A DNA stretch of 64,000 nt from Ereboglobus luteus (lineage in GTDB: Bacteria; Verrucomicrobiota; Verrucomicrobiia; Opitutales; Opitutaceae): contig NZ_CP023004.1 of NCBI RefSeq assembly GCF_003096195.1, positions 2,460,501 to 2,524,500 on the forward strand, in the 5' to 3' direction. The position numbers were made by a program, and so were the translations under genes. Under the pieces are notes generated by a model. It was given only the letters and a program-made list of their open reading frames with translations. It did no database searches and was not told the DNA's origin. Positions 1 through 64,000 of this stretch are shown piece after piece (the first letter of the stretch is position 1; each line of letters starts with the position of its first letter).

Positions 1-627
1 CGCTGGGACGCGCTGCTCAACATGGTGACGACCAACCCCGTCTGCCTTGAGCGCGTGCGGCCCGGAAAAAAAGTCGTGCTTGGCGTGGGCAATCTCGACG
101 CGAAAATATTTTTCTGCGGCGAGGCTCCGGGAGCGGAGGAGGAAATCAAGGGCGAGCCGTTTGTCGGGCCCGCGGGGCAGCTGCTCACGAAAATGATTCA
201 GGCGATGGGCGTGAAGCGCGAGGATGTTTACATCGGCAACATCATGAACTGGCGTCCGGATTTGCCAACGCCGCCCGGCCGCGAGCAAATCGGCAACCGC
301 CCGCCTACCGAGGAGGAGATGCTTTACTGCATGCCGTATCTGCGCGCGCAACTGGAGGTCGTGAATCCCGAATTGATCGTCGCGCTCGGGGCGACGGCGG
401 CGAAGGCGCTGCTTGGTTTCGACAGCTTTACGACGCTCGGTTCGATACGCGGTCAGTGGAAGGAGTTCGAGGGCAAGCCGCTCATGGTCACATATCATCC
501 ATCATTCATTTTGCGCACCCCGACCAACCGCACCAAACGCACGGTGTGGGAGGATTTCTTGAAGGTCATGGAAAAGGCGAACATGCCGATCACGGACAAG
601 CAGCGTGGATATTTTTTGGGGAAGTAA
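1..627 (+). CDS. Uracil-DNA glycosylase, family 4-like (5' end outside window)
   Basis: Excises uracil from DNA in base-excision repair. The reading frame is open to base 1, so the true start lies upstream. The visible part carries the family motif GEAPGAEEE followed by [10 protein letters not shown], the uracil-pocket region after [11 protein letters not shown], and a C-terminal YHPS motif matching the catalytic-loop HPS. Family 4 enzymes usually hold a 4Fe-4S cluster with four Cys. Here only the Cys of NPVC and the Cys of YCMPYL remain at the expected places; the Cys normally three residues before the first is Asn, and the one after NIMN is Trp. This matches cluster-poor variants such as those I recall from alphaproteobacteria. 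Assignment to the UDG superfamily is firm; the subfamily is less so. Confidence 0.85.
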
Positions 628-878
628 GCGCCGTTTCGAACGCGACTCGTTGGAGGCAGCGTAGGGTTTTTCAATAACCGCACTTTGGCAATTTGCCCGG
701 TCGATGATATCGTATGGCCACTCAAACGGGCCTTTGTTTCACAAGGCGTGAAATAATAAGTAAGTCGTAAAAACGCTACGTGAGAGCGGTTTGGGCATGG
801 CGTTTTTCATGGATTGTCCCGGCGCGTAACCTTTTTTCCGAATCGCGGTCTGTTTCGTTTTTGATTTTCCACACAACC
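628..878. other. Intergenic region upstream of opgG
   Basis: There is no convincing gene here. An in-frame extension of opgG to 780 exists, but it adds a non-signal-like N-terminus, so this stretch is read as leader DNA. No clear promoter or terminator was recognised. Confidence 0.4.
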
Positions 879-2459
879 ATGTTGTCTCGATTCAGATGTC
901 AGGTGCTTTTGCGCGCAATAAGCGCGGTTTTGTGCGGCGTTGTCATGACGGCCGCCGCATCGTCGGCCGTTGCACAGGATGCGTTTGATTTTGAAAAATT
1001 GCAGGAGCGTGCCGCCGCGATGGCTGCCAAGCCTTACGTCGCTCCGCCATCGCGCGTGCCGGAGGCCTTGAGGCGGCTGAATTACGACGAATACCGGCAG
1101 ATCGCCTACAGGGCGGATCATGCGTTGTGGGTGCGCGATGATATTCCGTTTCGCATGCAGTTTTTTCATCCGGGGTTCATCCAGTTGCACACGGTGCGGA
1201 TCAACGAGGTCGTTGACGGCAGGGCGGCGCGGATTCCGTTTTCGGCGGAGGCGTTTGACTATCGCGGCGCGGCGCAGGCCGCCGGTTCCGGTCTTCCGGC
1301 GGACATGGGGTTCAGTGGATTGCGCGTGCACAACCAGCTCAACAAGCCCGGCGTGTGGGACGACTTGATTGTGTTTCAGGGCGCGAGTTATTTCCGCGCG
1401 CTGGCTAAGGGCTCGCATTACGGGCTTTCCGCGCGAGGGCTGGCAATCGACACCGCCGGGCCGGGCGGCGAGGAGTTTCCGGTATTCGAGGAATTCTGGG
1501 TCGAGCGTCCCATGGCGAATGCGAAGGGTCTGCGCGTGTGGGCGCTCATGGACAGCCCGAGCGTGACGGGCGCGTATCAGTTTTTGATCAAGCCGGGCGG
1601 CGTCACCCTGATTGAGGTTAACGCGGTGATTTACCGGCGCGCGGCGAAGGCGGAGGGGCGGCAGGTTTTCGGAATCGCGCCGCTCACGAGCATGTTTTGG
1701 TTCGGCAAATCGAGCGCGTCGCATCCGGATGATTTGCGTCCGGAGGTGCACGACTCGGACGGGCTTTCGCTGCACACGGGAACGGGCGAGTGGCTGTGGC
1801 GTCCGCTCGACAACCCGCGCGCGATGAGTGTTTCCAGCTTCTCGGACGAGAATCCGCGCGGCTTCGGGTTGATGCAACGCGAGCGCGATTTTGAAAATTA
1901 CCATGACATCGAGGCGGCGTATCATTTGCGGCCGAGCGTGTGGGTGGAGCCGGTTGGCGACTGGGGCAGGGGAGAGGTGCGCCTTGTTGAGTTGCCCACG
2001 CCGGACGAGACCAACGACAACATCGTCGCCTTTTGGTCGCCCTTCACGCTGCCACCCGCGGGCGAGCCGTTGCGCGTGTCGTATCGGATGCACTGGTTCA
2101 ACGAGGCCGGCGGAAACACGCCCGCGCCCCGGACGGGAATTGTCGTTTCCACGCGCCAGGGAAGATCGTTTACGCACGAAACAAATCTGCGGCGGTTCTG
2201 GGTCGATTATGGCGGCGACGCTCTGGCGAAGCTGTCCGCCGGGGAAAAGGTGGAGGCGGTTGTGACCGTGGGCGACGGTGCGAGGGTCGCGCATGTGAGC
2301 GCGGAAAAAAATCCCCACAACAACACGTGGCGCGCCGCGTTTGCCATCGAGCCCGACGGTTCCGGAAAGCCCGTGGAACTGCGGTGCTTCCTGCGCAACA
2401 ACCGCGGCGGGGCGCTCACCGAAACATGGAGTTACCTGTGGAATCCGGAGACGCGATGA
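879..2459 (+). CDS. opgG: Periplasmic glucan biosynthesis protein OpgG/MdoG
   Basis: Periplasmic protein needed for osmoregulated periplasmic glucans; in enterobacteria OpgG acts on the beta-1,2 glucan backbone exported by OpgH. The start at 879 gives a 526-residue protein opening with a Sec signal peptide (Arg-containing n-region, hydrophobic residues about 9-29, cleavage near AVAQ). An in-frame start at 780 would bury that signal and is rejected. The mature protein begins FDFEKLQERA, followed by AKPYVAPP and LNYDEYRQIAYRAD, characteristic of the OpgG/OpgD beta-sandwich domain. Its stop overlaps the next gene by ATGA, and opgH follows, which confirms the assignment. OpgD is the main alternative name. 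Confidence 0.9.
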   Translation: MLSRFRCQVLLRAISAVLCGVVMTAAASSAVAQDAFDFEKLQERAAAMAAKPYVAPPSRVPEALRRLNYDEYRQIAYRADHALWVRDDIPFRMQFFHPGFIQLHTVRINEVVDGRAARIPFSAEAFDYRGAAQAAGSGLPADMGFSGLRVHNQLNKPGVWDDLIVFQGASYFRALAKGSHYGLSARGLAIDTAGPGGEEFPVFEEFWVERPMANAKGLRVWALMDSPSVTGAYQFLIKPGGVTLIEVNAVIYRRAAKAEGRQVFGIAPLTSMFWFGKSSASHPDDLRPEVHDSDGLSLHTGTGEWLWRPLDNPRAMSVSSFSDENPRGFGLMQRERDFENYHDIEAAYHLRPSVWVEPVGDWGRGEVRLVELPTPDETNDNIVAFWSPFTLPPAGEPLRVSYRMHWFNEAGGNTPAPRTGIVVSTRQGRSFTHETNLRRFWVDYGGDALAKLSAGEKVEAVVTVGDGARVAHVSAEKNPHNNTWRAAFAIEPDGSGKPVELRCFLRNNRGGALTETWSYLWNPETR

Positions 2460-3037
2460 ACGACCTGCTGCCGGAGGGATTTCGCCCGCGCACCGGCTCA
2501 ATCGAGGCCTGGAACGCCGCCTATGCGCGCGTGGAGGATTATCTGCGCGCGCACCGGATTCACTCGCGCCTGCACCAGAGCCGGTTGATTCAGGCGATTC
2601 TCGAGCACGCCGCGAAACGCCATGAGCGGAATCCCTCGCTTGATCCCACCACGCTTGCCGCCGTGGAAACCGAAGCGTGGATGGATCGCTGGTTCGGCGC
2701 GGTGTTCGCGGGCTGCGACGTTCCTGGGGAGCGGCTGGCGGCGACGGGCCGCGTGGCGCTGCTGCTCACGAACGGCGCGACCAAGTGGCCGTATTCATTC
2801 CTGGATACAGGCGAAATCCCGGAGGAGTTCGCGAGGACCATGCGCGAGAGCTCGATCACGGCGGGGCCGAACATGGCGGTGTCGAACATGGTGCCGAGGC
2901 CGATTGACCTGGGCGTGATCACCGGGGCGGCGGGCGAGACATTGGAGCGCATGGAGCGCTGGCCGGTTTTGAAAACATGCGCGCTCTGGATTTTTTTCGC
3001 GGCGGTCTTCGCGGGCATCTTTTTGTTCACCCGATAA
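2456..3037 (+). CDS. Uncharacterised protein with C-terminal membrane anchor, between opgG and opgH
   Basis: A 193-residue protein whose ATG overlaps the opgG stop (ATGA), showing tight coupling within the glucan operon; opgH starts 16 bases after its stop. I do not recognise the family. The first ~170 residues are soluble and rich in Arg, His and Glu, including a helical HSRLHQSRLIQAILEHAAKRH stretch. A single hydrophobic segment (about residues 175-192) ends the protein, so a cytoplasmic domain tethered to the inner membrane is likely. E. coli OpgH carries a long N-terminal cytoplasmic domain that the OpgH here lacks, so this gene might supply an equivalent regulatory part. That is inference. 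Confidence 0.75.
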   Translation: MNDLLPEGFRPRTGSIEAWNAAYARVEDYLRAHRIHSRLHQSRLIQAILEHAAKRHERNPSLDPTTLAAVETEAWMDRWFGAVFAGCDVPGERLAATGRVALLLTNGATKWPYSFLDTGEIPEEFARTMRESSITAGPNMAVSNMVPRPIDLGVITGAAGETLERMERWPVLKTCALWIFFAAVFAGIFLFTR

Positions 3038-3053
3038 GGCGGGTTTTTATCGC

Positions 3054-5228
3054 ATGACAATAACTCCGCACGAACTGAACGCTCCTCGAAAAATTGCGCG
3101 CCGCAGGCGTGTGTTTTTCACGCTCGTCTTCATGATCACGGGCGCCGCGACGTGGCTCATGGCCGATCTGTTCTGGCGTTTCGACGGGCGGCTCACCCCG
3201 CTGGAGTGCGCGATGCTTGTGTTGTTTGTGATTTTGTTTGCGCAGATCGCTCTGGGGTTTGTGACGGCGCTGACCGGCTTTGTCATCTCGATCCGGGGCG
3301 GGGATCGCCGGCAGATTGCCAATACCATCGCGCCTGGCGAATCTCCGCAACTGGCGGGCACGGCGGTCGTGATGCCGGTGTTCAACGAGGATGTGAGCCG
3401 CGTTTTTGAGGGATTGCGCGTGGTGTTTCGCTCGTTGCAGGAGACGGGGCGGCTGGAGCATTTCGATTTTTTCATCCTCAGCGACTCCAACCAGCCAAAC
3501 CAGTTGGTTCAGGAGGAGGTGGCGTGGGTGGAGCTTTGCAAGCAGGTCGGGGGCTTTGGAAAAATTTTCTACCGCAAACGCCGCCAGCAAATTAACAAGA
3601 AGGCGGGCAACGTGGCCGATTTTCTGCGCCGCTGGGGAAGGAAATACCGCTACATGGTCGTGCTCGACGCGGACAGCATCATGTCGGGCGACGCGCTGGT
3701 GAAACTGGTCGCGATGATGGAAAAAAATCCCGGAGTAGGCATCATCCAGACCGCGCCGCGCCTCGTGAACGGCGAGACGCTTTATGCGCGCCTGCAACAA
3801 TTCGCGAACCGGCTCTACAGTCCGTTGTTTCTCGCGGGGCTGAATTTTTGGCAGCAGGACACGGGCAACTACTGGGGGCACAACGCGGTCATTCGCGTGC
3901 AGCCGTTCATCGAGCATTGCGGGCTGCCGGAGCTGCCGGGGCACGAACCGTTTGGCGGACGCATCCTGTCGCACGATTTTGTCGAGGCCGCGCTCATGCG
4001 CAAGGCGGGCTGGCAGGTGTGGCTCGCGGGCGATATTGAGGGCACCTACGAGGAGGGGCCGCCGACGCTGATCGACAGCGCCAAGCGCGACCGGCGCTGG
4101 TGCCAGGGCAACATGCAGCACAGCTGGCTGCTGCTGGCGAAAGGGTTCAGGCCGGTCAACCGCCTGCATCTGCTCATGGGCGTGATGGCGTATGTGTCGT
4201 CGCCATTGTGGCTGTTGTTCATGATGCTCGGCACCGTTTATGCCTTTGGCGTCGCAAACTCGCACGGGCGGGCGGTGGGAGAGTCGTTCGCGGGAGCGCT
4301 TGCGACGCACGGCGACGCGTCGGTTTTTGGCATGCCGATGCAGGCGACGGAGGCGCTCACGCTCTTTTTGCTAACGATGGTGATGCTGTTTGCGTCGAAG
4401 TTCATGAGCGTTTTCCTGACGCTGAAAAATCGCGATGCGGCGGAGTCGTTTGGCGGGAGAAAAAATCTCGTCGCGAGCACGCTGCTGGAGGTTGCGCTCT
4501 CGGTGTTTCTGGCGCCGGTCAACATGCTTTTCCACAGCAAGTTTGTCGTTTACACGCTGCTGGGGAAGGGCGTGTCGTGGGTCACGCAGAAACGCGGCGG
4601 CGATGACGGCACCGACTGGCGCGAGGCGATCATCACGCACGCGCCGCACATCGCCTTTGGTTTGGCGTGGGGCGCGCTGGCGTTTTACATCCGTCCGGTG
4701 TTCTTCTGGTGGCTTTCGCCGGTGCTGGCCGGGATGGTGTTTTCGATTCCGATTTCGATCGGCCTGGGAAAACTGCGCTTCGGGCGCGCCGCGGCGGAGG
4801 CGGGATTGATTCTCACGCCCGAGGAAACGCGCCCGCCGTATGAACTGCGCCGGTTGCGTTTGAACTTGGAGGAATGTTACAAGCAGATGCGTCCGCTGGA
4901 TGTGTTGCGCGCTGACTACGGTTTGCTTCAGGCCGTGCTCGATCCGTATGTGAACGCCGTGCATGTTTCGATGTTGCGGCAAAAGGAGACGAGCAGCGAG
5001 GAGGCGCGCGAATACTTCGCGCACTTGCGCGACCGCCTGCTTTTGGACGGCCCCGGTGCGCTCGCGCAGAAGGAAAAAATGAGCCTGCTCCACGATGCGG
5101 AATCCATGATCTGGCTGCACCGCGAACTCTGGCGGCGTCCGGCGCGCGACCTTGCCGAATGGTGGCGGCTCGCCGTGCGCCAATACAACGTGCTCACAAC
5201 CACTCCCGTGACGGCGTTGTATCGCTGA
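3054..5228 (+). CDS. opgH: Glucans biosynthesis glucosyltransferase OpgH/MdoH
   Basis: Inner-membrane processive GT2 glucosyltransferase that builds the linear beta-1,2 glucan backbone from UDP-glucose and exports it. The 724 residues contain two N-terminal membrane segments (about 20-45 and 55-80), the cytosolic GT2 domain with D205-A-D207 (metal/UDP binding) and the D346-RRWCQGN product/acceptor motif typical of processive GT2 enzymes, then several more membrane segments and a cytosolic tail. It is shorter than E. coli OpgH (~850) because the long N-terminal cytoplasmic domain is missing. It is the last gene of the opgG operon and converges on aroC with only 39 bases between them. Confidence 0.93.
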   Translation: MTITPHELNAPRKIARRRRVFFTLVFMITGAATWLMADLFWRFDGRLTPLECAMLVLFVILFAQIALGFVTALTGFVISIRGGDRRQIANTIAPGESPQLAGTAVVMPVFNEDVSRVFEGLRVVFRSLQETGRLEHFDFFILSDSNQPNQLVQEEVAWVELCKQVGGFGKIFYRKRRQQINKKAGNVADFLRRWGRKYRYMVVLDADSIMSGDALVKLVAMMEKNPGVGIIQTAPRLVNGETLYARLQQFANRLYSPLFLAGLNFWQQDTGNYWGHNAVIRVQPFIEHCGLPELPGHEPFGGRILSHDFVEAALMRKAGWQVWLAGDIEGTYEEGPPTLIDSAKRDRRWCQGNMQHSWLLLAKGFRPVNRLHLLMGVMAYVSSPLWLLFMMLGTVYAFGVANSHGRAVGESFAGALATHGDASVFGMPMQATEALTLFLLTMVMLFASKFMSVFLTLKNRDAAESFGGRKNLVASTLLEVALSVFLAPVNMLFHSKFVVYTLLGKGVSWVTQKRGGDDGTDWREAIITHAPHIAFGLAWGALAFYIRPVFFWWLSPVLAGMVFSIPISIGLGKLRFGRAAAEAGLILTPEETRPPYELRRLRLNLEECYKQMRPLDVLRADYGLLQAVLDPYVNAVHVSMLRQKETSSEEAREYFAHLRDRLLLDGPGALAQKEKMSLLHDAESMIWLHRELWRRPARDLAEWWRLAVRQYNVLTTTPVTALYR

Positions 5229-5267
5229 TGGCGCGTCAAAACCGAAAACGGCGCGGCTTGCTCACAA

Positions 5268-6362
5268 TTAAAACGTCCCGCGTTGCGCGTTTTGTCGCAT
5301 CCAGTGGTCGACGAGCACCAGCGCGGCCATTGACTCGACAATCGGCACCGCGCGCGGCAGCACGCATGCGTCGTGACGTCCGCGCCCGGTCAGTTCCGTT
5401 TGCGCGCCGTGCGCATCGACGGTTTTTTGCGGCAGCATAATCGTGGCGGTCGGTTTGAATGCCACGTTGAAAAAAATCTCCTCGCCGTTGCTGATGCCGC
5501 CTTGCACGCCGCCGGAGCGGTTTGTCGCCGTGCGCGGTTTTCCGTCCTGCGAGATCCATGCGTCATTGTGCTCGGAGCCTTTTAACAGCGTTCCCGCAAA
5601 ACCGCTTCCGATTTCAAAACCTTTCGACGCGGGCAGCGAAAGCATCGCCTTCGCCAGGTCCGCCTCCAGCCGGTCAAACACCGGTTCGCCCAATCCGGCG
5701 GGAATGCCGCGCACGCGGCACCGAATCACGCCGCCCACGGAATCGCCCGCGGCGCGCACTTCCTTGATGCGCTCGATCATCGCCTCCGCCGTCGCCGTGT
5801 GCGGGCAGCGCACCGCGCTGGCTTCGATTTGCCCGGGCGATGGAAACGGCATTTCCGAAAGCACGGTCTCCGGTATTGCGACATCCTGCACACGCGTCAC
5901 GAACGCGCGGATTTCGACGCCCTTGGTTGCCAGCAGTTTTTTCGCGATCGCGCCGGCCGCCACGCGGCCGATTGTTTCGCGCGCGGAGCTGCGTCCGCCG
6001 CCGCGGTGATCGCGCACGCCATATTTCGCCTGATAAGTGAAATCGGCGTGCGACGGGCGGAATTTTTCGCGCATCTCGTCGTATGCGCCGGGGCGCTGGT
6101 CGGCGTTGCGCACCAGCATGGCGATTGGCGTGCCGGTTGTTTTTCCCTCGAACACGCCGGATAGGATTTCCACCGCGTCGGCCTCGTTGCGCGGAGTCAC
6201 GATGTCGCTTTGCCCCGGACGCCGCCGGTCGAGTTCGGCCTGGATTTCCTCCGCTGTGATTGGCAGAAGCGGCGGGCATCCGTCCACCACCACGCCCACG
6301 CCCGCGCCGTGGCTTTCTCCCCAGGTCGTAATCGTGAACATCTTTCCGAAACTGTTTGGCAT
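5268..6362 (-). CDS. aroC: Chorismate synthase
   Basis: Catalyses the final step of the shikimate pathway, EPSP to chorismate, with reduced FMN as cofactor. The 364-residue protein starts at the ATG giving [19 protein letters not shown], the hallmark N-terminus; a 13-residue upstream extension is unlikely. Family signatures include [27 protein letters not shown] (phosphate/FMN binding), [11 protein letters not shown] and [15 protein letters not shown]. Length is normal. It is transcribed away from glnN, sharing a ~300-base divergent region, and its 3' end converges on opgH. Confidence 0.97.
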
Positions 6363-6665
6363 CGTGTCGATAAACACACCCGCCGCGGCCCCGCTCCGCA
6401 AGATTCAAATGGCAATTGCGAGCGCGATGGGGGGCTCTTGAAACAATGTAGATTTGGCCGGCCTCGTTTTGGAAATGCGACGGGAAAGTGTGATGGCGAA
6501 TCGTGGCTTGGTTCGCGCGGGCGCTGGCCCAGTTCTTGCTTCAAGGCATGGATGAAGTCCGTAATCCGCCAAAGCTCGTGCTTGAGTTCCCGTCCAAAAA
6601 ACCTCATCAGAAACCCTTTCGCATATCCTCGTTCCGCATTCCGATCTCCGCACCACACTTCCCAC
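6363..6665. promoter_or_regulatory. Divergent upstream region of aroC and glnN
   Basis: This 303-base spacer separates two divergently transcribed genes and must hold both promoters. A G6 run sits at about 6429-6434. I see no convincing sigma-70 boxes, operator palindrome or riboswitch fold by eye. Confidence 0.4.
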
Positions 6666-8846
6666 ATGAGCGTAAGCCCAGCACGATTAAGCGCGATCTC
6701 AGCCGCCAACAACTACCGCGTCACCGCAACCGTGGCCTTCAATGAAAGCCACACCGCCGAGTTGTTTGGGCGGAATGTTTTCACCGACGAGCTCATGCAG
6801 GCGCGCCTTCCCAAGGCCATCTACAAGTCGCTTCGCAAAACCATCGAGACTGTCTCGAAGCTCGAACCCGCCACCGCCGACGCCGTCGCCACCGCCATCA
6901 AGGACTGGGCGCTCGAGCGCGGCGCGACGCACTACGCGCACGTCTTTCAACCGCTCACCGGGCTCACCGCAGAAAAACACGACAGCTTTCTCGAACCCGA
7001 CGGCAAGGACGGCGCCATCGCCGAGTTTTCCGGCAAACAACTCATCCTCGGCGAATCCGACGCCTCCGCGCTGCCCTCCGGCGGCATTCGCGCCACATTC
7101 GAGGCTCGCGGTTACACGGCGTGGGATGTGACCAGCCCGTGCTACCTTCTCGAGAATCCCAACGGCGCCACGCTTTGCATTCCGACGGTTTTTGTCTCGT
7201 GGACGGGTGAAAGCCTAGACCTGAAAACCCCGATCCTGCGTTCCGCCGAGGCGCTCGACGAACAGGCGCGCCGCATACTGAAACTTTTCGGTCACACCGA
7301 TGTTCCCCTCGTCACGCCGACCGCCGGCCCCGAGCAGGAATACTTTCTCATCGACCGCAATTTCTTCCTTGCCCGGCCCGACCTCATGACCGCCGGGCGC
7401 ACGCTGTTCGGCGCGCGTCCGCCCAAGGGGCAGGAGTTTGCCGACCAATACTACGGCGTCATCCCCGAGCGCGTGCTCGCCTACATGCACGAGTGCGAGG
7501 CCGAGCTCTACAAACTCGGCGTGCCGATCAAGACACGCCACAACGAAGTCGCGCCCTCGCAATACGAAATCGCCCCCGTTTACGAAAACGCCAATGTCGC
7601 CGCCGATCATCAGCAGCTCACGATGATCGTGCTCAAGCGCGTCGCCCGCAAATACGGCTTCGAGTGCATCCTCCACGAAAAGCCCTTCTCCGGCGTCAAC
7701 GGCTCCGGCAAGCACCTCAACTGGTCGCTCGGCAACAGCGTGCAGGGCAACCTTCTCGATCCCGGCGCCACGCCGCATGAGAACATGCAGTTTCTCGTTT
7801 TCTGCGCGGCGATCATTCGCGCCGTCCACCGCCACGGCGGGCTCCTCCGCGCCCTCGTCGGCTCGGCCAGCAACGACCAGCGCCTCGGGGCCAACGAGGC
7901 GCCGCCCGCAATCATATCCATCTTTCTCGGCGCGCAACTTTCCGACGTTTTTGAGCAACTCAAGAAAGGCCGCGCCTGCTCCTCCAAAAAGGCGGGCACC
8001 ATCCAGCTCGGCGTGGACTCGCTTCCCGTTCTCCAGCGCGACACCGGCGACCGCAACCGCACCTCGCCCTTCGCCTTCACCGGAAATAAATTCGAGTTCC
8101 GCGCCGTCGGTTCCAACCAGTCCATCGGCGCGCCCCTCGCCGCGCTCAACACCATCGTCGCCGGCTCGCTCAACCGCATCGCCGACCAGCTCGAAAAAGG
8201 CGTCGCCGACGGCAAAAAACTTGAGGACGCCGTCTCCGAGGTCCTGACCCAGATCGCCAGGGAAAACGGCGCGGTCATATTCAATGGCAACGGCTACTCG
8301 CCCGAGTGGCACCGCGAAGCCGAGCGCCTCGGCCTGCTCAATTTAAAAACCACGCCTGACGCGGCCGTGTGGATGGTCGCGCCCGACACCGTCGAGTGTT
8401 TCGAGCGCATGAAGGTGCTCACCAAGCGCGAGCTCGAATCGCGCCGCGAGATCGCGCTCGAGCAATACTGCAAGGCGCTCAACGTCGAGACGCGCATCGT
8501 AATCGAAATGGTGAGCACAAAATACATTCCCACCGCGATTCGCTACCAAACCGAGCTCGCCCGGAACATCAACGAAATCAAGGCCGTTGGCGCCGTGCCC
8601 GACACGCGCCTTTTCGAACGCGTCAGCACGCTCATCGCCGGCCTTCAAAACGAACTCGACAAGCTCACCGGCATGCGCGGCAAGCAGGCGACACTGCCCG
8701 ACCTGCTCGCCGAGGCGCGGCACTATTGCCACGAAGTTCTCCCGCAGCTCAACGCGATTCGCCAGGCGGTCGACGCCCTCGAAACCGTGTGTCCCGACGA
8801 CACCTGGCCTGTGCCCACCTACGAGGAAATGCTGTTCATAAAATAA
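6666..8846 (+). CDS. glnN: Glutamine synthetase type III
   Basis: ATP-dependent condensation of glutamate and ammonium to glutamine in the cytoplasm. The 726-residue length and motif order identify the GSIII (GlnN) class rather than GlnA: an FGRNVF N-terminal block, [10 protein letters not shown] in the glutamate/metal site, [38 protein letters not shown] in the nucleotide/ammonium site, then [22 protein letters not shown] is common in Bacteroidetes, Verrucomicrobia and some cyanobacteria. The start chosen is the ATG giving [19 protein letters not shown]; longer in-frame extensions have no family support. A bidirectional terminator follows at 8919-8945. Confidence 0.96.
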
Positions 8847-8912
8847 GGCCCCGGCCTTTTATCGAACATGCGTTGAGCGTTCTTTTTCCGAAGGCGAACA
8901 ACGGCAGTGCGC

Positions 8913-8952
8913 AAAAAAACGCGCCGGATATTTCATCCGGCGCGTCTTGTTT
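8913..8952. terminator. Bidirectional intrinsic terminator between glnN and the sugar operon
   Basis: A perfect 11-bp stem (ACGCGCCGGAT at 8919-8929 with its complement at 8935-8945) closes a 5-base loop. A run of seven A precedes it (U-run for minus-strand transcripts) and a T-rich stretch follows it. It serves the convergent glnN and TIM-barrel/DUF1080 genes. Confidence 0.85.
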
Positions 8953-8976
8953 TGAATGGCTTTGGGCCGGAGTTTT

Positions 8977-10515
8977 TTACTCCGTCTTGGCGGGGATTCG
9001 CTCAACAACCACGTTGCGGAAGGAGACGGGTTTGTTGGTGTAATACTGCAGGCCGATGCGGCCTTCGCCGACCATTTCGGCATATGGCTTTTGGAATTTG
9101 TTCTTGGTGCCGTCCGGGTTCTTGCCGGCTTCCTTCCACTTGGAGAGGTCGATGTTGATCACACGCTCGCCGTCGATCGCGACCTGGAGCTTCGGACCCT
9201 GGGCGATGACAGTGGCGTGATACCAGCGGCCGGGTTCGATTTCGATCTGGCGGCTGGGCTCGGATATGTCAACCACGGCGCCCATGGCGTATTTCGGATT
9301 TTTGGATTCATTTTGCTGAATCTGCACCTCGATGCCGTTTTGCACCCATTTGGAAATGTCGGTGCAGCGCAGGATGATGCCGCTGTCGCCTTTTTCCGCG
9401 CAGCGGAAGTCGAGGTTCAATGCGAAGTCGCCGTAGTTTTCCTTTGTCCAGATGGTGCCGTTGGCCTTGCCGGTGAGGACGCCGTCAACGAATTCCCATG
9501 TGCCTGCCTTGAACTGCGCGTTGGAGAGGGTGTCGTTAAAGAGCGGGCTGGGGCCGGGCCAGCGTTCGGTGCTGGAGGGGCGTTTCTTGGCCCATTGCTT
9601 GGAGATGTTCTTTTCATTGACATAACCGGCGGGGAGCACGCGGCCGTTGCGCAGGTCGTCGTCGCTGGCGGCGAGGGCGCGGTGAAACCAGTCAGCGCAG
9701 AGGGCGGTGTCGGCGTCGAGTTGAGCGACCGGCACTTTGTTTTCGTATTCCATGTAGGCGATGCCCTTGAATCCCTGGCGGCGCAGTTCGAGGATTTGCA
9801 GGGCGGCGTCACTCGCGCCGGTGCCCCACGGCATGTCCTGCGCGGCTTTCACACCGCGCTCGGTGAGGTCCTTGAAGTGGAGCGAGACAAGGCGGCCCTC
9901 GGCTTTGCGAAGCGTGGCGACGGGGTCGTAACCGCTGCGCGTCCAGTGGCCGGTGTCGGCGCACAGTCCCATGGTTTTCGCATGGGGCGCGACGGTGGCG
10001 AGGGCGAATTCGGGATCGGCGTAAACGGTTGGTTTCGCGTGGTTGTGGACTGCGGCCTTGACGCCGTATTCCCCGGCGAGTTTGGCGATGAGCGGTATGA
10101 CGCTGGTGTCCTTCGGCTCGACGGCGACATCGCGCAGGCCCATTTCCTTGGCGAAGGCGAAGATTTGGCGCCACTCGTCCTCGGTCTTGCCGTTGACGAC
10201 GCCGTAGCTGGTGAGGTTGAGGCCGCGTTTCTTGAAGAGATTGCGGACCTCTGCCTTGGCGGCGGCGCTCATGTTGTGCCCGAACTTTTCATCGACCTTG
10301 GCGGAGATTTTATGCCCGGGATAGGCTTGGATGTTTTTGATTTTCATCGCGACCGCGCGATCAAGGGCATCCTCGAGGGTGAGGTTGAATTGCTTCGTGC
10401 GGAAGGTGTATGACTGGAGGCCGAGCTCGATGCCACCGGAGGCGGCATTGAGCGATGCGTGAAGGGTGAAGAGTGAAAGCAGGAGCGCGGAGAGCGCGAA
10501 GAGTTGTTTTTTCAT
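8977..10515 (-). CDS. Exported fusion of TIM-barrel sugar isomerase/epimerase and DUF1080 (3-keto-disaccharide hydrolase-type) domain
   Basis: A 512-residue protein starting MKKQLFALSALLLSLF, a Sec signal peptide ending near AASGG. Residues about 25-275 form an AP-endonuclease-2/xylose-isomerase-like TIM barrel (GLQSYTFR, NIQAYPGH, VHNHAKP, CADTGHWTRSG, SLHFKDL), with the HNH, D-T-G-H and H-F-K-D metal-site positions intact. Residues about 310-510 form a DUF1080 lectin-like domain (WEFVDGVLTGKANG, DFRCAEKGDSGIILR, IEVQIQQNE, PVSFRNVVVERI). These families normally occur as separate neighbouring genes in keto-sugar glycoside cleavage loci, so the fusion suggests two consecutive activities in one periplasmic enzyme. 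It is the last gene of a minus-strand operon. Substrate unknown. Confidence 0.88.
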   Translation of the reverse strand: MKKQLFALSALLLSLFTLHASLNAASGGIELGLQSYTFRTKQFNLTLEDALDRAVAMKIKNIQAYPGHKISAKVDEKFGHNMSAAAKAEVRNLFKKRGLNLTSYGVVNGKTEDEWRQIFAFAKEMGLRDVAVEPKDTSVIPLIAKLAGEYGVKAAVHNHAKPTVYADPEFALATVAPHAKTMGLCADTGHWTRSGYDPVATLRKAEGRLVSLHFKDLTERGVKAAQDMPWGTGASDAALQILELRRQGFKGIAYMEYENKVPVAQLDADTALCADWFHRALAASDDDLRNGRVLPAGYVNEKNISKQWAKKRPSSTERWPGPSPLFNDTLSNAQFKAGTWEFVDGVLTGKANGTIWTKENYGDFALNLDFRCAEKGDSGIILRCTDISKWVQNGIEVQIQQNESKNPKYAMGAVVDISEPSRQIEIEPGRWYHATVIAQGPKLQVAIDGERVINIDLSKWKEAGKNPDGTKNKFQKPYAEMVGEGRIGLQYYTNKPVSFRNVVVERIPAKTE

Positions 10516-10613
10516 GATGAAGTTTGATGTTGCGTTGTGTTTGTCGTGGTGAGGACCGGAGGGCTGGTTGACTGGCTTCAAATTTTCAAATTTCTGGAAT
10601 TTGGTTTTCTGAA

Positions 10614-10646
10614 TTCAGTCCTTCAGCCCTTCAGTTCTTCAGCCTT
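10614..10646 (+). repeat. Octamer CTTCAGYC tract (intergenic copy)
   Basis: Four imperfect TTCAGYCC units abut the stop codon of the Gfo/Idh gene. Near-identical tracts lie inside the autotransporter gene at 33554, 35161 and 36859. Confidence 0.8.
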
Positions 10647-12083
10647 TTAATACACGCGGTAGTTTTTGTTGATGAGGATTTGGGCTTCGGGCATTCCGGT
10701 GCACACGGCGCGGGTGGCGTCCCATTGGATGGGTTTGCCGGTGCGCAGGGCGAGGTTGCCGAGCGAGACGAATTCGGTGAGGCCGGCGGCGTGGTCAACG
10801 ATGTTGGAGCCGGGCGCGTGCTCGCCGCCCTGGATGGCGTCGAGCCACTCGCGGTATTGGTTGGCCTTGGGAATGCGGCGGATGGTCCTGGCCGGGCGCT
10901 TGGTGAATTCCTTCATTTTCGACTCGGGCAGGAGCTTGACGGATTCCGAGTAATCGCTCGGCGAATACATGATGCCCTTGTCGCCGTAGTAGAGCGTGCC
11001 GCCGGTGCTGAGTTTGCCGTCGGCGCCGAGTTCCTTGGGGGCGACGGGTTTGCGGCCGCCGTCATACCAGACGTATTTGATGGGCGGGAGCGAGCCGCGC
11101 GCGGGGAATTCGTAGGTGATCGTGGAGGCCTTGGGGCCGCAGACGGCGGAGCCGCCCTCGGCGTCGGCGGAGACTTTGCAATCGCCGCTGAGGTTGAGCG
11201 CCCAGTAGGCGGCGTCCATGATGTGGCAGCCCATGTCGCCGAGCGCGCCGCAGCCGTAGTCCCAGAAACCGCGCCAGTCGAATGGGGCGAGGTTGTGCGT
11301 GTAGGGGCGCACGGGGGCGACGCCGAGCCAGAGGTTCCAGTCGAGCGTGTCGGGGCTGAGCGCATAGCGCGTTTTCTCGGTGTCCTTGGTGGGCCAGGGA
11401 ACGTCCTGCGGCCAGATCGGGCGGCGTCCGGGCACGCCGGGGCGGTTTGTCCAGCTGTGGATTTCGCGCACCGTGCCGATGACTCCGGCGTCGATCCATT
11501 CCTTGGTGAGGCGCGTGCCTTCCTTGGCGTGGCCCTGGTTGCCCATTTGGGAAACAACACCGTGCTTTTGGGTGGCGGCCTTCAGGACGCGCGCCTCGCC
11601 GATGGTGTGCGTGAGGGGTTTTTCAACGTAAACGTGCTTGCCGCGCTCGATCGCCATGAGCGTCGCCGGGAAGTGCATGTGGTCGGGCGTGGAAATGGCG
11701 ACGGCGTCGATCTTCTTGTCCATTTCCTCGAGCATTTGCCGGAAATCGCGGTAGCGGGGCACATTCGGATGTCCGTAGAACGCGCGCGAGCCGCGCTCGA
11801 AGTGCACGTCGCAAAGCGCGGCGATTTCCCCGCCGGCGTCGATAATGCCGGAGAGGTTGCTGTAACCTCGGCCGCCGATGCCGATGCAGGCAACGCGGAC
11901 TTTGCGGTTGGCGGAGACGAGGTTTCTATACGGGGACTTCGCTCCGGCGGCGGCCCAGGAGCGCGAGATGAACGGCGCGCCGAACGCCACTGCCGCCGTG
12001 GCTGTGGCGGCGGTTTGGAGGAAGCGGCGGCGTGAGAGCGCGTTGGGAGTCGCGGATGTGTTTTTGGTATTGGAGTGTTTCAT
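10647..12083 (-). CDS. TAT-exported Gfo/Idh/MocA family NAD(P)-dependent sugar oxidoreductase
   Basis: A 478-residue oxidoreductase from the ATG at 12083. The N-terminus carries a twin-arginine signal (SRRRFLQTAATATAAVAFGA), so it is exported folded with its cofactor. The Rossmann motif follows (VRVACIGIGGRGYSNLSG), then the family signature YVEKPLTHT with its Lys and a C-terminal Gfo/Idh fold containing DYGCGALGDMGCHIMD. Such enzymes oxidise a sugar hydroxyl, often C3. The sequence as given is in frame with the upstream DUF1080 gene with no stop between them; that apparent fusion is explained by a G7 tract at 12140 and not accepted, because an internal TAT signal would be meaningless. The downstream gene starts 131 bases further on. 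Confidence 0.88.
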   Translation of the reverse strand: MKHSNTKNTSATPNALSRRRFLQTAATATAAVAFGAPFISRSWAAAGAKSPYRNLVSANRKVRVACIGIGGRGYSNLSGIIDAGGEIAALCDVHFERGSRAFYGHPNVPRYRDFRQMLEEMDKKIDAVAISTPDHMHFPATLMAIERGKHVYVEKPLTHTIGEARVLKAATQKHGVVSQMGNQGHAKEGTRLTKEWIDAGVIGTVREIHSWTNRPGVPGRRPIWPQDVPWPTKDTEKTRYALSPDTLDWNLWLGVAPVRPYTHNLAPFDWRGFWDYGCGALGDMGCHIMDAAYWALNLSGDCKVSADAEGGSAVCGPKASTITYEFPARGSLPPIKYVWYDGGRKPVAPKELGADGKLSTGGTLYYGDKGIMYSPSDYSESVKLLPESKMKEFTKRPARTIRRIPKANQYREWLDAIQGGEHAPGSNIVDHAAGLTEFVSLGNLALRTGKPIQWDATRAVCTGMPEAQILINKNYRVY

Positions 12084-12108
12084 TGTTAGGGATGTGTTTT
12101 TCGGAGAG

Positions 12109-12950
12109 TTATTTCTTTTTCGGAGGCGGTGCGTAGGGAGGGGGGGAAGGTCGGGAATCGGAGGCGGCGGCGGGAATGAGAGGTCGCGCACCCAGATGTT
12201 GCGGAAGGAGACAAGGTCGCCGCCGTGGTTTTGGAGCGTGAAGGGCAGCTTGCCGGCGTGGGCCTTGTATGCGGGCAGGCCCCGATACTCGGTGGGGCCG
12301 CGGAGCACGGTGTCGTGCTGGACGACCACGCCGTTGTGGATCGCGGTCATGCGCGCGGGCGAGGCGAGCGAGCCGTCGGCATTAAAGCGCGGCGCGATGA
12401 ACACGATGTCGTAGGTTTGCCATTCGCCGGGTATGCGGGATGCGTTCACCAGGGGCGGAAATTGTTTGTAGATCGATCCGGCCTGTCCGTTGGCGTAGGT
12501 CGGGTTTTCGTGGGAGTCGAGCACTTGCAGTTCGTAGAGTCCCATGATGAGCACACCGCTGTTGCCGCGGCCCTGGCCCTCTTTTTTGATGACGGCGGGC
12601 GAGCGCCATTCGAGGTGGATCTGCACGTCGCCAAACGAGGCCTTGGTGCGCAGGTTGCCAGTCTTGGGAACGACGGTCATGGAGCGTTCCGCGGGGTCGA
12701 GTTTCCAGCGCGGCGTGGCGTTTTTCTTGTCGGTTGACTCCCACGCGTCGAGATTGCTGCCGTCGAAAAGCACAACGGCGTCGGACGGAATTCCGGTCGA
12801 CGCGGGCACGCTGACGACGGGCGGAACCGGTTCCCATTGTTCGGTGAGTTCGGGCCTTGGAAGCGGCGGAAGCTCGGTTGCGTTTTGTTGCGCGTGCGCG
12901 ACAAGCGCGCAAGCGAACAAGCTCATGAGGGCAGGGATGCGTATTTGCAT
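12109..12950 (-). CDS. Exported DUF1080 protein (3-keto-disaccharide hydrolase-like), frame broken at its 3' end
   Basis: First gene of the sugar operon. It begins MQIRIPALMSLFACALVAHA, a Sec signal peptide, and contains one DUF1080 domain (VLFDGSNLDAWES, VQIHLEWRSP, GNSGVLIMGLYELQVLDS, GEWQTYDIVFIAPRF, LQNHGGDLVSFRNIWVRDL). As sequenced, the frame runs on into the Gfo/Idh gene. Adding one G to the G7 run at 12140-12146 gives a natural 280-residue protein ending YAPPPKKK with TAA at 12109-12111, 25 bases before the next ATG. Removing one G also gives a stop, at 12086. The intact domain itself is not in doubt; only the C-terminal tail is. The role inferred is hydrolysis or handling of oxidised glycosides in the periplasm. 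Confidence 0.8.
12140..12146 (+). other. G7 homopolymer at reading-frame fusion point
   Basis: Seven G (C7 in the coding strand of the DUF1080 gene) lie where two genes appear fused. One extra base restores separate genes. The only other G7 run noticed in the window, at 21909, also coincides with a frameshift repaired by one extra G. Confidence 0.85.
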
Positions 12951-13026
12951 AAGAAGCGAAAAATTTAGGGCAGCAATTAACTACCCGCATCGAATCAGGG
13001 CGAGGCGAAAAAGCCTGAATATTTAG

Positions 13027-13803
13027 TCACATATTTTGCAGCTCGTAACTCAATATGCTCAGTGCGTAAACCGCCGCGGTTTCGCAACGCAGCACGAGCG
13101 GCCCGAGCGTCACCGGCTCGATGGCGGCGCCGCGCGCCGCGTCCATTTCAGCCGGGGAAAAATCACCCTCGGGGCCGATGAGCCAGAGCACGTTTCGGGG
13201 CGCGTTGTTTTCGTGCGCGGCGCGGAAGTCGGCGAGGATGGTTTTGAGCGTGCGCGCGCCTTCGTGAAGGCTGGCGATGAGGCGCAGGTCATAGCCGGCC
13301 CCGGGCGTCGCGCTTGCGCGCATGAACGCGGTCGCATTTTGCACGGGCTGGATTTCGGGCAGCCAGGGGTTGCCGCATTGCTTGGCGGCTTCGAGTGCGG
13401 CGACGCGCCACTTGTCCGTTTTTTTATCCTCACGCTTGGAGTCAAAGTGCACTTGGGTGCGCTCGCTTTCGAGCGGCACGATGCGCGCGGCGCCGATTTC
13501 GGTGGCCTTGCGCACGATGGCGTCCATCGACGGCCCCTTGGGCAGCGCTTGCGCGAGTGTGATGCGAAAGGGAAACGCGGCGGCCTGGCGCGAGGAAAGG
13601 ACTTTGAGCACGGCGGCGTTTTTGGAATCGCGCGCGAGTTCGCAGGTCCATTCGCGTCCGTGACCGTCGAATGCGATCACGGGATCGCCGCGGCGGGCGC
13701 GATTGACCGCGACGAGATGATGCGACTCCTCGGCGGAGAGCAAAAGCTCCGTTGCGTTCGCGGCATCAGCCGGGCTTGGGCAATAGGAACGAAAATCGGG
13801 CAC
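13027..13803 (-). CDS. rsmE: 16S rRNA (uracil-1498-N3)-methyltransferase RsmE
   Basis: SAM-dependent methylation of U1498 in the 16S rRNA decoding region. The C-terminal half has the SPOUT trefoil-knot motifs LIGPEGDFSPAEMDAA and LGPLVLRCETAAVYALS, and an N-terminal PUA-like domain contains SAEESHHLVAVNRARRGD and QALPKGPSMDAIVRKATEIGA. I chose the GTG at 13803 (PDFRSYCPSP, 258 aa) because family members begin close to the PUA strand; an ATG at 13884 would add 27 unrelated hydrophobic residues. No strong Shine-Dalgarno decides it. It is divergent from the aldolase gene. Confidence 0.92.
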   Translation of the reverse strand: MPDFRSYCPSPADAANATELLLSAEESHHLVAVNRARRGDPVIAFDGHGREWTCELARDSKNAAVLKVLSSRQAAAFPFRITLAQALPKGPSMDAIVRKATEIGAARIVPLESERTQVHFDSKREDKKTDKWRVAALEAAKQCGNPWLPEIQPVQNATAFMRASATPGAGYDLRLIASLHEGARTLKTILADFRAAHENNAPRNVLWLIGPEGDFSPAEMDAARGAAIEPVTLGPLVLRCETAAVYALSILSYELQNM

Positions 13804-13829
13804 GGAAATAAGTAGAAAGCAGAAATTAG

Positions 13830-13917
13830 GAATTAAGAAGTCAGAAAATTGCGGGTGCCTGTAAATGTTGGTTCCATTGCGCATGCGCCGTTGCCATTGA
13901 TTTGGACTTCTTAATTC
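13830..13917. promoter_or_regulatory. 13-bp inverted repeat in the rsmE/aldolase divergent region
   Basis: GAATTAAGAAGTC at 13830-13842 is a perfect inverted copy of GACTTCTTAATTC at 13905-13917, with a GCGCATGCGC palindrome between them. It lies between two divergent start codons, so it could be an operator or a low-complexity relic. Confidence 0.45.
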
Positions 13918-13943
13918 TTAATTCATACTTCTTAATTTTTCAC

Positions 13944-15227
13944 ATGGCTTCCTCCTGGCTTCATCCGCGCGACGAACTCGTCGAAACAATGCGTCGCATC
14001 TATCGTTACAAGATGACCACCACCTCCGGCGGCAATCTTTCCATCCGCGACGCCGACGGCGGCATCTGGATCACGCCCGCGCGCGTGGACAAGGGGCGGT
14101 TGAATTCCTCCGACATTGTTTGTGTTCGTCCCGACGGCACGCGCGAGGGGTTGCACCCGCCGTCGTCCGAGTTTCCCTTTCACCGCGAAATCTACCGCAG
14201 GCGGCCCGACATCAAGGCCATCGTGCACGCGCATCCCGGCGCGCTCGTGGCGTTCAGCATTTGCCGGTTGATTCCGGACACGCGGGTGCAGGTGCTCGCG
14301 CACGCCGTCTGCGGCAAGATCGCCTATGCCGCGTATGCGTGCCCCGGCAGCGAGGAGCTCGGGCGCAACATCGCCGAAACCTTTGCGGGCGGCGCCGATT
14401 GCGTGATGCTCGAAAACCATGGCGTTGTGATTGGCGGGCGCGATTTGAAGGACGCGTTTCAACGTTTCGAAACACTCGAATACGTCGCGCAGACCCTTTG
14501 CAAGGCCGCCGCGCTTGGCAAAATCAACACGCTCACGGATGCGCAGCTCGTGGAGCGCGCGCTGCCCGGGCTTGCCGAGCTTCCCCATGCCGGGCCGACC
14601 AGCCGCGAGAAGGAGCTTCGCACGCAGATATGCGATTTTGTGCAGCGCTCCTACAGGCAGCGCCTGCTCACCAGCACCGTCGGGTCATACTCGGCGCGGT
14701 TGGCGGGCGATGAGTTTGTCATCACGCCGCGCCGCCGCGACCGCCTTGAGCTCGAACCCTCCGGCATGGTGCGCGCCACGATCAATGCCTGCGAGGCCGG
14801 CAAGCGGCCCAGCCGAGCGGCGCTTTTGCACGCGCTCATTTATCAAAAAAATCCGGATGTGGGCGCGGTCATCAACGCCCAACCCGCCCATGCGAGCGCG
14901 TTTTGCATGACCGACGCCGCCCTGAGCACGCGCACGATTCCGGAGAGTTTTATCATGCTCAACGATGTGCCGCGCCTGCGGCACGCGTGTGTCGTCGCCG
15001 ACGCGGAAACAATCGCCGCGCATGTGTCGCTCGCCAAGCGCCCCGTCATCCTCATCGAAAACGAGGGCGCTCTCGTGGTCGGCAAAAACGTGCTCGACGC
15101 GTTCGACCGGCTCGAAGTGCTGGAGGCGACATGCGAGGCGCTTTTCCTCAGCCGCCCGCTCGGCCCGCTTGTCCCGATGCCGGACGCGGCGATCGACGAG
15201 TTGAAAAAAGTTTTCGGTGTCGAATAA
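13944..15227 (+). CDS. Tandem class II aldolase/adducin protein with one degenerate domain
   Basis: A 427-residue protein made of two class II aldolase/adducin domains. The first (about 1-205) keeps SGGNLSIRD, SSEFPFHREIY, the zinc ligands H95-A-H97 and H159 in ENHGVVIGG, so it should be an active zinc aldolase or epimerase of the fuculose/rhamnulose-phosphate type. The second (about 212-427) has the same fold pattern, but the ligand motif reads N311-A-Q313 and the third His is replaced by E374 in ENEGALVVG, so it cannot bind zinc in the usual way. It may be structural or regulatory. The ATG at 13944 is preferred to an upstream one. A sugar isomerase gene follows 111 bases later, suggesting a shared sugar pathway; the substrate is unknown. 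Confidence 0.85.
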   Translation: MASSWLHPRDELVETMRRIYRYKMTTTSGGNLSIRDADGGIWITPARVDKGRLNSSDIVCVRPDGTREGLHPPSSEFPFHREIYRRRPDIKAIVHAHPGALVAFSICRLIPDTRVQVLAHAVCGKIAYAAYACPGSEELGRNIAETFAGGADCVMLENHGVVIGGRDLKDAFQRFETLEYVAQTLCKAAALGKINTLTDAQLVERALPGLAELPHAGPTSREKELRTQICDFVQRSYRQRLLTSTVGSYSARLAGDEFVITPRRRDRLELEPSGMVRATINACEAGKRPSRAALLHALIYQKNPDVGAVINAQPAHASAFCMTDAALSTRTIPESFIMLNDVPRLRHACVVADAETIAAHVSLAKRPVILIENEGALVVGKNVLDAFDRLEVLEATCEALFLSRPLGPLVPMPDAAIDELKKVFGVE

Positions 15228-15338
15228 ACGGGCGCGCCGCCACCCGCGTTGGTTTGCTCAAACGTCCCGGGGCTTTCTTACTGTTGGCCGTCCGCGGGGT
15301 TGACGCTTTGCGCGGCGGTCGAACACGATACGGGCACT

Positions 15339-16184
15339 ATGAGACTTGGTGTTCGCGCGCATGATTTTGGAAAGATGCCACTCGACGATCTGGCACGGCG
15401 GATCGCCGCGCACGGGTTGTGCTCGGCGCAGTTTGCCGCGGTCAAATCGATTCCGGATTTCGAATCGGACGCGGGACGCGTGAGCCCGGGGCTGGCGACC
15501 CATGTGCGCGATGCGTTTCGCGCGGAGGGCGTTTCGATTGCGGTGCTGGGATGCTACATCAACCTGGGAACACCGGACGATGCGGACGCGCGTTTCCAGA
15601 TGGGGCGCTTCAAGGAATACCTGCGCCATGCGCGCGATTTTGGATGCGGCATGGTGGCCACTGAAACGGGGTCGGTGCGCGCGGATTTCGCATTTCATCC
15701 GGAGAACCATGGCGAGGCGGCGTTTCAACGCGTGCTTTCGCGCGTGCGCGAATTGGTGCGCGAGGCGGAAAAATTTGGCGTGTTCGTGGCCGTCGAGGGC
15801 GTGGCCTCGTATGTGGTCAACAATCCACGGCGCATCAAGCGGCTGATCGACGAGGTGGAGTCGAACAATTTGCAGATTATTTTTGATCCGGTGAACTTGG
15901 TGAACGCGGACAACCACAAGGACCATGACGCGATCATCGAGGAATCGTTTGCGCTGTTCGGCGCGCGCATCGCGGCGTTTCACGCGAAGGATTTTGTCAT
16001 CACGCCGGAGGGCGCATACAGACAAGTCGCGGCGGGGACGGAGGGCGGATTGCTGAACTATCCGCTGTTTTTTAAACTGGCGAAACAGCACAAGCCTTAC
16101 GCGTATGTGCTGCTCGAGGACACAAACCCGGAAACGCTGGCGCGCACGGTGACGTTTGCCCGGGAGGCATGGGCGCGCGCGTAG
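15339..16184 (+). CDS. Sugar phosphate isomerase/epimerase family protein (TIM barrel)
   Basis: A 281-residue cytoplasmic TIM-barrel protein of the AP-endonuclease-2/xylose-isomerase-like family. Recognisable strands include MRLGVRAHDFG, VSIAVLGCYINLG, GMVATETGS, VAVEGVASYVV, LQIIFDPVNLV with the metal-site Asp, IAAFHAKDF with the H-x-K-D site, and AYVLLEDTNP. The ATG at 15339 is chosen because upstream in-frame residues are Cys- and Pro-rich and unlike family N-termini. It probably interconverts or dehydrates a keto sugar produced or consumed with the aldolase upstream. It converges on hemD. Confidence 0.88.
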   Translation: MRLGVRAHDFGKMPLDDLARRIAAHGLCSAQFAAVKSIPDFESDAGRVSPGLATHVRDAFRAEGVSIAVLGCYINLGTPDDADARFQMGRFKEYLRHARDFGCGMVATETGSVRADFAFHPENHGEAAFQRVLSRVRELVREAEKFGVFVAVEGVASYVVNNPRRIKRLIDEVESNNLQIIFDPVNLVNADNHKDHDAIIEESFALFGARIAAFHAKDFVITPEGAYRQVAAGTEGGLLNYPLFFKLAKQHKPYAYVLLEDTNPETLARTVTFAREAWARA

Positions 16185-16220
16185 GGGCGCGTGTGTGTGT
16201 GCGCGAGCGGGGTGGGGCGA

Positions 16221-17012
16221 CTACAATTTTGCAATCAACGCGTCGATGAAGGCGTCGAGAGTGGCTTCGCCCGCCTCAAAATCGACGGGGATTTTGTTCT
16301 CGCGCATCGTCTCGCTGGTGTGCGGGCCGATGCTGCCGTAGAGGGGCTGTTTCGCCTTTTCGCCGCGGCGGAGCGATGCGCTTTGGGCGACGAAGGAATC
16401 GACTGTCGATGAGCTGGTGAAGAGGAGGGCGTCGGCGCCGTGCTCGCGGTAATCGGCGGCGGCGGGATTGTCGGCGAGGTTTGTCTTTTCGGTTTTGTAG
16501 AGGGGGAGGCGGTCAACAATGGCGCGGGCGTCCTCGAGTTTTTGCACGAGTGTGTCGCGGTTGAGATTGCCGGTGACGACGATCACCTTGGCGCTGTCGA
16601 GGCTGTCGGTGTCGATAAGCGCGTCGGCGAGGGATTCGCCGGTGGCGGTCTTGGGCATGCACTCGACCTTGATGTGGTGCTTTTCAATTTCGCGGGCCGT
16701 GGCGCGTCCGACGCAGGCGAAACGCAGGAGCCCGAGCGCGCGAATGTCGTCGAAGCCCTTGAAAAACTGCTCGAAGAAAATGCGCGCGCCGTTGGCGCTG
16801 GTGAAAACGATCCAGTCATAGCTTCCGAGTTCGGCGAAGATTTCGACGAGGGCGGTTTTGTCGATGGCCGGGGTGACGGTGATGAGAGGGATGTCGAGAA
16901 CCTCGGCGCCGAGGTTTTCGAGTTTTTCGCGGAGCCCGGCATTTTGCGCCTGCGTGCGCGTGATGACGATGCGGCGATTGAGAAACGGCTGGTTGTTACT
17001 GGCGTTGGACAT
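16221..17012 (-). CDS. hemD: Uroporphyrinogen-III synthase
   Basis: Cyclises hydroxymethylbilane to uroporphyrinogen III in tetrapyrrole synthesis. The 263-residue protein from MSNASNNQPFLNRR has the two-lobed HemD pattern: RRIVITRTQAQN at the N-terminus, DWIVFTSANGARIFFE, FACVGRATAREIE, VIVVTGNLNRDTLVQKL and DALLFTSSSTVDSFV, ending with GPHTSETMRE. The family is poorly conserved, but these segments are diagnostic. A start at 17033 is possible but adds seven atypical residues. No other haem gene lies within the window. Confidence 0.88.
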   Translation of the reverse strand: MSNASNNQPFLNRRIVITRTQAQNAGLREKLENLGAEVLDIPLITVTPAIDKTALVEIFAELGSYDWIVFTSANGARIFFEQFFKGFDDIRALGLLRFACVGRATAREIEKHHIKVECMPKTATGESLADALIDTDSLDSAKVIVVTGNLNRDTLVQKLEDARAIVDRLPLYKTEKTNLADNPAAADYREHGADALLFTSSSTVDSFVAQSASLRRGEKAKQPLYGSIGPHTSETMRENKIPVDFEAGEATLDAFIDALIAKL

Positions 17013-17368
17013 GGAAGAATCACCCAAGAGCAACGCGCCGGGGATTCAGGGCAAGCGGATAAAATCGTTTTTCCGAGGGGTGCTTTTTCGACCGGCGTTT
17101 TGCCTTCATCTTTTCCGAAAAGGACGCGCAACCCCCAAGCAGCGCTGAACAGACCGGGCGCGCCGCGGACAACATTAAGGGCATAAGGGAGCTTTGATTT
17201 GCAAAAAACAAAATCAAGAGACCGCCCGCGCTTCTGCCTCATGAAACGTTTTCAGCCAGATGCCGCAGTTTGTGGAGGGGCCGGCCAAGTGTGACTTATT
17301 AGGTTACTTTTCGGATAAAAAATGGGCGCGTTTTGAATCGCGGTGAACGGATTTCGTATAAAACGCAC
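17013..17368. other. Intergenic region upstream of hemD and downstream of ogt
   Basis: 356 bases without a supported gene. It should contain the hemD promoter. A short element near 17289-17320 (GTGTGACTTATTAGGTTAC, then GGATAAAAA) resembles one at 59296-59330, also about 50-80 bases downstream of a minus-strand stop. Confidence 0.4.
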
Positions 17369-17908
17369 TTAAAGGGCCGTGCCTTTTTTGGGTATGAAAA
17401 GCGCGGTCATGTTTGCGCCTTCGAGTTCGAGCAGTTTGATTTTTTTATCAATGCCGCCGGCGTAACCGGTCAGGCTGCCGTTTGCGCCCACGACCCGGTG
17501 GCAGGGGATGATGATGGAGATGGGATTGTGCCCCACGGCTCCGCCGACGGCCTGGCTGGACATGCCCGGCCTGCCCATTCGCCGCGCCATTTTTTTGGCG
17601 ATTTCGCCGTAGGTGATGGTTTCACCATACGGGATTTCGCGGAGGATTTTCCACACCGCCTGGCGGAACTCGCCGCCTTCGGGCGCCAGGGGCAGTTCGG
17701 AGATTTCCGGCTTTTGGCCTTTGAAATAGCGGTCGAGCCATTTTTGCGCGGTTTTGAACACCGGCAGTTCGGGGGCTTCCCTCATGTTTTGGCCCGCGGT
17801 GGCGGCGAAGTATTTTTGTCCGGACATCCAGAGGCCGGTGATGTTTTTACCGTCGCTCGCCAGCAGAAGCGGGCCGAGGGGAGATTCGTGGAGGGTGGAG
17901 CAGGTCAT
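17369..17908 (-). CDS. ogt: Methylated-DNA--protein-cysteine S-methyltransferase (Ogt)
   Basis: Suicide repair enzyme that removes O6-methylguanine and O4-methylthymine lesions by transferring the alkyl group to its own Cys. At 179 residues it shows FRQAVWKILREIPYGET (DNA-binding helix-turn-helix), SSQAVGGAVGHNP and the active-site IIPCHRVVG with C136. It starts 22 bases after the stop of the AdaA-AlkA gene, so the two form an adaptive-response operon against alkylation damage. Confidence 0.95.
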   Translation of the reverse strand: MTCSTLHESPLGPLLLASDGKNITGLWMSGQKYFAATAGQNMREAPELPVFKTAQKWLDRYFKGQKPEISELPLAPEGGEFRQAVWKILREIPYGETITYGEIAKKMARRMGRPGMSSQAVGGAVGHNPISIIIPCHRVVGANGSLTGYAGGIDKKIKLLELEGANMTALFIPKKGTAL

Positions 17909-17930
17909 GATTTTTCTTTCGTCGGATTGT

Positions 17931-19427
17931 TTACAAAGTGTTCCACAAGTTGACCGTCGCGTAGCCCCGCCACGGGCGCCAGTTTTCAGCCAGCGCCAGG
18001 ATTTCCTTTGATGAACGCGGGGCGAGGGCTTTTTTCACGCCGTAATCGGTTTCCAGAAAAGCGTCGGGCCATCCCATGGCTCGCATGGCGATGTAGTGCG
18101 CCGTCCATGCGCCGATGCCGGGAAGCGTCATCAGTTTTTTCACCTCGGCATCCGGTTGCGCGCAAAGGCTGAAATCGACCGTTCCTGTTTCAAATGCCTT
18201 GGCCAGTTCCAAAATGGTTCGCGCCCTCGCACCGGTGACGCCCAGGGCGCACAAGTGGTTTTCAATCGGGCCGTCCAGCGCGACGATGTCCCCGGCCGAT
18301 GGAAACACATGCGTCAACCCATCGACGCCGGTTTGGATCGGGGTGCCGTGGGCGTTGACGATTCGCGTGGCCAGCGTGCGCGCCGCCTTCACTGTGATTT
18401 GTTGCCCCAGCACCGCGCGCACCGCCATTTCGAACGTGTCAAAACTGCCGGGCAAGCGCGTGCCCGGGACGCAAGCGCCGGGCTTGATGGCGTTCATAGA
18501 CGCGAGCGACTCATGCACGGCGCCGGGATCGCAGCACAAATCGAACAGATGCCGGACGCGCGACAGCACCTGCGGCAGCGCCGGCAGCAGGGCGACGTCC
18601 ACGCTGACGGCCAGTGTGCGGTTTTCCGGTTGATGCGCCACCCGCACCCAGCCGCGCGCCTCGCGTCCGTCGCCGGTTGCAAAACGCGCGGTGCGAAAGT
18701 ATTCGCCGCCCTCGACTTTTTCCACGCCGGGAATCGAGCGAAACTCAAGAAAGTCCAGCAGCTTTTGCCAGCGATAGGGCGGGCGATATCCCAATGACAC
18801 CGTTATGGAGCCCTTGTTTTTTTCCGCATCCGGGAGCTTTTTCCGCAGTGCGGTGGGGGCGAGGCGATAGCGTTTTTTGAAAAGGTCGTTGAATCGTCGC
18901 AGGCTGCCAAATCCGGCCGCCATCGCCACATTCAAGACCGAGAGGGTTGTGCTTGTGAGCAGATTTTTGGCGAGCAACAGCCTGCACGTCTGCATGTATT
19001 CAACCGGCGTGACGCGAAATTTTTCCAGAAACGCCCTGCGCAAATGACGATCCGTGCAGCCGAGCCGCTTGGCGATTTCCCTGACAACGTCCCCGTGGGC
19101 GCAGTTCTCCTCCATCAATTTTGCCGCCCGGTAAACGAGCGCCGCCTTCGCATCAACGGGCGCGTTGCCGGGAGCGAGTTCGGGGCGGCACAAAAGGCAC
19201 GGGCGAAATCCCGCGCGCTCCGCTTCCGCCGCCGTGTCGTAAAATGTGCAATTCGCGGCCCGCGGCAATCGCGCGCGACACACCGGCCTGCAGTAAACAC
19301 CCGTCGACAAAACGCCGACAAAAAACCGTCCGTCGAAGCGGCTGTCCTTTCGCTTGAAAGCTTCATACCAAACCCGCGACTCTTGTGGGTCGCTTTTTTC
19401 CGATGGGGTTTGCGAGTGCGTGCGCAT
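17931..19427 (-). CDS. AdaA-AlkA fusion: methyl-sensing transcription activator and 3-methyladenine DNA glycosylase II
   Basis: A 498-residue three-part protein. Residues about 15-82 are the Ada zinc domain with C46, C50, C77 and C80; the first is the expected methylphosphotriester acceptor, and methylation would activate DNA binding. Residues about 95-195 are an AraC-type double helix-turn-helix (EIAKRLGCTDRHLRRAF, NVAMAAGFGSLRRFNDLFK). Residues about 205-498 are AlkA: an N-terminal beta domain, then HhH-GPD with LMTLPGIGAWTAHYIAMRA and the catalytic Asp region ETDYGVKKAL. It likely activates its own operon with ogt downstream. The fusion is known from other bacteria, including actinobacteria. 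Confidence 0.94.
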   Translation of the reverse strand: MRTHSQTPSEKSDPQESRVWYEAFKRKDSRFDGRFFVGVLSTGVYCRPVCRARLPRAANCTFYDTAAEAERAGFRPCLLCRPELAPGNAPVDAKAALVYRAAKLMEENCAHGDVVREIAKRLGCTDRHLRRAFLEKFRVTPVEYMQTCRLLLAKNLLTSTTLSVLNVAMAAGFGSLRRFNDLFKKRYRLAPTALRKKLPDAEKNKGSITVSLGYRPPYRWQKLLDFLEFRSIPGVEKVEGGEYFRTARFATGDGREARGWVRVAHQPENRTLAVSVDVALLPALPQVLSRVRHLFDLCCDPGAVHESLASMNAIKPGACVPGTRLPGSFDTFEMAVRAVLGQQITVKAARTLATRIVNAHGTPIQTGVDGLTHVFPSAGDIVALDGPIENHLCALGVTGARARTILELAKAFETGTVDFSLCAQPDAEVKKLMTLPGIGAWTAHYIAMRAMGWPDAFLETDYGVKKALAPRSSKEILALAENWRPWRGYATVNLWNTL

Positions 19428-19772
19428 GATAGGTCGAACTTTTTGAAGTGTTGTTGTGGTGTTCTTTTAACACGTTTTTCCGAAACATACTCGCCATTTT
19501 CGGACATGCATGTGTTTTCCCCAATTAATTTTTGAATGGGTAGAATCTGGGGGGCGATGCAGGATGCGGAAACGCTGCAACAAGCCGGCGACGGGGGGCG
19601 ACAGGTATGCGGCTCTGTTGGTGTTGAATGCGGTCGTGCGAAGCCTATTTCGATTGTGCAACACTTGGCACAATTAAAGTTGAGTGTATTGCAAAAAAAT
19701 GGCCATTATTTGTGATAATTTTATTAAAAAGTAGCATTTTTTTACGTAACTCGCTCAGCCATAAGGTGGAGC
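19428..19772. other. AT-rich intergenic region before the giant autotransporter
   Basis: This stretch separates the divergent Ada gene and autotransporter gene. It has two G6 runs (about 19549 and 19583) and becomes strongly AT-rich after 19670. No gene was seen. It should hold promoters for both directions. Confidence 0.5.
19689..19719 (+). promoter_or_regulatory. Putative promoter of the autotransporter gene
   Basis: TTGCAA at 19689-19694 and GATAAT at 19714-19719 (extended as TGTGATAAT) are separated by 19 bases, slightly more than ideal. The T- and A-rich context fits a sigma-70 promoter. Confidence 0.4.
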
Positions 19773-19808
19773 ATGATTGTTCATATCCACCCTCAAAAGG
19801 ATGATTAA
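19773..19808 (+). CDS. Possible 11-residue leader peptide overlapping the autotransporter start
   Basis: The frame ATG to TAA encodes MIVHIHPQKDD and follows a good Shine-Dalgarno (AAGGTGGAG at 19763-19771). Its TAA overlaps the ATG (19801) of the giant gene, which lacks a well-spaced ribosome site of its own. Translational coupling through this short frame is plausible; alternatively the signal marks a longer translation start using a non-ATG codon at 19777. Confidence 0.35.
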   Translation: MIVHIHPQKDD

Positions 19809-22800
19809 AAACCGTCACTCACAGTCTTTTCGTTTGATTCATCAGGTTGCGCTTTTAATGGCACTTGTTGTCGGCATGTGTGCGGCTAAACCGATTGTGG
19901 AGGCACAATCCACATGGCAGAAAACGGGCAATGGCACTTGGGGTGCGGCGGCCAATTGGGACAACGGCGTGCCAAACGCCGCCGACGCGACCGCCATTAT
20001 CAGCAACGACCTCTCGGCGGGCAATCATACAATCGACCTTGCCAACCCCGGCTTCACTGTCGGCACGCTCAGCATCGAAGGCAGCAATGCCACGGCTTCC
20101 ACGATCCTCATTCGCACTTCCACCTTAACTTTCGCGGCTTCGGGTGGCCAAAGCGCGTTTCTCAATTACCAGGGCAGCAATTACATCACTATCAGCAGTG
20201 TGATCAACCTGCTCAGCGATCTTACCATTCAGGCCGGCACAGATCCGTCGCTGCCCGCTTTTGCGAGCAAGCTGACGATTTCCGGGCGCATCGACGGCAA
20301 TGGCAACACACTCTATGTCAACGCCGGGCACGCGCCCGCCACCACCACCATCAGCGGCGCGATCACCGGCGTTGGCACACAGCTCGTCAAGACCGGCGGC
20401 GGCGCGCTCGTCTTTTCCAATTCGAACAACACGTTTTCAGGCGGCTTGGATATTTCCGCCGGCACGGTTAACACCACCCTCGCCAAAGCTGCCGGCGCGG
20501 GCACGATTCTTGGCGGCGGGGTTGCCGCGACCGGGGCGAATTATCTCGGCCTTGGCGACATCCGGATCGCCAACACCGGAGTCTCGCTCACGATCAATTC
20601 CGCCGCGGGTAATTTCGCCAACCAGCACGCCACAATTGCGGGCGGCCTCATCACGCTCGACAAAGGCGGCAGCCTCATCGTCACGGAAAACGACGCGCGC
20701 ACGGCGTTTCGCCTTGTCCTCAACTCCGGCACGATCAGCGGCGGTTCGGACGCGGGTGATCGCGGCGTCCTGGCGCTCAATGGCGCCGACTTTGTTTACA
20801 ACGCCGACGGTTCCGGCGGCAGCGCCTTCATTGATGCGCCGACGCTTGTTTTCAACACCGCGCAAAACACCACGGCCATGAGTGTGACGCTCAACAACAC
20901 CGTCATGCAATCCGGCCTCGGCCTCGTGCGCAAAACCGGCGCCAACGCACTCACTTTTGCCGCCGGCGACACCGGCACGTTTGTCGCCGACGAGTTCGTG
21001 ATCGAGTCCGCCCTCGGCGCCATCACGCTCAACCAGACCGCGCTCGACCTGGCAAACGGGATCACCTTTTCCGGCGCCAACGGCATCTTCACGAACCAGC
21101 TGACAACCACGACCGGGGGCCAGGTGTCCTTCGGTCGTGCCGACCAGTTGGGCGCCTCCTCGCTCAACATCGGCGGGGGCGTCATCACCAATTTGCTGCT
21201 CAACGGCCACGACCAAAACTTTTCGAGCATGAACCTCGGCAATGCCGCGCGCCTCGGCCTTTGGTTTGACTCCGCCACGCCTTCCACGCTGGGCATAAAC
21301 GGCCTCGTCTTCGCCGGAAACAGCGAAGCCAACCCGTTTGCTGAAAATTTCCTCTCCATTTACAACTGGACGGGCAATCCCGCCAGCCATCTGGGTGACG
21401 GCGCGGTCGTGTCCGGCGGGCACACGGTTGTCGCCGGAGGCGGTGTGGATCTGTCGAAAATCTGGTTTCGCGGTTACGCGCCCGGCGCGGTGGACTTGGG
21501 CGGCGGCGTGCTTGCGCCGGTGGACTTTCTCACCACCACGCTCACGGGCGGGGGCAACTGGTTTGATTTCGCCCGCTGGACTCTGGACATTCCGGACCGG
21601 GCGGGCACCACGGTCATCGCGCCCCAGTTTGGCTCCGAAACCTCCGTCAATTTGCAGGGGCGCTCCGTCACCTTGGGGCATCTGGAAACCAGCCATCTGG
21701 GAAGCAGTCACAGCCGCACGCTGACGTTCACCTCGGGCACGGTTATTTTTGACAGCGGCCTCATGGTTGGCGGCACCAAAATGGCGTCCACGATCAGCGG
21801 CACGGGCGGGGTGCGAATCGTAAGCGCGATTGTGTTGGAAAACGACCTCGTCGTCACCGCGACCGGCGTGGTTTACGCAAACGGCGATGTTTTATACGGA
21901 GCGGCTCTGGGGGGGCGTTGTCCGGCACCGGCAACATCATCGCCGAAGGGAATCTGGTGTTGTATGGAGGCTCGGGTTACGCGCCCACTTACACAGGCAC
22001 CGTCCATGCCTACAAGAGAATGATGCTGGGCGCTTACAACCACACCACGACCGGTCAGTTGTTTTACTGGGGTGGCGCGCTTGTCATGCACGAGGGATCG
22101 AGCTTGGGCTTGGGTTACCATAACAATGTCGGACTGAACACCCGCCTCATCATCGACGGCGATTTTTCTATGACCGCCGTTTACCTGAATTATGACGGCG
22201 ATGTGGAACTGACCGCCGACCGCGTGATCACCACCAGCGGGAACGGCCAAAGGCATACTTTCCCGGATGTTGGTTTCGGCCCGGATTTGAACCTGACCGG
22301 CGCCGGGGCGTTGACGTTGAACGCCGTCAACACGCTGGTCATGAACAGCGGCTCCAATGTGTTTTCCGGCGGCTTCACCAAGTCCGGCGGGGGCACGGTG
22401 CGGGCGGATCTGCACAGCGATCTTGTCATGGGCGCCCTTGATGCGGGGCACAATTATTACGGCAGCGGCAGCGTCACGGTTGCCGGCGGCAATCTGTCCG
22501 TGGCCAACAATGGCTACGATGCCTACTTGCGCGGCCTCGTCACCACGACCGGCGGCAACTTGTTGTTCATTGGCAGCGGCTCCACTGTCGTCAGCGGCAC
22601 CGTGCTCATGGGGAACGGCCGCAGCTTCACCGGCACCGGCGGCGGTGCCATCGAGTTTACCGACGCGTCGGTTTGGCAAACGACGGGTGCGAGCGGCGCG
22701 AACCTGATTTTTGACGGGGACTTGGTGGTAAACACGGCGTTTGTCGGCACCGGCGCCACGCAGCTTTACGCGCGGCCCACTCCCAATACGGAAATCCACA

Positions 22801-25800
22801 TCACCTCGACGATGAGCGGCGGCATCACGAATGTCGGCACATTTTTCAAGCAAAGCGCGGGCGAGGCGTATCTCCACACCCCCGTGCACCTCGCCGCGCT
22901 CAACATTCAGGCGGGCAATCTCATCATCGGCGGGCACGATTATATGCTGCCGCGCACGGGCACCGTTGCGCCCACTCTCGCGATGGGCGGCGGCTTGCTC
23001 ACGCTGGCGGGCGGCTCGACGGGCTCGCCAAACGTGACCACGTTCAACACCCTCACACTCACTGGCAACGCCGGGCTTTTCCTCAACGAGCATTCGTCCC
23101 TGTTGTTCAAGGGCGGCGTCACTTGGTCGGGCACCGGCTTCCAACTTTCACTCACCAACGACAGCGGCATTTGGTCGACGAGCGGCGCCCCGGGTGACTA
23201 CGACACCTATGTTTATTTCACCAGCACCGCGGGATTTTCCGGGGCCAATGCCTGGCGGCTCGACCGGGTGAGTTTCACCGGCTACGAGGCGGGCGCGGAG
23301 TTGGTTCAGGTGAGCGGCAGCAACCTCTGGTTTCTCGCTCCCACCGGCGCCTCGCTCAACGAATGGGTGGGCGCGCGCGGCACCGGCATCGACACCGACC
23401 GCCTGTGGGGCTCCACGGTCAACTGGGTCGGCGGCGTGTCGAACGCCGCGGGCCGCACCGCCGTGGTGCGCGACGCCGACGGCTTGCTCAATGGCAACCG
23501 CATCCTTGTTGATGGCGCGTTTACCGTGGGGCAGCTGCTGCTGGAAAGCTCCGGCGGGCAGGTCTTCACCGTCGGCGGCACCAATGCCGGGGTGCTCGTG
23601 TTCGACAACGGCGGCGACAACGCCGTCCTGTCCAACTCCGGCAACCACACCGCCACCCTCGAAACGGACATGCGCCTCGATGGCGGCCTCGATTTCCGTC
23701 ACACCAGCCCGAACACGCTTTACTTTAACAGCCGCGTCTCCGGCAGCGGCGGCATCGTTTACAGCAGCAACACCCTGATGTTTGTCGGCACGGCGGACGC
23801 CAGCGGCACGAGCGCCAGCGATTTCACCGGCGGCTTTCGCATTGTCGGCAGCACCGCCACCACCACTGGCGCGGCGGGCCTGCCGGTGGTGCGGATCGCA
23901 GCCGACGGCTCGCTGTTCGGCAGCGGCAGCTACAATGGCACCGACGCGGCGGGCAGCATCCAGTCGCTGACAATCGGCGACGGCACGCCCGGACGCTGGT
24001 ATTACGTTGGGCTTGATACCGCGAATTCGGTGCGCGTGGTTGACGCCTCCCTGCGCATCGCGGGCAATTGGAATTTCGGCATCGGCGGCAACAACACCGG
24101 CGTGCTCACCTTCCGCAGCGCCGATCCCGGCTATGTGGAATCCGGCACATGGACGCTGCAGGGCAGCTACAACAGCGCCGTGTTGAACATCGAGCAGGAT
24201 TTGCAGGGCCCCGGTGGACTGCGCATGAGCCTTTATGGCATGAGAGTGAACTTTTACGGCAACAACACGTTTGCCGGCGATGTCATCCTCGGGCATCTTA
24301 ATAATATGTCCACTGGCGTCGGCTCCGACAGCGCGCTGGGCCGCGGAGTGGTGCGGCTGGTGGCCTCCCACCGACTCGACGCACTGGGTGGCGCCCGCAC
24401 AATCAGCAACGAATTTGAATTCAATAGCACCCAAACAAGTGAATTTATCAATGGCTCCTTTATCCTGAACCACAGCGGCACCAGCACGCTCGCGCGGGAC
24501 ACTTCCGTCTCCGGTAATGTGGTTGTGTCCACCGGGCATGTTTTCTCCGGGGCAGGCAGTTTGGTGATTGGCGGCGCATGGCGGTTGGAAGGCGCGCATG
24601 AATACAGCGGCAACACTTCCATCAATCGTGGATCGACGCTGTCCATCGGCGACGCGCAATCCATCAGCAGCGGCACGCTGTTTTTTATCGCGTCCAACGA
24701 ACCCCAAAAAACTTCCACACTGGCCTCTTGGGGCGGCCCCGTCACCCTGGCGAACACGGTGGTGTTTAATCATTACAACATCGGGTTGGACGGCGCGGCT
24801 GGCGCGCTGACTTTGTCGCAGACCAGCGCCCTGCCGGTTACATTGACCAACAACACAAACTTCACGGTCACCGGCAGCGTTGTGTTCGGGGAAAACTTCC
24901 GACTCACCGGCGCCTACGGCATCAACAAAACCGGCGCGGGCATGTTGACTATCAACAATAATAACAACGATTACACGGGCGATACGACCATCACGAACGG
25001 CACGCTGCGGGTGAACGCCGGCGGCGACATCGCGCTCGGCGGCGCCACGGCGGCGGGCGAGCACTACCTGGGCATGGGCCATGTGAAATTCACCAGCGGC
25101 AACTTCGCGCGCATGCTCGAACTGGTTGTCGGCGGCACGGCGGTGGATATCCACGGCAACCTCGCACTCAACGGGAACAGCGCCGTGAACACCGCGAGCA
25201 TCAACATCACCGACACCGCCGGCGCGATCAGCGGCGCGAATATCGGCACCAACCTCGTCGTCGACACCGACTCCACCATCAGCGGAAACGCCTACGGCTA
25301 CCTTCGCACCGCCGGCGATGTTATCAAAACCGGCGCGGCCACGCTGCACTGGACCGGCGGCAACATCGTGACGTCCAACCTCGTTTTGCGGGAGGGCGCG
25401 CTCGACCTTGGCAGCGTGAACAGCACGCGCACGGGCTTGGGGAACTTCACGCTCGGCTCCGCCACGCTCAACGTCAGCGGCAGCCAAACCTTTGCGGGCA
25501 CGCTCTTCAATCTCGCCGGTTCCGGCACCATCAACATGAACGGCGCGTCCGGCTCCTCGCTGCTCACCTTCGCGGATGTGGGCTCATGGAACGGCACGCT
25601 CGACATCATCAACTGGAACGGCGACAGCACCTACGGCGGGGGCCTCACCCAAGTGCGCTTTGTCAACGATGTCCTAACCGCTTTCGACCACGCGAAACTC
25701 GCCACGATCAGTTTTTACAGCAGCGGAATCATCACCTACGCGCCCGGCGCCAGGGTCATCAAAACCACCCAGCAGTATTACGAACTCATCCCGACCGGCG

Positions 25801-28800
25801 TGAGTTCCATTTGGAACGGCAACGCCTCCCTCAACAACTGGAGCAGTGTCGGCAACTGGGAGACAAATGTGGCGCCCGGCGGCCCCGGCTCGGTGGCGGT
25901 CTTCTCGACTACACTCCAACTCAACGGCACCCCGGTGAACATCGACGTCGCAAACCTCACGCTCGGCGGCCTCATGTTCATGAACGACACGGGCGAAAAC
26001 TATTCGATCGGGGGGCTGGCGTTCACCTTCGAGCAAATGGATTCCGATGAGGTCGCAAACCTGACGCTGCAAAACAACAACTCCGTGACGATCGCCAACG
26101 CCGGCGTTGCCCTGGCCAACCGTCTCGTCGTGAGCACGGTCGGCACCGGCACGCTCACGATCAACGCGCCCGTAAGCGGCACGCAAGGCATGATCAAAAG
26201 CGGCGCGGGCGAGTTGGTCTTGGCCAGTAACGCCAGCAGTTTTTCGGGCGGCATCACCCTGCTCGACGGCACGCTGACCGCGGCCGCCAGCTCGTCTGCT
26301 TCCTCGGGTTCCGTGATCGCCGGCCCCCTCGGCACCGGCACGCTCACGGTGGCTGGCACGCTCGCCCCGACGCTCGCCTTCACCGCCGCCGGCGCGCAAA
26401 CAATCGACAACGCCATCAATCTCGACAGCCAACTCGACGGCACCGACGCGGTGGACATCACACTCAAACTCGACGCCGCCTCCGGCAATGAAACGACGCT
26501 GATCGGCGGCATCGCGCAGAGCGGTTCCGGCGTTGCTTCCCTTGAAAAAACCGGCGACGGCGCGCTCACGCTCGCGGCCGCCAGCGCGCACACCGGCACG
26601 ACCACTGTGAGCGCGGGCACGCTCGCCTTCACCGCAGCGAACGCCATCGCCAGCAGCACGGCGGTCATCGTCAACGCAACCCTCGCGACCGGCGACATCG
26701 AGCAAACGCTAACCAATCTCTCCGGCACCGGCCACATCATCGCGGGCGCCGATGGCAACAACCTTACCGGTCACGTCATCGCGCTCAACACCGAGGCCAC
26801 GACCTACTCCGGCAGCATCACCGGCGACGGCGCGCTCACCAAAACCGGCACCGGCGCGCTCACGCTTTCAGGCACAAATACCCACACGGGCATGACCACC
26901 ATCAACGGCGGCGTGCTCGCCGTCACCGGCTGGACAGGCAGCGCCTCGGCCATCCACATCGGCGGAGCCGCCGGCACGAGCGGCACGGTCAACGTCAGCG
27001 GATATTTCGGCGCCGTCGGCAACCTGTATGTCGGCAACTCCGGCACCGGCTTCATGACGATCACCGACAGCGGCACCGTTCAAAACGTTCACGGCTACAT
27101 CGGCAACAATTCCTCCCGCCTCGGAGTCGTGACGGTGACCGATTCCAGCGTTTGGCAGAACACGGGCAACTTGTATGTCGGCAACTCGGGCACCGGTTTT
27201 CTGTCCATTGAAGGCAACGGCACTGTTCAAAATACCACCGCCTACATTGGCTACAACACCTCCAGCTCCGGCAGCGTGATGGTGACCGGCTCCGGCTTTT
27301 GGCTCAATACCGCCGACTTGTATGTCGGCCATTCCAGCAAAGGTTTCCTGACCATTGAGGGCAGCGGCTCTGTGCAAAGCTCCCAAGCCTATATCGGCTT
27401 AGGCACCTACGGCACCGGCACCGTGACGGTGACCGGTTCCGGTTTGTGGGATAATATGAGTGGTCTTGGTCGCATGTCTGTTAACAAGGGCCACCTGGCC
27501 ATTTTGGAGAAAGGCACCGTTAGGACCGACTCCATTAACATCGGTCCCGGCACCGGCAACCAAGGCAGTGTGACTGTCGGTGGATCCGGCTCCTTGATCG
27601 CCCGCTTCATTGGTCTGGCCTACTCAGGCAAGGGCAAGGGTTACCTGACCATTACGGACAACGGCTTCGTGTCGGGCGAGGCTTACATCAGCGATGCCAA
27701 GGACGGCTATGGCAGCGTGCTGATCGAAAAATCCGGCCACTGGCAAACAAACAAGACTTATTATGCCGGCAGATCAGGCACCGGGGTTTTGACCATAACC
27801 GACAGCGGCTCCCTGACGGCGACCGGTGCCTTCACTGTCGGCTATGGCAGCGACAGCCTGGGCAACGTGACCGTCGAAGGCTCCGGTTTGTTGAGGGCCG
27901 CCGGTGTCCTTACCATTGGCAGTTCCGGACGGGGAAATCTGACCATCGAGGACAACGCCATCGTCAATACGGGCTGGGTTCGGTTCGCGGAGGGGAGCGC
28001 CGCTTCGGGCATCCTCAATCTCAACGGCGGCTTGTTGCAAACCGGATCGCTGGCCAAGGTCAGCGGCACCGGCACGATCAATTTTAACAGCGGCACGTTG
28101 CAGGCGACCAAGGGCGGCGCGTCGTTTATTTCCGGTTTCTCGGGCGCCAAGGGAAGCCTCGTCATTCAATCCGGCGGCGCGTTCATCGACAGCAATGCGT
28201 TCAGCATCGGTGTGGCTAGGAACAGCGGTTTCAGCGGCGCCGGCGTCCTGCACAAACTCGGCGCCGGCACGTTGACCCTCGCCGGCACGAGCACCTACAC
28301 CGGCGGCACGGAAGTCGAGGCCGGCTCGCTCGTCATCGCCACACTATCCGCAACCACCAGCTCCCAGACGATCGGCACCGGCACGCTGGCCGTCCACACC
28401 GGCGCGTCGGCGTATGTCGCGCCGCCCGCAGCGGTGGCGAACTACACCTTCGACAACGACCTCTCCGGCTCCGGCCTGTTTGACGTGAACCTGTATGTGG
28501 CGACCAACACGCTCACGCTCACTGGCAACACCGACGCCTTCACCGGCACGGCCAATTTCCGCAAGGTCACCCACACCCTTTCCGGCGGCGCCTTCAACGC
28601 CGCGACACTCATCAGCTCCGCCAATAGCACGATCATCGCCGGCTCCGGAAGCAACCGCGTCGGCAACTTCGTCTTCAACGGCGGCAACGTGGGCTTCGAC
28701 CTCTCCGGCACCGGCAGCCGCGCCGCCGGATGGATCGACACCGGCGCGCTGGAACTGAAATCCGGCAACGTGCGAGTGGACCTCGCCCAAGTGACCGGCA

Positions 28801-31800
28801 GTTCCGCGACCCCGCTCCTGCAACAGGACGAAGGCGTCGTGCGGCAACTCATCAACGCGCAATCCATCACCGGCTCCGTGTCGAGCCTCAAGCTGAACGG
28901 CGGCGCCGTTTCGCTCAGCTCCGTGAGCTCCGCGATTCGTCAAAGCTCCACCATCGCCGGCAACAACGGTGACGTCGCCACCGGCTACTACGCCGTCGCC
29001 ATGACCTCGACCGGCGCCGCCGGCACCGGCACGGGCCTGTATCTCGGCAGCGTCCTCACGCGCCTCGACCTGCGCTCCGGCTACACCACGATTTTGGACG
29101 GCGACACGGACAACGTCGCGGGCGGCGACGAGTTCCACGCGCAAATAACCGGCGCGGGCAACCTCGGGATTCAGGCTACCGGCACAATCACACTCAACGC
29201 CGCCAACACCCACACCGGCACGACCACGGTTTTCGACGGCGCGCTTCGCCTCGGCATCGACGGCGCGCTCGGCAAAACCGCGCGCCTCGACATCCATTCC
29301 GGCGCGATCGCCGACATCAACGGCCGCGCCCAGACACTCGGCGCCTTCAGCGGCTCTGCCGGCTCGACGCTGCTCGTGAACGGAGGCACCGTCACCGGCA
29401 GCAACGCCTCCGTCTGGACAATCGACGGCCTGGTTGACGCCACCGCCGCCGAATCGGTGATCCAGGCCGCCGGCACCGGCATGACCGCAAACATAAACTC
29501 CGGCACGCTCCTGCTCGCAAACAGCTCCACGCTCGCCCTCGGCTCCGGCGCGCTCACCGTCGGCTCCGGCAACACCGCCGCCGCCGTCCTGGACATCAAG
29601 GACAGTCTCGTGAGCAACCAGCACGCCACCATTGGCGGCCTCGGCGGCAACGGCCTCGTGACGATAAGCGGCTCCGGTCTCTGGCGCAACACCGGCAACC
29701 TCGCCCTCGGCTCCGCAGGCGCCGGCGCACTGGCCATCGGCGACTCCGGCTCGGTCGCAGTCGGCGGCATCTATTCGCAAGGCGCCAACTCCACGCTGAC
29801 CCTCACCGTGGAAAACAACCGTGGCCTCGGCGACGCCTTCATCACCGCGAACAGCGCGACAGTCGGCGGCACGATCAGCGTGGACGGGTTTGGCGCGGAC
29901 TCGGTTTTTTCGACGGCCGGCGCGGTGCTCGCCAGTGACCAGCAGGTTTTGATCAAGACGACCGGCACGATCAGCGGCACATTCGCCAGCGCCACGCTCG
30001 ACGGTTTCGACGCCGCCAACCTGCCCGATTACCTTTACGGCGGCATCTATAAAACCGCAGACGCGAAACAATATCTCGCCGGTGTGAACCTCTCCTGGCT
30101 CGGCGGCGAGACCGACGGCCACGGCAACTTCACCGTGGCGAGCGGCACGAGCTTCGACATGGACATTTCCCTCGCCGACCAAAACAACAGCCCCTACGCC
30201 AGCGGTTGGGACGGACGCTCGCTGACCGTTACAGCCAGCAACAGCGGCACCCTCGTCCTCAGCGCGAGCAACAGCTTCACCGGCGACATTTTCATTCGCA
30301 ACGGCGCGCTCGTCGCCGCCACCGGCACGAACGCCGGCTGGGCGCTCGGTTCCGGCGCGAACACCGTTTATTACGACGGCGCCGCCGGTTCCGCCGCGCG
30401 TCTCGTCTTCGCAACCGGCGGCACCATGACGCAGCGCCAGATCATTTCGGCCGGTGCCAACGCCACGCTCGAGGCTGTGTCCGGCGCGGATCTCACTGTG
30501 ACAACCGCCCCCCTCGGCTCCAACGGCGGCGCGGTTTATGTCAACGCCGGCGGCACCTTCGGCATCACCGGCGGCGTCACCTTCACGGGCAATCGCGGAT
30601 CGAGTGTCAGCGCCAACGGCGCCGCCATCTACAACGCCGGCGAGCTCAGCGCCACCGGCGCGATTTTCGCCAGCAACACCACAGCCGGTTATGCGGGGGC
30701 GATCTACAACACCGGCACCATGTCACTCGCATCGGGCACCCTCGCGGGCAATTATTCCGCGATGCAAGGCGGGGCCGTTTACAACACCGGCACGATCCGC
30801 GGCTCCGGTCTTTTGTTCGCAAGCAACACCTCCGGCTCCAACGGCGGCGCCGTTTTCCAAGAGGGCGCCACGGCCGCGCTCAACCTGCAATCAAGCGTAT
30901 TCGACGGCAATTACGCCTCCTCCGGCGGCGCGATATGGAATGGTTCCCTCGCGCGCGTTGAAATCGCGAACTCGTCAACATTCTCCAACAACCGCGCCGC
31001 CCTCAAAGGCGGGGCCGTTTACACCACGGGCGCCTTCACCGGCGGCGGCGTTGTGTTTGCCAGCAACACCTCGGCGGGCTTGGGCGGCGCCATTTATGCG
31101 CAGGCCGCCGACGCCGCGGTCACCCTGCGCTCGGGAACTTTTGCAAACAATTACGCGGCCTCCTCCGGCGGGGCGTTCCACGGCAACGGCGCCACCCTCG
31201 CCGGCGTGGACCTCACCTTCGACGGCAATGTGTCCGGCTCCCACGGCGGCGCGATCCACAACAGCGGCGTCATCTCCGGCACCAACCTCGTCTTCACCAG
31301 CAACACCGCGCGCGCCGGTTCCGGCGGCGCCATTCACAACGTATCATCAATGACCGTCGACATCACCACGGGAAGTTTTTCGAGCAACCGCGCGGGTGGT
31401 GGCGGCGGCGCGATTTACACGGCGGGCACGGTCGAGCTGAACGGCATTGTCACGTTCGCGGACAACCGCGCCGGCGACGGTGGCGCCGTTGCCGTCGCCG
31501 CCGGCGGGTATTTCACGAACACCGGCATGGTCAGGTTTCTCGACAACCGCTCGACCTCGACCGGCGGCGCGATCAGCGTCGGCGGCACCGTCAATATCGA
31601 CGGCGCGCTTTTCGAACGCAATTATGCGGCGGCATCCGGCGGTGCGATTGCCGCGACTGGCGCAGGGACGATCATTGTCAGCAACGCGCTCTTCGTTTCC
31701 AACTCGAGCAACGGCACCAACGGCGGCGCGATTACCGTGTCCAACAACAGCCGCGCAACCGTGACCAGCTCCACCTTCACCAACAATCGCGCCGCAAGCA

Positions 31801-34800
31801 GCAGCGGCGCCATCGCCGCGTTCCCCGGGGGGCGGGTTTCGATTGAGGGCTCCCGTTTTGAATCCAACCACGCGGTCACCTACGGCGGCGTCTCCGAAAA
31901 TTACCTGGGCACGCTCACGATCAACAACTCCGTGTTTGTCTCCAACAGCGCCAACAGCAATGGCGGGGTCATCGCCAACTGCGGCACCATGGGCATCGCC
32001 GGCAGTGTCTTCACCGGCAACTACTCGGGCGGTGGCGGCGGCGCGCTCTCCAACTACGGCGCGGCCTACGTCAACACGCTCACCGATGTCATCTTCACCA
32101 GCAACACCGCCGCGGGCGTGGGCGGGGCGATTTACAACCAGGGATACGCCAACACCGTCATCGCCGTCAGCTCCGGCTCTACACTCGCCTACACCGGCAA
32201 CACCGCGCGCGGCAACACCGCCGCGGCGACTGACAGCGCGGGCGGTTTCCTCTACGCCCATTCCGGCAGCGTCGTCTTCGACATCGCCGGAGCCCTCGCC
32301 ATCGGCGACGAAAACTCCATCGCCATCCGCGCCGACGGCATCGCCGCCGTGAGCGACACAATCGCGTTCACCAAAACCGGAACGGGCACATTGACGCTCT
32401 GGGCGAACAACGCCTACACGGGCACGACATTCGTGAACGCCGGCAAGCTGAGCCTTCGCGGTTACCTGGCGAGCGCGCACACAATCGTCGCGGCCAACTC
32501 CACCCTCGGCGGCACCGGCACGACCGGCGGCAACGTCACGATCCTCTCCCATGGCCACATCGCGCCCGGCGCGAGCCCCGGCCGGCTCACGATCCTCGGC
32601 AACTTGACGCTCGAAAACAACGCGCAACTCGACTGGGAGCTCGGCGAGCGCACCGATCCCGGGCACATGTATCACAGCGGCACGAACGACCTCTTGGTCG
32701 TCGGAGGCAACGTGACGGTGAGCGGCACGAGCCACGTGAACATCACCACGACGGCGACGCTGAGCAAGGGCGAGTATGACCTGATTAAATACACCGGCAC
32801 GCTCGGCGGCGATTCGACCAACTTCGCCATCGGCACGATCAGCGGCGACGCCGACACCAACCTCGCCAAATACAAAATCGTCACCAGCGAAACGAACTGG
32901 ATCAAGCTTGCCTACGATCTCAACGGCTACGCGATCTGGGACGGCGCGGACAAGGATCTGTGGGACAACGGCGTGGCGAACGGAGGCAACGGCACGTGGT
33001 ATGCGCCCGGCGCCCTGTCGGGCACGCACACCGCGTGGACGGGCACCGACGGCAACTCCAACGGCGAGTGGGAACAGGGCGAGTTCGCAATTTTCAAGGG
33101 CGTTTCGGGCACGGTCACCGTCGTCAACTCCGGCACGACCATCGAACTTTCCGGCGCGCAATTCCGCACCGACGGCTATCTTCTTACCGGCGGCACCCTC
33201 ACGACAAGCGGCAGCGACGCGAACATAATCCTGCGCGTTGACGACGAGGATTACCAAACGCCCGGCCTGCTCGTGACGACCACCATTGCGACGACAATCA
33301 CCGGCACGCACGGCGTCGAAAAAACCGGCGGCGGCACGCTCGTCCTTTCCGGCTCCAACGACTACGACGGCATCACCGACATCCTCGATGGCATGCTCGT
33401 CATGGCAGACGAGCACGCGCTCAGCGTGCACACCGCAACCATCGCCGCCGGCGCGACCCTGCGCGTCGCCACCGGCAGCATGACATTCAGCAACACGCTC
33501 ACCGGCGATGGCCTCCTCGAAGTCGATCTCGCATCGTCCTCCGACGCCTTCTCTTTCAGCCTTCAGTCCTTCAGTCCTTCAGCCCTTTTTTCAGGAACTG
33601 CCAAGTTCCTGAAAAGCGCGTTCACGCTTAACAACAACGCCCTTGCCAACGCCGACGTGATCCTCGGCGCGAACAACACAACCACCGTGGCCACCGGCAC
33701 GCACGCCATCGGCAACCTCGCCATCGACGGCGGCGCGCTCGTCTTCACCCACGCGACCGGCACGCGAGCCGACGGCATCATCCGCACTGGCACGCTCGAC
33801 GCCATCGGCGGCACGGTCACGATCACCTCGACTTACAGCGGAAGCACGGGGCTTTTCGCCAAGCCGCTCCTCCAGCAGGACGAAGGCTACCGCGTGCTGC
33901 TCATCGACGCGACCGCCGTCACCGGCACCAACTTCGCGCTCGCGGACGGCGCGACCACGACCGCCGCCATCAAGAACACCGCATCAGTCACGACCGCCAC
34001 GGCAACCTACGCGCAAACGCTCGACTACACCAACGGCCTTTCAGTCGCCTACGAACTTACGCAGCTCGACCTCCTCGCCAACCAAACCACCACGCTCGCC
34101 GACGACACCGAGCCGCCCGCCGGCGGCTCGGAACTGCACGCGCTGATCACCGGAGCGGGCAACCTGCAAATCGACGCCACCAGCGCGATCACGCTCAACA
34201 ACGCCGCCAACACCCACACCGGCACGACCCTCGTGAACACCGGCACACTCGTCAGCGGCACGAGCAACGCGCTCGGCAACACCGCATGGCTCGCCGTCAC
34301 CGCCACCGCCGCCTACAACCTCAACGGCCACACCCAAACAATCGCCAACGGCGCGCAAATCGACGGCACACTCCACGGTTCGGGCAGCCTCGGGCTCGGC
34401 GGCCTGGCGACAATAACAAGCACCAACGCGAACTTCGCGGCGAACATCGGCGTCACCGGCACGACGATCATCGCCAGCACGCAAGCCCTCGGCACGACCA
34501 CCGGCACCATCGCCATCGCCGCAAACGCCGCCCTGCAAACCGCGAGCGCCACGGGCGCCTTCACCAAAACCCTTGCCGGCTCCGGCGCCTTCGAACTTCT
34601 CGGCACGAGCACCATCACGCTCGCCGGAGACAACACCGCCTACAGCGGCACCTTCGCGATCTCCGCCGCCAGCCGCCTCGCCGCCTCTACCAATGCGAAC
34701 CTCGGCAATGCCGCGCTCTCCGGCTCTGGCGTCTTCGAGAAAATCGACGCCGCGACCGCGCTCACGATCGACCACGCCAACACCACCTTCACCGGCACGA

Positions 34801-37800
34801 CGCTAATCACCGGTGGCACGCTGCGACTCGAAAACCTCCAGGGCGTCGGCACCAGTGCTGTCATCAACAACGCGATCCTCGACCTCGCCGCCACGGGCAC
34901 CTTCGCCAACAACATCACCGGCACCGGCACGTCCCATGTGTCCTCGGGGTCTTATGGGTCCTACACAGTCCTAACCGGCACCAACTCCACCGACTGGAAC
35001 ATCACCGGAGCCGCGCAAGTCTCCTCGACCACCAACCTCGGCGCGGGCAACACGCACATCGACGGCGAGCTCTCCCTTGCCGCCACCACCGCGTGGGCCT
35101 ACTCGAACACCCTCACCGGCACCGGCACCCTCGCCGTCAACCTTTCCGGCTCCGCGTTCACCTTCAGCCCTTCAGCCTTCAGTTCTTCAGCCTTTTTCGA
35201 AGGCGTCCTCGCCCTCGAAAACACCACCTACAACCTCTTCCACAACACCGCGAACGAGTCCGCCCTCGCCAACGCGACGCTGCGCACGCAAGCCGGATCG
35301 ATCATCAACCTCGGCACCAACAGCGTGTCGGGCACGATGAAAATCAACGGCCTCGAACTGATCGGCGGCACGATCAACGTGCACCTCCAGTCGCCCGACA
35401 CCGCGCACGTGCTCGAAGTCAACGAGCTCACCGTCGCCAACGCGGACTCGGTGAGCTTCAACCTCGACACGAGCCTCACGCCCGCCGGCGCGCCGACCAC
35501 GGGCAACTTCCTCGACCAGGACAGCGGCACGAACAGCATCCAGCTGGTCAAGGCGGCCTCGCTCGACGAGGCCGGCAAACAAATGAACCTGCTCTTCAAT
35601 GGAGCGGCGCCCTCGAACACCGGCACGACGCTCATAGTCGGCGACGGGCACGGCAACACCGACATCGAGGCCACCTACAACTACGCCGCGTTCTCAAGCG
35701 GCTCTGCCCACGTCACCGGCAGCGCGCACAGCAACCACATCGAGGGCCCCGGCATCTACGTCGACTACCTGCTCACCGAACTCAAGACGAACACCAACCT
35801 CGTGCTCGACAACGCCGGAGCGACGGACACGGTCCTCGGCGCCAAAATCACCGGCACCGGCAACCTGACAATCCAGGCGCGCGACACGCAAATATTCCTC
35901 AGCCACTCGAACGCCTACACCGGCACAACCACGATCAGCAGCGGGACGCTCATCGCCGCCGCCAACGATGCGCTCGGCCAAACCGCCCACCTGCTCATCA
36001 CCGGCACCGCCGCCTACAACCTCAACGGCCACACGCAGACAATCGCCAACGGCGCGCAAATCGACGGCACGCTCCACGGTTCGGGCAGCCTCGGCCTCGG
36101 CGGCCTGGCGACAATCACAAGCACCAACGCCGCCTTCGCCGCCAACGTCGGCGTCACCGGCACGACGATCATCAACAACACTCAAGCCCTCGGCAACACC
36201 GGCACCATCGCGATCGCATCCGGCGCGACACTCAGCGCGGACGGAGCGACCGGCGACCTCTCCAAGACGCTGGCAGGGCAGGGCGGGGTTTCCCTCGTCA
36301 ACAGTGCCACGATCACGCTCACCGCCGACAACACAAACTACAGCGGCACCTTCGCGATCTCAGCTACCAGCCGCCTCGCCGCCTCCACCAATGCGAACCT
36401 CGGCAACGCCGCGCTCTCCGGCTCTGGCGTCTTCGAGAAAATCAACGCCGCGACCGCGCTCACGATCGACCACGCCAACAACACCTTCACCGGCACGACG
36501 CTAATCACCGGCGGCACGCTGCGACTCGAAAACCTCCAGGGCGTCGGCACCAGTGCCGTCATCAACAACGCGAACCTCGACCTCGCCGCCACGGGCACCT
36601 TCTCAAACAACATCACCGGCACCGGCACGTCCCATGTGACCCAAGGGTCTTATGGGTCCTACACAGTCCTAACCGGCACCAACTCCACCGACTGGCACAT
36701 CACCGGAGCCGCGCAAGTCTCCTCGACCGCCAATCTCGGCGCGGGAGCGACCCACATCGACGGCCTGCTCGACATCGACAGCGCGACCGCCTGGCTCTAC
36801 ACAAACGCGCTCAGCGGCACCGGTATCCTGAAAGTGGATACAAACAACAACGCCTTCTCCTTCAGCCCTTCAGTCTTTCAGCCCTTCAGCCCTTTCCGCG
36901 GCGTCCTCGAATTGCACTCCGCCGCCTTCGATCTCTCCGGCACCAACACCGCCGTTCTCACCGAAGCGACCCTGCAAATCGACGAAAACGCCTTTGTCGC
37001 CACCGGCAGCGGCGCGCAGCAAATCGGCAACCTCACGCTCACCAGCGGCACACTCGGCTTCACGCTCGCCGCGAGCGGCACGGAGGCGGCCGGCATCATC
37101 CGCACCGGCACGCTCGCCGTCCACGACACCGTCCTGGTCATCGACACCGGCGCCCTCCCCGGCAACACACTCCCGCTGCTTCAGCAGGACGAGCCGCACA
37201 CCATCACCCTCGTCGAATCGACCACCCTCGCGGCCGGCGGCAAGACGCTCATCACCGGCACGCAACTCGTCGACCAACTTGGCAACCAAATCACCGACGC
37301 CACGCAACTCGACATCGCCCAGTCCGGCGACATCGTGGCGAGCGGCACCTACGACTTTGCCGCAGTTGCGAGCAACACCGGCATCCATCTTTCCTACGAG
37401 TTGACCGCGCTCGACCTGCTCGCCGGCAAGACCACGCTGCTCACCGGCGACATCGACGACGCAATCCTGAACGGAGCCGACGAACTGCACGCCAAGGTCA
37501 GCGGCTCGGGCAACCTCCGCGTCGAGGCGGCCGGGTCGATCACGCTCAACAACACCAACACCTACACCGGCACGACCACCCTCGCCACCGGCACGCTCAT
37601 CGCCGGCGCGAACGAGGCACTCGGGCAAACCAGTTTCCTCGTCGTGGAAATCCCCGCCACCTACGACCTCAACGGCAACACGCAAACCCTCGCCAACGGC
37701 GGCCAAATCGACGGCCTCCTCACCGGCACCGGCGCGCTTACCCTCTCCACCGGCACGTTGCTCGTCACCAGTTCGAACACCGGCTTCACCGCGCAAACCA

Positions 37801-39602
37801 ACATCAATGCCCCAGCCACCGCGCGCATTACCGATATCGACGCGCTCGGCTCCGCCGCGATCGAACTCGAAGGCATCCTCATTGTTGACACAACCGGCAC
37901 CGGCGCGCTGCAAAACACCCTTTCTGGCACCGGCACCCTCATCAAGGACAACACCGGCATCGTGGCGATCAACCACTCGAACGCCGGCTTCACCGGCGAC
38001 GCGAGCATCGACGAAGGCCGTCTCATCGCCGCCAAGATCGACGCGCTCGGCACCGCCGCGATCACCGTCGCCGACGGCGCGGCCTTCGAGCAACTCAACG
38101 TCACCGGCACGCTGCAAAACGAACTCCACGGCGAAGGCCTTCACCAGCTCACCAACAGCACGCTCACCCTCGCCAACCCCGCCGGCTACACCATCGCCGC
38201 CACCACGCTCGACGCGACCAGCGCGCTCATCCTCGAAACCACCGGCTACCGCTTCCGCGCCCTCGAGCTGAACAACGGCGCCCTCGCCTTCGCCGCCACC
38301 GCCCCGACCGCCGCCGCGCAAATCGACACCCTCGGCGACACCACCGGACGCTTCATCCTCAACGCGAAACTCGCCGACATCACCGCCGGCATCAACCCCG
38401 CCGGCACCGTCGCCAATCACCTCGCAATCGCCGACGCCGGCGCGGGCCGCCACGACGTTTACATCAACCCCATCAGCGAACCACCCGCCGCGATCAACTT
38501 CGCCATCGAACTGATCACGACCGGCAGCGGCAGCGCCACCTTCGCAATGGCAAACCCCGGCGGCAAACTTGAGTATGACCTCACCACCATCGAACTGGTC
38601 CAGGGCGACGGCAGCGTCTACACGCCCGACACAAACAAATGGTATCTCTCGGACCGCAACCTCAGCCACGCCGCTGACGCGATCATCAACACCGCCTCGA
38701 CACTCGCGCTCGACTGGGCCTACGCCCTCGACGCCCTCCACCTGCGCCTGGGCGACATCCGCGCCGAAACCCTCACCCGCTCCGACAATCCAAAATCCGG
38801 AAACCTCTGGATTCGCGCGCGCGGCTACCGCCTCAACGCGGCGAACGACCTCTCCGGCATGTCCTTCCGCCAATACGGCTGGGGCATGACCGGTGGTGCG
38901 GACAAAATCTTCGAAACCGAAACCGGCGTGCACCTGCTCGGCGCCTTCATCGACACGGGCGGAGTGGACCGCGACTTCGACAACGGAGGCAACGGCAAGA
39001 CGCGCAACGTGGCCGTGGGCGCCTACCTCACGCTGCTCAAACAAACCGGCTGGCACCTCGACGTGGTGGCGCGCCTGGACCGTTACTCGAATGAATTTGA
39101 GGCCAAGGCGGTGGATGGTCGCACGACACGCGGCAAATACACAACCGGAGCGCAAAGCCTGAGCGCCGAGTTTGGCCGCCGCCTGCAGCGCACCGACGGC
39201 TGGTGGGTGGAGCCGGGAGTGCAAGTGGCGGTGCTCAGTCTCGACAGCGCGAACTACTCGACGCAAGCAACCGCCGACCAGCGCGCGATCGACGTGCACG
39301 TGGACAGCTCCAAAACCTGGCAATACCGCGCTCTTGTGCGCTTCGGAAAACAAATCCCCGGCAGCCGCTGGGCGCCCTATGGCAAGTTTGCGGCGGTCTC
39401 CGTGGAAAGCTCCGACGGCGAGATCAGCGCGCACGGCAAGACATTTGAAGCCAACTACGACGGCAAGCGAGTCGAGTTCGGCTTGGGCACGAGCTACCGC
39501 ATCAACGACATCAGCCAAGTTTACTTCGACTACGAGTATGCGAAGGCCCAGTTCTACGAACGCCCCTGGTCCCTAAATCTCGGCTACCGCCGCTTTTGGT
39601 AA
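19801..39602 (+). CDS. Giant autotransporter adhesin (~6,600 aa), frame broken at a G7 tract
   Basis: Type V secreted surface protein. The ATG at 19801 begins a Sec signal peptide (about residues 1-36, hydrophobic IHQVALLMALVVGMCAA, end near VEAQ). The passenger consists of autotransporter-associated beta-strand repeats (GTGTLTLAGTSTYTGGT-type), a block of T5SS/PEP-CTERM-associated repeats (about 2390-2740), about 19 Chlamydia-Pmp-like repeats (about 3570-4120), then long ~550-residue modules each holding an LLQQDE-type segment. The last ~268 residues are the outer-membrane beta barrel (from NLWIRARGYRLN, ending LGYRRFW). As given, the first frame stops at 22021-22023 and the second runs from 21918. 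One additional G in G7 at 21909-21915 joins them exactly as AALGGALSGTGN, giving 6,601 codons. It probably mediates adhesion to host or polymer surfaces. Confidence 0.88.
21909..21915 (+). other. G7 homopolymer at autotransporter frameshift
   Basis: The reading frame of the giant gene is lost at this run and recovered with one extra G. It is either a sequencing undercount or a slippage site that switches the adhesin on and off. Confidence 0.85.
26990..28020 (+). repeat. T5SS/PEP-CTERM-associated repeats inside the autotransporter
   Basis: Seven consecutive units of about 144-150 bases encode versions of YVGNSGTGFLSIEGNGTVQ followed by a GSVTVTGSGLWxNT-type strand. Starts are near 27028, 27172, 27319, 27466, 27610, 27762 and 27910. 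A further unit is near 29690. The pattern matches the known T5SS/PEP-CTERM-associated repeat family of beta-helical passengers. Confidence 0.75.
30520..32160 (+). repeat. Pmp-like GGAI / FxxN repeats inside the autotransporter
   Basis: About 19 alternating motifs: GGAI, GGAV or a close variant, and F-x-x-N (FASN, FDGN, FTSN, FSSN, FERN, FVSN, FESN, FTGN), at intervals of about 25-30 residues. This is the defining signature of chlamydial polymorphic outer-membrane proteins. Confidence 0.85.
33554..33590 (+). repeat. Octamer CTTCAGYC tract, coding copy 1
   Basis: Tandem TTCAGYCC units translated in frame as an FSxSxQSFSPSALF-type stretch within a passenger module. The corresponding earlier module (near 28490) lacks it. 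Confidence 0.8.
34308..35065 (+). repeat. ~755-bp near-identical direct repeat, copy 1
   Basis: It matches 36008-36765 with scattered substitutions and one 3-base difference, offset 1.70 kb. It is part of the autotransporter passenger, encoding AAYNLNGHTQTIANGAQIDG and following residues. Confidence 0.85.
35161..35197 (+). repeat. Octamer CTTCAGYC tract, coding copy 2
   Basis: Tandem TTCAGYCC units translated in frame as FSPSAFSSSAFF within the autotransporter, at the position homologous to copies 1 and 3. Confidence 0.8.
36008..36765 (+). repeat. ~755-bp near-identical direct repeat, copy 2
   Basis: Second copy of 34308-35065. High nucleotide identity over this length suggests recent duplication or gene conversion within the passenger region. 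Confidence 0.85.
36859..36896 (+). repeat. Octamer CTTCAGYC tract, coding copy 3
   Basis: Tandem TTCAGYCC units translated in frame as FSPSVFQPFSPF within the autotransporter passenger. Confidence 0.8.
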
Positions 39603-40128
39603 CGTGGAAGCGGCGTCCCGAACCGTCGCCGCAGGCAGGCGGTTTTTCGGTAGAGCGAAGCCTCTGGCTGAGCCCGATGCGGCTCGGGTATCATGGGCTT
39701 CCAGCCCATGCCATTGGCAGTTCGGGTGGCGTGTGCGATCCGCCCAAGCCTGGCTTTCAGTCACACATTCAATCACATCCAACCATGATGGATTGAATGT
39801 TTGACCACTGATGCAGGCGGTATAAGCATAAAAACCAACACACGATTCACCACCCCACTCAAAACAACATTCCAAGGCAGCCACTCCTCCAAAATGCCCC
39901 ATGATTTTATTTACGCCCCTGCTTCTTTTCTACGCAGCCCCTGTTTCCCAAATATCAAAAAGCAAGGCCCGGCCCCGCCTCAGCTCTCTTACCCTGTCAC
40001 CGTTCGCAACTATCTGACAACCCATAATATCCGTAAAAAGTGACAAGACGCGACCTGGTCCCATTTTTGACCTTTATGAAAAGTTTCTCTTTTATTTATA
40101 AATTGTCAAAAACTCAAGCGATGCGTGT
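39603..40128. other. 526-base intergenic stretch with REP-like palindromes
   Basis: It holds a GTGGAAGCGGCGTCCCG half-element at 39604, GAGCC/GGCTC at 39670-39685, and a perfect 8-bp stem with 3-base loop at 39692-39710 (CATGGGCT tcc AGCCCATG). Composition then falls to AT-rich toward the lipoprotein gene. Short open frames here have no codon bias or homology that I can recognise. Confidence 0.55.
39622..39647 (+). terminator. Possible terminator of the autotransporter gene
   Basis: An imperfect GC-rich hairpin (ACCG...CGGT with inner CGCC/GGC pairing) is followed by five T, 20 bases after the stop codon. The stem is interrupted, so the call is tentative. Confidence 0.4.
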
Positions 40129-41070
40129 ATGAATTTCGTCTTGCGTATTTGTTTATTAATTTGTGTGGCTTGCGCCGGATGCGTGTCGAAGAATGATAGT
40201 AAGTTGGCGCTTGGGCTTGCGTCTTGGGAGTCAACGCTTCCACCATATGACAGTGTTATGTCTCCCAAATCGGAAGGAGACCCTAGCGAATTGGTCAATG
40301 CTAAGACTGTTAGTTTGGAAGAGTTGACTCCTCTTATTGAAGCTTTGAACAAAATTGATAATGCTTATTCAGGATGCCGAGCGTATTCTGTTATTGAACT
40401 GTATAAAAATCAGTCCGAACCCGATCTTAAAACTGTTTATTCATATGATGGATCAAAACCGCCCAAGGAAGTATATAGTTTTTTTTTAATTAGGAATAAG
40501 AAGTTATCTGATTTTGCAAAGGCTCAACTGGAAGAATCCCTCATGAACCGGTATGGAAGCAAGCGGCTGCCAAGGCGTTCTCGTTCTGCCGTGGTGAAAA
40601 TTTTTTTGCAACGAGGTTCTTGTTATGTTGATTATGAACGTGATATGTTGCGGTTTTCAGTCCTCACTGAGACTCAAAGCAATTATTTCTTCCAGAATAG
40701 TTTTCTAAGGAGAAAACAATATTATAATAAATTCCCGAGTAAGCATGAATATGTGATAGATATGTCAACAAATCGTTTGGTAGAATATAATATTTTATTC
40801 TCAAAACCCCTTAGTGTGGAAAAACTCAATGGTGATTTTTTAGACGTGTTTGCTTACAACAGTAAATTTGCTTATGCTGATAGTGATTTTCCTATATCTG
40901 CGGAAAATCAGGTTTACTTTAAGCACCCGTCTGAATTGGGTAAAGCTAAAGAACAAGATGGTGGGACTATAATAGTTACTCGAACGGATATGCGCAAAGT
41001 TAAGTGTTATGATGACCTCCTTAATGTCAAGATGGGGGAACTCGAAGTGCTGGGATTTGAGCCCAAATGA
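40129..41070 (+). CDS. Uncharacterised lipoprotein, AT-rich
   Basis: A 313-residue protein starting MNFVLRICLLICVACAGC, a lipoprotein signal peptide with the lipidated Cys at 18. The rest is soluble, rich in Ser, Tyr, Lys and Phe, with no recognised domain. It is markedly more AT-rich than the adhesin and trpB neighbours, which suggests recent acquisition. It sits alone between the giant autotransporter and the repeat-bracketed AbiE module, so context gives no clear function. The reading frame uses codons consistently and contains no repeat-derived sequence, supporting a real gene. Confidence 0.75.
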   Translation: MNFVLRICLLICVACAGCVSKNDSKLALGLASWESTLPPYDSVMSPKSEGDPSELVNAKTVSLEELTPLIEALNKIDNAYSGCRAYSVIELYKNQSEPDLKTVYSYDGSKPPKEVYSFFLIRNKKLSDFAKAQLEESLMNRYGSKRLPRRSRSAVVKIFLQRGSCYVDYERDMLRFSVLTETQSNYFFQNSFLRRKQYYNKFPSKHEYVIDMSTNRLVEYNILFSKPLSVEKLNGDFLDVFAYNSKFAYADSDFPISAENQVYFKHPSELGKAKEQDGGTIIVTRTDMRKVKCYDDLLNVKMGELEVLGFEPK

Positions 41071-41165
41071 ATTGGCTTGTTTATGATCGTTCCCAACGCC
41101 TTTTGTTGGGGACAAAAATGGGAGCCGAACGAAGATGACAGGCCGGTTTTTTTAAAGAAAGGGGG

Positions 41166-41470
41166 ATTCTACAATCCGGGCGGGCGAAATGCCGGCATGA
41201 TTAACGGGGATGCCGGCGCATCTGTTCATGGCGTTTGTGAGCGCGGGATGAAACCTGAGGCGGTGTCACTGCCCAGGGCACTCGACTATTGTAGCGTGGA
41301 AGCGGCGTCCCGCCGCTTTGCCTTTTTTCCGCTCGGCCAAACCCAAAGCGGCCTGGATGCCGCTTCCACCTTGCCGCCCGAACCGCCCCGGATCACCGGG
41401 ACGGTTCGCCCTGCCGTGAAAGGCCCTAAAGCATAAGGACGTTGAAGCCAGTTCAGTATTCCTTGTCCGC
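41166..41470 (+). repeat. Direct repeat A flanking the AbiE module, ending in a trpB 3' fragment
   Basis: It starts ATTCTACAATCCGGGCGGG and ends with the same TTCAGTATTCCTTGTCCGC that forms the end of trpB at 43473-43491. It is 305 bp, including ~46 bases within the GGAAGCGGC palindrome that copy B lacks. Confidence 0.9.
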
Positions 41471-41588
41471 ATCGCGTGATGGCGTTGCGCGAGGTGCCCG
41501 GGAAATTTCTGGATGCGGATGCTCACGCAGAAAAAACGGCCATCGTGCGCGCAAAAATCAGGCTCGGGCAATATGAGTGTAATCTGGG
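41471..41588. other. Spacer between direct repeat A and abiEii
   Basis: A 45-codon open frame (41479-41616) overlaps the abiEii end. Its C-terminal half vaguely resembles the RxxIxxGxY tail of FlgM, but the evidence is too weak to call a gene. Confidence 0.3.
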
Positions 41589-42443
41589 TTATTTTTTTCC
41601 GCCGGTCGCGTCTTGAAACTCAATCATGTCTGCAAGCCGTGAAAAATAATCCACCGACCAAATATCCATGACCTTGGTGTCTTTTATAAACGGTCGGACA
41701 TCGGCCTTAACCGTATCGATGTTTGTGGCGGCGATTTTTTCCTTCAACAGTCGTTTGAAGGATTGCTTCGTGAGTTCGCCTTTTTTGAGCGAGCCGAATT
41801 GATACGCGCGTTGGCGAAAGTGCTCGAAGTGCAGTTTTATCCCGTTGCGGACATACCACTCGAAATCATACCAATCCCGGCCCTTCACGCGGTTTTTCCA
41901 TGTGCGAAACATGAGAGCGTGCATTTTGCCCGCATACAAGTCCGGCAGCGAATAGCAGCGTGTCATGAACGAAAATGGCAACAGGAGGAGTTTTTGCTCG
42001 GTCGAAAACCCCGGCGGCGGATGGATGTCCACTTCGAGTTTTATTTTGATGTCATGCTCTTTTTTGAAGCGAAGATCATACACGGCGGTGTCGTCTTTTA
42101 AAAAGGCCGACTCGACGTTGGTTCGCCTCGCCTTCTGCTTTTTGCTGATAATGATGTCGCGGCCCAGCGCCTTGAACTCGGCGGTTATCGCGTCGAAATA
42201 ATGCTCCAGCGAAAACGCGACGTCCTCTTTCAGCAGCGAAAAATCCATGTCCTCGGAAAAGCGCTGCATGCCGTGGAAAATGCGCAGGCAGGTGCCGCCG
42301 TAAAACGCGGCCTTGTCGAAAAAACCGCCCCGATGCAGACCGGCCAAGGCGATTTGCTGCATTACTTCGTGAAGCGCGTTTGCGTAGTCATCGTTTGTTT
42401 TCACCTCGTAGCGGGAAAACATTTGGTCAAAGACGGAGGTCAT
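41589..42443 (-). CDS. abiEii: AbiEii-type nucleotidyltransferase toxin
   Basis: Toxin of a type IV toxin-antitoxin/abortive-infection module: a DNA polymerase beta-fold nucleotidyltransferase. Its 284 residues contain motif I G49-G50-T51-CLR with R61-x-S63-x-D65-x-D67, motif II KLEVDIHPPP, and the later family block KMHALMFRTW with GRDWYDFEWYV. Its ATG overlaps the antitoxin stop as ATGA, so the two are translated in tandem. An in-frame start at 42503 would run into the antitoxin gene and is rejected. Related AbiEii/MenT proteins transfer nucleotides to RNA or block growth during phage infection. Confidence 0.9.
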   Translation of the reverse strand: MTSVFDQMFSRYEVKTNDDYANALHEVMQQIALAGLHRGGFFDKAAFYGGTCLRIFHGMQRFSEDMDFSLLKEDVAFSLEHYFDAITAEFKALGRDIIISKKQKARRTNVESAFLKDDTAVYDLRFKKEHDIKIKLEVDIHPPPGFSTEQKLLLLPFSFMTRCYSLPDLYAGKMHALMFRTWKNRVKGRDWYDFEWYVRNGIKLHFEHFRQRAYQFGSLKKGELTKQSFKRLLKEKIAATNIDTVKADVRPFIKDTKVMDIWSVDYFSRLADMIEFQDATGGKK

Positions 42444-43087
42444 TTTTTCAGCAGCTTGTAAAGGTGGGTGAGTTCGCTTTTCTTTTTTCCACACGCGGCG
42501 CATTGCCGGATGATTTTGGTGTCGAAGGCGGCGAGGGCGTCGAAATCAACGCGCATGTCCTCCTCGAGCCAGGCGCGCACGGCCTTCGGCGATTGCAGGC
42601 GAAGCCCCCGCGTGGCGACAATCATGTCGCACACCGCCTTTTCGGGCGAGGCGATGAGATAGGCGTATTGCTTTTCGATGATTTGCTGGCGGATGCCGAT
42701 GGCGTGGTATTTGGCCAGGACGGTGACATACTCGAAATCACCGAGCGGCGTGGCAAATTTCCTTGCGCGCTTGGTGGTCATGGAGCGAACCGCGTGCACG
42801 CGCTCCGGTATCAATCCATAATGGGCCAGGGCGCTTTCGAGCGACACATAGGACGGTCCGTAGAGATTGTTTGCGATCAGTTCGCGGGAAAAAGTTTGCC
42901 CGTGGATTTCCCCGGAAACGAGGTATGTGCCTTTTTTCAACCGGACCAGCGCGCCCTCCTTTTCCAGTGACGCGATTTTTTTGTGGGGAGATTCGTAATC
43001 GGCAAAAACATCCGCCAGTTCGTTGAAGCCAACCGGAATTATTCCGAATTGGGCCAGGGGATTCGAATGTCGCCGGGACACCTTCAT
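42440..43087 (-). CDS. abiEi: AbiEi-type antitoxin / transcriptional regulator
   Basis: A 215-residue partner of the AbiEii toxin. The N-terminal ~75 residues form a winged-helix (FNELADVFADY, KKIASLEKEGALVRLKKGTYLV), expected to bind its own promoter. The middle has the family hallmark GPSYVSLESALAHYGLIPERVHAVRS. The C-terminal half is a mixed alpha/beta antitoxin domain ending in a basic tail. It precedes and overlaps the toxin by four bases. Known AbiEi proteins neutralise the toxin in trans and autorepress by binding inverted repeats. Its ATG has little leader and no obvious Shine-Dalgarno. Confidence 0.88.
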   Translation of the reverse strand: MKVSRRHSNPLAQFGIIPVGFNELADVFADYESPHKKIASLEKEGALVRLKKGTYLVSGEIHGQTFSRELIANNLYGPSYVSLESALAHYGLIPERVHAVRSMTTKRARKFATPLGDFEYVTVLAKYHAIGIRQQIIEKQYAYLIASPEKAVCDMIVATRGLRLQSPKAVRAWLEEDMRVDFDALAAFDTKIIRQCAACGKKKSELTHLYKLLKK

Positions 43088-43107
43088 ATAGCGAAAATTG
43101 ATACGAT

Positions 43108-43136
43108 AATGTAATAAAAAGTAATTATCTGTGCAA
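43108..43136 (-). promoter_or_regulatory. Putative abiE promoter
   Basis: On the minus strand, TTGCAC (43136-43131) and TACATT (43113-43108) are spaced by 17 bases in AT-rich DNA, giving a transcript start close to the abiEi ATG. Confidence 0.4.
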
Positions 43137-43232
43137 AAATCACTGTATTTTGCGTGTGGTCAATCGAAAACTCCAATCGTTGGGTCATTTTCACTGGAAG
43201 GATTTCAGCTGTTTTTTCCCAGAGAAAGCAGA

Positions 43233-43491
43233 ATTCTACAATCCGGGCGGGCGAAATGCCGGCATGATGAATGGGGATGCCGGCGTATCTGTTCATGGCG
43301 TTTGTGAGCACGGGATGAAACCTGAGGCGGTGTCACCGCCCTGGGGCACTCGACTACCGTAACGTGGAAGCGGCATCCCGCCGCTTCCACCTTGCCGCCC
43401 GAACCGCCCCGACTCACCGGGACGGTTCGCCCTGCCGTGAAAGGCCCGAAAGCATAAGGATGTTGAAGCCAGTTCAGTATTCCTTGTCCGC
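43233..43491 (+). repeat. Direct repeat B flanking the AbiE module, overlapping trpB 3' end
   Basis: 259 bp, same orientation as copy A. It contains a perfect 11-bp palindrome (GTGGAAGCGGC at 43364-43374 with its complement at 43380-43390) and a GAACCG/CGGTTC palindrome (43401-43428). The last 18 bases are the end of trpB. Confidence 0.9.
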
Positions 43492-44721
43492 GTAGTCGCC
43501 GTATTTTTCCATGACGAAGTCGATGTCCTTGTCGCCGCGTCCGCTCAGGTTCACGAGGATGTCCTCTTGCGGGCGCTCCTTGGCGAGCTTCACCGCGTAG
43601 GCGACGGCGTGCGCGCTTTCGAGCGCGGGGATGATGCCTTCGAGTCGTGAGAGTTGGAAAAACGCGTGGATGGCCTCCGCGTCCGTGGCGGTCACGGTCT
43701 TGGTGCGTCCGATGGATTTCAAGTAGGCGTGCTCGGGGCCGCTCGACGGATAATCGAGTCCGCTGGCGACAGAATACACGGGCGCGGGCTCGCCTTTTTC
43801 GTCGGTGAGCATGATCGAGTTGAAGCCGTGCATGATGCCCTCCTTGCCGTAGGTGAGCGAGGCGGCGTGGTCGCCGAGTTTTGCGCCGCGTCCGAGCGGC
43901 TCGACACCGTGGAGATCGACAGGGTCGTCGAGGAAGCCGGAGAAAATGCCCATCGCGTTTGAGCCTCCGCCGATACAGGCGACGACGTTGTTGGGCAGTT
44001 CGCCGGTCATCTCGATGAACTGCTCGCGCGCCTCGATGCCGACGACGCGCTGAAACTCGCGCACCATGAGAGGGAAGGGGTGCGGCCCCATGACCGAGCC
44101 GATGCAATAGATGCTGTTGACGGGGTCCTTCAGGTAGGCGTCGAACGCGGAGTCGACGGCCTCCTTGAGCGTGCGGTTGCCGAAGGTGACGGGCACGACC
44201 TTGGCGCCGAGGATTTTCATGCGCACGACGTTCGGGTGCTCCTTGGCGATGTCGACTTCGCCCATGTGGATTTCAACGGGGATTCCGAAATACGCGCCCG
44301 CCGTGGCGAGGGCGACGCCGTGCTGGCCCGCGCCGGTTTCGGCGATGAGCTTTTTCTTGCCGAGGTATTTGGCGAGAAGCGCCTCGCCCATGCAGTGGTT
44401 GAGCTTGTGCGCGCCGGAGTGGTTGAGGTCTTCGCGCTTGAGGTAGATGCGCCCGCCGCCGACCTTGTCGCTGAGGTTTTTGCAATAATAGACCGGCGTG
44501 GGGCGGCCCTGGAAGTGCTTGCGGATGCTTCGCAGCTCGCGGATGAAATCGTGGCTTCGGCAGATGTGCTGGTAGCCGCGATAGATTTCGTCCATCTGCT
44601 TTTGGAGCTCGGGCGGGACGAACGAGCCGCCGAACTTGCCGAAGAAGCCGCGCTCGTCGGGCACCTGCAGGTGCATCGGGAGCTGCGGACGTGTGTATTG
44701 CGTGGGTGTCTGTGTGTTCAT
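43474..44721 (-). CDS. trpB: Tryptophan synthase beta chain
   Basis: PLP enzyme joining indole and serine to form tryptophan. The 415-residue protein has [13 protein letters not shown] with the PLP lysine K106, [13 protein letters not shown] (catalytic Glu128 and substrate loop), [13 protein letters not shown] (PLP phosphate binding) and the C-terminal SGRGDKD. This is the TrpB1 type that normally pairs with TrpA; no trpA or other trp gene lies in the window. A Trp-codon leader peptide and intrinsic terminator lie upstream (44785-44934), so expression is likely controlled by attenuation. The 3' end is part of a direct repeat bracketing the AbiE module. Confidence 0.97.
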
Positions 44722-44784
44722 GTGTGTGTTTGTTTTCTGTTGTTTGGTTTTGTTGAAACTGAAGCGCCGCGATTAGCCGGATGG

Positions 44785-44823
44785 GAAAAATAAAAAACCT
44801 GCCGGATAATGACGGCAGGCTTC
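44785..44823 (-). terminator. Attenuator terminator upstream of trpB
   Basis: On the minus strand, CCTGCCG (44819-44813) pairs with CGGCAGG (44804-44798) around an 8-base loop. A-U and G-U pairs extend the stem, and T6-A-T5 follows. A strong intrinsic terminator lies 64 bases before the trpB ATG and after a Trp-containing leader frame. Confidence 0.88.
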
Positions 44824-44871
44824 ATGTTTAAATGGAATCGGTGCGTTGATATTACAGTGCGTGAGCGTGCG

Positions 44872-44934
44872 TCATTGTCTCGTTGAGGAGCAACGCCAGC
44901 GCCAGGTGTTGTTGATGTTTTTGTTCAAACGCAT
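44872..44934 (-). CDS. trpL: trp leader peptide (20 aa, TWRW)
   Basis: An ATG-to-TGA frame of 20 residues holding two Trp codons in a TWRW cluster at residues 11 and 13, just before a CGTTG/CAACG hairpin (44881-44895). The terminator follows about 50 bases downstream and trpB after that. This is the textbook layout of a trp attenuator: ribosome stalling at Trp codons when charged tRNA-Trp is scarce would change folding and prevent termination. I did not find a strong Shine-Dalgarno or a fully convincing antiterminator by eye. Confidence 0.75.
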   Translation of the reverse strand: MRLNKNINNTWRWRCSSTRQ

Positions 44935-44957
44935 GTCTGAAAATTGAAGTGGCCCGC

Positions 44958-44987
44958 AAAATGCGCGGTGAGGGTTTGCGGAGTCAA
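44958..44987 (-). promoter_or_regulatory. Putative trp leader promoter
   Basis: On the minus strand, TTGACT (44987-44982) and CATTTT (44963-44958) are separated by 18 bases, placing the start of transcription roughly 15-20 bases before the leader ATG. Confidence 0.4.
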
Positions 44988-45027
44988 GGGAAAATATTTT
45001 TGGGCAAAGGGCGCTTGTGACGCTCCG

Positions 45028-45543
45028 TCAACGGCGCGATTTTTTTCCCCGGAACACTCCGCGCGCGTTCCAGAGGATCAGGAGCGCGTTGGCCGCGGCC
45101 ATCGGCCACGCGCGCGGGGTCGCGCCCGAAATTATCGCGCCCGCAATCATCCACGCATGGATGCCGAGCGCGATTGCCGAGACGCAATAATCCGCCCGTC
45201 GCGCCGCCTGTTCGCGCCATTGAATATATGCCACGGCGCACCAGACGGCGAGCGCCGCGACCGCGCCGGCCCGGCAAAATTGCGAGGCGCGCGCGATTTT
45301 TTCCTGATGCTCCAGCAGGAGCGTCAGCAGCCAGAACAGCAGTTGGTTGAAGTAAAGAAAGCCGGTCACGAGCGCCGATATCAGGTGCGCGTTCACGGGG
45401 AACTGGCCTTTCTCATCGACCGGCACACGAGCGAGCAGGGCGCAGCCGGCGCAGCAAAAATGGGTCGCCGGGGGAGTCTCGTTCGCCGCGCTCGCGACTG
45501 TCTTGAACGGGGTGCCGCAGCGGCTGCATGTTACGTTTTGCAT
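45028..45543 (-). CDS. Membrane protein with heavy-metal P-type-ATPase-like metal-binding ribbon
   Basis: A 171-residue protein from MQNVTCSRCGTPF. The N-terminus has CSRCG and THFCCAGCALL, the cysteine pattern of the metal-binding domain that precedes some copper/heavy-metal P-type ATPases, but no ATPase follows. Four hydrophobic segments (about residues 50-75, 88-106, 118-137 and 143-162) make it an inner-membrane protein. It follows the clpS/DUF2017-like pair by 52 bases on the same strand. A stand-alone metal sensor or binder in the membrane is the best guess. Confidence 0.75.
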   Translation of the reverse strand: MQNVTCSRCGTPFKTVASAANETPPATHFCCAGCALLARVPVDEKGQFPVNAHLISALVTGFLYFNQLLFWLLTLLLEHQEKIARASQFCRAGAVAALAVWCAVAYIQWREQAARRADYCVSAIALGIHAWMIAGAIISGATPRAWPMAAANALLILWNARGVFRGKKSRR

Positions 45544-45595
45544 GATTGGGTTGTTCTTTGTTGGAAAGGAGAGGGGCGTTGTTTTTTGAATTTTT

Positions 45596-46048
45596 TCAGG
45601 GTTCAAAGTGCCGGATTATCAATTCCTGCAGGGTGGCCAAAAACATGTAGGCCATGAGGGCGCGGCGCGCGGCGGGTTGCAGCGCGTCGAAATCGCCGAT
45701 GCCTTGCTCCAATGTTTCGTCGGGGATGTCCGCAAGCTGGCGCAGGCGCATTTGCAGGCGCAGCGCGGTGCAGGCGCGGATTATTTGCATGCTTTCGGCG
45801 GCGTTGATCGTGACGACGCCTGTTTCGAAAAAATTGCCGTCGAATAGCGCGAGCAGGACGCCGACACCTTCGTTTTGCGTGGAGAGGAGCGAGTCCCGCC
45901 ACATTTCGTCCATTTCGGCGTCGTCGCCGTTTGCGGGCGGATGCAGTTGCACGGCGAGTTGCGTCTTGAGCTCGTCCGCGGTGGCCTTGAGCAAGTCCAG
46001 CAGCGGCGCGACGATTTTCAGGCTGAGCGTGATCTCGATGCGGCTCAT
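45596..46048 (-). CDS. DUF2017-like protein coupled to clpS
   Basis: A 150-residue protein whose ATG overlaps the clpS stop (ATGA). It is helical: MSRIEITLSLKIVAPLLDLL, an acidic middle DAEMDEMWRDSL, and IRACTALRLQMRLRQLADIP ending in YMFLATLQELIIRHFEP. The C-terminal pattern and position next to clpS match DUF2017, known beside clpS in actinobacteria. A regulatory link to ClpS/ClpAP proteolysis is inferred from conserved context only. Confidence 0.7.
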   Translation of the reverse strand: MSRIEITLSLKIVAPLLDLLKATADELKTQLAVQLHPPANGDDAEMDEMWRDSLLSTQNEGVGVLLALFDGNFFETGVVTINAAESMQIIRACTALRLQMRLRQLADIPDETLEQGIGDFDALQPAARRALMAYMFLATLQELIIRHFEP

Positions 46049-46338
46049 TTGTCGTCGGCCTCCAGGATCGCCCGCAGGTGCCATTCGTGAAGCGTGTAGG
46101 CGTAGGCCTCGGCTTTTTCCCGCAGGCCGCACCACACGACGGAACGGCCTTGTTCGTGCACCTCGAGCATGTGCTTTTGCGCCGTCTGGTCGTCGAAGCC
46201 GAGGACCTTTTTGAAAACGAGCACCACGTATGACATTAGATTTACGGGGTCGTTGAGCACCACCACGCGCCAGCCGCCGTCCTTTGCGAGCACGACGTGG
46301 GTGTCTGTTTTCGGGACTGTGAGCGTTTGGGCCGCCAT
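46045..46338 (-). CDS. clpS: ATP-dependent Clp protease adaptor ClpS
   Basis: N-degron adaptor delivering substrates with bulky N-terminal residues to ClpA-type chaperones. The 97 residues contain the binding-pocket core VVVLNDPVNLMSYVVLVFKKVLG, then HMLEVHEQGRSVVW and EKAEAYAYTLHEWHL. Length and motifs are standard. It is first in an operon with the DUF2017-like gene and the metal-binding membrane protein. Confidence 0.96.
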   Translation of the reverse strand: MAAQTLTVPKTDTHVVLAKDGGWRVVVLNDPVNLMSYVVLVFKKVLGFDDQTAQKHMLEVHEQGRSVVWCGLREKAEAYAYTLHEWHLRAILEADDK

Positions 46339-46453
46339 GTTTGCATTTCATGCAAACCTGCGCATTATGACAGCGCAACATCGCACTTGTCAGCCGCGCG
46401 CAAATAAAGCGGAAATGAGTGCCGCGCCACACGCACAACCATCTCCTTAAACC

Positions 46454-48640
46454 ATGACCTCCACCCAACGCACAACCCATCGCTGGAAGTTTGCCCGCAT
46501 CGGCGGACTCGACCAAGTCATTCTCGAAACAGCCGATGATCTGCTCAACCTCGACCAACTCGACCAGAAGCTCTGGGTCGCCCTGAGCTGTCCGGTGAAA
46601 AGCCTCGAATACGACGAGGACACCCTGCAACTGCTCGACACCGACAACGACGGGCGCATCCGCGTCGCCGAAATCACTGGCGCGATCAAATGGCTTTCCA
46701 CGCGCCTCGCCGACGTGAGCGTCATCCTCAACCCGCAGCCGCAGCTGCCCCCCGGGGCGATCAACGCCGGCACGCCCGAGGGCGCGCTGCTGCTCTCCAC
46801 TGCGAATCTCCTCATCAGCGAGGGCAAAGCCGGGCTCAGCGTCGCGGGCATCGCTGAAACGCGAAAGCAATTTCTCGACGGCCGTTTTAACGGCGACGGC
46901 GTCATTTCTGCCGACACCACCGACACGCCCGAGCTCAAGCAGCTCGTCGAAAACATCATCGCCACTCAAGGCGCCGCGCAGGATCTGAGCGGCAAGCCCG
47001 GCGTGACGCAGGAAAAAATCGACGCGTTTTACGATGCGGTCGCCGCGCACATCGCGCGCAATGCCGAGGCCGCGGCGACGCAGGTTTTTGTTTTCGGCAA
47101 AACCACGCCCGCGGCCCACGCCGCGTTCAAGGCCGTGCGCGAGAAAATCGACGACTACTTCGAGCGCTGCCGCCTGGCCTCGTTTGATCCGCGCACGCTC
47201 GCCGCGCTCAACCGCCCCGAGTCCGATTACGCAGCGATCATCGCGCGCGACCTCAAGCCGGGCGATTCCGACCTGGCCGGGTTTCCCCTCGCAAAAATCA
47301 CGCCCGACAAGCCGCTGGCGCTTGCCGCCGGCATCAATCCCGCGTGGACGACCGCCGTCGGGGCATTTCTCTCCGACACGATGCCGGTCGCGTTCAACGC
47401 GGGCAAAACCGACATCACCGCCGCCGAGTGGGAGTCGCTGAAAACGAAGTTCGGCCCCTACGAAAACTGGCTCGCGGCAAACGCCGGCTCGCCGATCACC
47501 GCGCTCGGCGATGCGCGCATCGAGGAAATCCACGCGACCGCCGCCGCCGACCGCGACGCGCTCGGCAAACTCGTCGCGCAAGACAAGGCGCTCGAATCCG
47601 AATCGCTCGCGCTCAGCGACATCAACCGGCTCGTGCGCTACTACAGCCAGCTCGGCGTGCTGTTGCGCAACTTCGTGAACTTCGCCGATTTTTATTCGCT
47701 GAAACACTCGGCGATCTTTCAGGCGGGCGTGCTATACCTCGACAGCCGCAGTTGCGAGCTGTGCATCCGCGTCGATGATCCCGCGGCGCATTCCGTGCTC
47801 GCCGCGCTCAGCCGCGCGTGCATCGCCTACTGCGAACTCAAGCGCGCGGGCGAGGCGCCGGTGAAAATCGCGGCCTGTTTCACCCAGGGCGACTCCGACT
47901 TTCTGATGGTGGGGCGCAACGGCGTCTTCTACGACATGAAGGGGCGCGACTGGGATGCGACGATCACCAAGCTCGTCTCGAACCCGATCAGCGTGCGCGA
48001 GGCGTTTTGGTCGCCCTATAAAAAACTCATCCGCACAATCGAGGAGCATCTCGCCAAGCGCGGCGCCGCGGCCGAGGCCGCCACCGGCGCCAAGCTCGAC
48101 AAGGTTGCGGAAAACACCGCCAATGCCGACAAGCTCGCCGCCACGTCCGCAACCGCGACACCCGAGGCGCCGAAAAAAATCGACGTCGGCACCGTGGCCG
48201 CGATTGGCGTGGCCGCGGGCGCGCTCACCGGCGCGATTGCCGCGATCGCAACCGGAATCGCCCGCCTCGCGCCCTGGCAAATCCTCCTCATTCCGGTGGC
48301 GTTGTTGCTGATCATTTCCGGTCCGTCGATGTTCATTGCCTGGTTGAAACTCCGCCAGCGCACACTCGGCCCGATTCTTGACGCGGCGGGATGGGCGGTC
48401 AACGGACGCGTAAAAATCAATGTCCCGCTCGGCACCTCGCTCACGGACATCGCCACGCTCCCCGACGGCTCGCAGCGCACGCTTCGCGATCCCTACGAGG
48501 ACAAGGCGGCCAAGCGCCGCAAGCGTCGCATCGTGCTGGTCCTGGTTCTCGCCGCGCTCGCGGCCTTCGGCGCATGGGCGTGGATCGATCACATCGAGAC
48601 GAACACATGGATTTGGGACCGGTTGTTGTCGTCGAAATAA
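46454..48640 (+). CDS. Uncharacterised EF-hand membrane protein
   Basis: A 728-residue protein of unknown function, divergent from clpS. A perfect EF-hand loop occurs at residues 62-73 (D62, D64, D66, G67, I69, E73) and a looser FNGDGVIS loop follows near 145, indicating calcium binding. The middle ~450 residues are soluble, Ala-rich and helical, with no recognised enzyme motif. The C-terminus has a hydrophobic hairpin (about 580-635) and a last transmembrane helix (about 690-712). There is no N-terminal signal, so the bulk is probably cytoplasmic. Large EF-hand proteins of this shape recur as hypothetical genes in Bacteroidetes and Verrucomicrobia. Confidence 0.8.
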   Translation: MTSTQRTTHRWKFARIGGLDQVILETADDLLNLDQLDQKLWVALSCPVKSLEYDEDTLQLLDTDNDGRIRVAEITGAIKWLSTRLADVSVILNPQPQLPPGAINAGTPEGALLLSTANLLISEGKAGLSVAGIAETRKQFLDGRFNGDGVISADTTDTPELKQLVENIIATQGAAQDLSGKPGVTQEKIDAFYDAVAAHIARNAEAAATQVFVFGKTTPAAHAAFKAVREKIDDYFERCRLASFDPRTLAALNRPESDYAAIIARDLKPGDSDLAGFPLAKITPDKPLALAAGINPAWTTAVGAFLSDTMPVAFNAGKTDITAAEWESLKTKFGPYENWLAANAGSPITALGDARIEEIHATAAADRDALGKLVAQDKALESESLALSDINRLVRYYSQLGVLLRNFVNFADFYSLKHSAIFQAGVLYLDSRSCELCIRVDDPAAHSVLAALSRACIAYCELKRAGEAPVKIAACFTQGDSDFLMVGRNGVFYDMKGRDWDATITKLVSNPISVREAFWSPYKKLIRTIEEHLAKRGAAAEAATGAKLDKVAENTANADKLAATSATATPEAPKKIDVGTVAAIGVAAGALTGAIAAIATGIARLAPWQILLIPVALLLIISGPSMFIAWLKLRQRTLGPILDAAGWAVNGRVKINVPLGTSLTDIATLPDGSQRTLRDPYEDKAAKRRKRRIVLVLVLAALAAFGAWAWIDHIETNTWIWDRLLSSK

Positions 48641-48692
48641 TCAAACGCGAAGGACGGCGCGGATTTTTTCCCGCGCCGTTTTCAATTTCCAA

Positions 48693-49766
48693 GTGAAGAC
48701 CCCAGACCTGCTCAATATACGTTTATACAATCAATTGCTCTCCGGCCATGAGCTGAAGCAACCGCGTGAGGTCGTGTCCCGGATGGGCGCGATGCAGTCG
48801 CAATCGCTGGATTTGGCGAAGTGGGCAATCGGAACGCGTCTCGAATCAAAGACGGTTGCGGATGTCGAGAAGGCCTTGAACACGGGGAAAATCATTCGCA
48901 CGCACATTCTGCGCCCGACGTGGCATTTTGTGGAGGCGGATGACATTCATTGGATGCGCGAACTTTCCAACCCGCAAATAAAGCCGATTTATCTCTCCTA
49001 TTGCCGGATGTGCGGCGCGGACGAGGCGGTCATAGCGCGCGCCGTTCCCATCGTGGAGAAATCCCTGTCCAATGGCGGGCATTTGGAGAAGCAGGAAATC
49101 GGGGAGGCCCTGAAGGCGCGAAGAATAAAGACGGATGCCACCTTGCTGAATCTTATTATACAACGCGCCGAGATGGAGGGGATTCTTTGCAACGGGAAAA
49201 TACAGGGGAATAAACAAACCTATACTTTGCTAAACGAATGGGTTCCCCGGAAACGAAACCAAACAATAAGCCGGGAGGCTGCGTTGGAACGCCTGGCTCG
49301 AAGGTATTTCACGAGCCACGGACCGGCGACGCTTCTTGATTTTGAGTGGTGGTCGGGCTTGTCGCGCACCGATAGCAGGCGCGCTGTCGAGATGATCAAA
49401 AACGATTTTGCATGTGAAAAGGCAAACGGGCGCGAGTTCTGGATGCGAAATGATATTAAGACTCCGCCGAAAGGAAGCGCGTCGGCATTGCTGCTTCCGC
49501 CGTTCGACGAATTTGTGGTGAGTTACAAGGACCGTTCCGAGATGATTCACGATGCGCATTATGGAAAGGTGATGACCAGGAACGGTCTCTTTTCCCCGAC
49601 TGTGATGCTCAATGGCGAAATTGTCGGCTCATGGAAAAAGACGAGCAGGAAAGGCGCTGTTCAAATAGAGCTCTCCTTTTTCGAGAAAACGTCCAAGCGA
49701 AAACAAGAGCTTTTCGAGCCGGAGATGAGACGATTGGAGAAGTTTTATTCGGACAGGGATGAATAG
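48693..49766 (+). CDS. Winged-helix DNA-binding protein, AlkZ/YcaQ-like (HTH_42)
   Basis: A 357-residue protein of the superfamily that contains the DNA glycosylases AlkZ and YcaQ, which unhook interstrand crosslinks or bulky alkyl lesions. It shows RMGAMQSQSLDLAKWAIG with the Q35-x-Q37 pair matching the catalytic QxQ, followed by RTHILRPTWHFV and LLPPFDEFVVSYKDR, family hallmarks, and tandem winged helices. A GTG at 48693 is the preferred start, 52 bases after the upstream stop; no good ATG precedes the conserved core. Catalytic activity is inferred. Confidence 0.82.
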   Translation: MKTPDLLNIRLYNQLLSGHELKQPREVVSRMGAMQSQSLDLAKWAIGTRLESKTVADVEKALNTGKIIRTHILRPTWHFVEADDIHWMRELSNPQIKPIYLSYCRMCGADEAVIARAVPIVEKSLSNGGHLEKQEIGEALKARRIKTDATLLNLIIQRAEMEGILCNGKIQGNKQTYTLLNEWVPRKRNQTISREAALERLARRYFTSHGPATLLDFEWWSGLSRTDSRRAVEMIKNDFACEKANGREFWMRNDIKTPPKGSASALLLPPFDEFVVSYKDRSEMIHDAHYGKVMTRNGLFSPTVMLNGEIVGSWKKTSRKGAVQIELSFFEKTSKRKQELFEPEMRRLEKFYSDRDE

Positions 49767-50218
49767 CCATGCTTGGCAGCGAAGCGCGCGAACGGTTTGT
49801 TGATTATTAAAACCAGTGACACTGGTTCTCCACGATGAACGATGTGTCGATATGAAATATATACATATTATAATAATCGACTATTCATTCTGTATATTCT
49901 GTTAATTCTGTCATGATCCTTAAGACAGAATTAATTGGATGCGCAGGATGCGGACGGGAGTGGAGGCACAGACAGGAATGTCTGTGCTACCTTGATTGGT
50001 TTTTTTTCGATTTGATTGGTAACGTTGGGGCAGGGCGCCGGAATTGCAAAATATCAATTCTCCGCCACACTCTTCCGCCTTCCCGGCGAGCGATTAATAA
50101 ATTGTAAATTATTGCGAAAAATATAATTGTGAAAACCCGTTTGCGATGCTGGGATTTCGGGTGTTCATTTGGTTTCTTCCGCAATCATAACCCTGAAAAA
50201 TTCAAAAACGCCCACACT
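49767..50218. other. 452-base intergenic region upstream of glpF with a REP-like hairpin
   Basis: Strongly AT-rich (49840-49900 and 50090-50130), with a perfect 9-bp hairpin GCACAGACA/TGTCTGTGC at 49966-49987 and a GGAA loop. It presumably carries the glpF promoter. No gene was found. Confidence 0.55.
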
Positions 50219-50965
50219 ATGAATGCTTATGTCGCTGAACTCGTCGGAACCGCCATCCTAGTCCTTCTTGGTAATGGCATCGTCGCAAACGTGAATCTCA
50301 CCAAGTCCAAGGGCAACGGCGGGGGCTGGATCTGCGTGGCCGCGGGCTGGGCCTGCGCCGTGGCCATCGCCGTCTATGCCACGGGGCGCTTTTCCGGGGC
50401 GCATCTCAATCCGGCCGTCACACTCGCGCTCGCCAGCATCGGGAGCTTCGGCTGGGGGCAGGTGGCCGGATACATCGGCGCTCAAATGGCAGGCGGCATC
50501 ATCGGCGCGGTTCTCGTTTACCTGACCTATTTTGCCCATTGGGGCGTGACAAACGACGCCGCCACCAAGCTCGCCTGCTTCTCCACCGCTCCCGCCGTGC
50601 GCCGGATGGGGGCCGCCTTCGTCACGGAGGTGATCGGGACCGCGGTTCTTTTGTTCGGCATCCTGGCCTTTGGAAAAGTGGCATTGGGCGCGCCCAGCGG
50701 ACAGGAGGCGTGGGCCGCGGTTGTGGGCACTTGGTTTGGGCCTGCGTTGGTCGGCCTGCTTATTTTCTCCATCGGCCTTTCGCTCGGCGGTCCGTCGGGG
50801 TATGCCATCAATCCCGCGCGTGACTTGGGCCCGCGCATCGCCCACGCCGTGCTTCCCATTCCCGGAAAAGGCTCCTCCGACTGGCAGTATTCCTGGGTGC
50901 CCGTCGTGGCCCCGATTGTCGGCGGCATCATCGGCGCGCAACTCTTCGTTTTGCTCGGGTTTTAG
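50219..50965 (+). CDS. glpF: Glycerol uptake facilitator / aquaglyceroporin
   Basis: Inner-membrane MIP channel conducting glycerol. The 248 residues show six transmembrane helices and both NPA half-helices: GAHLNPAVTLA and GYAINPARDLGPR. The second, with Asp two residues after Ala, is the glycerol-facilitator signature rather than that of a strict water channel. The ATG at 50219 is chosen because MNAYVAELVGTA is a typical N-terminus; upstream residues are charged and atypical. glpK follows, so the pair takes up and phosphorylates glycerol. Confidence 0.95.
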   Translation: MNAYVAELVGTAILVLLGNGIVANVNLTKSKGNGGGWICVAAGWACAVAIAVYATGRFSGAHLNPAVTLALASIGSFGWGQVAGYIGAQMAGGIIGAVLVYLTYFAHWGVTNDAATKLACFSTAPAVRRMGAAFVTEVIGTAVLLFGILAFGKVALGAPSGQEAWAAVVGTWFGPALVGLLIFSIGLSLGGPSGYAINPARDLGPRIAHAVLPIPGKGSSDWQYSWVPVVAPIVGGIIGAQLFVLLGF

Positions 50966-50974
50966 GGCTAAAAA

Positions 50975-51108
50975 TTTAACCACGGAGAACACTGAGATAC
51001 ACGGAGGGAAAACAAGAATGCCAGAGAGGCAGAGGCCGGAAATTCAGGTCAAGCCCCAGACGTTCAGACGCTCCTCCTCCGTGCCGCTCCGTGTCCTCCG
51101 TGGTTAAA
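50975..51108. repeat. Long inverted repeat between glpF and glpK (AACCACGGAG type)
   Basis: TTTAACCACGGAG (50975-50987) is perfectly complementary to 51096-51108. A second pair, ACACGGAG (50999-51006) with CTCCGTGT (51087-51094), lies inside. The repeated CACGGAG words resemble a dispersed element seen in many bacterial genomes. It would fold in a glpF-glpK transcript. Confidence 0.75.
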
Positions 51109-51185
51109 AATCAGGACACAGTATTTCAGGATAACTTCTTAATCCACTCCACTCATCGTTAAAAAATCCATCGTCATTCAACATC

Positions 51186-52688
<1,503 letters not shown>

Positions 52689-52714
52689 GGCGTGGGTGAC
52701 TGGGTTTGCTGTGG

Positions 52715-52747
52715 CCTCAGAATGTCAAAAAAGGCTGAGGTGTTTTC
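52715..52747 (+). terminator. Possible glpK terminator
   Basis: A 6-bp stem (CCTCAG 52715-52720 with CTGAGG 52735-52740) around a 14-base loop is followed by TGTTTTC, about 27 bases past the glpK stop. Moderately convincing. Confidence 0.5.
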
Positions 52748-52790
52748 GGGTTTCCTTCATCGCGCATAGCAATGTTCGTGTGTTCATACC

Positions 52791-52821
52791 CCTCATACAG
52801 AATTCCGCCTCATACAGAATT
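52791..52821. promoter_or_regulatory. Tandem 14-bp direct repeat upstream of the ParB/Mrr operon
   Basis: CCTCATACAGAATT occurs at 52791-52804 and again at 52808-52821 (17-base period), 40-70 bases before the ParB-like start. TTGACT follows at 52827. It may be an operator for the HTH protein it precedes. Confidence 0.55.
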
Positions 52822-52861
52822 AGCTTTTGACTGTAATAAAAAAATCATCTACTCAGACACT

Positions 52862-53992
52862 ATGGAAAAAATATCGGAATTTTTAACTCCGTTAAGGGTA
52901 AAAATAGATCAACTACTCCTTGATCCTAATAACCCCCGCTTTGCAGAACTAGGCGAAAATATTGATCAAGTTCCTGAGAACCGTTTCGCTGAAGAAAGAG
53001 TTCAGAAAGCGGCTTTCGAAAAAATGAAAGTGCCAAAGTTTAACGTAGCTGAGCTTCGTGATACTATCAAAGAATTAGGGTTTCTTCCTATGGACCGTAT
53101 TGTAGTTAGGGAGTGGAGAGAGAAAACAACGCCTCAAAAATATATAGTTATTGAGGGTAATCGCAGGTTAACAGCCCTTACGTGGCTGCTTGAACTTCAT
53201 GACGCAGGAAAGGAAACATTCAGTAAAAATCAATTAGAGAGTTTGGGAAATTTTGAAGTTTTATTACTTGATAGCCAGCGTGCCCCAAAAACTGCACGAT
53301 GGATACTACCTGGATTGCGTCATGTTTCCGGAATTAAGGAATGGGGACCTTATCAAAAAGCTCGAATGGTTTTTGAACTCCGCAATACGGGCAAAACACC
53401 TCAAGAGGTAGCTCAAAGTTTGGGACTATCGACAAGAGAATCCAATCAACTTTGGCGCGCATTTCTTGCTCTTGAACAAATGGGGAATGATGAGGAATAC
53501 CAAGAATATGCCGAACCAAAGCTTTACAGTTACTTTGAAGAAGTTTTTAAACGTCCAAATGTAAGGGAATGGTTAGGATGGTCAGATGAACAACAAAAAT
53601 TCACAAAAGAAAAAGAAATCAGAGAATTCTACGGTTGGATGAAAGGAGAAATTGGTGAAAATAATGAGCTTAGCGATCCAAAACTACCAGAAGCAAAATC
53701 TGTTCGTGATTTTTCAAAAATTATTGAGGATTCAAAAGCGCTCGCCATATTCCGTTCAAATGAAGGCACCTTAACACATGCTTTGGCCAGATTAGAGGCT
53801 GACAATCCTATTGATTACATATCAATCGTAACAACCTGCGAGTCTACACTACGTTCACTGCCGCCTGACATCTTGCGCAAGATGAATGAATCTGAATTGA
53901 ATAATTTGGAGCTACTGCGTTCAAGAATCGACCAAATCTTAATAGATCGAACACATTTACTTGGAGGTAACAGTGGGGAAGTTAAATCCTGA
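52862..53992 (+). CDS. ParB/Srx-fold nucleotide-binding protein with HTH, first gene of a putative restriction module
   Basis: A 376-residue protein. Residues about 12-145 are a ParB N-terminal/sulfiredoxin-like domain: LLLDPNNPRF (strand and box 1), AELRDTIKELGFLPMDRIVV, and Y-IVIEGNRRLTAL with E98-G99-N100-R101-R102 corresponding to the nucleotide-binding GxxRxxA box. Residues about 150-205 resemble the ParB middle domain, with HTH-like TPQEVAQSLGLSTRESNQLW. The C-terminal part is helical and unrecognised. It is strongly AT-rich compared with glpK before it and nifJ after it. It overlaps an Mrr-like nuclease gene by 20 bases. Coupling of a ParB-fold NTPase to a nuclease resembles GmrSD- and SspE-type restriction logic, though I recognise no named system. 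Confidence 0.8.
   Translation: MEKISEFLTPLRVKIDQLLLDPNNPRFAELGENIDQVPENRFAEERVQKAAFEKMKVPKFNVAELRDTIKELGFLPMDRIVVREWREKTTPQKYIVIEGNRRLTALTWLLELHDAGKETFSKNQLESLGNFEVLLLDSQRAPKTARWILPGLRHVSGIKEWGPYQKARMVFELRNTGKTPQEVAQSLGLSTRESNQLWRAFLALEQMGNDEEYQEYAEPKLYSYFEEVFKRPNVREWLGWSDEQQKFTKEKEIREFYGWMKGEIGENNELSDPKLPEAKSVRDFSKIIEDSKALAIFRSNEGTLTHALARLEADNPIDYISIVTTCESTLRSLPPDILRKMNESELNNLELLRSRIDQILIDRTHLLGGNSGEVKS
53963..53968 (+). promoter_or_regulatory. Ribosome-binding site deciding the Mrr-like start
   Basis: A perfect GGAGGT sits four bases before GTG 53973, favouring that start over the in-frame TTG at 53961. Confidence 0.7.
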
Positions 53993-54767
53993 CATTGTTG
54001 CTCAATGGGTTGAGCAAGATTGCCAACAAACAGACTATCTACCAGTCCGTGATGTTCTGGCTATATCATTACGCAATCGAATCCCTAATTTATCTGAAGA
54101 ACAAGCATCAGAGTATTCAGAAGAGCTCACTCAAGAAGTATGCAAATCACTAGAGTCTCGCATATATCAATATGCGCAAGATGGCATTATTGCGCCTTTT
54201 AAAATAGACTCTGATGAAGGAGCTAATTATATTAAATCCTCGTCAACTGTTGAGTCGGATTTACTGTTGGAATTACGAAAACGATCATCTGAAATATTCG
54301 AATTATTCTGCAAAGTGATTCTTTCAAAACTTTATGCGGAGGCATTTGTAGTAGGTGGATCACACGATGGAGGGGTGGATTTTTACGCAATAGGTTTACC
54401 GTGGGATAATTTGACAAATCCCATGCCTCCGTCCTCTAAAGCTTTGGTTATTGGACAATCAAAACGATACAAAAAAAACAATACTGTTGGTGAATGTGAA
54501 ATCCGAGAATTTATTGGAGGGGCTATAAATCAGGCTGATGAACTTCGTCGAAAGCATCCTGATCGCGTTGGCTTACTAACGCCTCTCTTACTTGCATTTT
54601 GGACAACAGGCGATTTTTCTGTAAGCGCTAAAAAATATGCTCGAAAATTAGGCCTATGGTATTTGAACGGAATCGGATTAGCTCAATTAGCCACTCGCCT
54701 TGGATTGCAAGTAGCAGATTTAGATAATTTATATAATCAGCAAAATACCTCAGGCCTTGCTTTTTGA
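53973..54767 (+). CDS. Mrr-type PD-(D/E)xK restriction endonuclease-like protein
   Basis: A 264-residue protein from a GTG preceded by GGAGGT. Residues about 105-190 form an Mrr_cat-like nuclease core: FELFCKVILSKLYAEAF helix, GGSHDGGVDFYAIG with catalytic D136, and the strand ALVIGQSKRYKK with Q162-x-K164, then VGECEIREFIGGAINQADE. That D...QxK pattern defines Mrr-family type IV nucleases. The N-terminal ~100 residues are helical and unassigned; the C-terminus is mixed. It begins inside the ParB-like gene, so the two products are probably made together and may form a complex. AT-rich composition indicates transfer. DNA target (modified or phage DNA) is unknown. Confidence 0.82.
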   Translation: MGKLNPDIVAQWVEQDCQQTDYLPVRDVLAISLRNRIPNLSEEQASEYSEELTQEVCKSLESRIYQYAQDGIIAPFKIDSDEGANYIKSSSTVESDLLLELRKRSSEIFELFCKVILSKLYAEAFVVGGSHDGGVDFYAIGLPWDNLTNPMPPSSKALVIGQSKRYKKNNTVGECEIREFIGGAINQADELRRKHPDRVGLLTPLLLAFWTTGDFSVSAKKYARKLGLWYLNGIGLAQLATRLGLQVADLDNLYNQQNTSGLAF

Positions 54768-55037
54768 CATTGGCGATACCGTCTGCGCGAAGGGATGCAT
54801 CGCAGGCTTTCGCGGCCATATTCAGACATGGGCGAGTCGCCCATGCCACTCAATCCATCCCGATTCCACGGGCGAGACGCCCCAGAAAGACAACAGGGGG
54901 ACGAATGCAACGCGGCAGCGCCCGGGAGCGCGGGCGTCCGCCCGCAGGGTTGGAGGGTTGTGCGGCGCACGCACCGTCTTGCGGGCAGGATGCCCGCGTT
55001 CCCGGGATGCAAGCGGCGCGTTATAGTGCGCCTTTGC
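54768..55037. repeat. Cluster of REP/BIME-like palindromes between mrr-like gene and nifJ
   Basis: Nested palindromes: CATGGGCGA/TCGCCCATG (54827-54845), GCGGGCG/CGCCCGC (54930-54945), GCGGGC/GCCCGC (54981-54997), plus long outer arms CCCGGGAGCGCGGGC (from 54921) against GCCCGCGTTCCCGGG (to 55006) with one mismatch. They lie between convergent genes and could terminate both. No gene was seen. Confidence 0.8.
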
Positions 55038-58754
<3,717 letters not shown>

Positions 58755-59380
58755 TGTTTCTAAATTATGAATTAACCTGTTTGTTTTTAAAAAATTATGA
58801 AATTAAGTGGAGATGATGAAAAACTGGGCTGATTGAAGGCGGGCGTTTTTTGAAATCGGGGGAAAATATGTCGTAATTATTTAAATAGATATTCGGCAGA
58901 GTAGCAGAGTCAACCAGTGGGATGGTTTTTGGAAAGATAAAATGAAAAAAAATGAGCTGATTTTGACCAAATCCTGCGCATATATTGCTTTTTCGTTCTC
59001 AATGAACACCGAGTGCCTGACGTGCTGCTTAAGATTGGTATACGTGAATATGTATATTTTGTTCAAAATTGTCGGATTTAAGGCAATTTATGCGCAATTT
59101 TCGGTAATTTGTGCTGGTTTTGACGCAGTGGCAGCTTGAAGAGAAATGCACGTGGCGCATCAAATGGGGGAGGGCAGTTTCGCCGTTCCGCGCAACGGCG
59201 ACATTCCGACAACCGCTGTGTTTGCCACTCGTAATTCTCGGCGCGCTCGGCGAGCACACCCCCACCTGTTGAAAATCAAAGCTGGTTTGTGAATTGTGTA
59301 ACCCCAATAGGTTACGCTTTGGATGAAAACAGTCCCATTTAGGCTGTCGGAAATGGAATCCCGTTTTTGGTTGGGATTCG
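58755..59380. other. 626-base intergenic region upstream of nifJ
   Basis: No supported gene. AT-rich near 58860-59100. It must include the nifJ promoter. A GTAACC/GGTTAC hairpin occurs at 59296-59315 and another 7-bp hairpin right after the ABC-F stop (59356-59379). Confidence 0.5.
59356..59379 (-). terminator. Weak hairpin after the ABC-F gene
   Basis: GAATCCC/GGGATTC with a 10-base loop directly follows the stop codon. No T-run follows, so it may be only a 3' stabilising hairpin. Confidence 0.3.
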
Positions 59381-60919
59381 CTATTCCTCGTCCAGCGCGG
59401 GCAGGATTTCCAGATTGGTGTCGCCGTTGGGAAGGGCGGCTAGATGCCAGCGCTGGCGGGTTATTTTTTTCAGGAAGGCGCGGTCATGGCTGACGAGCAG
59501 CATGGCGCAAGGGCAATCCGCGAGCGCTTCCTCGAGGCAGAGAATGCTCGGCAGGTCCATGTGGTTCGTGGGTTCGTCCATCACGATCAGGTGCGGGCCG
59601 CGCACGATGCCGAGCGAGAGCAGGAGCTTGCGCACTTCGCCGGGGCTGGGCTGCGCGCTTTCAAGCAGGCGGGCGGGGCGCGAGCCGAGTCGGCTGATCG
59701 TTGTCATGATGCGGCCGCGCTCGTCGTTGGGGTGCAGTTTGATTTTTTCCAACAGCGCGCGCGAATCCTCCGCGGAAATTTCCTGTGGCACGCGCACGAG
59801 TTTGTCCCCGGGGATTTGTAGGTTGGAGAGGATGTGCCGGATGAGCGTGCTTTTGCCGGAGCCGTTTGCGCCGGTGAGCGCGATGCGGTCGGCGCCGCCG
59901 ATGGCGAGCTCGGGAAAATGCAGATGGCGGTTTTCGTTTTCGCCGAGCGGGAGCTTGCCCGCGGGCAGGCGCAGCAGGAAGTCGCGCGGCGAGTAGGATG
60001 CGCCGTCGATCCAGATGCCGGTTTCGTAACGCTTGGTGACTTGGATGGAGGCGCGCTCTTTTTCGACCCGGGCGGCGCGGCCGCGCATTTGCCCGGCGAG
60101 TTTGTTGGCGTAGGCGTCCTTGCCGGTGAGTTTGGCGAGGCCGCGCATGGCGCGTCCGTCAGGGTCGTTTTTGGTGAGCTTTTTCTGGTGCGAGCCGCGG
60201 GCGGCGGCGGCTTTTTGCTCGGCGATGACGCGGCGGCGCTGCGCCTCGGCGCGCAGACGGGCGGCGGCGTGTTTGAGCGCGTCGCTTTCGTTTTGCGCGG
60301 TTTGCTCCTCAATGTCCTGCTGGGCGAGCGCCTCGGTGATGTTTCCGGGGCGGAGCGTGGCGCGTCCATGGTCGAGCATGAGGCACCGGGTGCAGAGTTC
60401 GTCGAGGAGTTCGCGGTCGTGGCTGACGAGGATGCCGGCGCCGTGGTAGTTTTTCAGGACTTGGATGAGAAGTGCGCGCGCGTCGGAGTCGATGTGGTTG
60501 GTCGGTTCGTCGAGCGCGAGGATGGCGGGCTCCCTCCAGAAGGCCGTCGCGATTTGCGCGCGCTTGCGCTCGCCGTGGCTGAGTGTGTGCCAGCGCTCGG
60601 GCCAGTCGTCGCCGATGCGCAGGCGCGATTTGAGCGCGGAGGCGTCGGGCGCCCAGATGAAATCCTCGAAGAACGGCGGCGGGTCGTCGGTGCGCTGGGC
60701 GACGTAGAGCGCGAGGCCGTTTGCGTGCGCGCTGCCGTGCGCGGGCGCGAGCGCGCCGGTGGCGATTTGGAGCAGCGTGGTTTTGCCGGAGCCGTTTGCG
60801 CCGACGATGCCGGTCCAGGTGCGGGCGGGAAATTGCACGGTCAGGTTTTCAAAGATTGGCGCGCCCATGCCGGGATAGGAAAACTCGATGTCGGTGAGCG
60901 TGAGTTGTGCGGAAGACAT
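59381..60919 (-). CDS. ABC-F family ATPase
   Basis: A 512-residue soluble protein with two ABC nucleotide-binding domains and no membrane part. Domain 1: GIVGANGSGKTT, LSHGERKRAQIA and LALDEPTNHID. An Arg/Lys-rich linker of ~100 residues follows (GSHQKKLTKNDPDGRAMRG). Domain 2: ALTGANGSGKST, SPGEVRKLLL and LIVMDEPTNHMD. Such proteins act at the ribosome E site as translation factors or antibiotic-resistance factors. I cannot assign a housekeeping (EttA, Uup, YheS) or resistance subtype. The start at MSSAQLTLTD is preferred because the upstream extension is basic and lacks family similarity. Confidence 0.92.
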   Translation of the reverse strand: MSSAQLTLTDIEFSYPGMGAPIFENLTVQFPARTWTGIVGANGSGKTTLLQIATGALAPAHGSAHANGLALYVAQRTDDPPPFFEDFIWAPDASALKSRLRIGDDWPERWHTLSHGERKRAQIATAFWREPAILALDEPTNHIDSDARALLIQVLKNYHGAGILVSHDRELLDELCTRCLMLDHGRATLRPGNITEALAQQDIEEQTAQNESDALKHAAARLRAEAQRRRVIAEQKAAAARGSHQKKLTKNDPDGRAMRGLAKLTGKDAYANKLAGQMRGRAARVEKERASIQVTKRYETGIWIDGASYSPRDFLLRLPAGKLPLGENENRHLHFPELAIGGADRIALTGANGSGKSTLIRHILSNLQIPGDKLVRVPQEISAEDSRALLEKIKLHPNDERGRIMTTISRLGSRPARLLESAQPSPGEVRKLLLSLGIVRGPHLIVMDEPTNHMDLPSILCLEEALADCPCAMLLVSHDRAFLKKITRQRWHLAALPNGDTNLEILPALDEE

Positions 60920-61230
60920 TGCGGAAATTTTGGATTTTCGATTGCGGATTTGACGGACTGTCAGCCTTGCGGCCTCGGTAGGATTTGGGAAACCCGCGAC
61001 AATGATGACGTGTGTCGCGGACCGGATAAACTTGAATGTCCGCGAAACCATCCGCGTCCGGGGGACGCGTAGGGAATGCGGTTCAAAAATAAGTTTAGCG
61101 AATCGAAATCATATTGGCCCGGACGACTGCGCCGCCGAGTGGAAAACATGTAGAACAGGTTTCGCGGATTCGTCCAGTTTCAAAAAAACAGCGGCGCGAG
61201 CGACTCGTGCCGCGTTCTCATTCCCGGGGT
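60920..61230. other. 311-base intergenic region
   Basis: It separates the ABC-F start from the amino-acid ABC transporter ATPase stop. It contains several GC-rich short inverted repeats (for example around CCGCGAC...GTCGCGG at 60991-61021), which could end the transporter mRNA. No gene was seen. Confidence 0.45.
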
Positions 61231-62001
61231 TCAGAGCATGTTTTCCAGGAATGCGCGGGCGCGCTTGTGGATGGGGTTCTCGAAAAACTCGGCGGAGGGG
61301 CGCGCCTCTAGGATTTCGCCGTTGTCCATAAAAATAACCCGGTTGGCGACTTCGCGGGCGAAAGCCATCTCGTGCGTGACGACGAGCATGGTCATGCGGG
61401 CCTCGGCGAGCTGGCGCATGGTGCGCAGGACTTCGCCCGTGAGTTCGGGGTCGAGCGAGGACGTGGGTTCGTCGAAGAGCATGATTTCGGGGCGCATGGC
61501 GAGGGCGCGGGCGATGGCGAGCCGTTGTTTTTGCCCGCCGGAAATTTGCGAGGGGTAGGCGTCGCACTTGTCCCAGATGCCGACTTTGTTGAGGAGGATT
61601 TCGGCCTCGGGGAGAATGTCAGCGCGGGCGCGCCTGGCCACGGTCATCGGCGCGGCGATGACGTTTTCCAGCACGGTCATGTGCGGGAAAAGGTTGAAGT
61701 GCTGGAACACCATTCCCATGCGCGCGCGGATGCGGCGGACCTTGGAGTCGGGCGCGTGGCGGCAATGCCCGTCGGGCGTGGTGTGCGCGAGGTTGTCGCC
61801 CCCGATGTCGATGCGCCCGCTGTCGATTTTTTCGAGGCGGTTGAGGCAGCGCAGGAATGTGCTTTTGCCGGAGCCGGAGGGGCCGATGATGGCGACCACT
61901 TCGCGTTCGGCGAGGTCGAGCGAAACGCCCTTGAGAACTTGGAGCTCGCCGAAACTTTTGCGGACATCGACCGCCCTGATCATTGTCTTTTTCTCAGTCA
62001 T
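61231..62001 (-). CDS. Polar amino-acid ABC transporter ATP-binding protein
   Basis: Energises amino-acid import. The 256 residues have Walker A GPSGSGKST, Q-loop, signature SGGQKQRLAIARAL, Walker B IMLFDEPTSSLDPE and the switch VVTHEMAFAREVANRVIFMDNG. Sequence class is GlnQ/HisP. The start overlaps the permease stop by eight bases; an alternative start six codons downstream (MIRAVDVRKSFG) is possible. It is the last gene of the three-gene operon. One extra segment before the Q-loop (TTPDGHCRHAPDSK) is a short insertion relative to GlnQ. Confidence 0.94.
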   Translation of the reverse strand: MTEKKTMIRAVDVRKSFGELQVLKGVSLDLAEREVVAIIGPSGSGKSTFLRCLNRLEKIDSGRIDIGGDNLAHTTPDGHCRHAPDSKVRRIRARMGMVFQHFNLFPHMTVLENVIAAPMTVARRARADILPEAEILLNKVGIWDKCDAYPSQISGGQKQRLAIARALAMRPEIMLFDEPTSSLDPELTGEVLRTMRQLAEARMTMLVVTHEMAFAREVANRVIFMDNGEILEARPSAEFFENPIHKRARAFLENML

Positions 62002-62644
62002 AGACGGCGTAGTGTTTTTCCATGCGCTGGAAGACCCAGGTGAGCAGGAAGGTCATGAGCAAATAAAAGACGGCCGCGACGACGAAGGGCGCGGGGCTGA
62101 AATCGCGGAGCACGATGCCGCGGACAACTTTCAACAGGTCGCTGAGCGCGAGTACGTAGATGAGTGAGGTGTCCTTGACGAGCGTGATGGTTTCGTTGCT
62201 GAGGGGCGGAAGGACGCGCTTGATGACCTGCGGCATCACGATGTGGCGCATCGTTTGCAGGTAGGTGTAGCCGAGAACCTTGGCTCCCTCATACTGGCCC
62301 TTGTCGATCGACTGGATGCCTGCGCGGAAAACCTCGGAAAGGTATGCGGCGTAGTTGAGCGTGAAGGCGATGACTGCGGTGAGAAAATCGGGGAGGATGA
62401 TCGGAAAGCCGGGGATGTTTGGCAGCGCGAAATAGATAAAGAACATTTGCAGCATGAGCGGCGTGCCGCGCATGAGCCAGATGTAGGCGTTGACGCCGGC
62501 GGTGAGCAGGCGAAAACGCGAGATGCGCATGAGCGCGAGCGCGAGGCCGAGCGGCATCGCAAGAATCACCGTGATGAAAAACAGCTCAAGCGTGACCCGG
62601 GCTCCGTGGAGAAGCGGGACGATGTTGTTGAACAGAGTGTCCAT
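61994..62644 (-). CDS. Polar amino-acid ABC transporter permease
   Basis: A 216-residue HisMQ-type inner-membrane protein with about five transmembrane segments and the EAA loop (YLSEVFRAGIQSIDKGQYEGAKVLG) that contacts the ATPase. Start MDTLFNNIVPLLHGARVTL is typical. A single permease implies a homodimer. Overlaps the ATPase gene and follows the binding-protein gene by 75 bases. Confidence 0.94.
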   Translation of the reverse strand: MDTLFNNIVPLLHGARVTLELFFITVILAMPLGLALALMRISRFRLLTAGVNAYIWLMRGTPLMLQMFFIYFALPNIPGFPIILPDFLTAVIAFTLNYAAYLSEVFRAGIQSIDKGQYEGAKVLGYTYLQTMRHIVMPQVIKRVLPPLSNETITLVKDTSLIYVLALSDLLKVVRGIVLRDFSPAPFVVAAVFYLLMTFLLTWVFQRMEKHYAVYD

Positions 62645-62719
62645 TCGTTTGCCTCGAATGATTAACCCGCGCGCGGCCCTTGATTTGGCGCCGCCGGGGA
62701 CGCGAGGATGGGTTTGGTG

Positions 62720-63517
62720 TTATTTGATGACGTTTCCGCCAAACCACGCACGGGAGATGTGCACGGCGGTGCCGTCCCGTTTCATTTCGTTGAGCACATT
62801 TTGCAGGCGCTCGAGAAGGTCGGTGTCGTCCTTGCGCACACCGATGCCGTATTCCTCGGTGCCAAAGTGTTCCCAGAGGATGACGTAATTTTCCGGTTTT
62901 TTGGCGACGTAATAACGGCCCACAACCTCGTCCACGACGACGGCGTCGAGGCGTCCAATTTCCAAGTCCATGAGCGCGGTGACGTTGTCGGCGTATGTTT
63001 TCATTTCACTGAAACTTTCAAATGCCTTGGTGTCGCGCTTGACGGCGTCAATCGCGCTGCTGCCCTCCTGGATTCCGATGACTTTGCCGGCCAGCGCGTC
63101 CTTCGTGCGAATGGGGGATTTCGACGAGACGACGATGACTTGGTGGTTCTCCATGTAGGGATCGGTGAAGGCGATTTTCTCCTTGCGCTCCTCGAGGATT
63201 GTGAGGCCGTTCCAGATGACATCGATGCGCTTGCTGGAGAGCTCCGCCTCCTTGGAGTTCCAGTCGATGGGCTTGAACTCGACGGCGCAACCCATGCGCT
63301 TGAACGCCTCGCGAGCCATGTCTATGTCGAAGCCGACGATGTTGTGCTGCTCGTCGCGAAAGCCCATGGGCGGAAAACTGTCGTCGAGTCCGACGACGAT
63401 TTTTTGGTTTTGCGCGCTGCCGGAAGCGCCCGTCCGAGCGGAATCATTTTTGCCGCAAGCCGCGAAAAGAAGGCTCGCAGCCAGCGCGACCAGGACGGAA
63501 AAGAGTCTAATTTGCAT
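62720..63517 (-). CDS. Amino-acid ABC transporter substrate-binding lipoprotein
   Basis: A 265-residue solute-binding protein (SBP_bac_3 family). The signal peptide ends in the lipobox LFAAC with C21 lipidated, anchoring it at the periplasmic face of the membrane. The mature fold shows KIVVGLDDSFPPMGFRDEQ, GFDIDMAREAFKRMG, RIDVIWNGLTI, KIAFTDPYMENHQVIVV and GRLDAVVVDEVVGRYYV, placing it with GlnH/FliY/cystine-type binding proteins. The specific amino acid cannot be read from sequence. First gene of the operon. Confidence 0.94.
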   Translation of the reverse strand: MQIRLFSVLVALAASLLFAACGKNDSARTGASGSAQNQKIVVGLDDSFPPMGFRDEQHNIVGFDIDMAREAFKRMGCAVEFKPIDWNSKEAELSSKRIDVIWNGLTILEERKEKIAFTDPYMENHQVIVVSSKSPIRTKDALAGKVIGIQEGSSAIDAVKRDTKAFESFSEMKTYADNVTALMDLEIGRLDAVVVDEVVGRYYVAKKPENYVILWEHFGTEEYGIGVRKDDTDLLERLQNVLNEMKRDGTAVHISRAWFGGNVIK

Positions 63518-63625
63518 GTGTCAATAGACTTAAAACAGAGGCGAAAGGTCAAGACGCATGTTCCATACACAGCCGCCCGGCGGGGCGCGGCCGATTGTTT
63601 GGAAACGCGCTTTGGCGGTGCTTCA

Positions 63626-64000
63626 TTATGCGAGCAACGATTTGAGATCGGTGAGTGTGAGTTTTGCGCTGAGTGCGTCGCTTGCCTCGAAGACGTCGGA
63701 GAGCAGCGCGCGTTTGCTTTCCTGAAGCTGGAGAACCTTTTCCTCAACGGTGCCGCTGCAAATGAGTTTGTAGCTGGTGACGACTCGTTTTTGCCCGATG
63801 CGGTGGGCGCGGTCGGTTGCCTGCGCCTCGACTGCGGGATTCCACCACGGGTCGAAGTGCACGACGGTGTCGGCGGCGGTGAGGTTGAGGCCGGTGCCGC
63901 CGGCCTTGAGCGAGATGAGAAAAACGGGAGGTTCGGGCGCGCCGGCGGGCGGATTGTTGAAGCGGTCAACCTCGGCCTGGCGCGCGCGAACGGACATGGA
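63626..64000 (-). CDS. SNF2-family helicase/ATPase, C-terminal fragment (5' end outside window)
   Basis: The visible 124 residues are the end of the second RecA-like lobe: [25 protein letters not shown] (motif V) and [24 protein letters not shown] (motif VI with the arginine fingers), then the C-terminal [23 protein letters not shown] brace typical of Swi2/Snf2 proteins. These are dsDNA-translocating ATPases acting in repair or transcription recycling (for example RapA-like). The rest of the gene extends past the window. Confidence 0.93.

Follow-up and report, generated by a model that had tools for sequence, protein, structure and literature searches.

A co-inherited ParB-like and Mrr-like gene pair in Ereboglobus luteus: a candidate modification-free branch of a restriction family

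Between glpK on one side and nifJ on the other, Ereboglobus luteus carries two overlapping genes, here called gene A and gene B, that we found linked across bacterial phyla and in phages. Our best explanation, held with slightly better than even confidence, is that they form a mobile two-subunit restriction module of type IV-like logic, and that within a widespread ParB-PD(D/E)XK restriction family this module represents the branch devoid of modification genes. From the comparisons below we infer a defence role, DNA cleavage, nucleotide use, a contact between A and B and the kind of target; the pair is probably type IV-like in character. The DNA analysed, hereafter the window, is a stretch of 64,000 nucleotides of contig NZ_CP023004.1 (GCF_003096195.1), forward strand, 2,460,501-2,524,500. 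The main elements of the locus, in window positions, are:

52862-53992, + strand: gene A, 376 aa, predicted ParB/KorB fold, HTH and helical C-terminal part
53973-54767, + strand: gene B, 264 aa, predicted winged helix and Mrr/MspJI-type PD-QxK nuclease, GTG start
53963-53968, + strand: GGAGGT, putative ribosome-binding site of gene B, within gene A, read from the sequence
52791-52821, + strand: two perfect direct copies of the 14-bp CCTCATACAGAATT, 17 bp apart, preceding gene A by 41-71 bp
52689-55030, no strand: exchangeable glpK-nifJ interval, with different AT-rich cargo in a sister species

Both open reading frames are intact, the pair is present in a single copy in the genome, and the ATG at 52862 as start of gene A is backed by alignment to the nearest relative (L014). 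The initial annotation had described a 20-base overlap, a GGAGGT proper to the second gene and an AT-rich composition relative to glpK and nifJ, and coordinates and GC content agree: the overlap is exactly 20 bp, 4 bp separate GGAGGT from the GTG of gene B, and GC is 0.38-0.41 in the pair (39% for the insert) versus 0.60-0.67 over most of glpK and nifJ. The start it gave for the feature, 52791, has to be corrected, as this position is the first copy of the CCTCATACAGAATT repeat and not the start of gene A. This repeat, a possible operator or insertion footprint, is unique within the 4.17-Mb genome and is absent upstream of gene A in the nine relatives compared.

In another species of the same genus (G069), glpK and nifJ flanks that are 97-99% identical to those of the window enclose a different cargo. 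This argues for an exchangeable cargo position at the glpK-nifJ site, and for a pair that either arrived by horizontal transfer or disappeared from relatives. The interval, possibly a small hotspot, holds in G069 two unrelated AT-rich ORFs on the minus strand (153 and 326 aa; L200:745-2297), for which Pfam and PADLOC searches returned no match.

The AlphaFold2 model of the gene A product has a mean pLDDT of 92.7. Its best match in the PDB, searched with Foldseek, is KorB (1.8e-7), followed by ParB and Noc, which leads us to predict a ParB-type N-domain with an HTH and, beyond these, a helical C-terminal part. Two regions of gene A are of particular interest:

53153-53167, + strand: EGNRR box, putative nucleotide site, residues 98-102, invariant in alignments
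53294-53485, + strand: HTH region, about residues 145-208, helices in the model, fold match to KorB/Noc/ParB

The EGNRR box is unchanged throughout our 43-row gene A alignment. Fold and motif together make gene A a putative nucleotide-binding protein; its Pfam scores are below the cut-offs for both ParB_N (13.9 versus 26.3 bits) and GmrSD_N (20.4 versus 33.2 bits).

The gene B product (mean pLDDT of the AlphaFold2 model, 89.9) divides into a helix-rich winged helix (residues 1-90) and a nuclease, with no SRA-like domain in the 264-aa chain. The corresponding segments and catalytic codons are:

53973-54242, + strand: winged-helix domain, residues 1-90, Z 5.7-6.0
54243-54710, + strand: nuclease domain, residues 91-246, MspJI Z 13.2
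54378-54380, + strand: D136 codon, aligned to MspJI D334
54456-54464, + strand: Q162-S-K164 codons, aligned to MspJI Q355-A-K357

Residues 91-246 match the MspJI structure over 149 residues (rmsd 3.3) and that of AspBHI almost as well (Z 13.1). MspJI and AspBHI belong to the MspJI family of 5mC/5hmC-dependent nucleases. The Pfam Mrr_cat model passes (30.0 bits, cut-off 21), and when a profile of 12 gene B proteins of the window's branch was compared with PDB sequences, MspJI was the only significant match (4e-7). The MspJI residue numbers given here are counted from the start of the alignment at residue 270. Residues 2-90 match winged helices at moderate Z scores, and Pfam Mrr_N was not detected there. 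The two domain assignments of the initial annotation, a ParB-type EGNRR box with an HTH in the first product and a D136...Q162-x-K164 Mrr core in the second, are thus borne out, the residues being as it placed them and the predicted fold of gene A being of KorB/Noc/ParB type.

A profile scan with gene A over one genome per species returned 378 relatives, of which 80 were kept. Gene A alone had no matches in a viral collection, and a 7-sequence gene A profile succeeded there, with 146 relatives, 80 again being kept. Among the 101 non-redundant homologues with at least 1 kb of downstream sequence, 91 have a gene B with the D...Q core directly after gene A. Moreover, pairwise identities of A and B are strongly correlated (Mantel r=0.90 over 97 pairs, with a permutation maximum of 0.10). 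Linkage and correlated divergence together argue that A and B constitute one unit. Gene B evolves much faster than gene A (30% versus 54% identity to the nearest relative), which explains why gene B finds few relatives when used alone as a query. Whether homologues stay adjacent was the check proposed with the initial annotation, and its answer is clear: linkage is kept across phyla and in phages. In the window's branch, homologues are linked, D136, Q162 and K164 are kept in all 12 complete B proteins, and the partition-system alternative was not borne out.

The unrooted tree of 108 gene A proteins splits into 88 rows and 20 rows, the latter including the window. On the larger side, hereafter the methyltransferase branch, a DNA methyltransferase lies within 2.5 kb in 76 of the 88 rows (C5 in 43, D12/N6 in 24, N4-type in 9), so that these A-B loci resemble restriction-modification gene sets in gene content. 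The methyltransferase type is clustered on the tree, with 22 changes versus a mean of 54 after shuffling, and none of 200 shuffles as low. Several of the 12 rows with no methyltransferase (L002, L004, L036, L075, L079, L081) correspond to a contig end, a remnant or a more distant methyltransferase. One of them, L075, shows an apparent truncated C5 methyltransferase (L075:9297-9605) adjoining an intact A-B pair, possibly a natural case of lost modification.

On the window's side, only 2 of 20 rows have a methyltransferase within 2.5 kb. One is L085, which falls outside the supported clade, and the other is L014, whose methyltransferase is the Mod of a neighbouring type III-like system. A second, more careful tree, from which the longest branches were left out, groups the window with 13 relatives (support 98/90), a clade joined by L021 and L022 (100/100), with the methyltransferase branch split off at 100/100. 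The initial reading of the pair needs revision here: most relatives sit in a restriction-modification arrangement beside DNA methyltransferases, and the window belongs to a branch that lacks it.

The two branches also differ in the nuclease core. The QxK lysine, present in all 12 complete B proteins of the window's branch, is found in only 17 of 88 in the methyltransferase branch, where it is mostly replaced (QCA/QCG). A W-x-x-[KR] motif occurs slightly downstream in 60 of these 88 sequences and may represent a displaced catalytic lysine. Modification in this branch is perhaps not limited to methylation: in three marine genomes (L040, L068 and L078) the pair adjoins dnd (phosphorothioation) genes instead of a methyltransferase. 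In L040 and L068 it is preceded by dndG and dndH, and in all three it is followed by dndE, D, C and B. This suggests that these pairs are used together with phosphorothioation. A PbeC/DndD-like gene was also seen near the A-B pair in L207.

Members of the window's branch come from Gammaproteobacteria, Acidobacteriota, Bacteroidota, Balneolota, a betaproteobacterial MAG, a cyanobacterium and phage or prophage contigs; half of the branch consists of viral contigs, and in L096 the pair lies within a block of phage structural genes. No member, phage contigs included, has a dedicated adjacent modification gene. The L014 pair has type III-like Res/Mod genes to one side and AbiEi/AbiEii to the other, and in L018 a C5 methyltransferase lies 3 kb off, behind an AriAB-like ATPase gene. 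A search of the window's genome for PF00145, PF01555 and D12-type methyltransferases turned up neither of the first two and a lone D12-type enzyme at 1.06 Mb (L202, 1,059,537-1,060,298), unlinked to the pair. The latter sits inside a longer open frame.

How would such a pair tell self from non-self? With no modification gene travelling with the branch, discrimination should rest on a feature of the foreign DNA. The lack of a self-mark, combined with a nuclease core most similar to that of a modification-dependent enzyme, makes type IV-like restriction the most economical reading. In its favour we count the position of L014 amid restriction and AbiE genes, the phage-borne members and the absence of PF00145 and PF01555 enzymes from the window's genome; against it, the C5 methyltransferase near the L018 pair, the D12-type enzyme of the window's genome and a gene B product devoid of an SRA-like domain. 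An Mrr-type nuclease domain does not by itself make an enzyme modification-dependent, LlaGI being a counter-example (PMC3874153). As to the nature of the mark, an argument for 5mC dependence from missing C5 methyltransferases in branch genomes is unsupported, since five of seven have such enzymes elsewhere. Indiscriminate cutting at 5mC would damage the hosts' own DNA, which makes a model of cleavage at any 5mC unlikely.

We propose that gene A would use its HTH to bind DNA and its ParB-type EGNRR site to bind CTP or another NTP, and would serve as a loading clamp or licensing subunit. Its partner B, once recruited or activated by A, would then cut DNA, the cue being something that marks DNA as foreign, for instance a modified base, as in type IV logic. 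In some type IV enzymes it is a winged helix that reads 6mA (PMC11037411), which would make the N-terminus of B a second candidate reader.

Three other explanations were weighed. The overlapping genes, the HTH gene placed first, and the small, mobile and phage-borne character of the pair would also fit abortive infection or a toxin-antitoxin system, gene A being a regulator or antitoxin and gene B a toxic nuclease freed on infection; a related A protein even occurs in PD-lambda-5, a 'compacted RM+Abi system' according to its authors (PMC9519451). However, with its 376 aa and its invariant nucleotide box, A is no small antitoxin, and the methyltransferases of the sister branch point to DNA discrimination, so that we regard this explanation as rather unlikely. 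We give still less credence to ordinary restriction-modification, in which A-B would cut an unmodified site and self DNA would be shielded by a methyltransferase from another locus of the genome. The methyltransferase-linked sister branch, the D12-type enzyme of the window's genome and the C5 enzymes in branch genomes are compatible with it, but no methyltransferase moves with the pair in the window's branch, even on phage contigs, PF00145 and PF01555 enzymes are absent from the window's genome, and clustering of methyltransferase type on the gene A tree would be unexpected if the enzyme were unlinked. Finally, a role in the biology of a phage or other element (partition, replication, host takeover), or a decaying remnant, could be argued from the partition and plasmid-regulation functions of the ParB/KorB fold and from the viral half of the branch, but is very unlikely given catalytic residues intact in 12 of 12 members, no ParA adjoining the pair, L014 lying between restriction and AbiE genes, and a sister branch found beside methyltransferase or dnd genes.

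Extending the type IV-like reading, we tentatively raise a bolder possibility, which we consider doubtful at this stage: a restriction class not yet described, whose ParB-type nucleotide-switched clamp would license a separate winged-helix PD-(D/E)XK nuclease, with a sister branch using varied self-marks (C5, N6 and N4-type methylation, phosphorothioate) and a markless window's branch attacking modified or foreign DNA. ParB-type nucleotide-switched DNA clamps are familiar from chromosome and plasmid partition; if the restriction model proposed here is right, they serve in addition as the subunit that licenses a restriction enzyme. A single family would then hold self-sparing, modification-linked versions and foreign-seeking, modification-free ones, and the switch between restriction-modification and type IV would be open to study by comparing sister pairs.

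Among known systems, E. coli Mrr has the same layout as gene B, a winged helix followed by a C-terminal PD-(D/E)XK variant nuclease (PMC3874153), and gene B passes its Mrr_cat model; Mrr, however, is a single-gene enzyme, whereas B is co-inherited with a ParB/HTH subunit. MspJI, with its Mrr-like domain and PD-QxK site (PMC12707154), shares an identical DGGVDF with B, in addition to the aligned catalytic residues. Its chain also includes an SRA-like reader, while B has an N-terminal winged helix and its ParB-like partner is a separate gene. GmrSD and SspE, which the initial annotation had cited as parallels, also combine a ParB/Srx-type domain with a nuclease. The parallel stands as a fold analogy, but kinship is not borne out by motif: GmrSD, a type IV restriction system, has a DGQQR motif and an HNH nuclease (PMC4619093), against EGNRR in A and PD-QxK in B, and with GmrSD_N below its cut-off we reject membership, as we do for SspE. 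Chromosome partition was likewise rejected, despite the ParB N-domain/HTH fold, as no ParA is linked to the pair, its neighbours being glpK and nifJ. For Druantia, DruM2-type matches of the neighbouring C5 methyltransferases were discounted, and no A or B match to Druf/Drug-type models appeared among the matches listed; the large genes that were checked proved to be DndH, a PDC-S37/Hhe-like helicase and other helicases, with no DruE.

Another partial likeness is to PD-lambda-5, a system validated against phages (Vassallo et al. 2022, PMC9519451). Residues 12-124 of gene A, the ParB-like N-terminal region, match the PADLOC model PD-Lambda-5_A (1.3e-14), and the D12 methyltransferases found beside many relatives match PD-Lambda-5_B (up to 9e-113). 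However, PD-Lambda-5_A profiles are mostly 428-613 aa long and adjoin a methyltransferase, whereas in the window A measures 376 aa, the Mrr-type nuclease is encoded separately and there is no methyltransferase; with a match limited to part of A and no adjacent PD-Lambda-5_B, we excluded membership.

The methyltransferase branch itself has a representative in a well-studied host. In phage Wphi and E. coli W, the triad gp98-gp96-cytosine methyltransferase has a ParB-like gene overlapping a D...Q-core nuclease gene, and differs from the window in its convergent cytosine methyltransferase and in a QCG core instead of QxK. Matches occur in 139 of 5426 E. coli genomes; at least 80% of the query is present in 103 of these, and identity reaches 99% or more in 103. 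The three genes are annotated as a ParB N-terminal domain protein, a hypothetical protein and a cytosine methyltransferase, and are probably an unrecognised restriction-modification set. Since E. coli W and about 2% of complete E. coli genomes carry a close methyltransferase-linked relative, under names that say little, laboratory strains allow a direct test of the question.

The pair had initially been presented as a system that could not be recognised. This is true insofar as we found no paper describing a ParB-HTH and Mrr/PD-(D/E)XK pair in the open-access literature (a coverage that leaves subscription papers and preprints largely outside), but gene A is not without relatives in defence catalogues: besides its distant similarity to PD-Lambda-5_A, it matches the PADLOC model PDC-M38A (PDLC04607) with an E-value of 4.5e-49 over residues 10-365, and all 43 aligned homologues match this model too. 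The profile has 715 positions, only the first half of which is spanned by the window's gene A, and gene B has no match to the PADLOC PDC-M38 models. PDC-M38 is a computational candidate, on which no paper was found in the open-access literature. The A-B pair is therefore a variant of known restriction systems rather than a new category.
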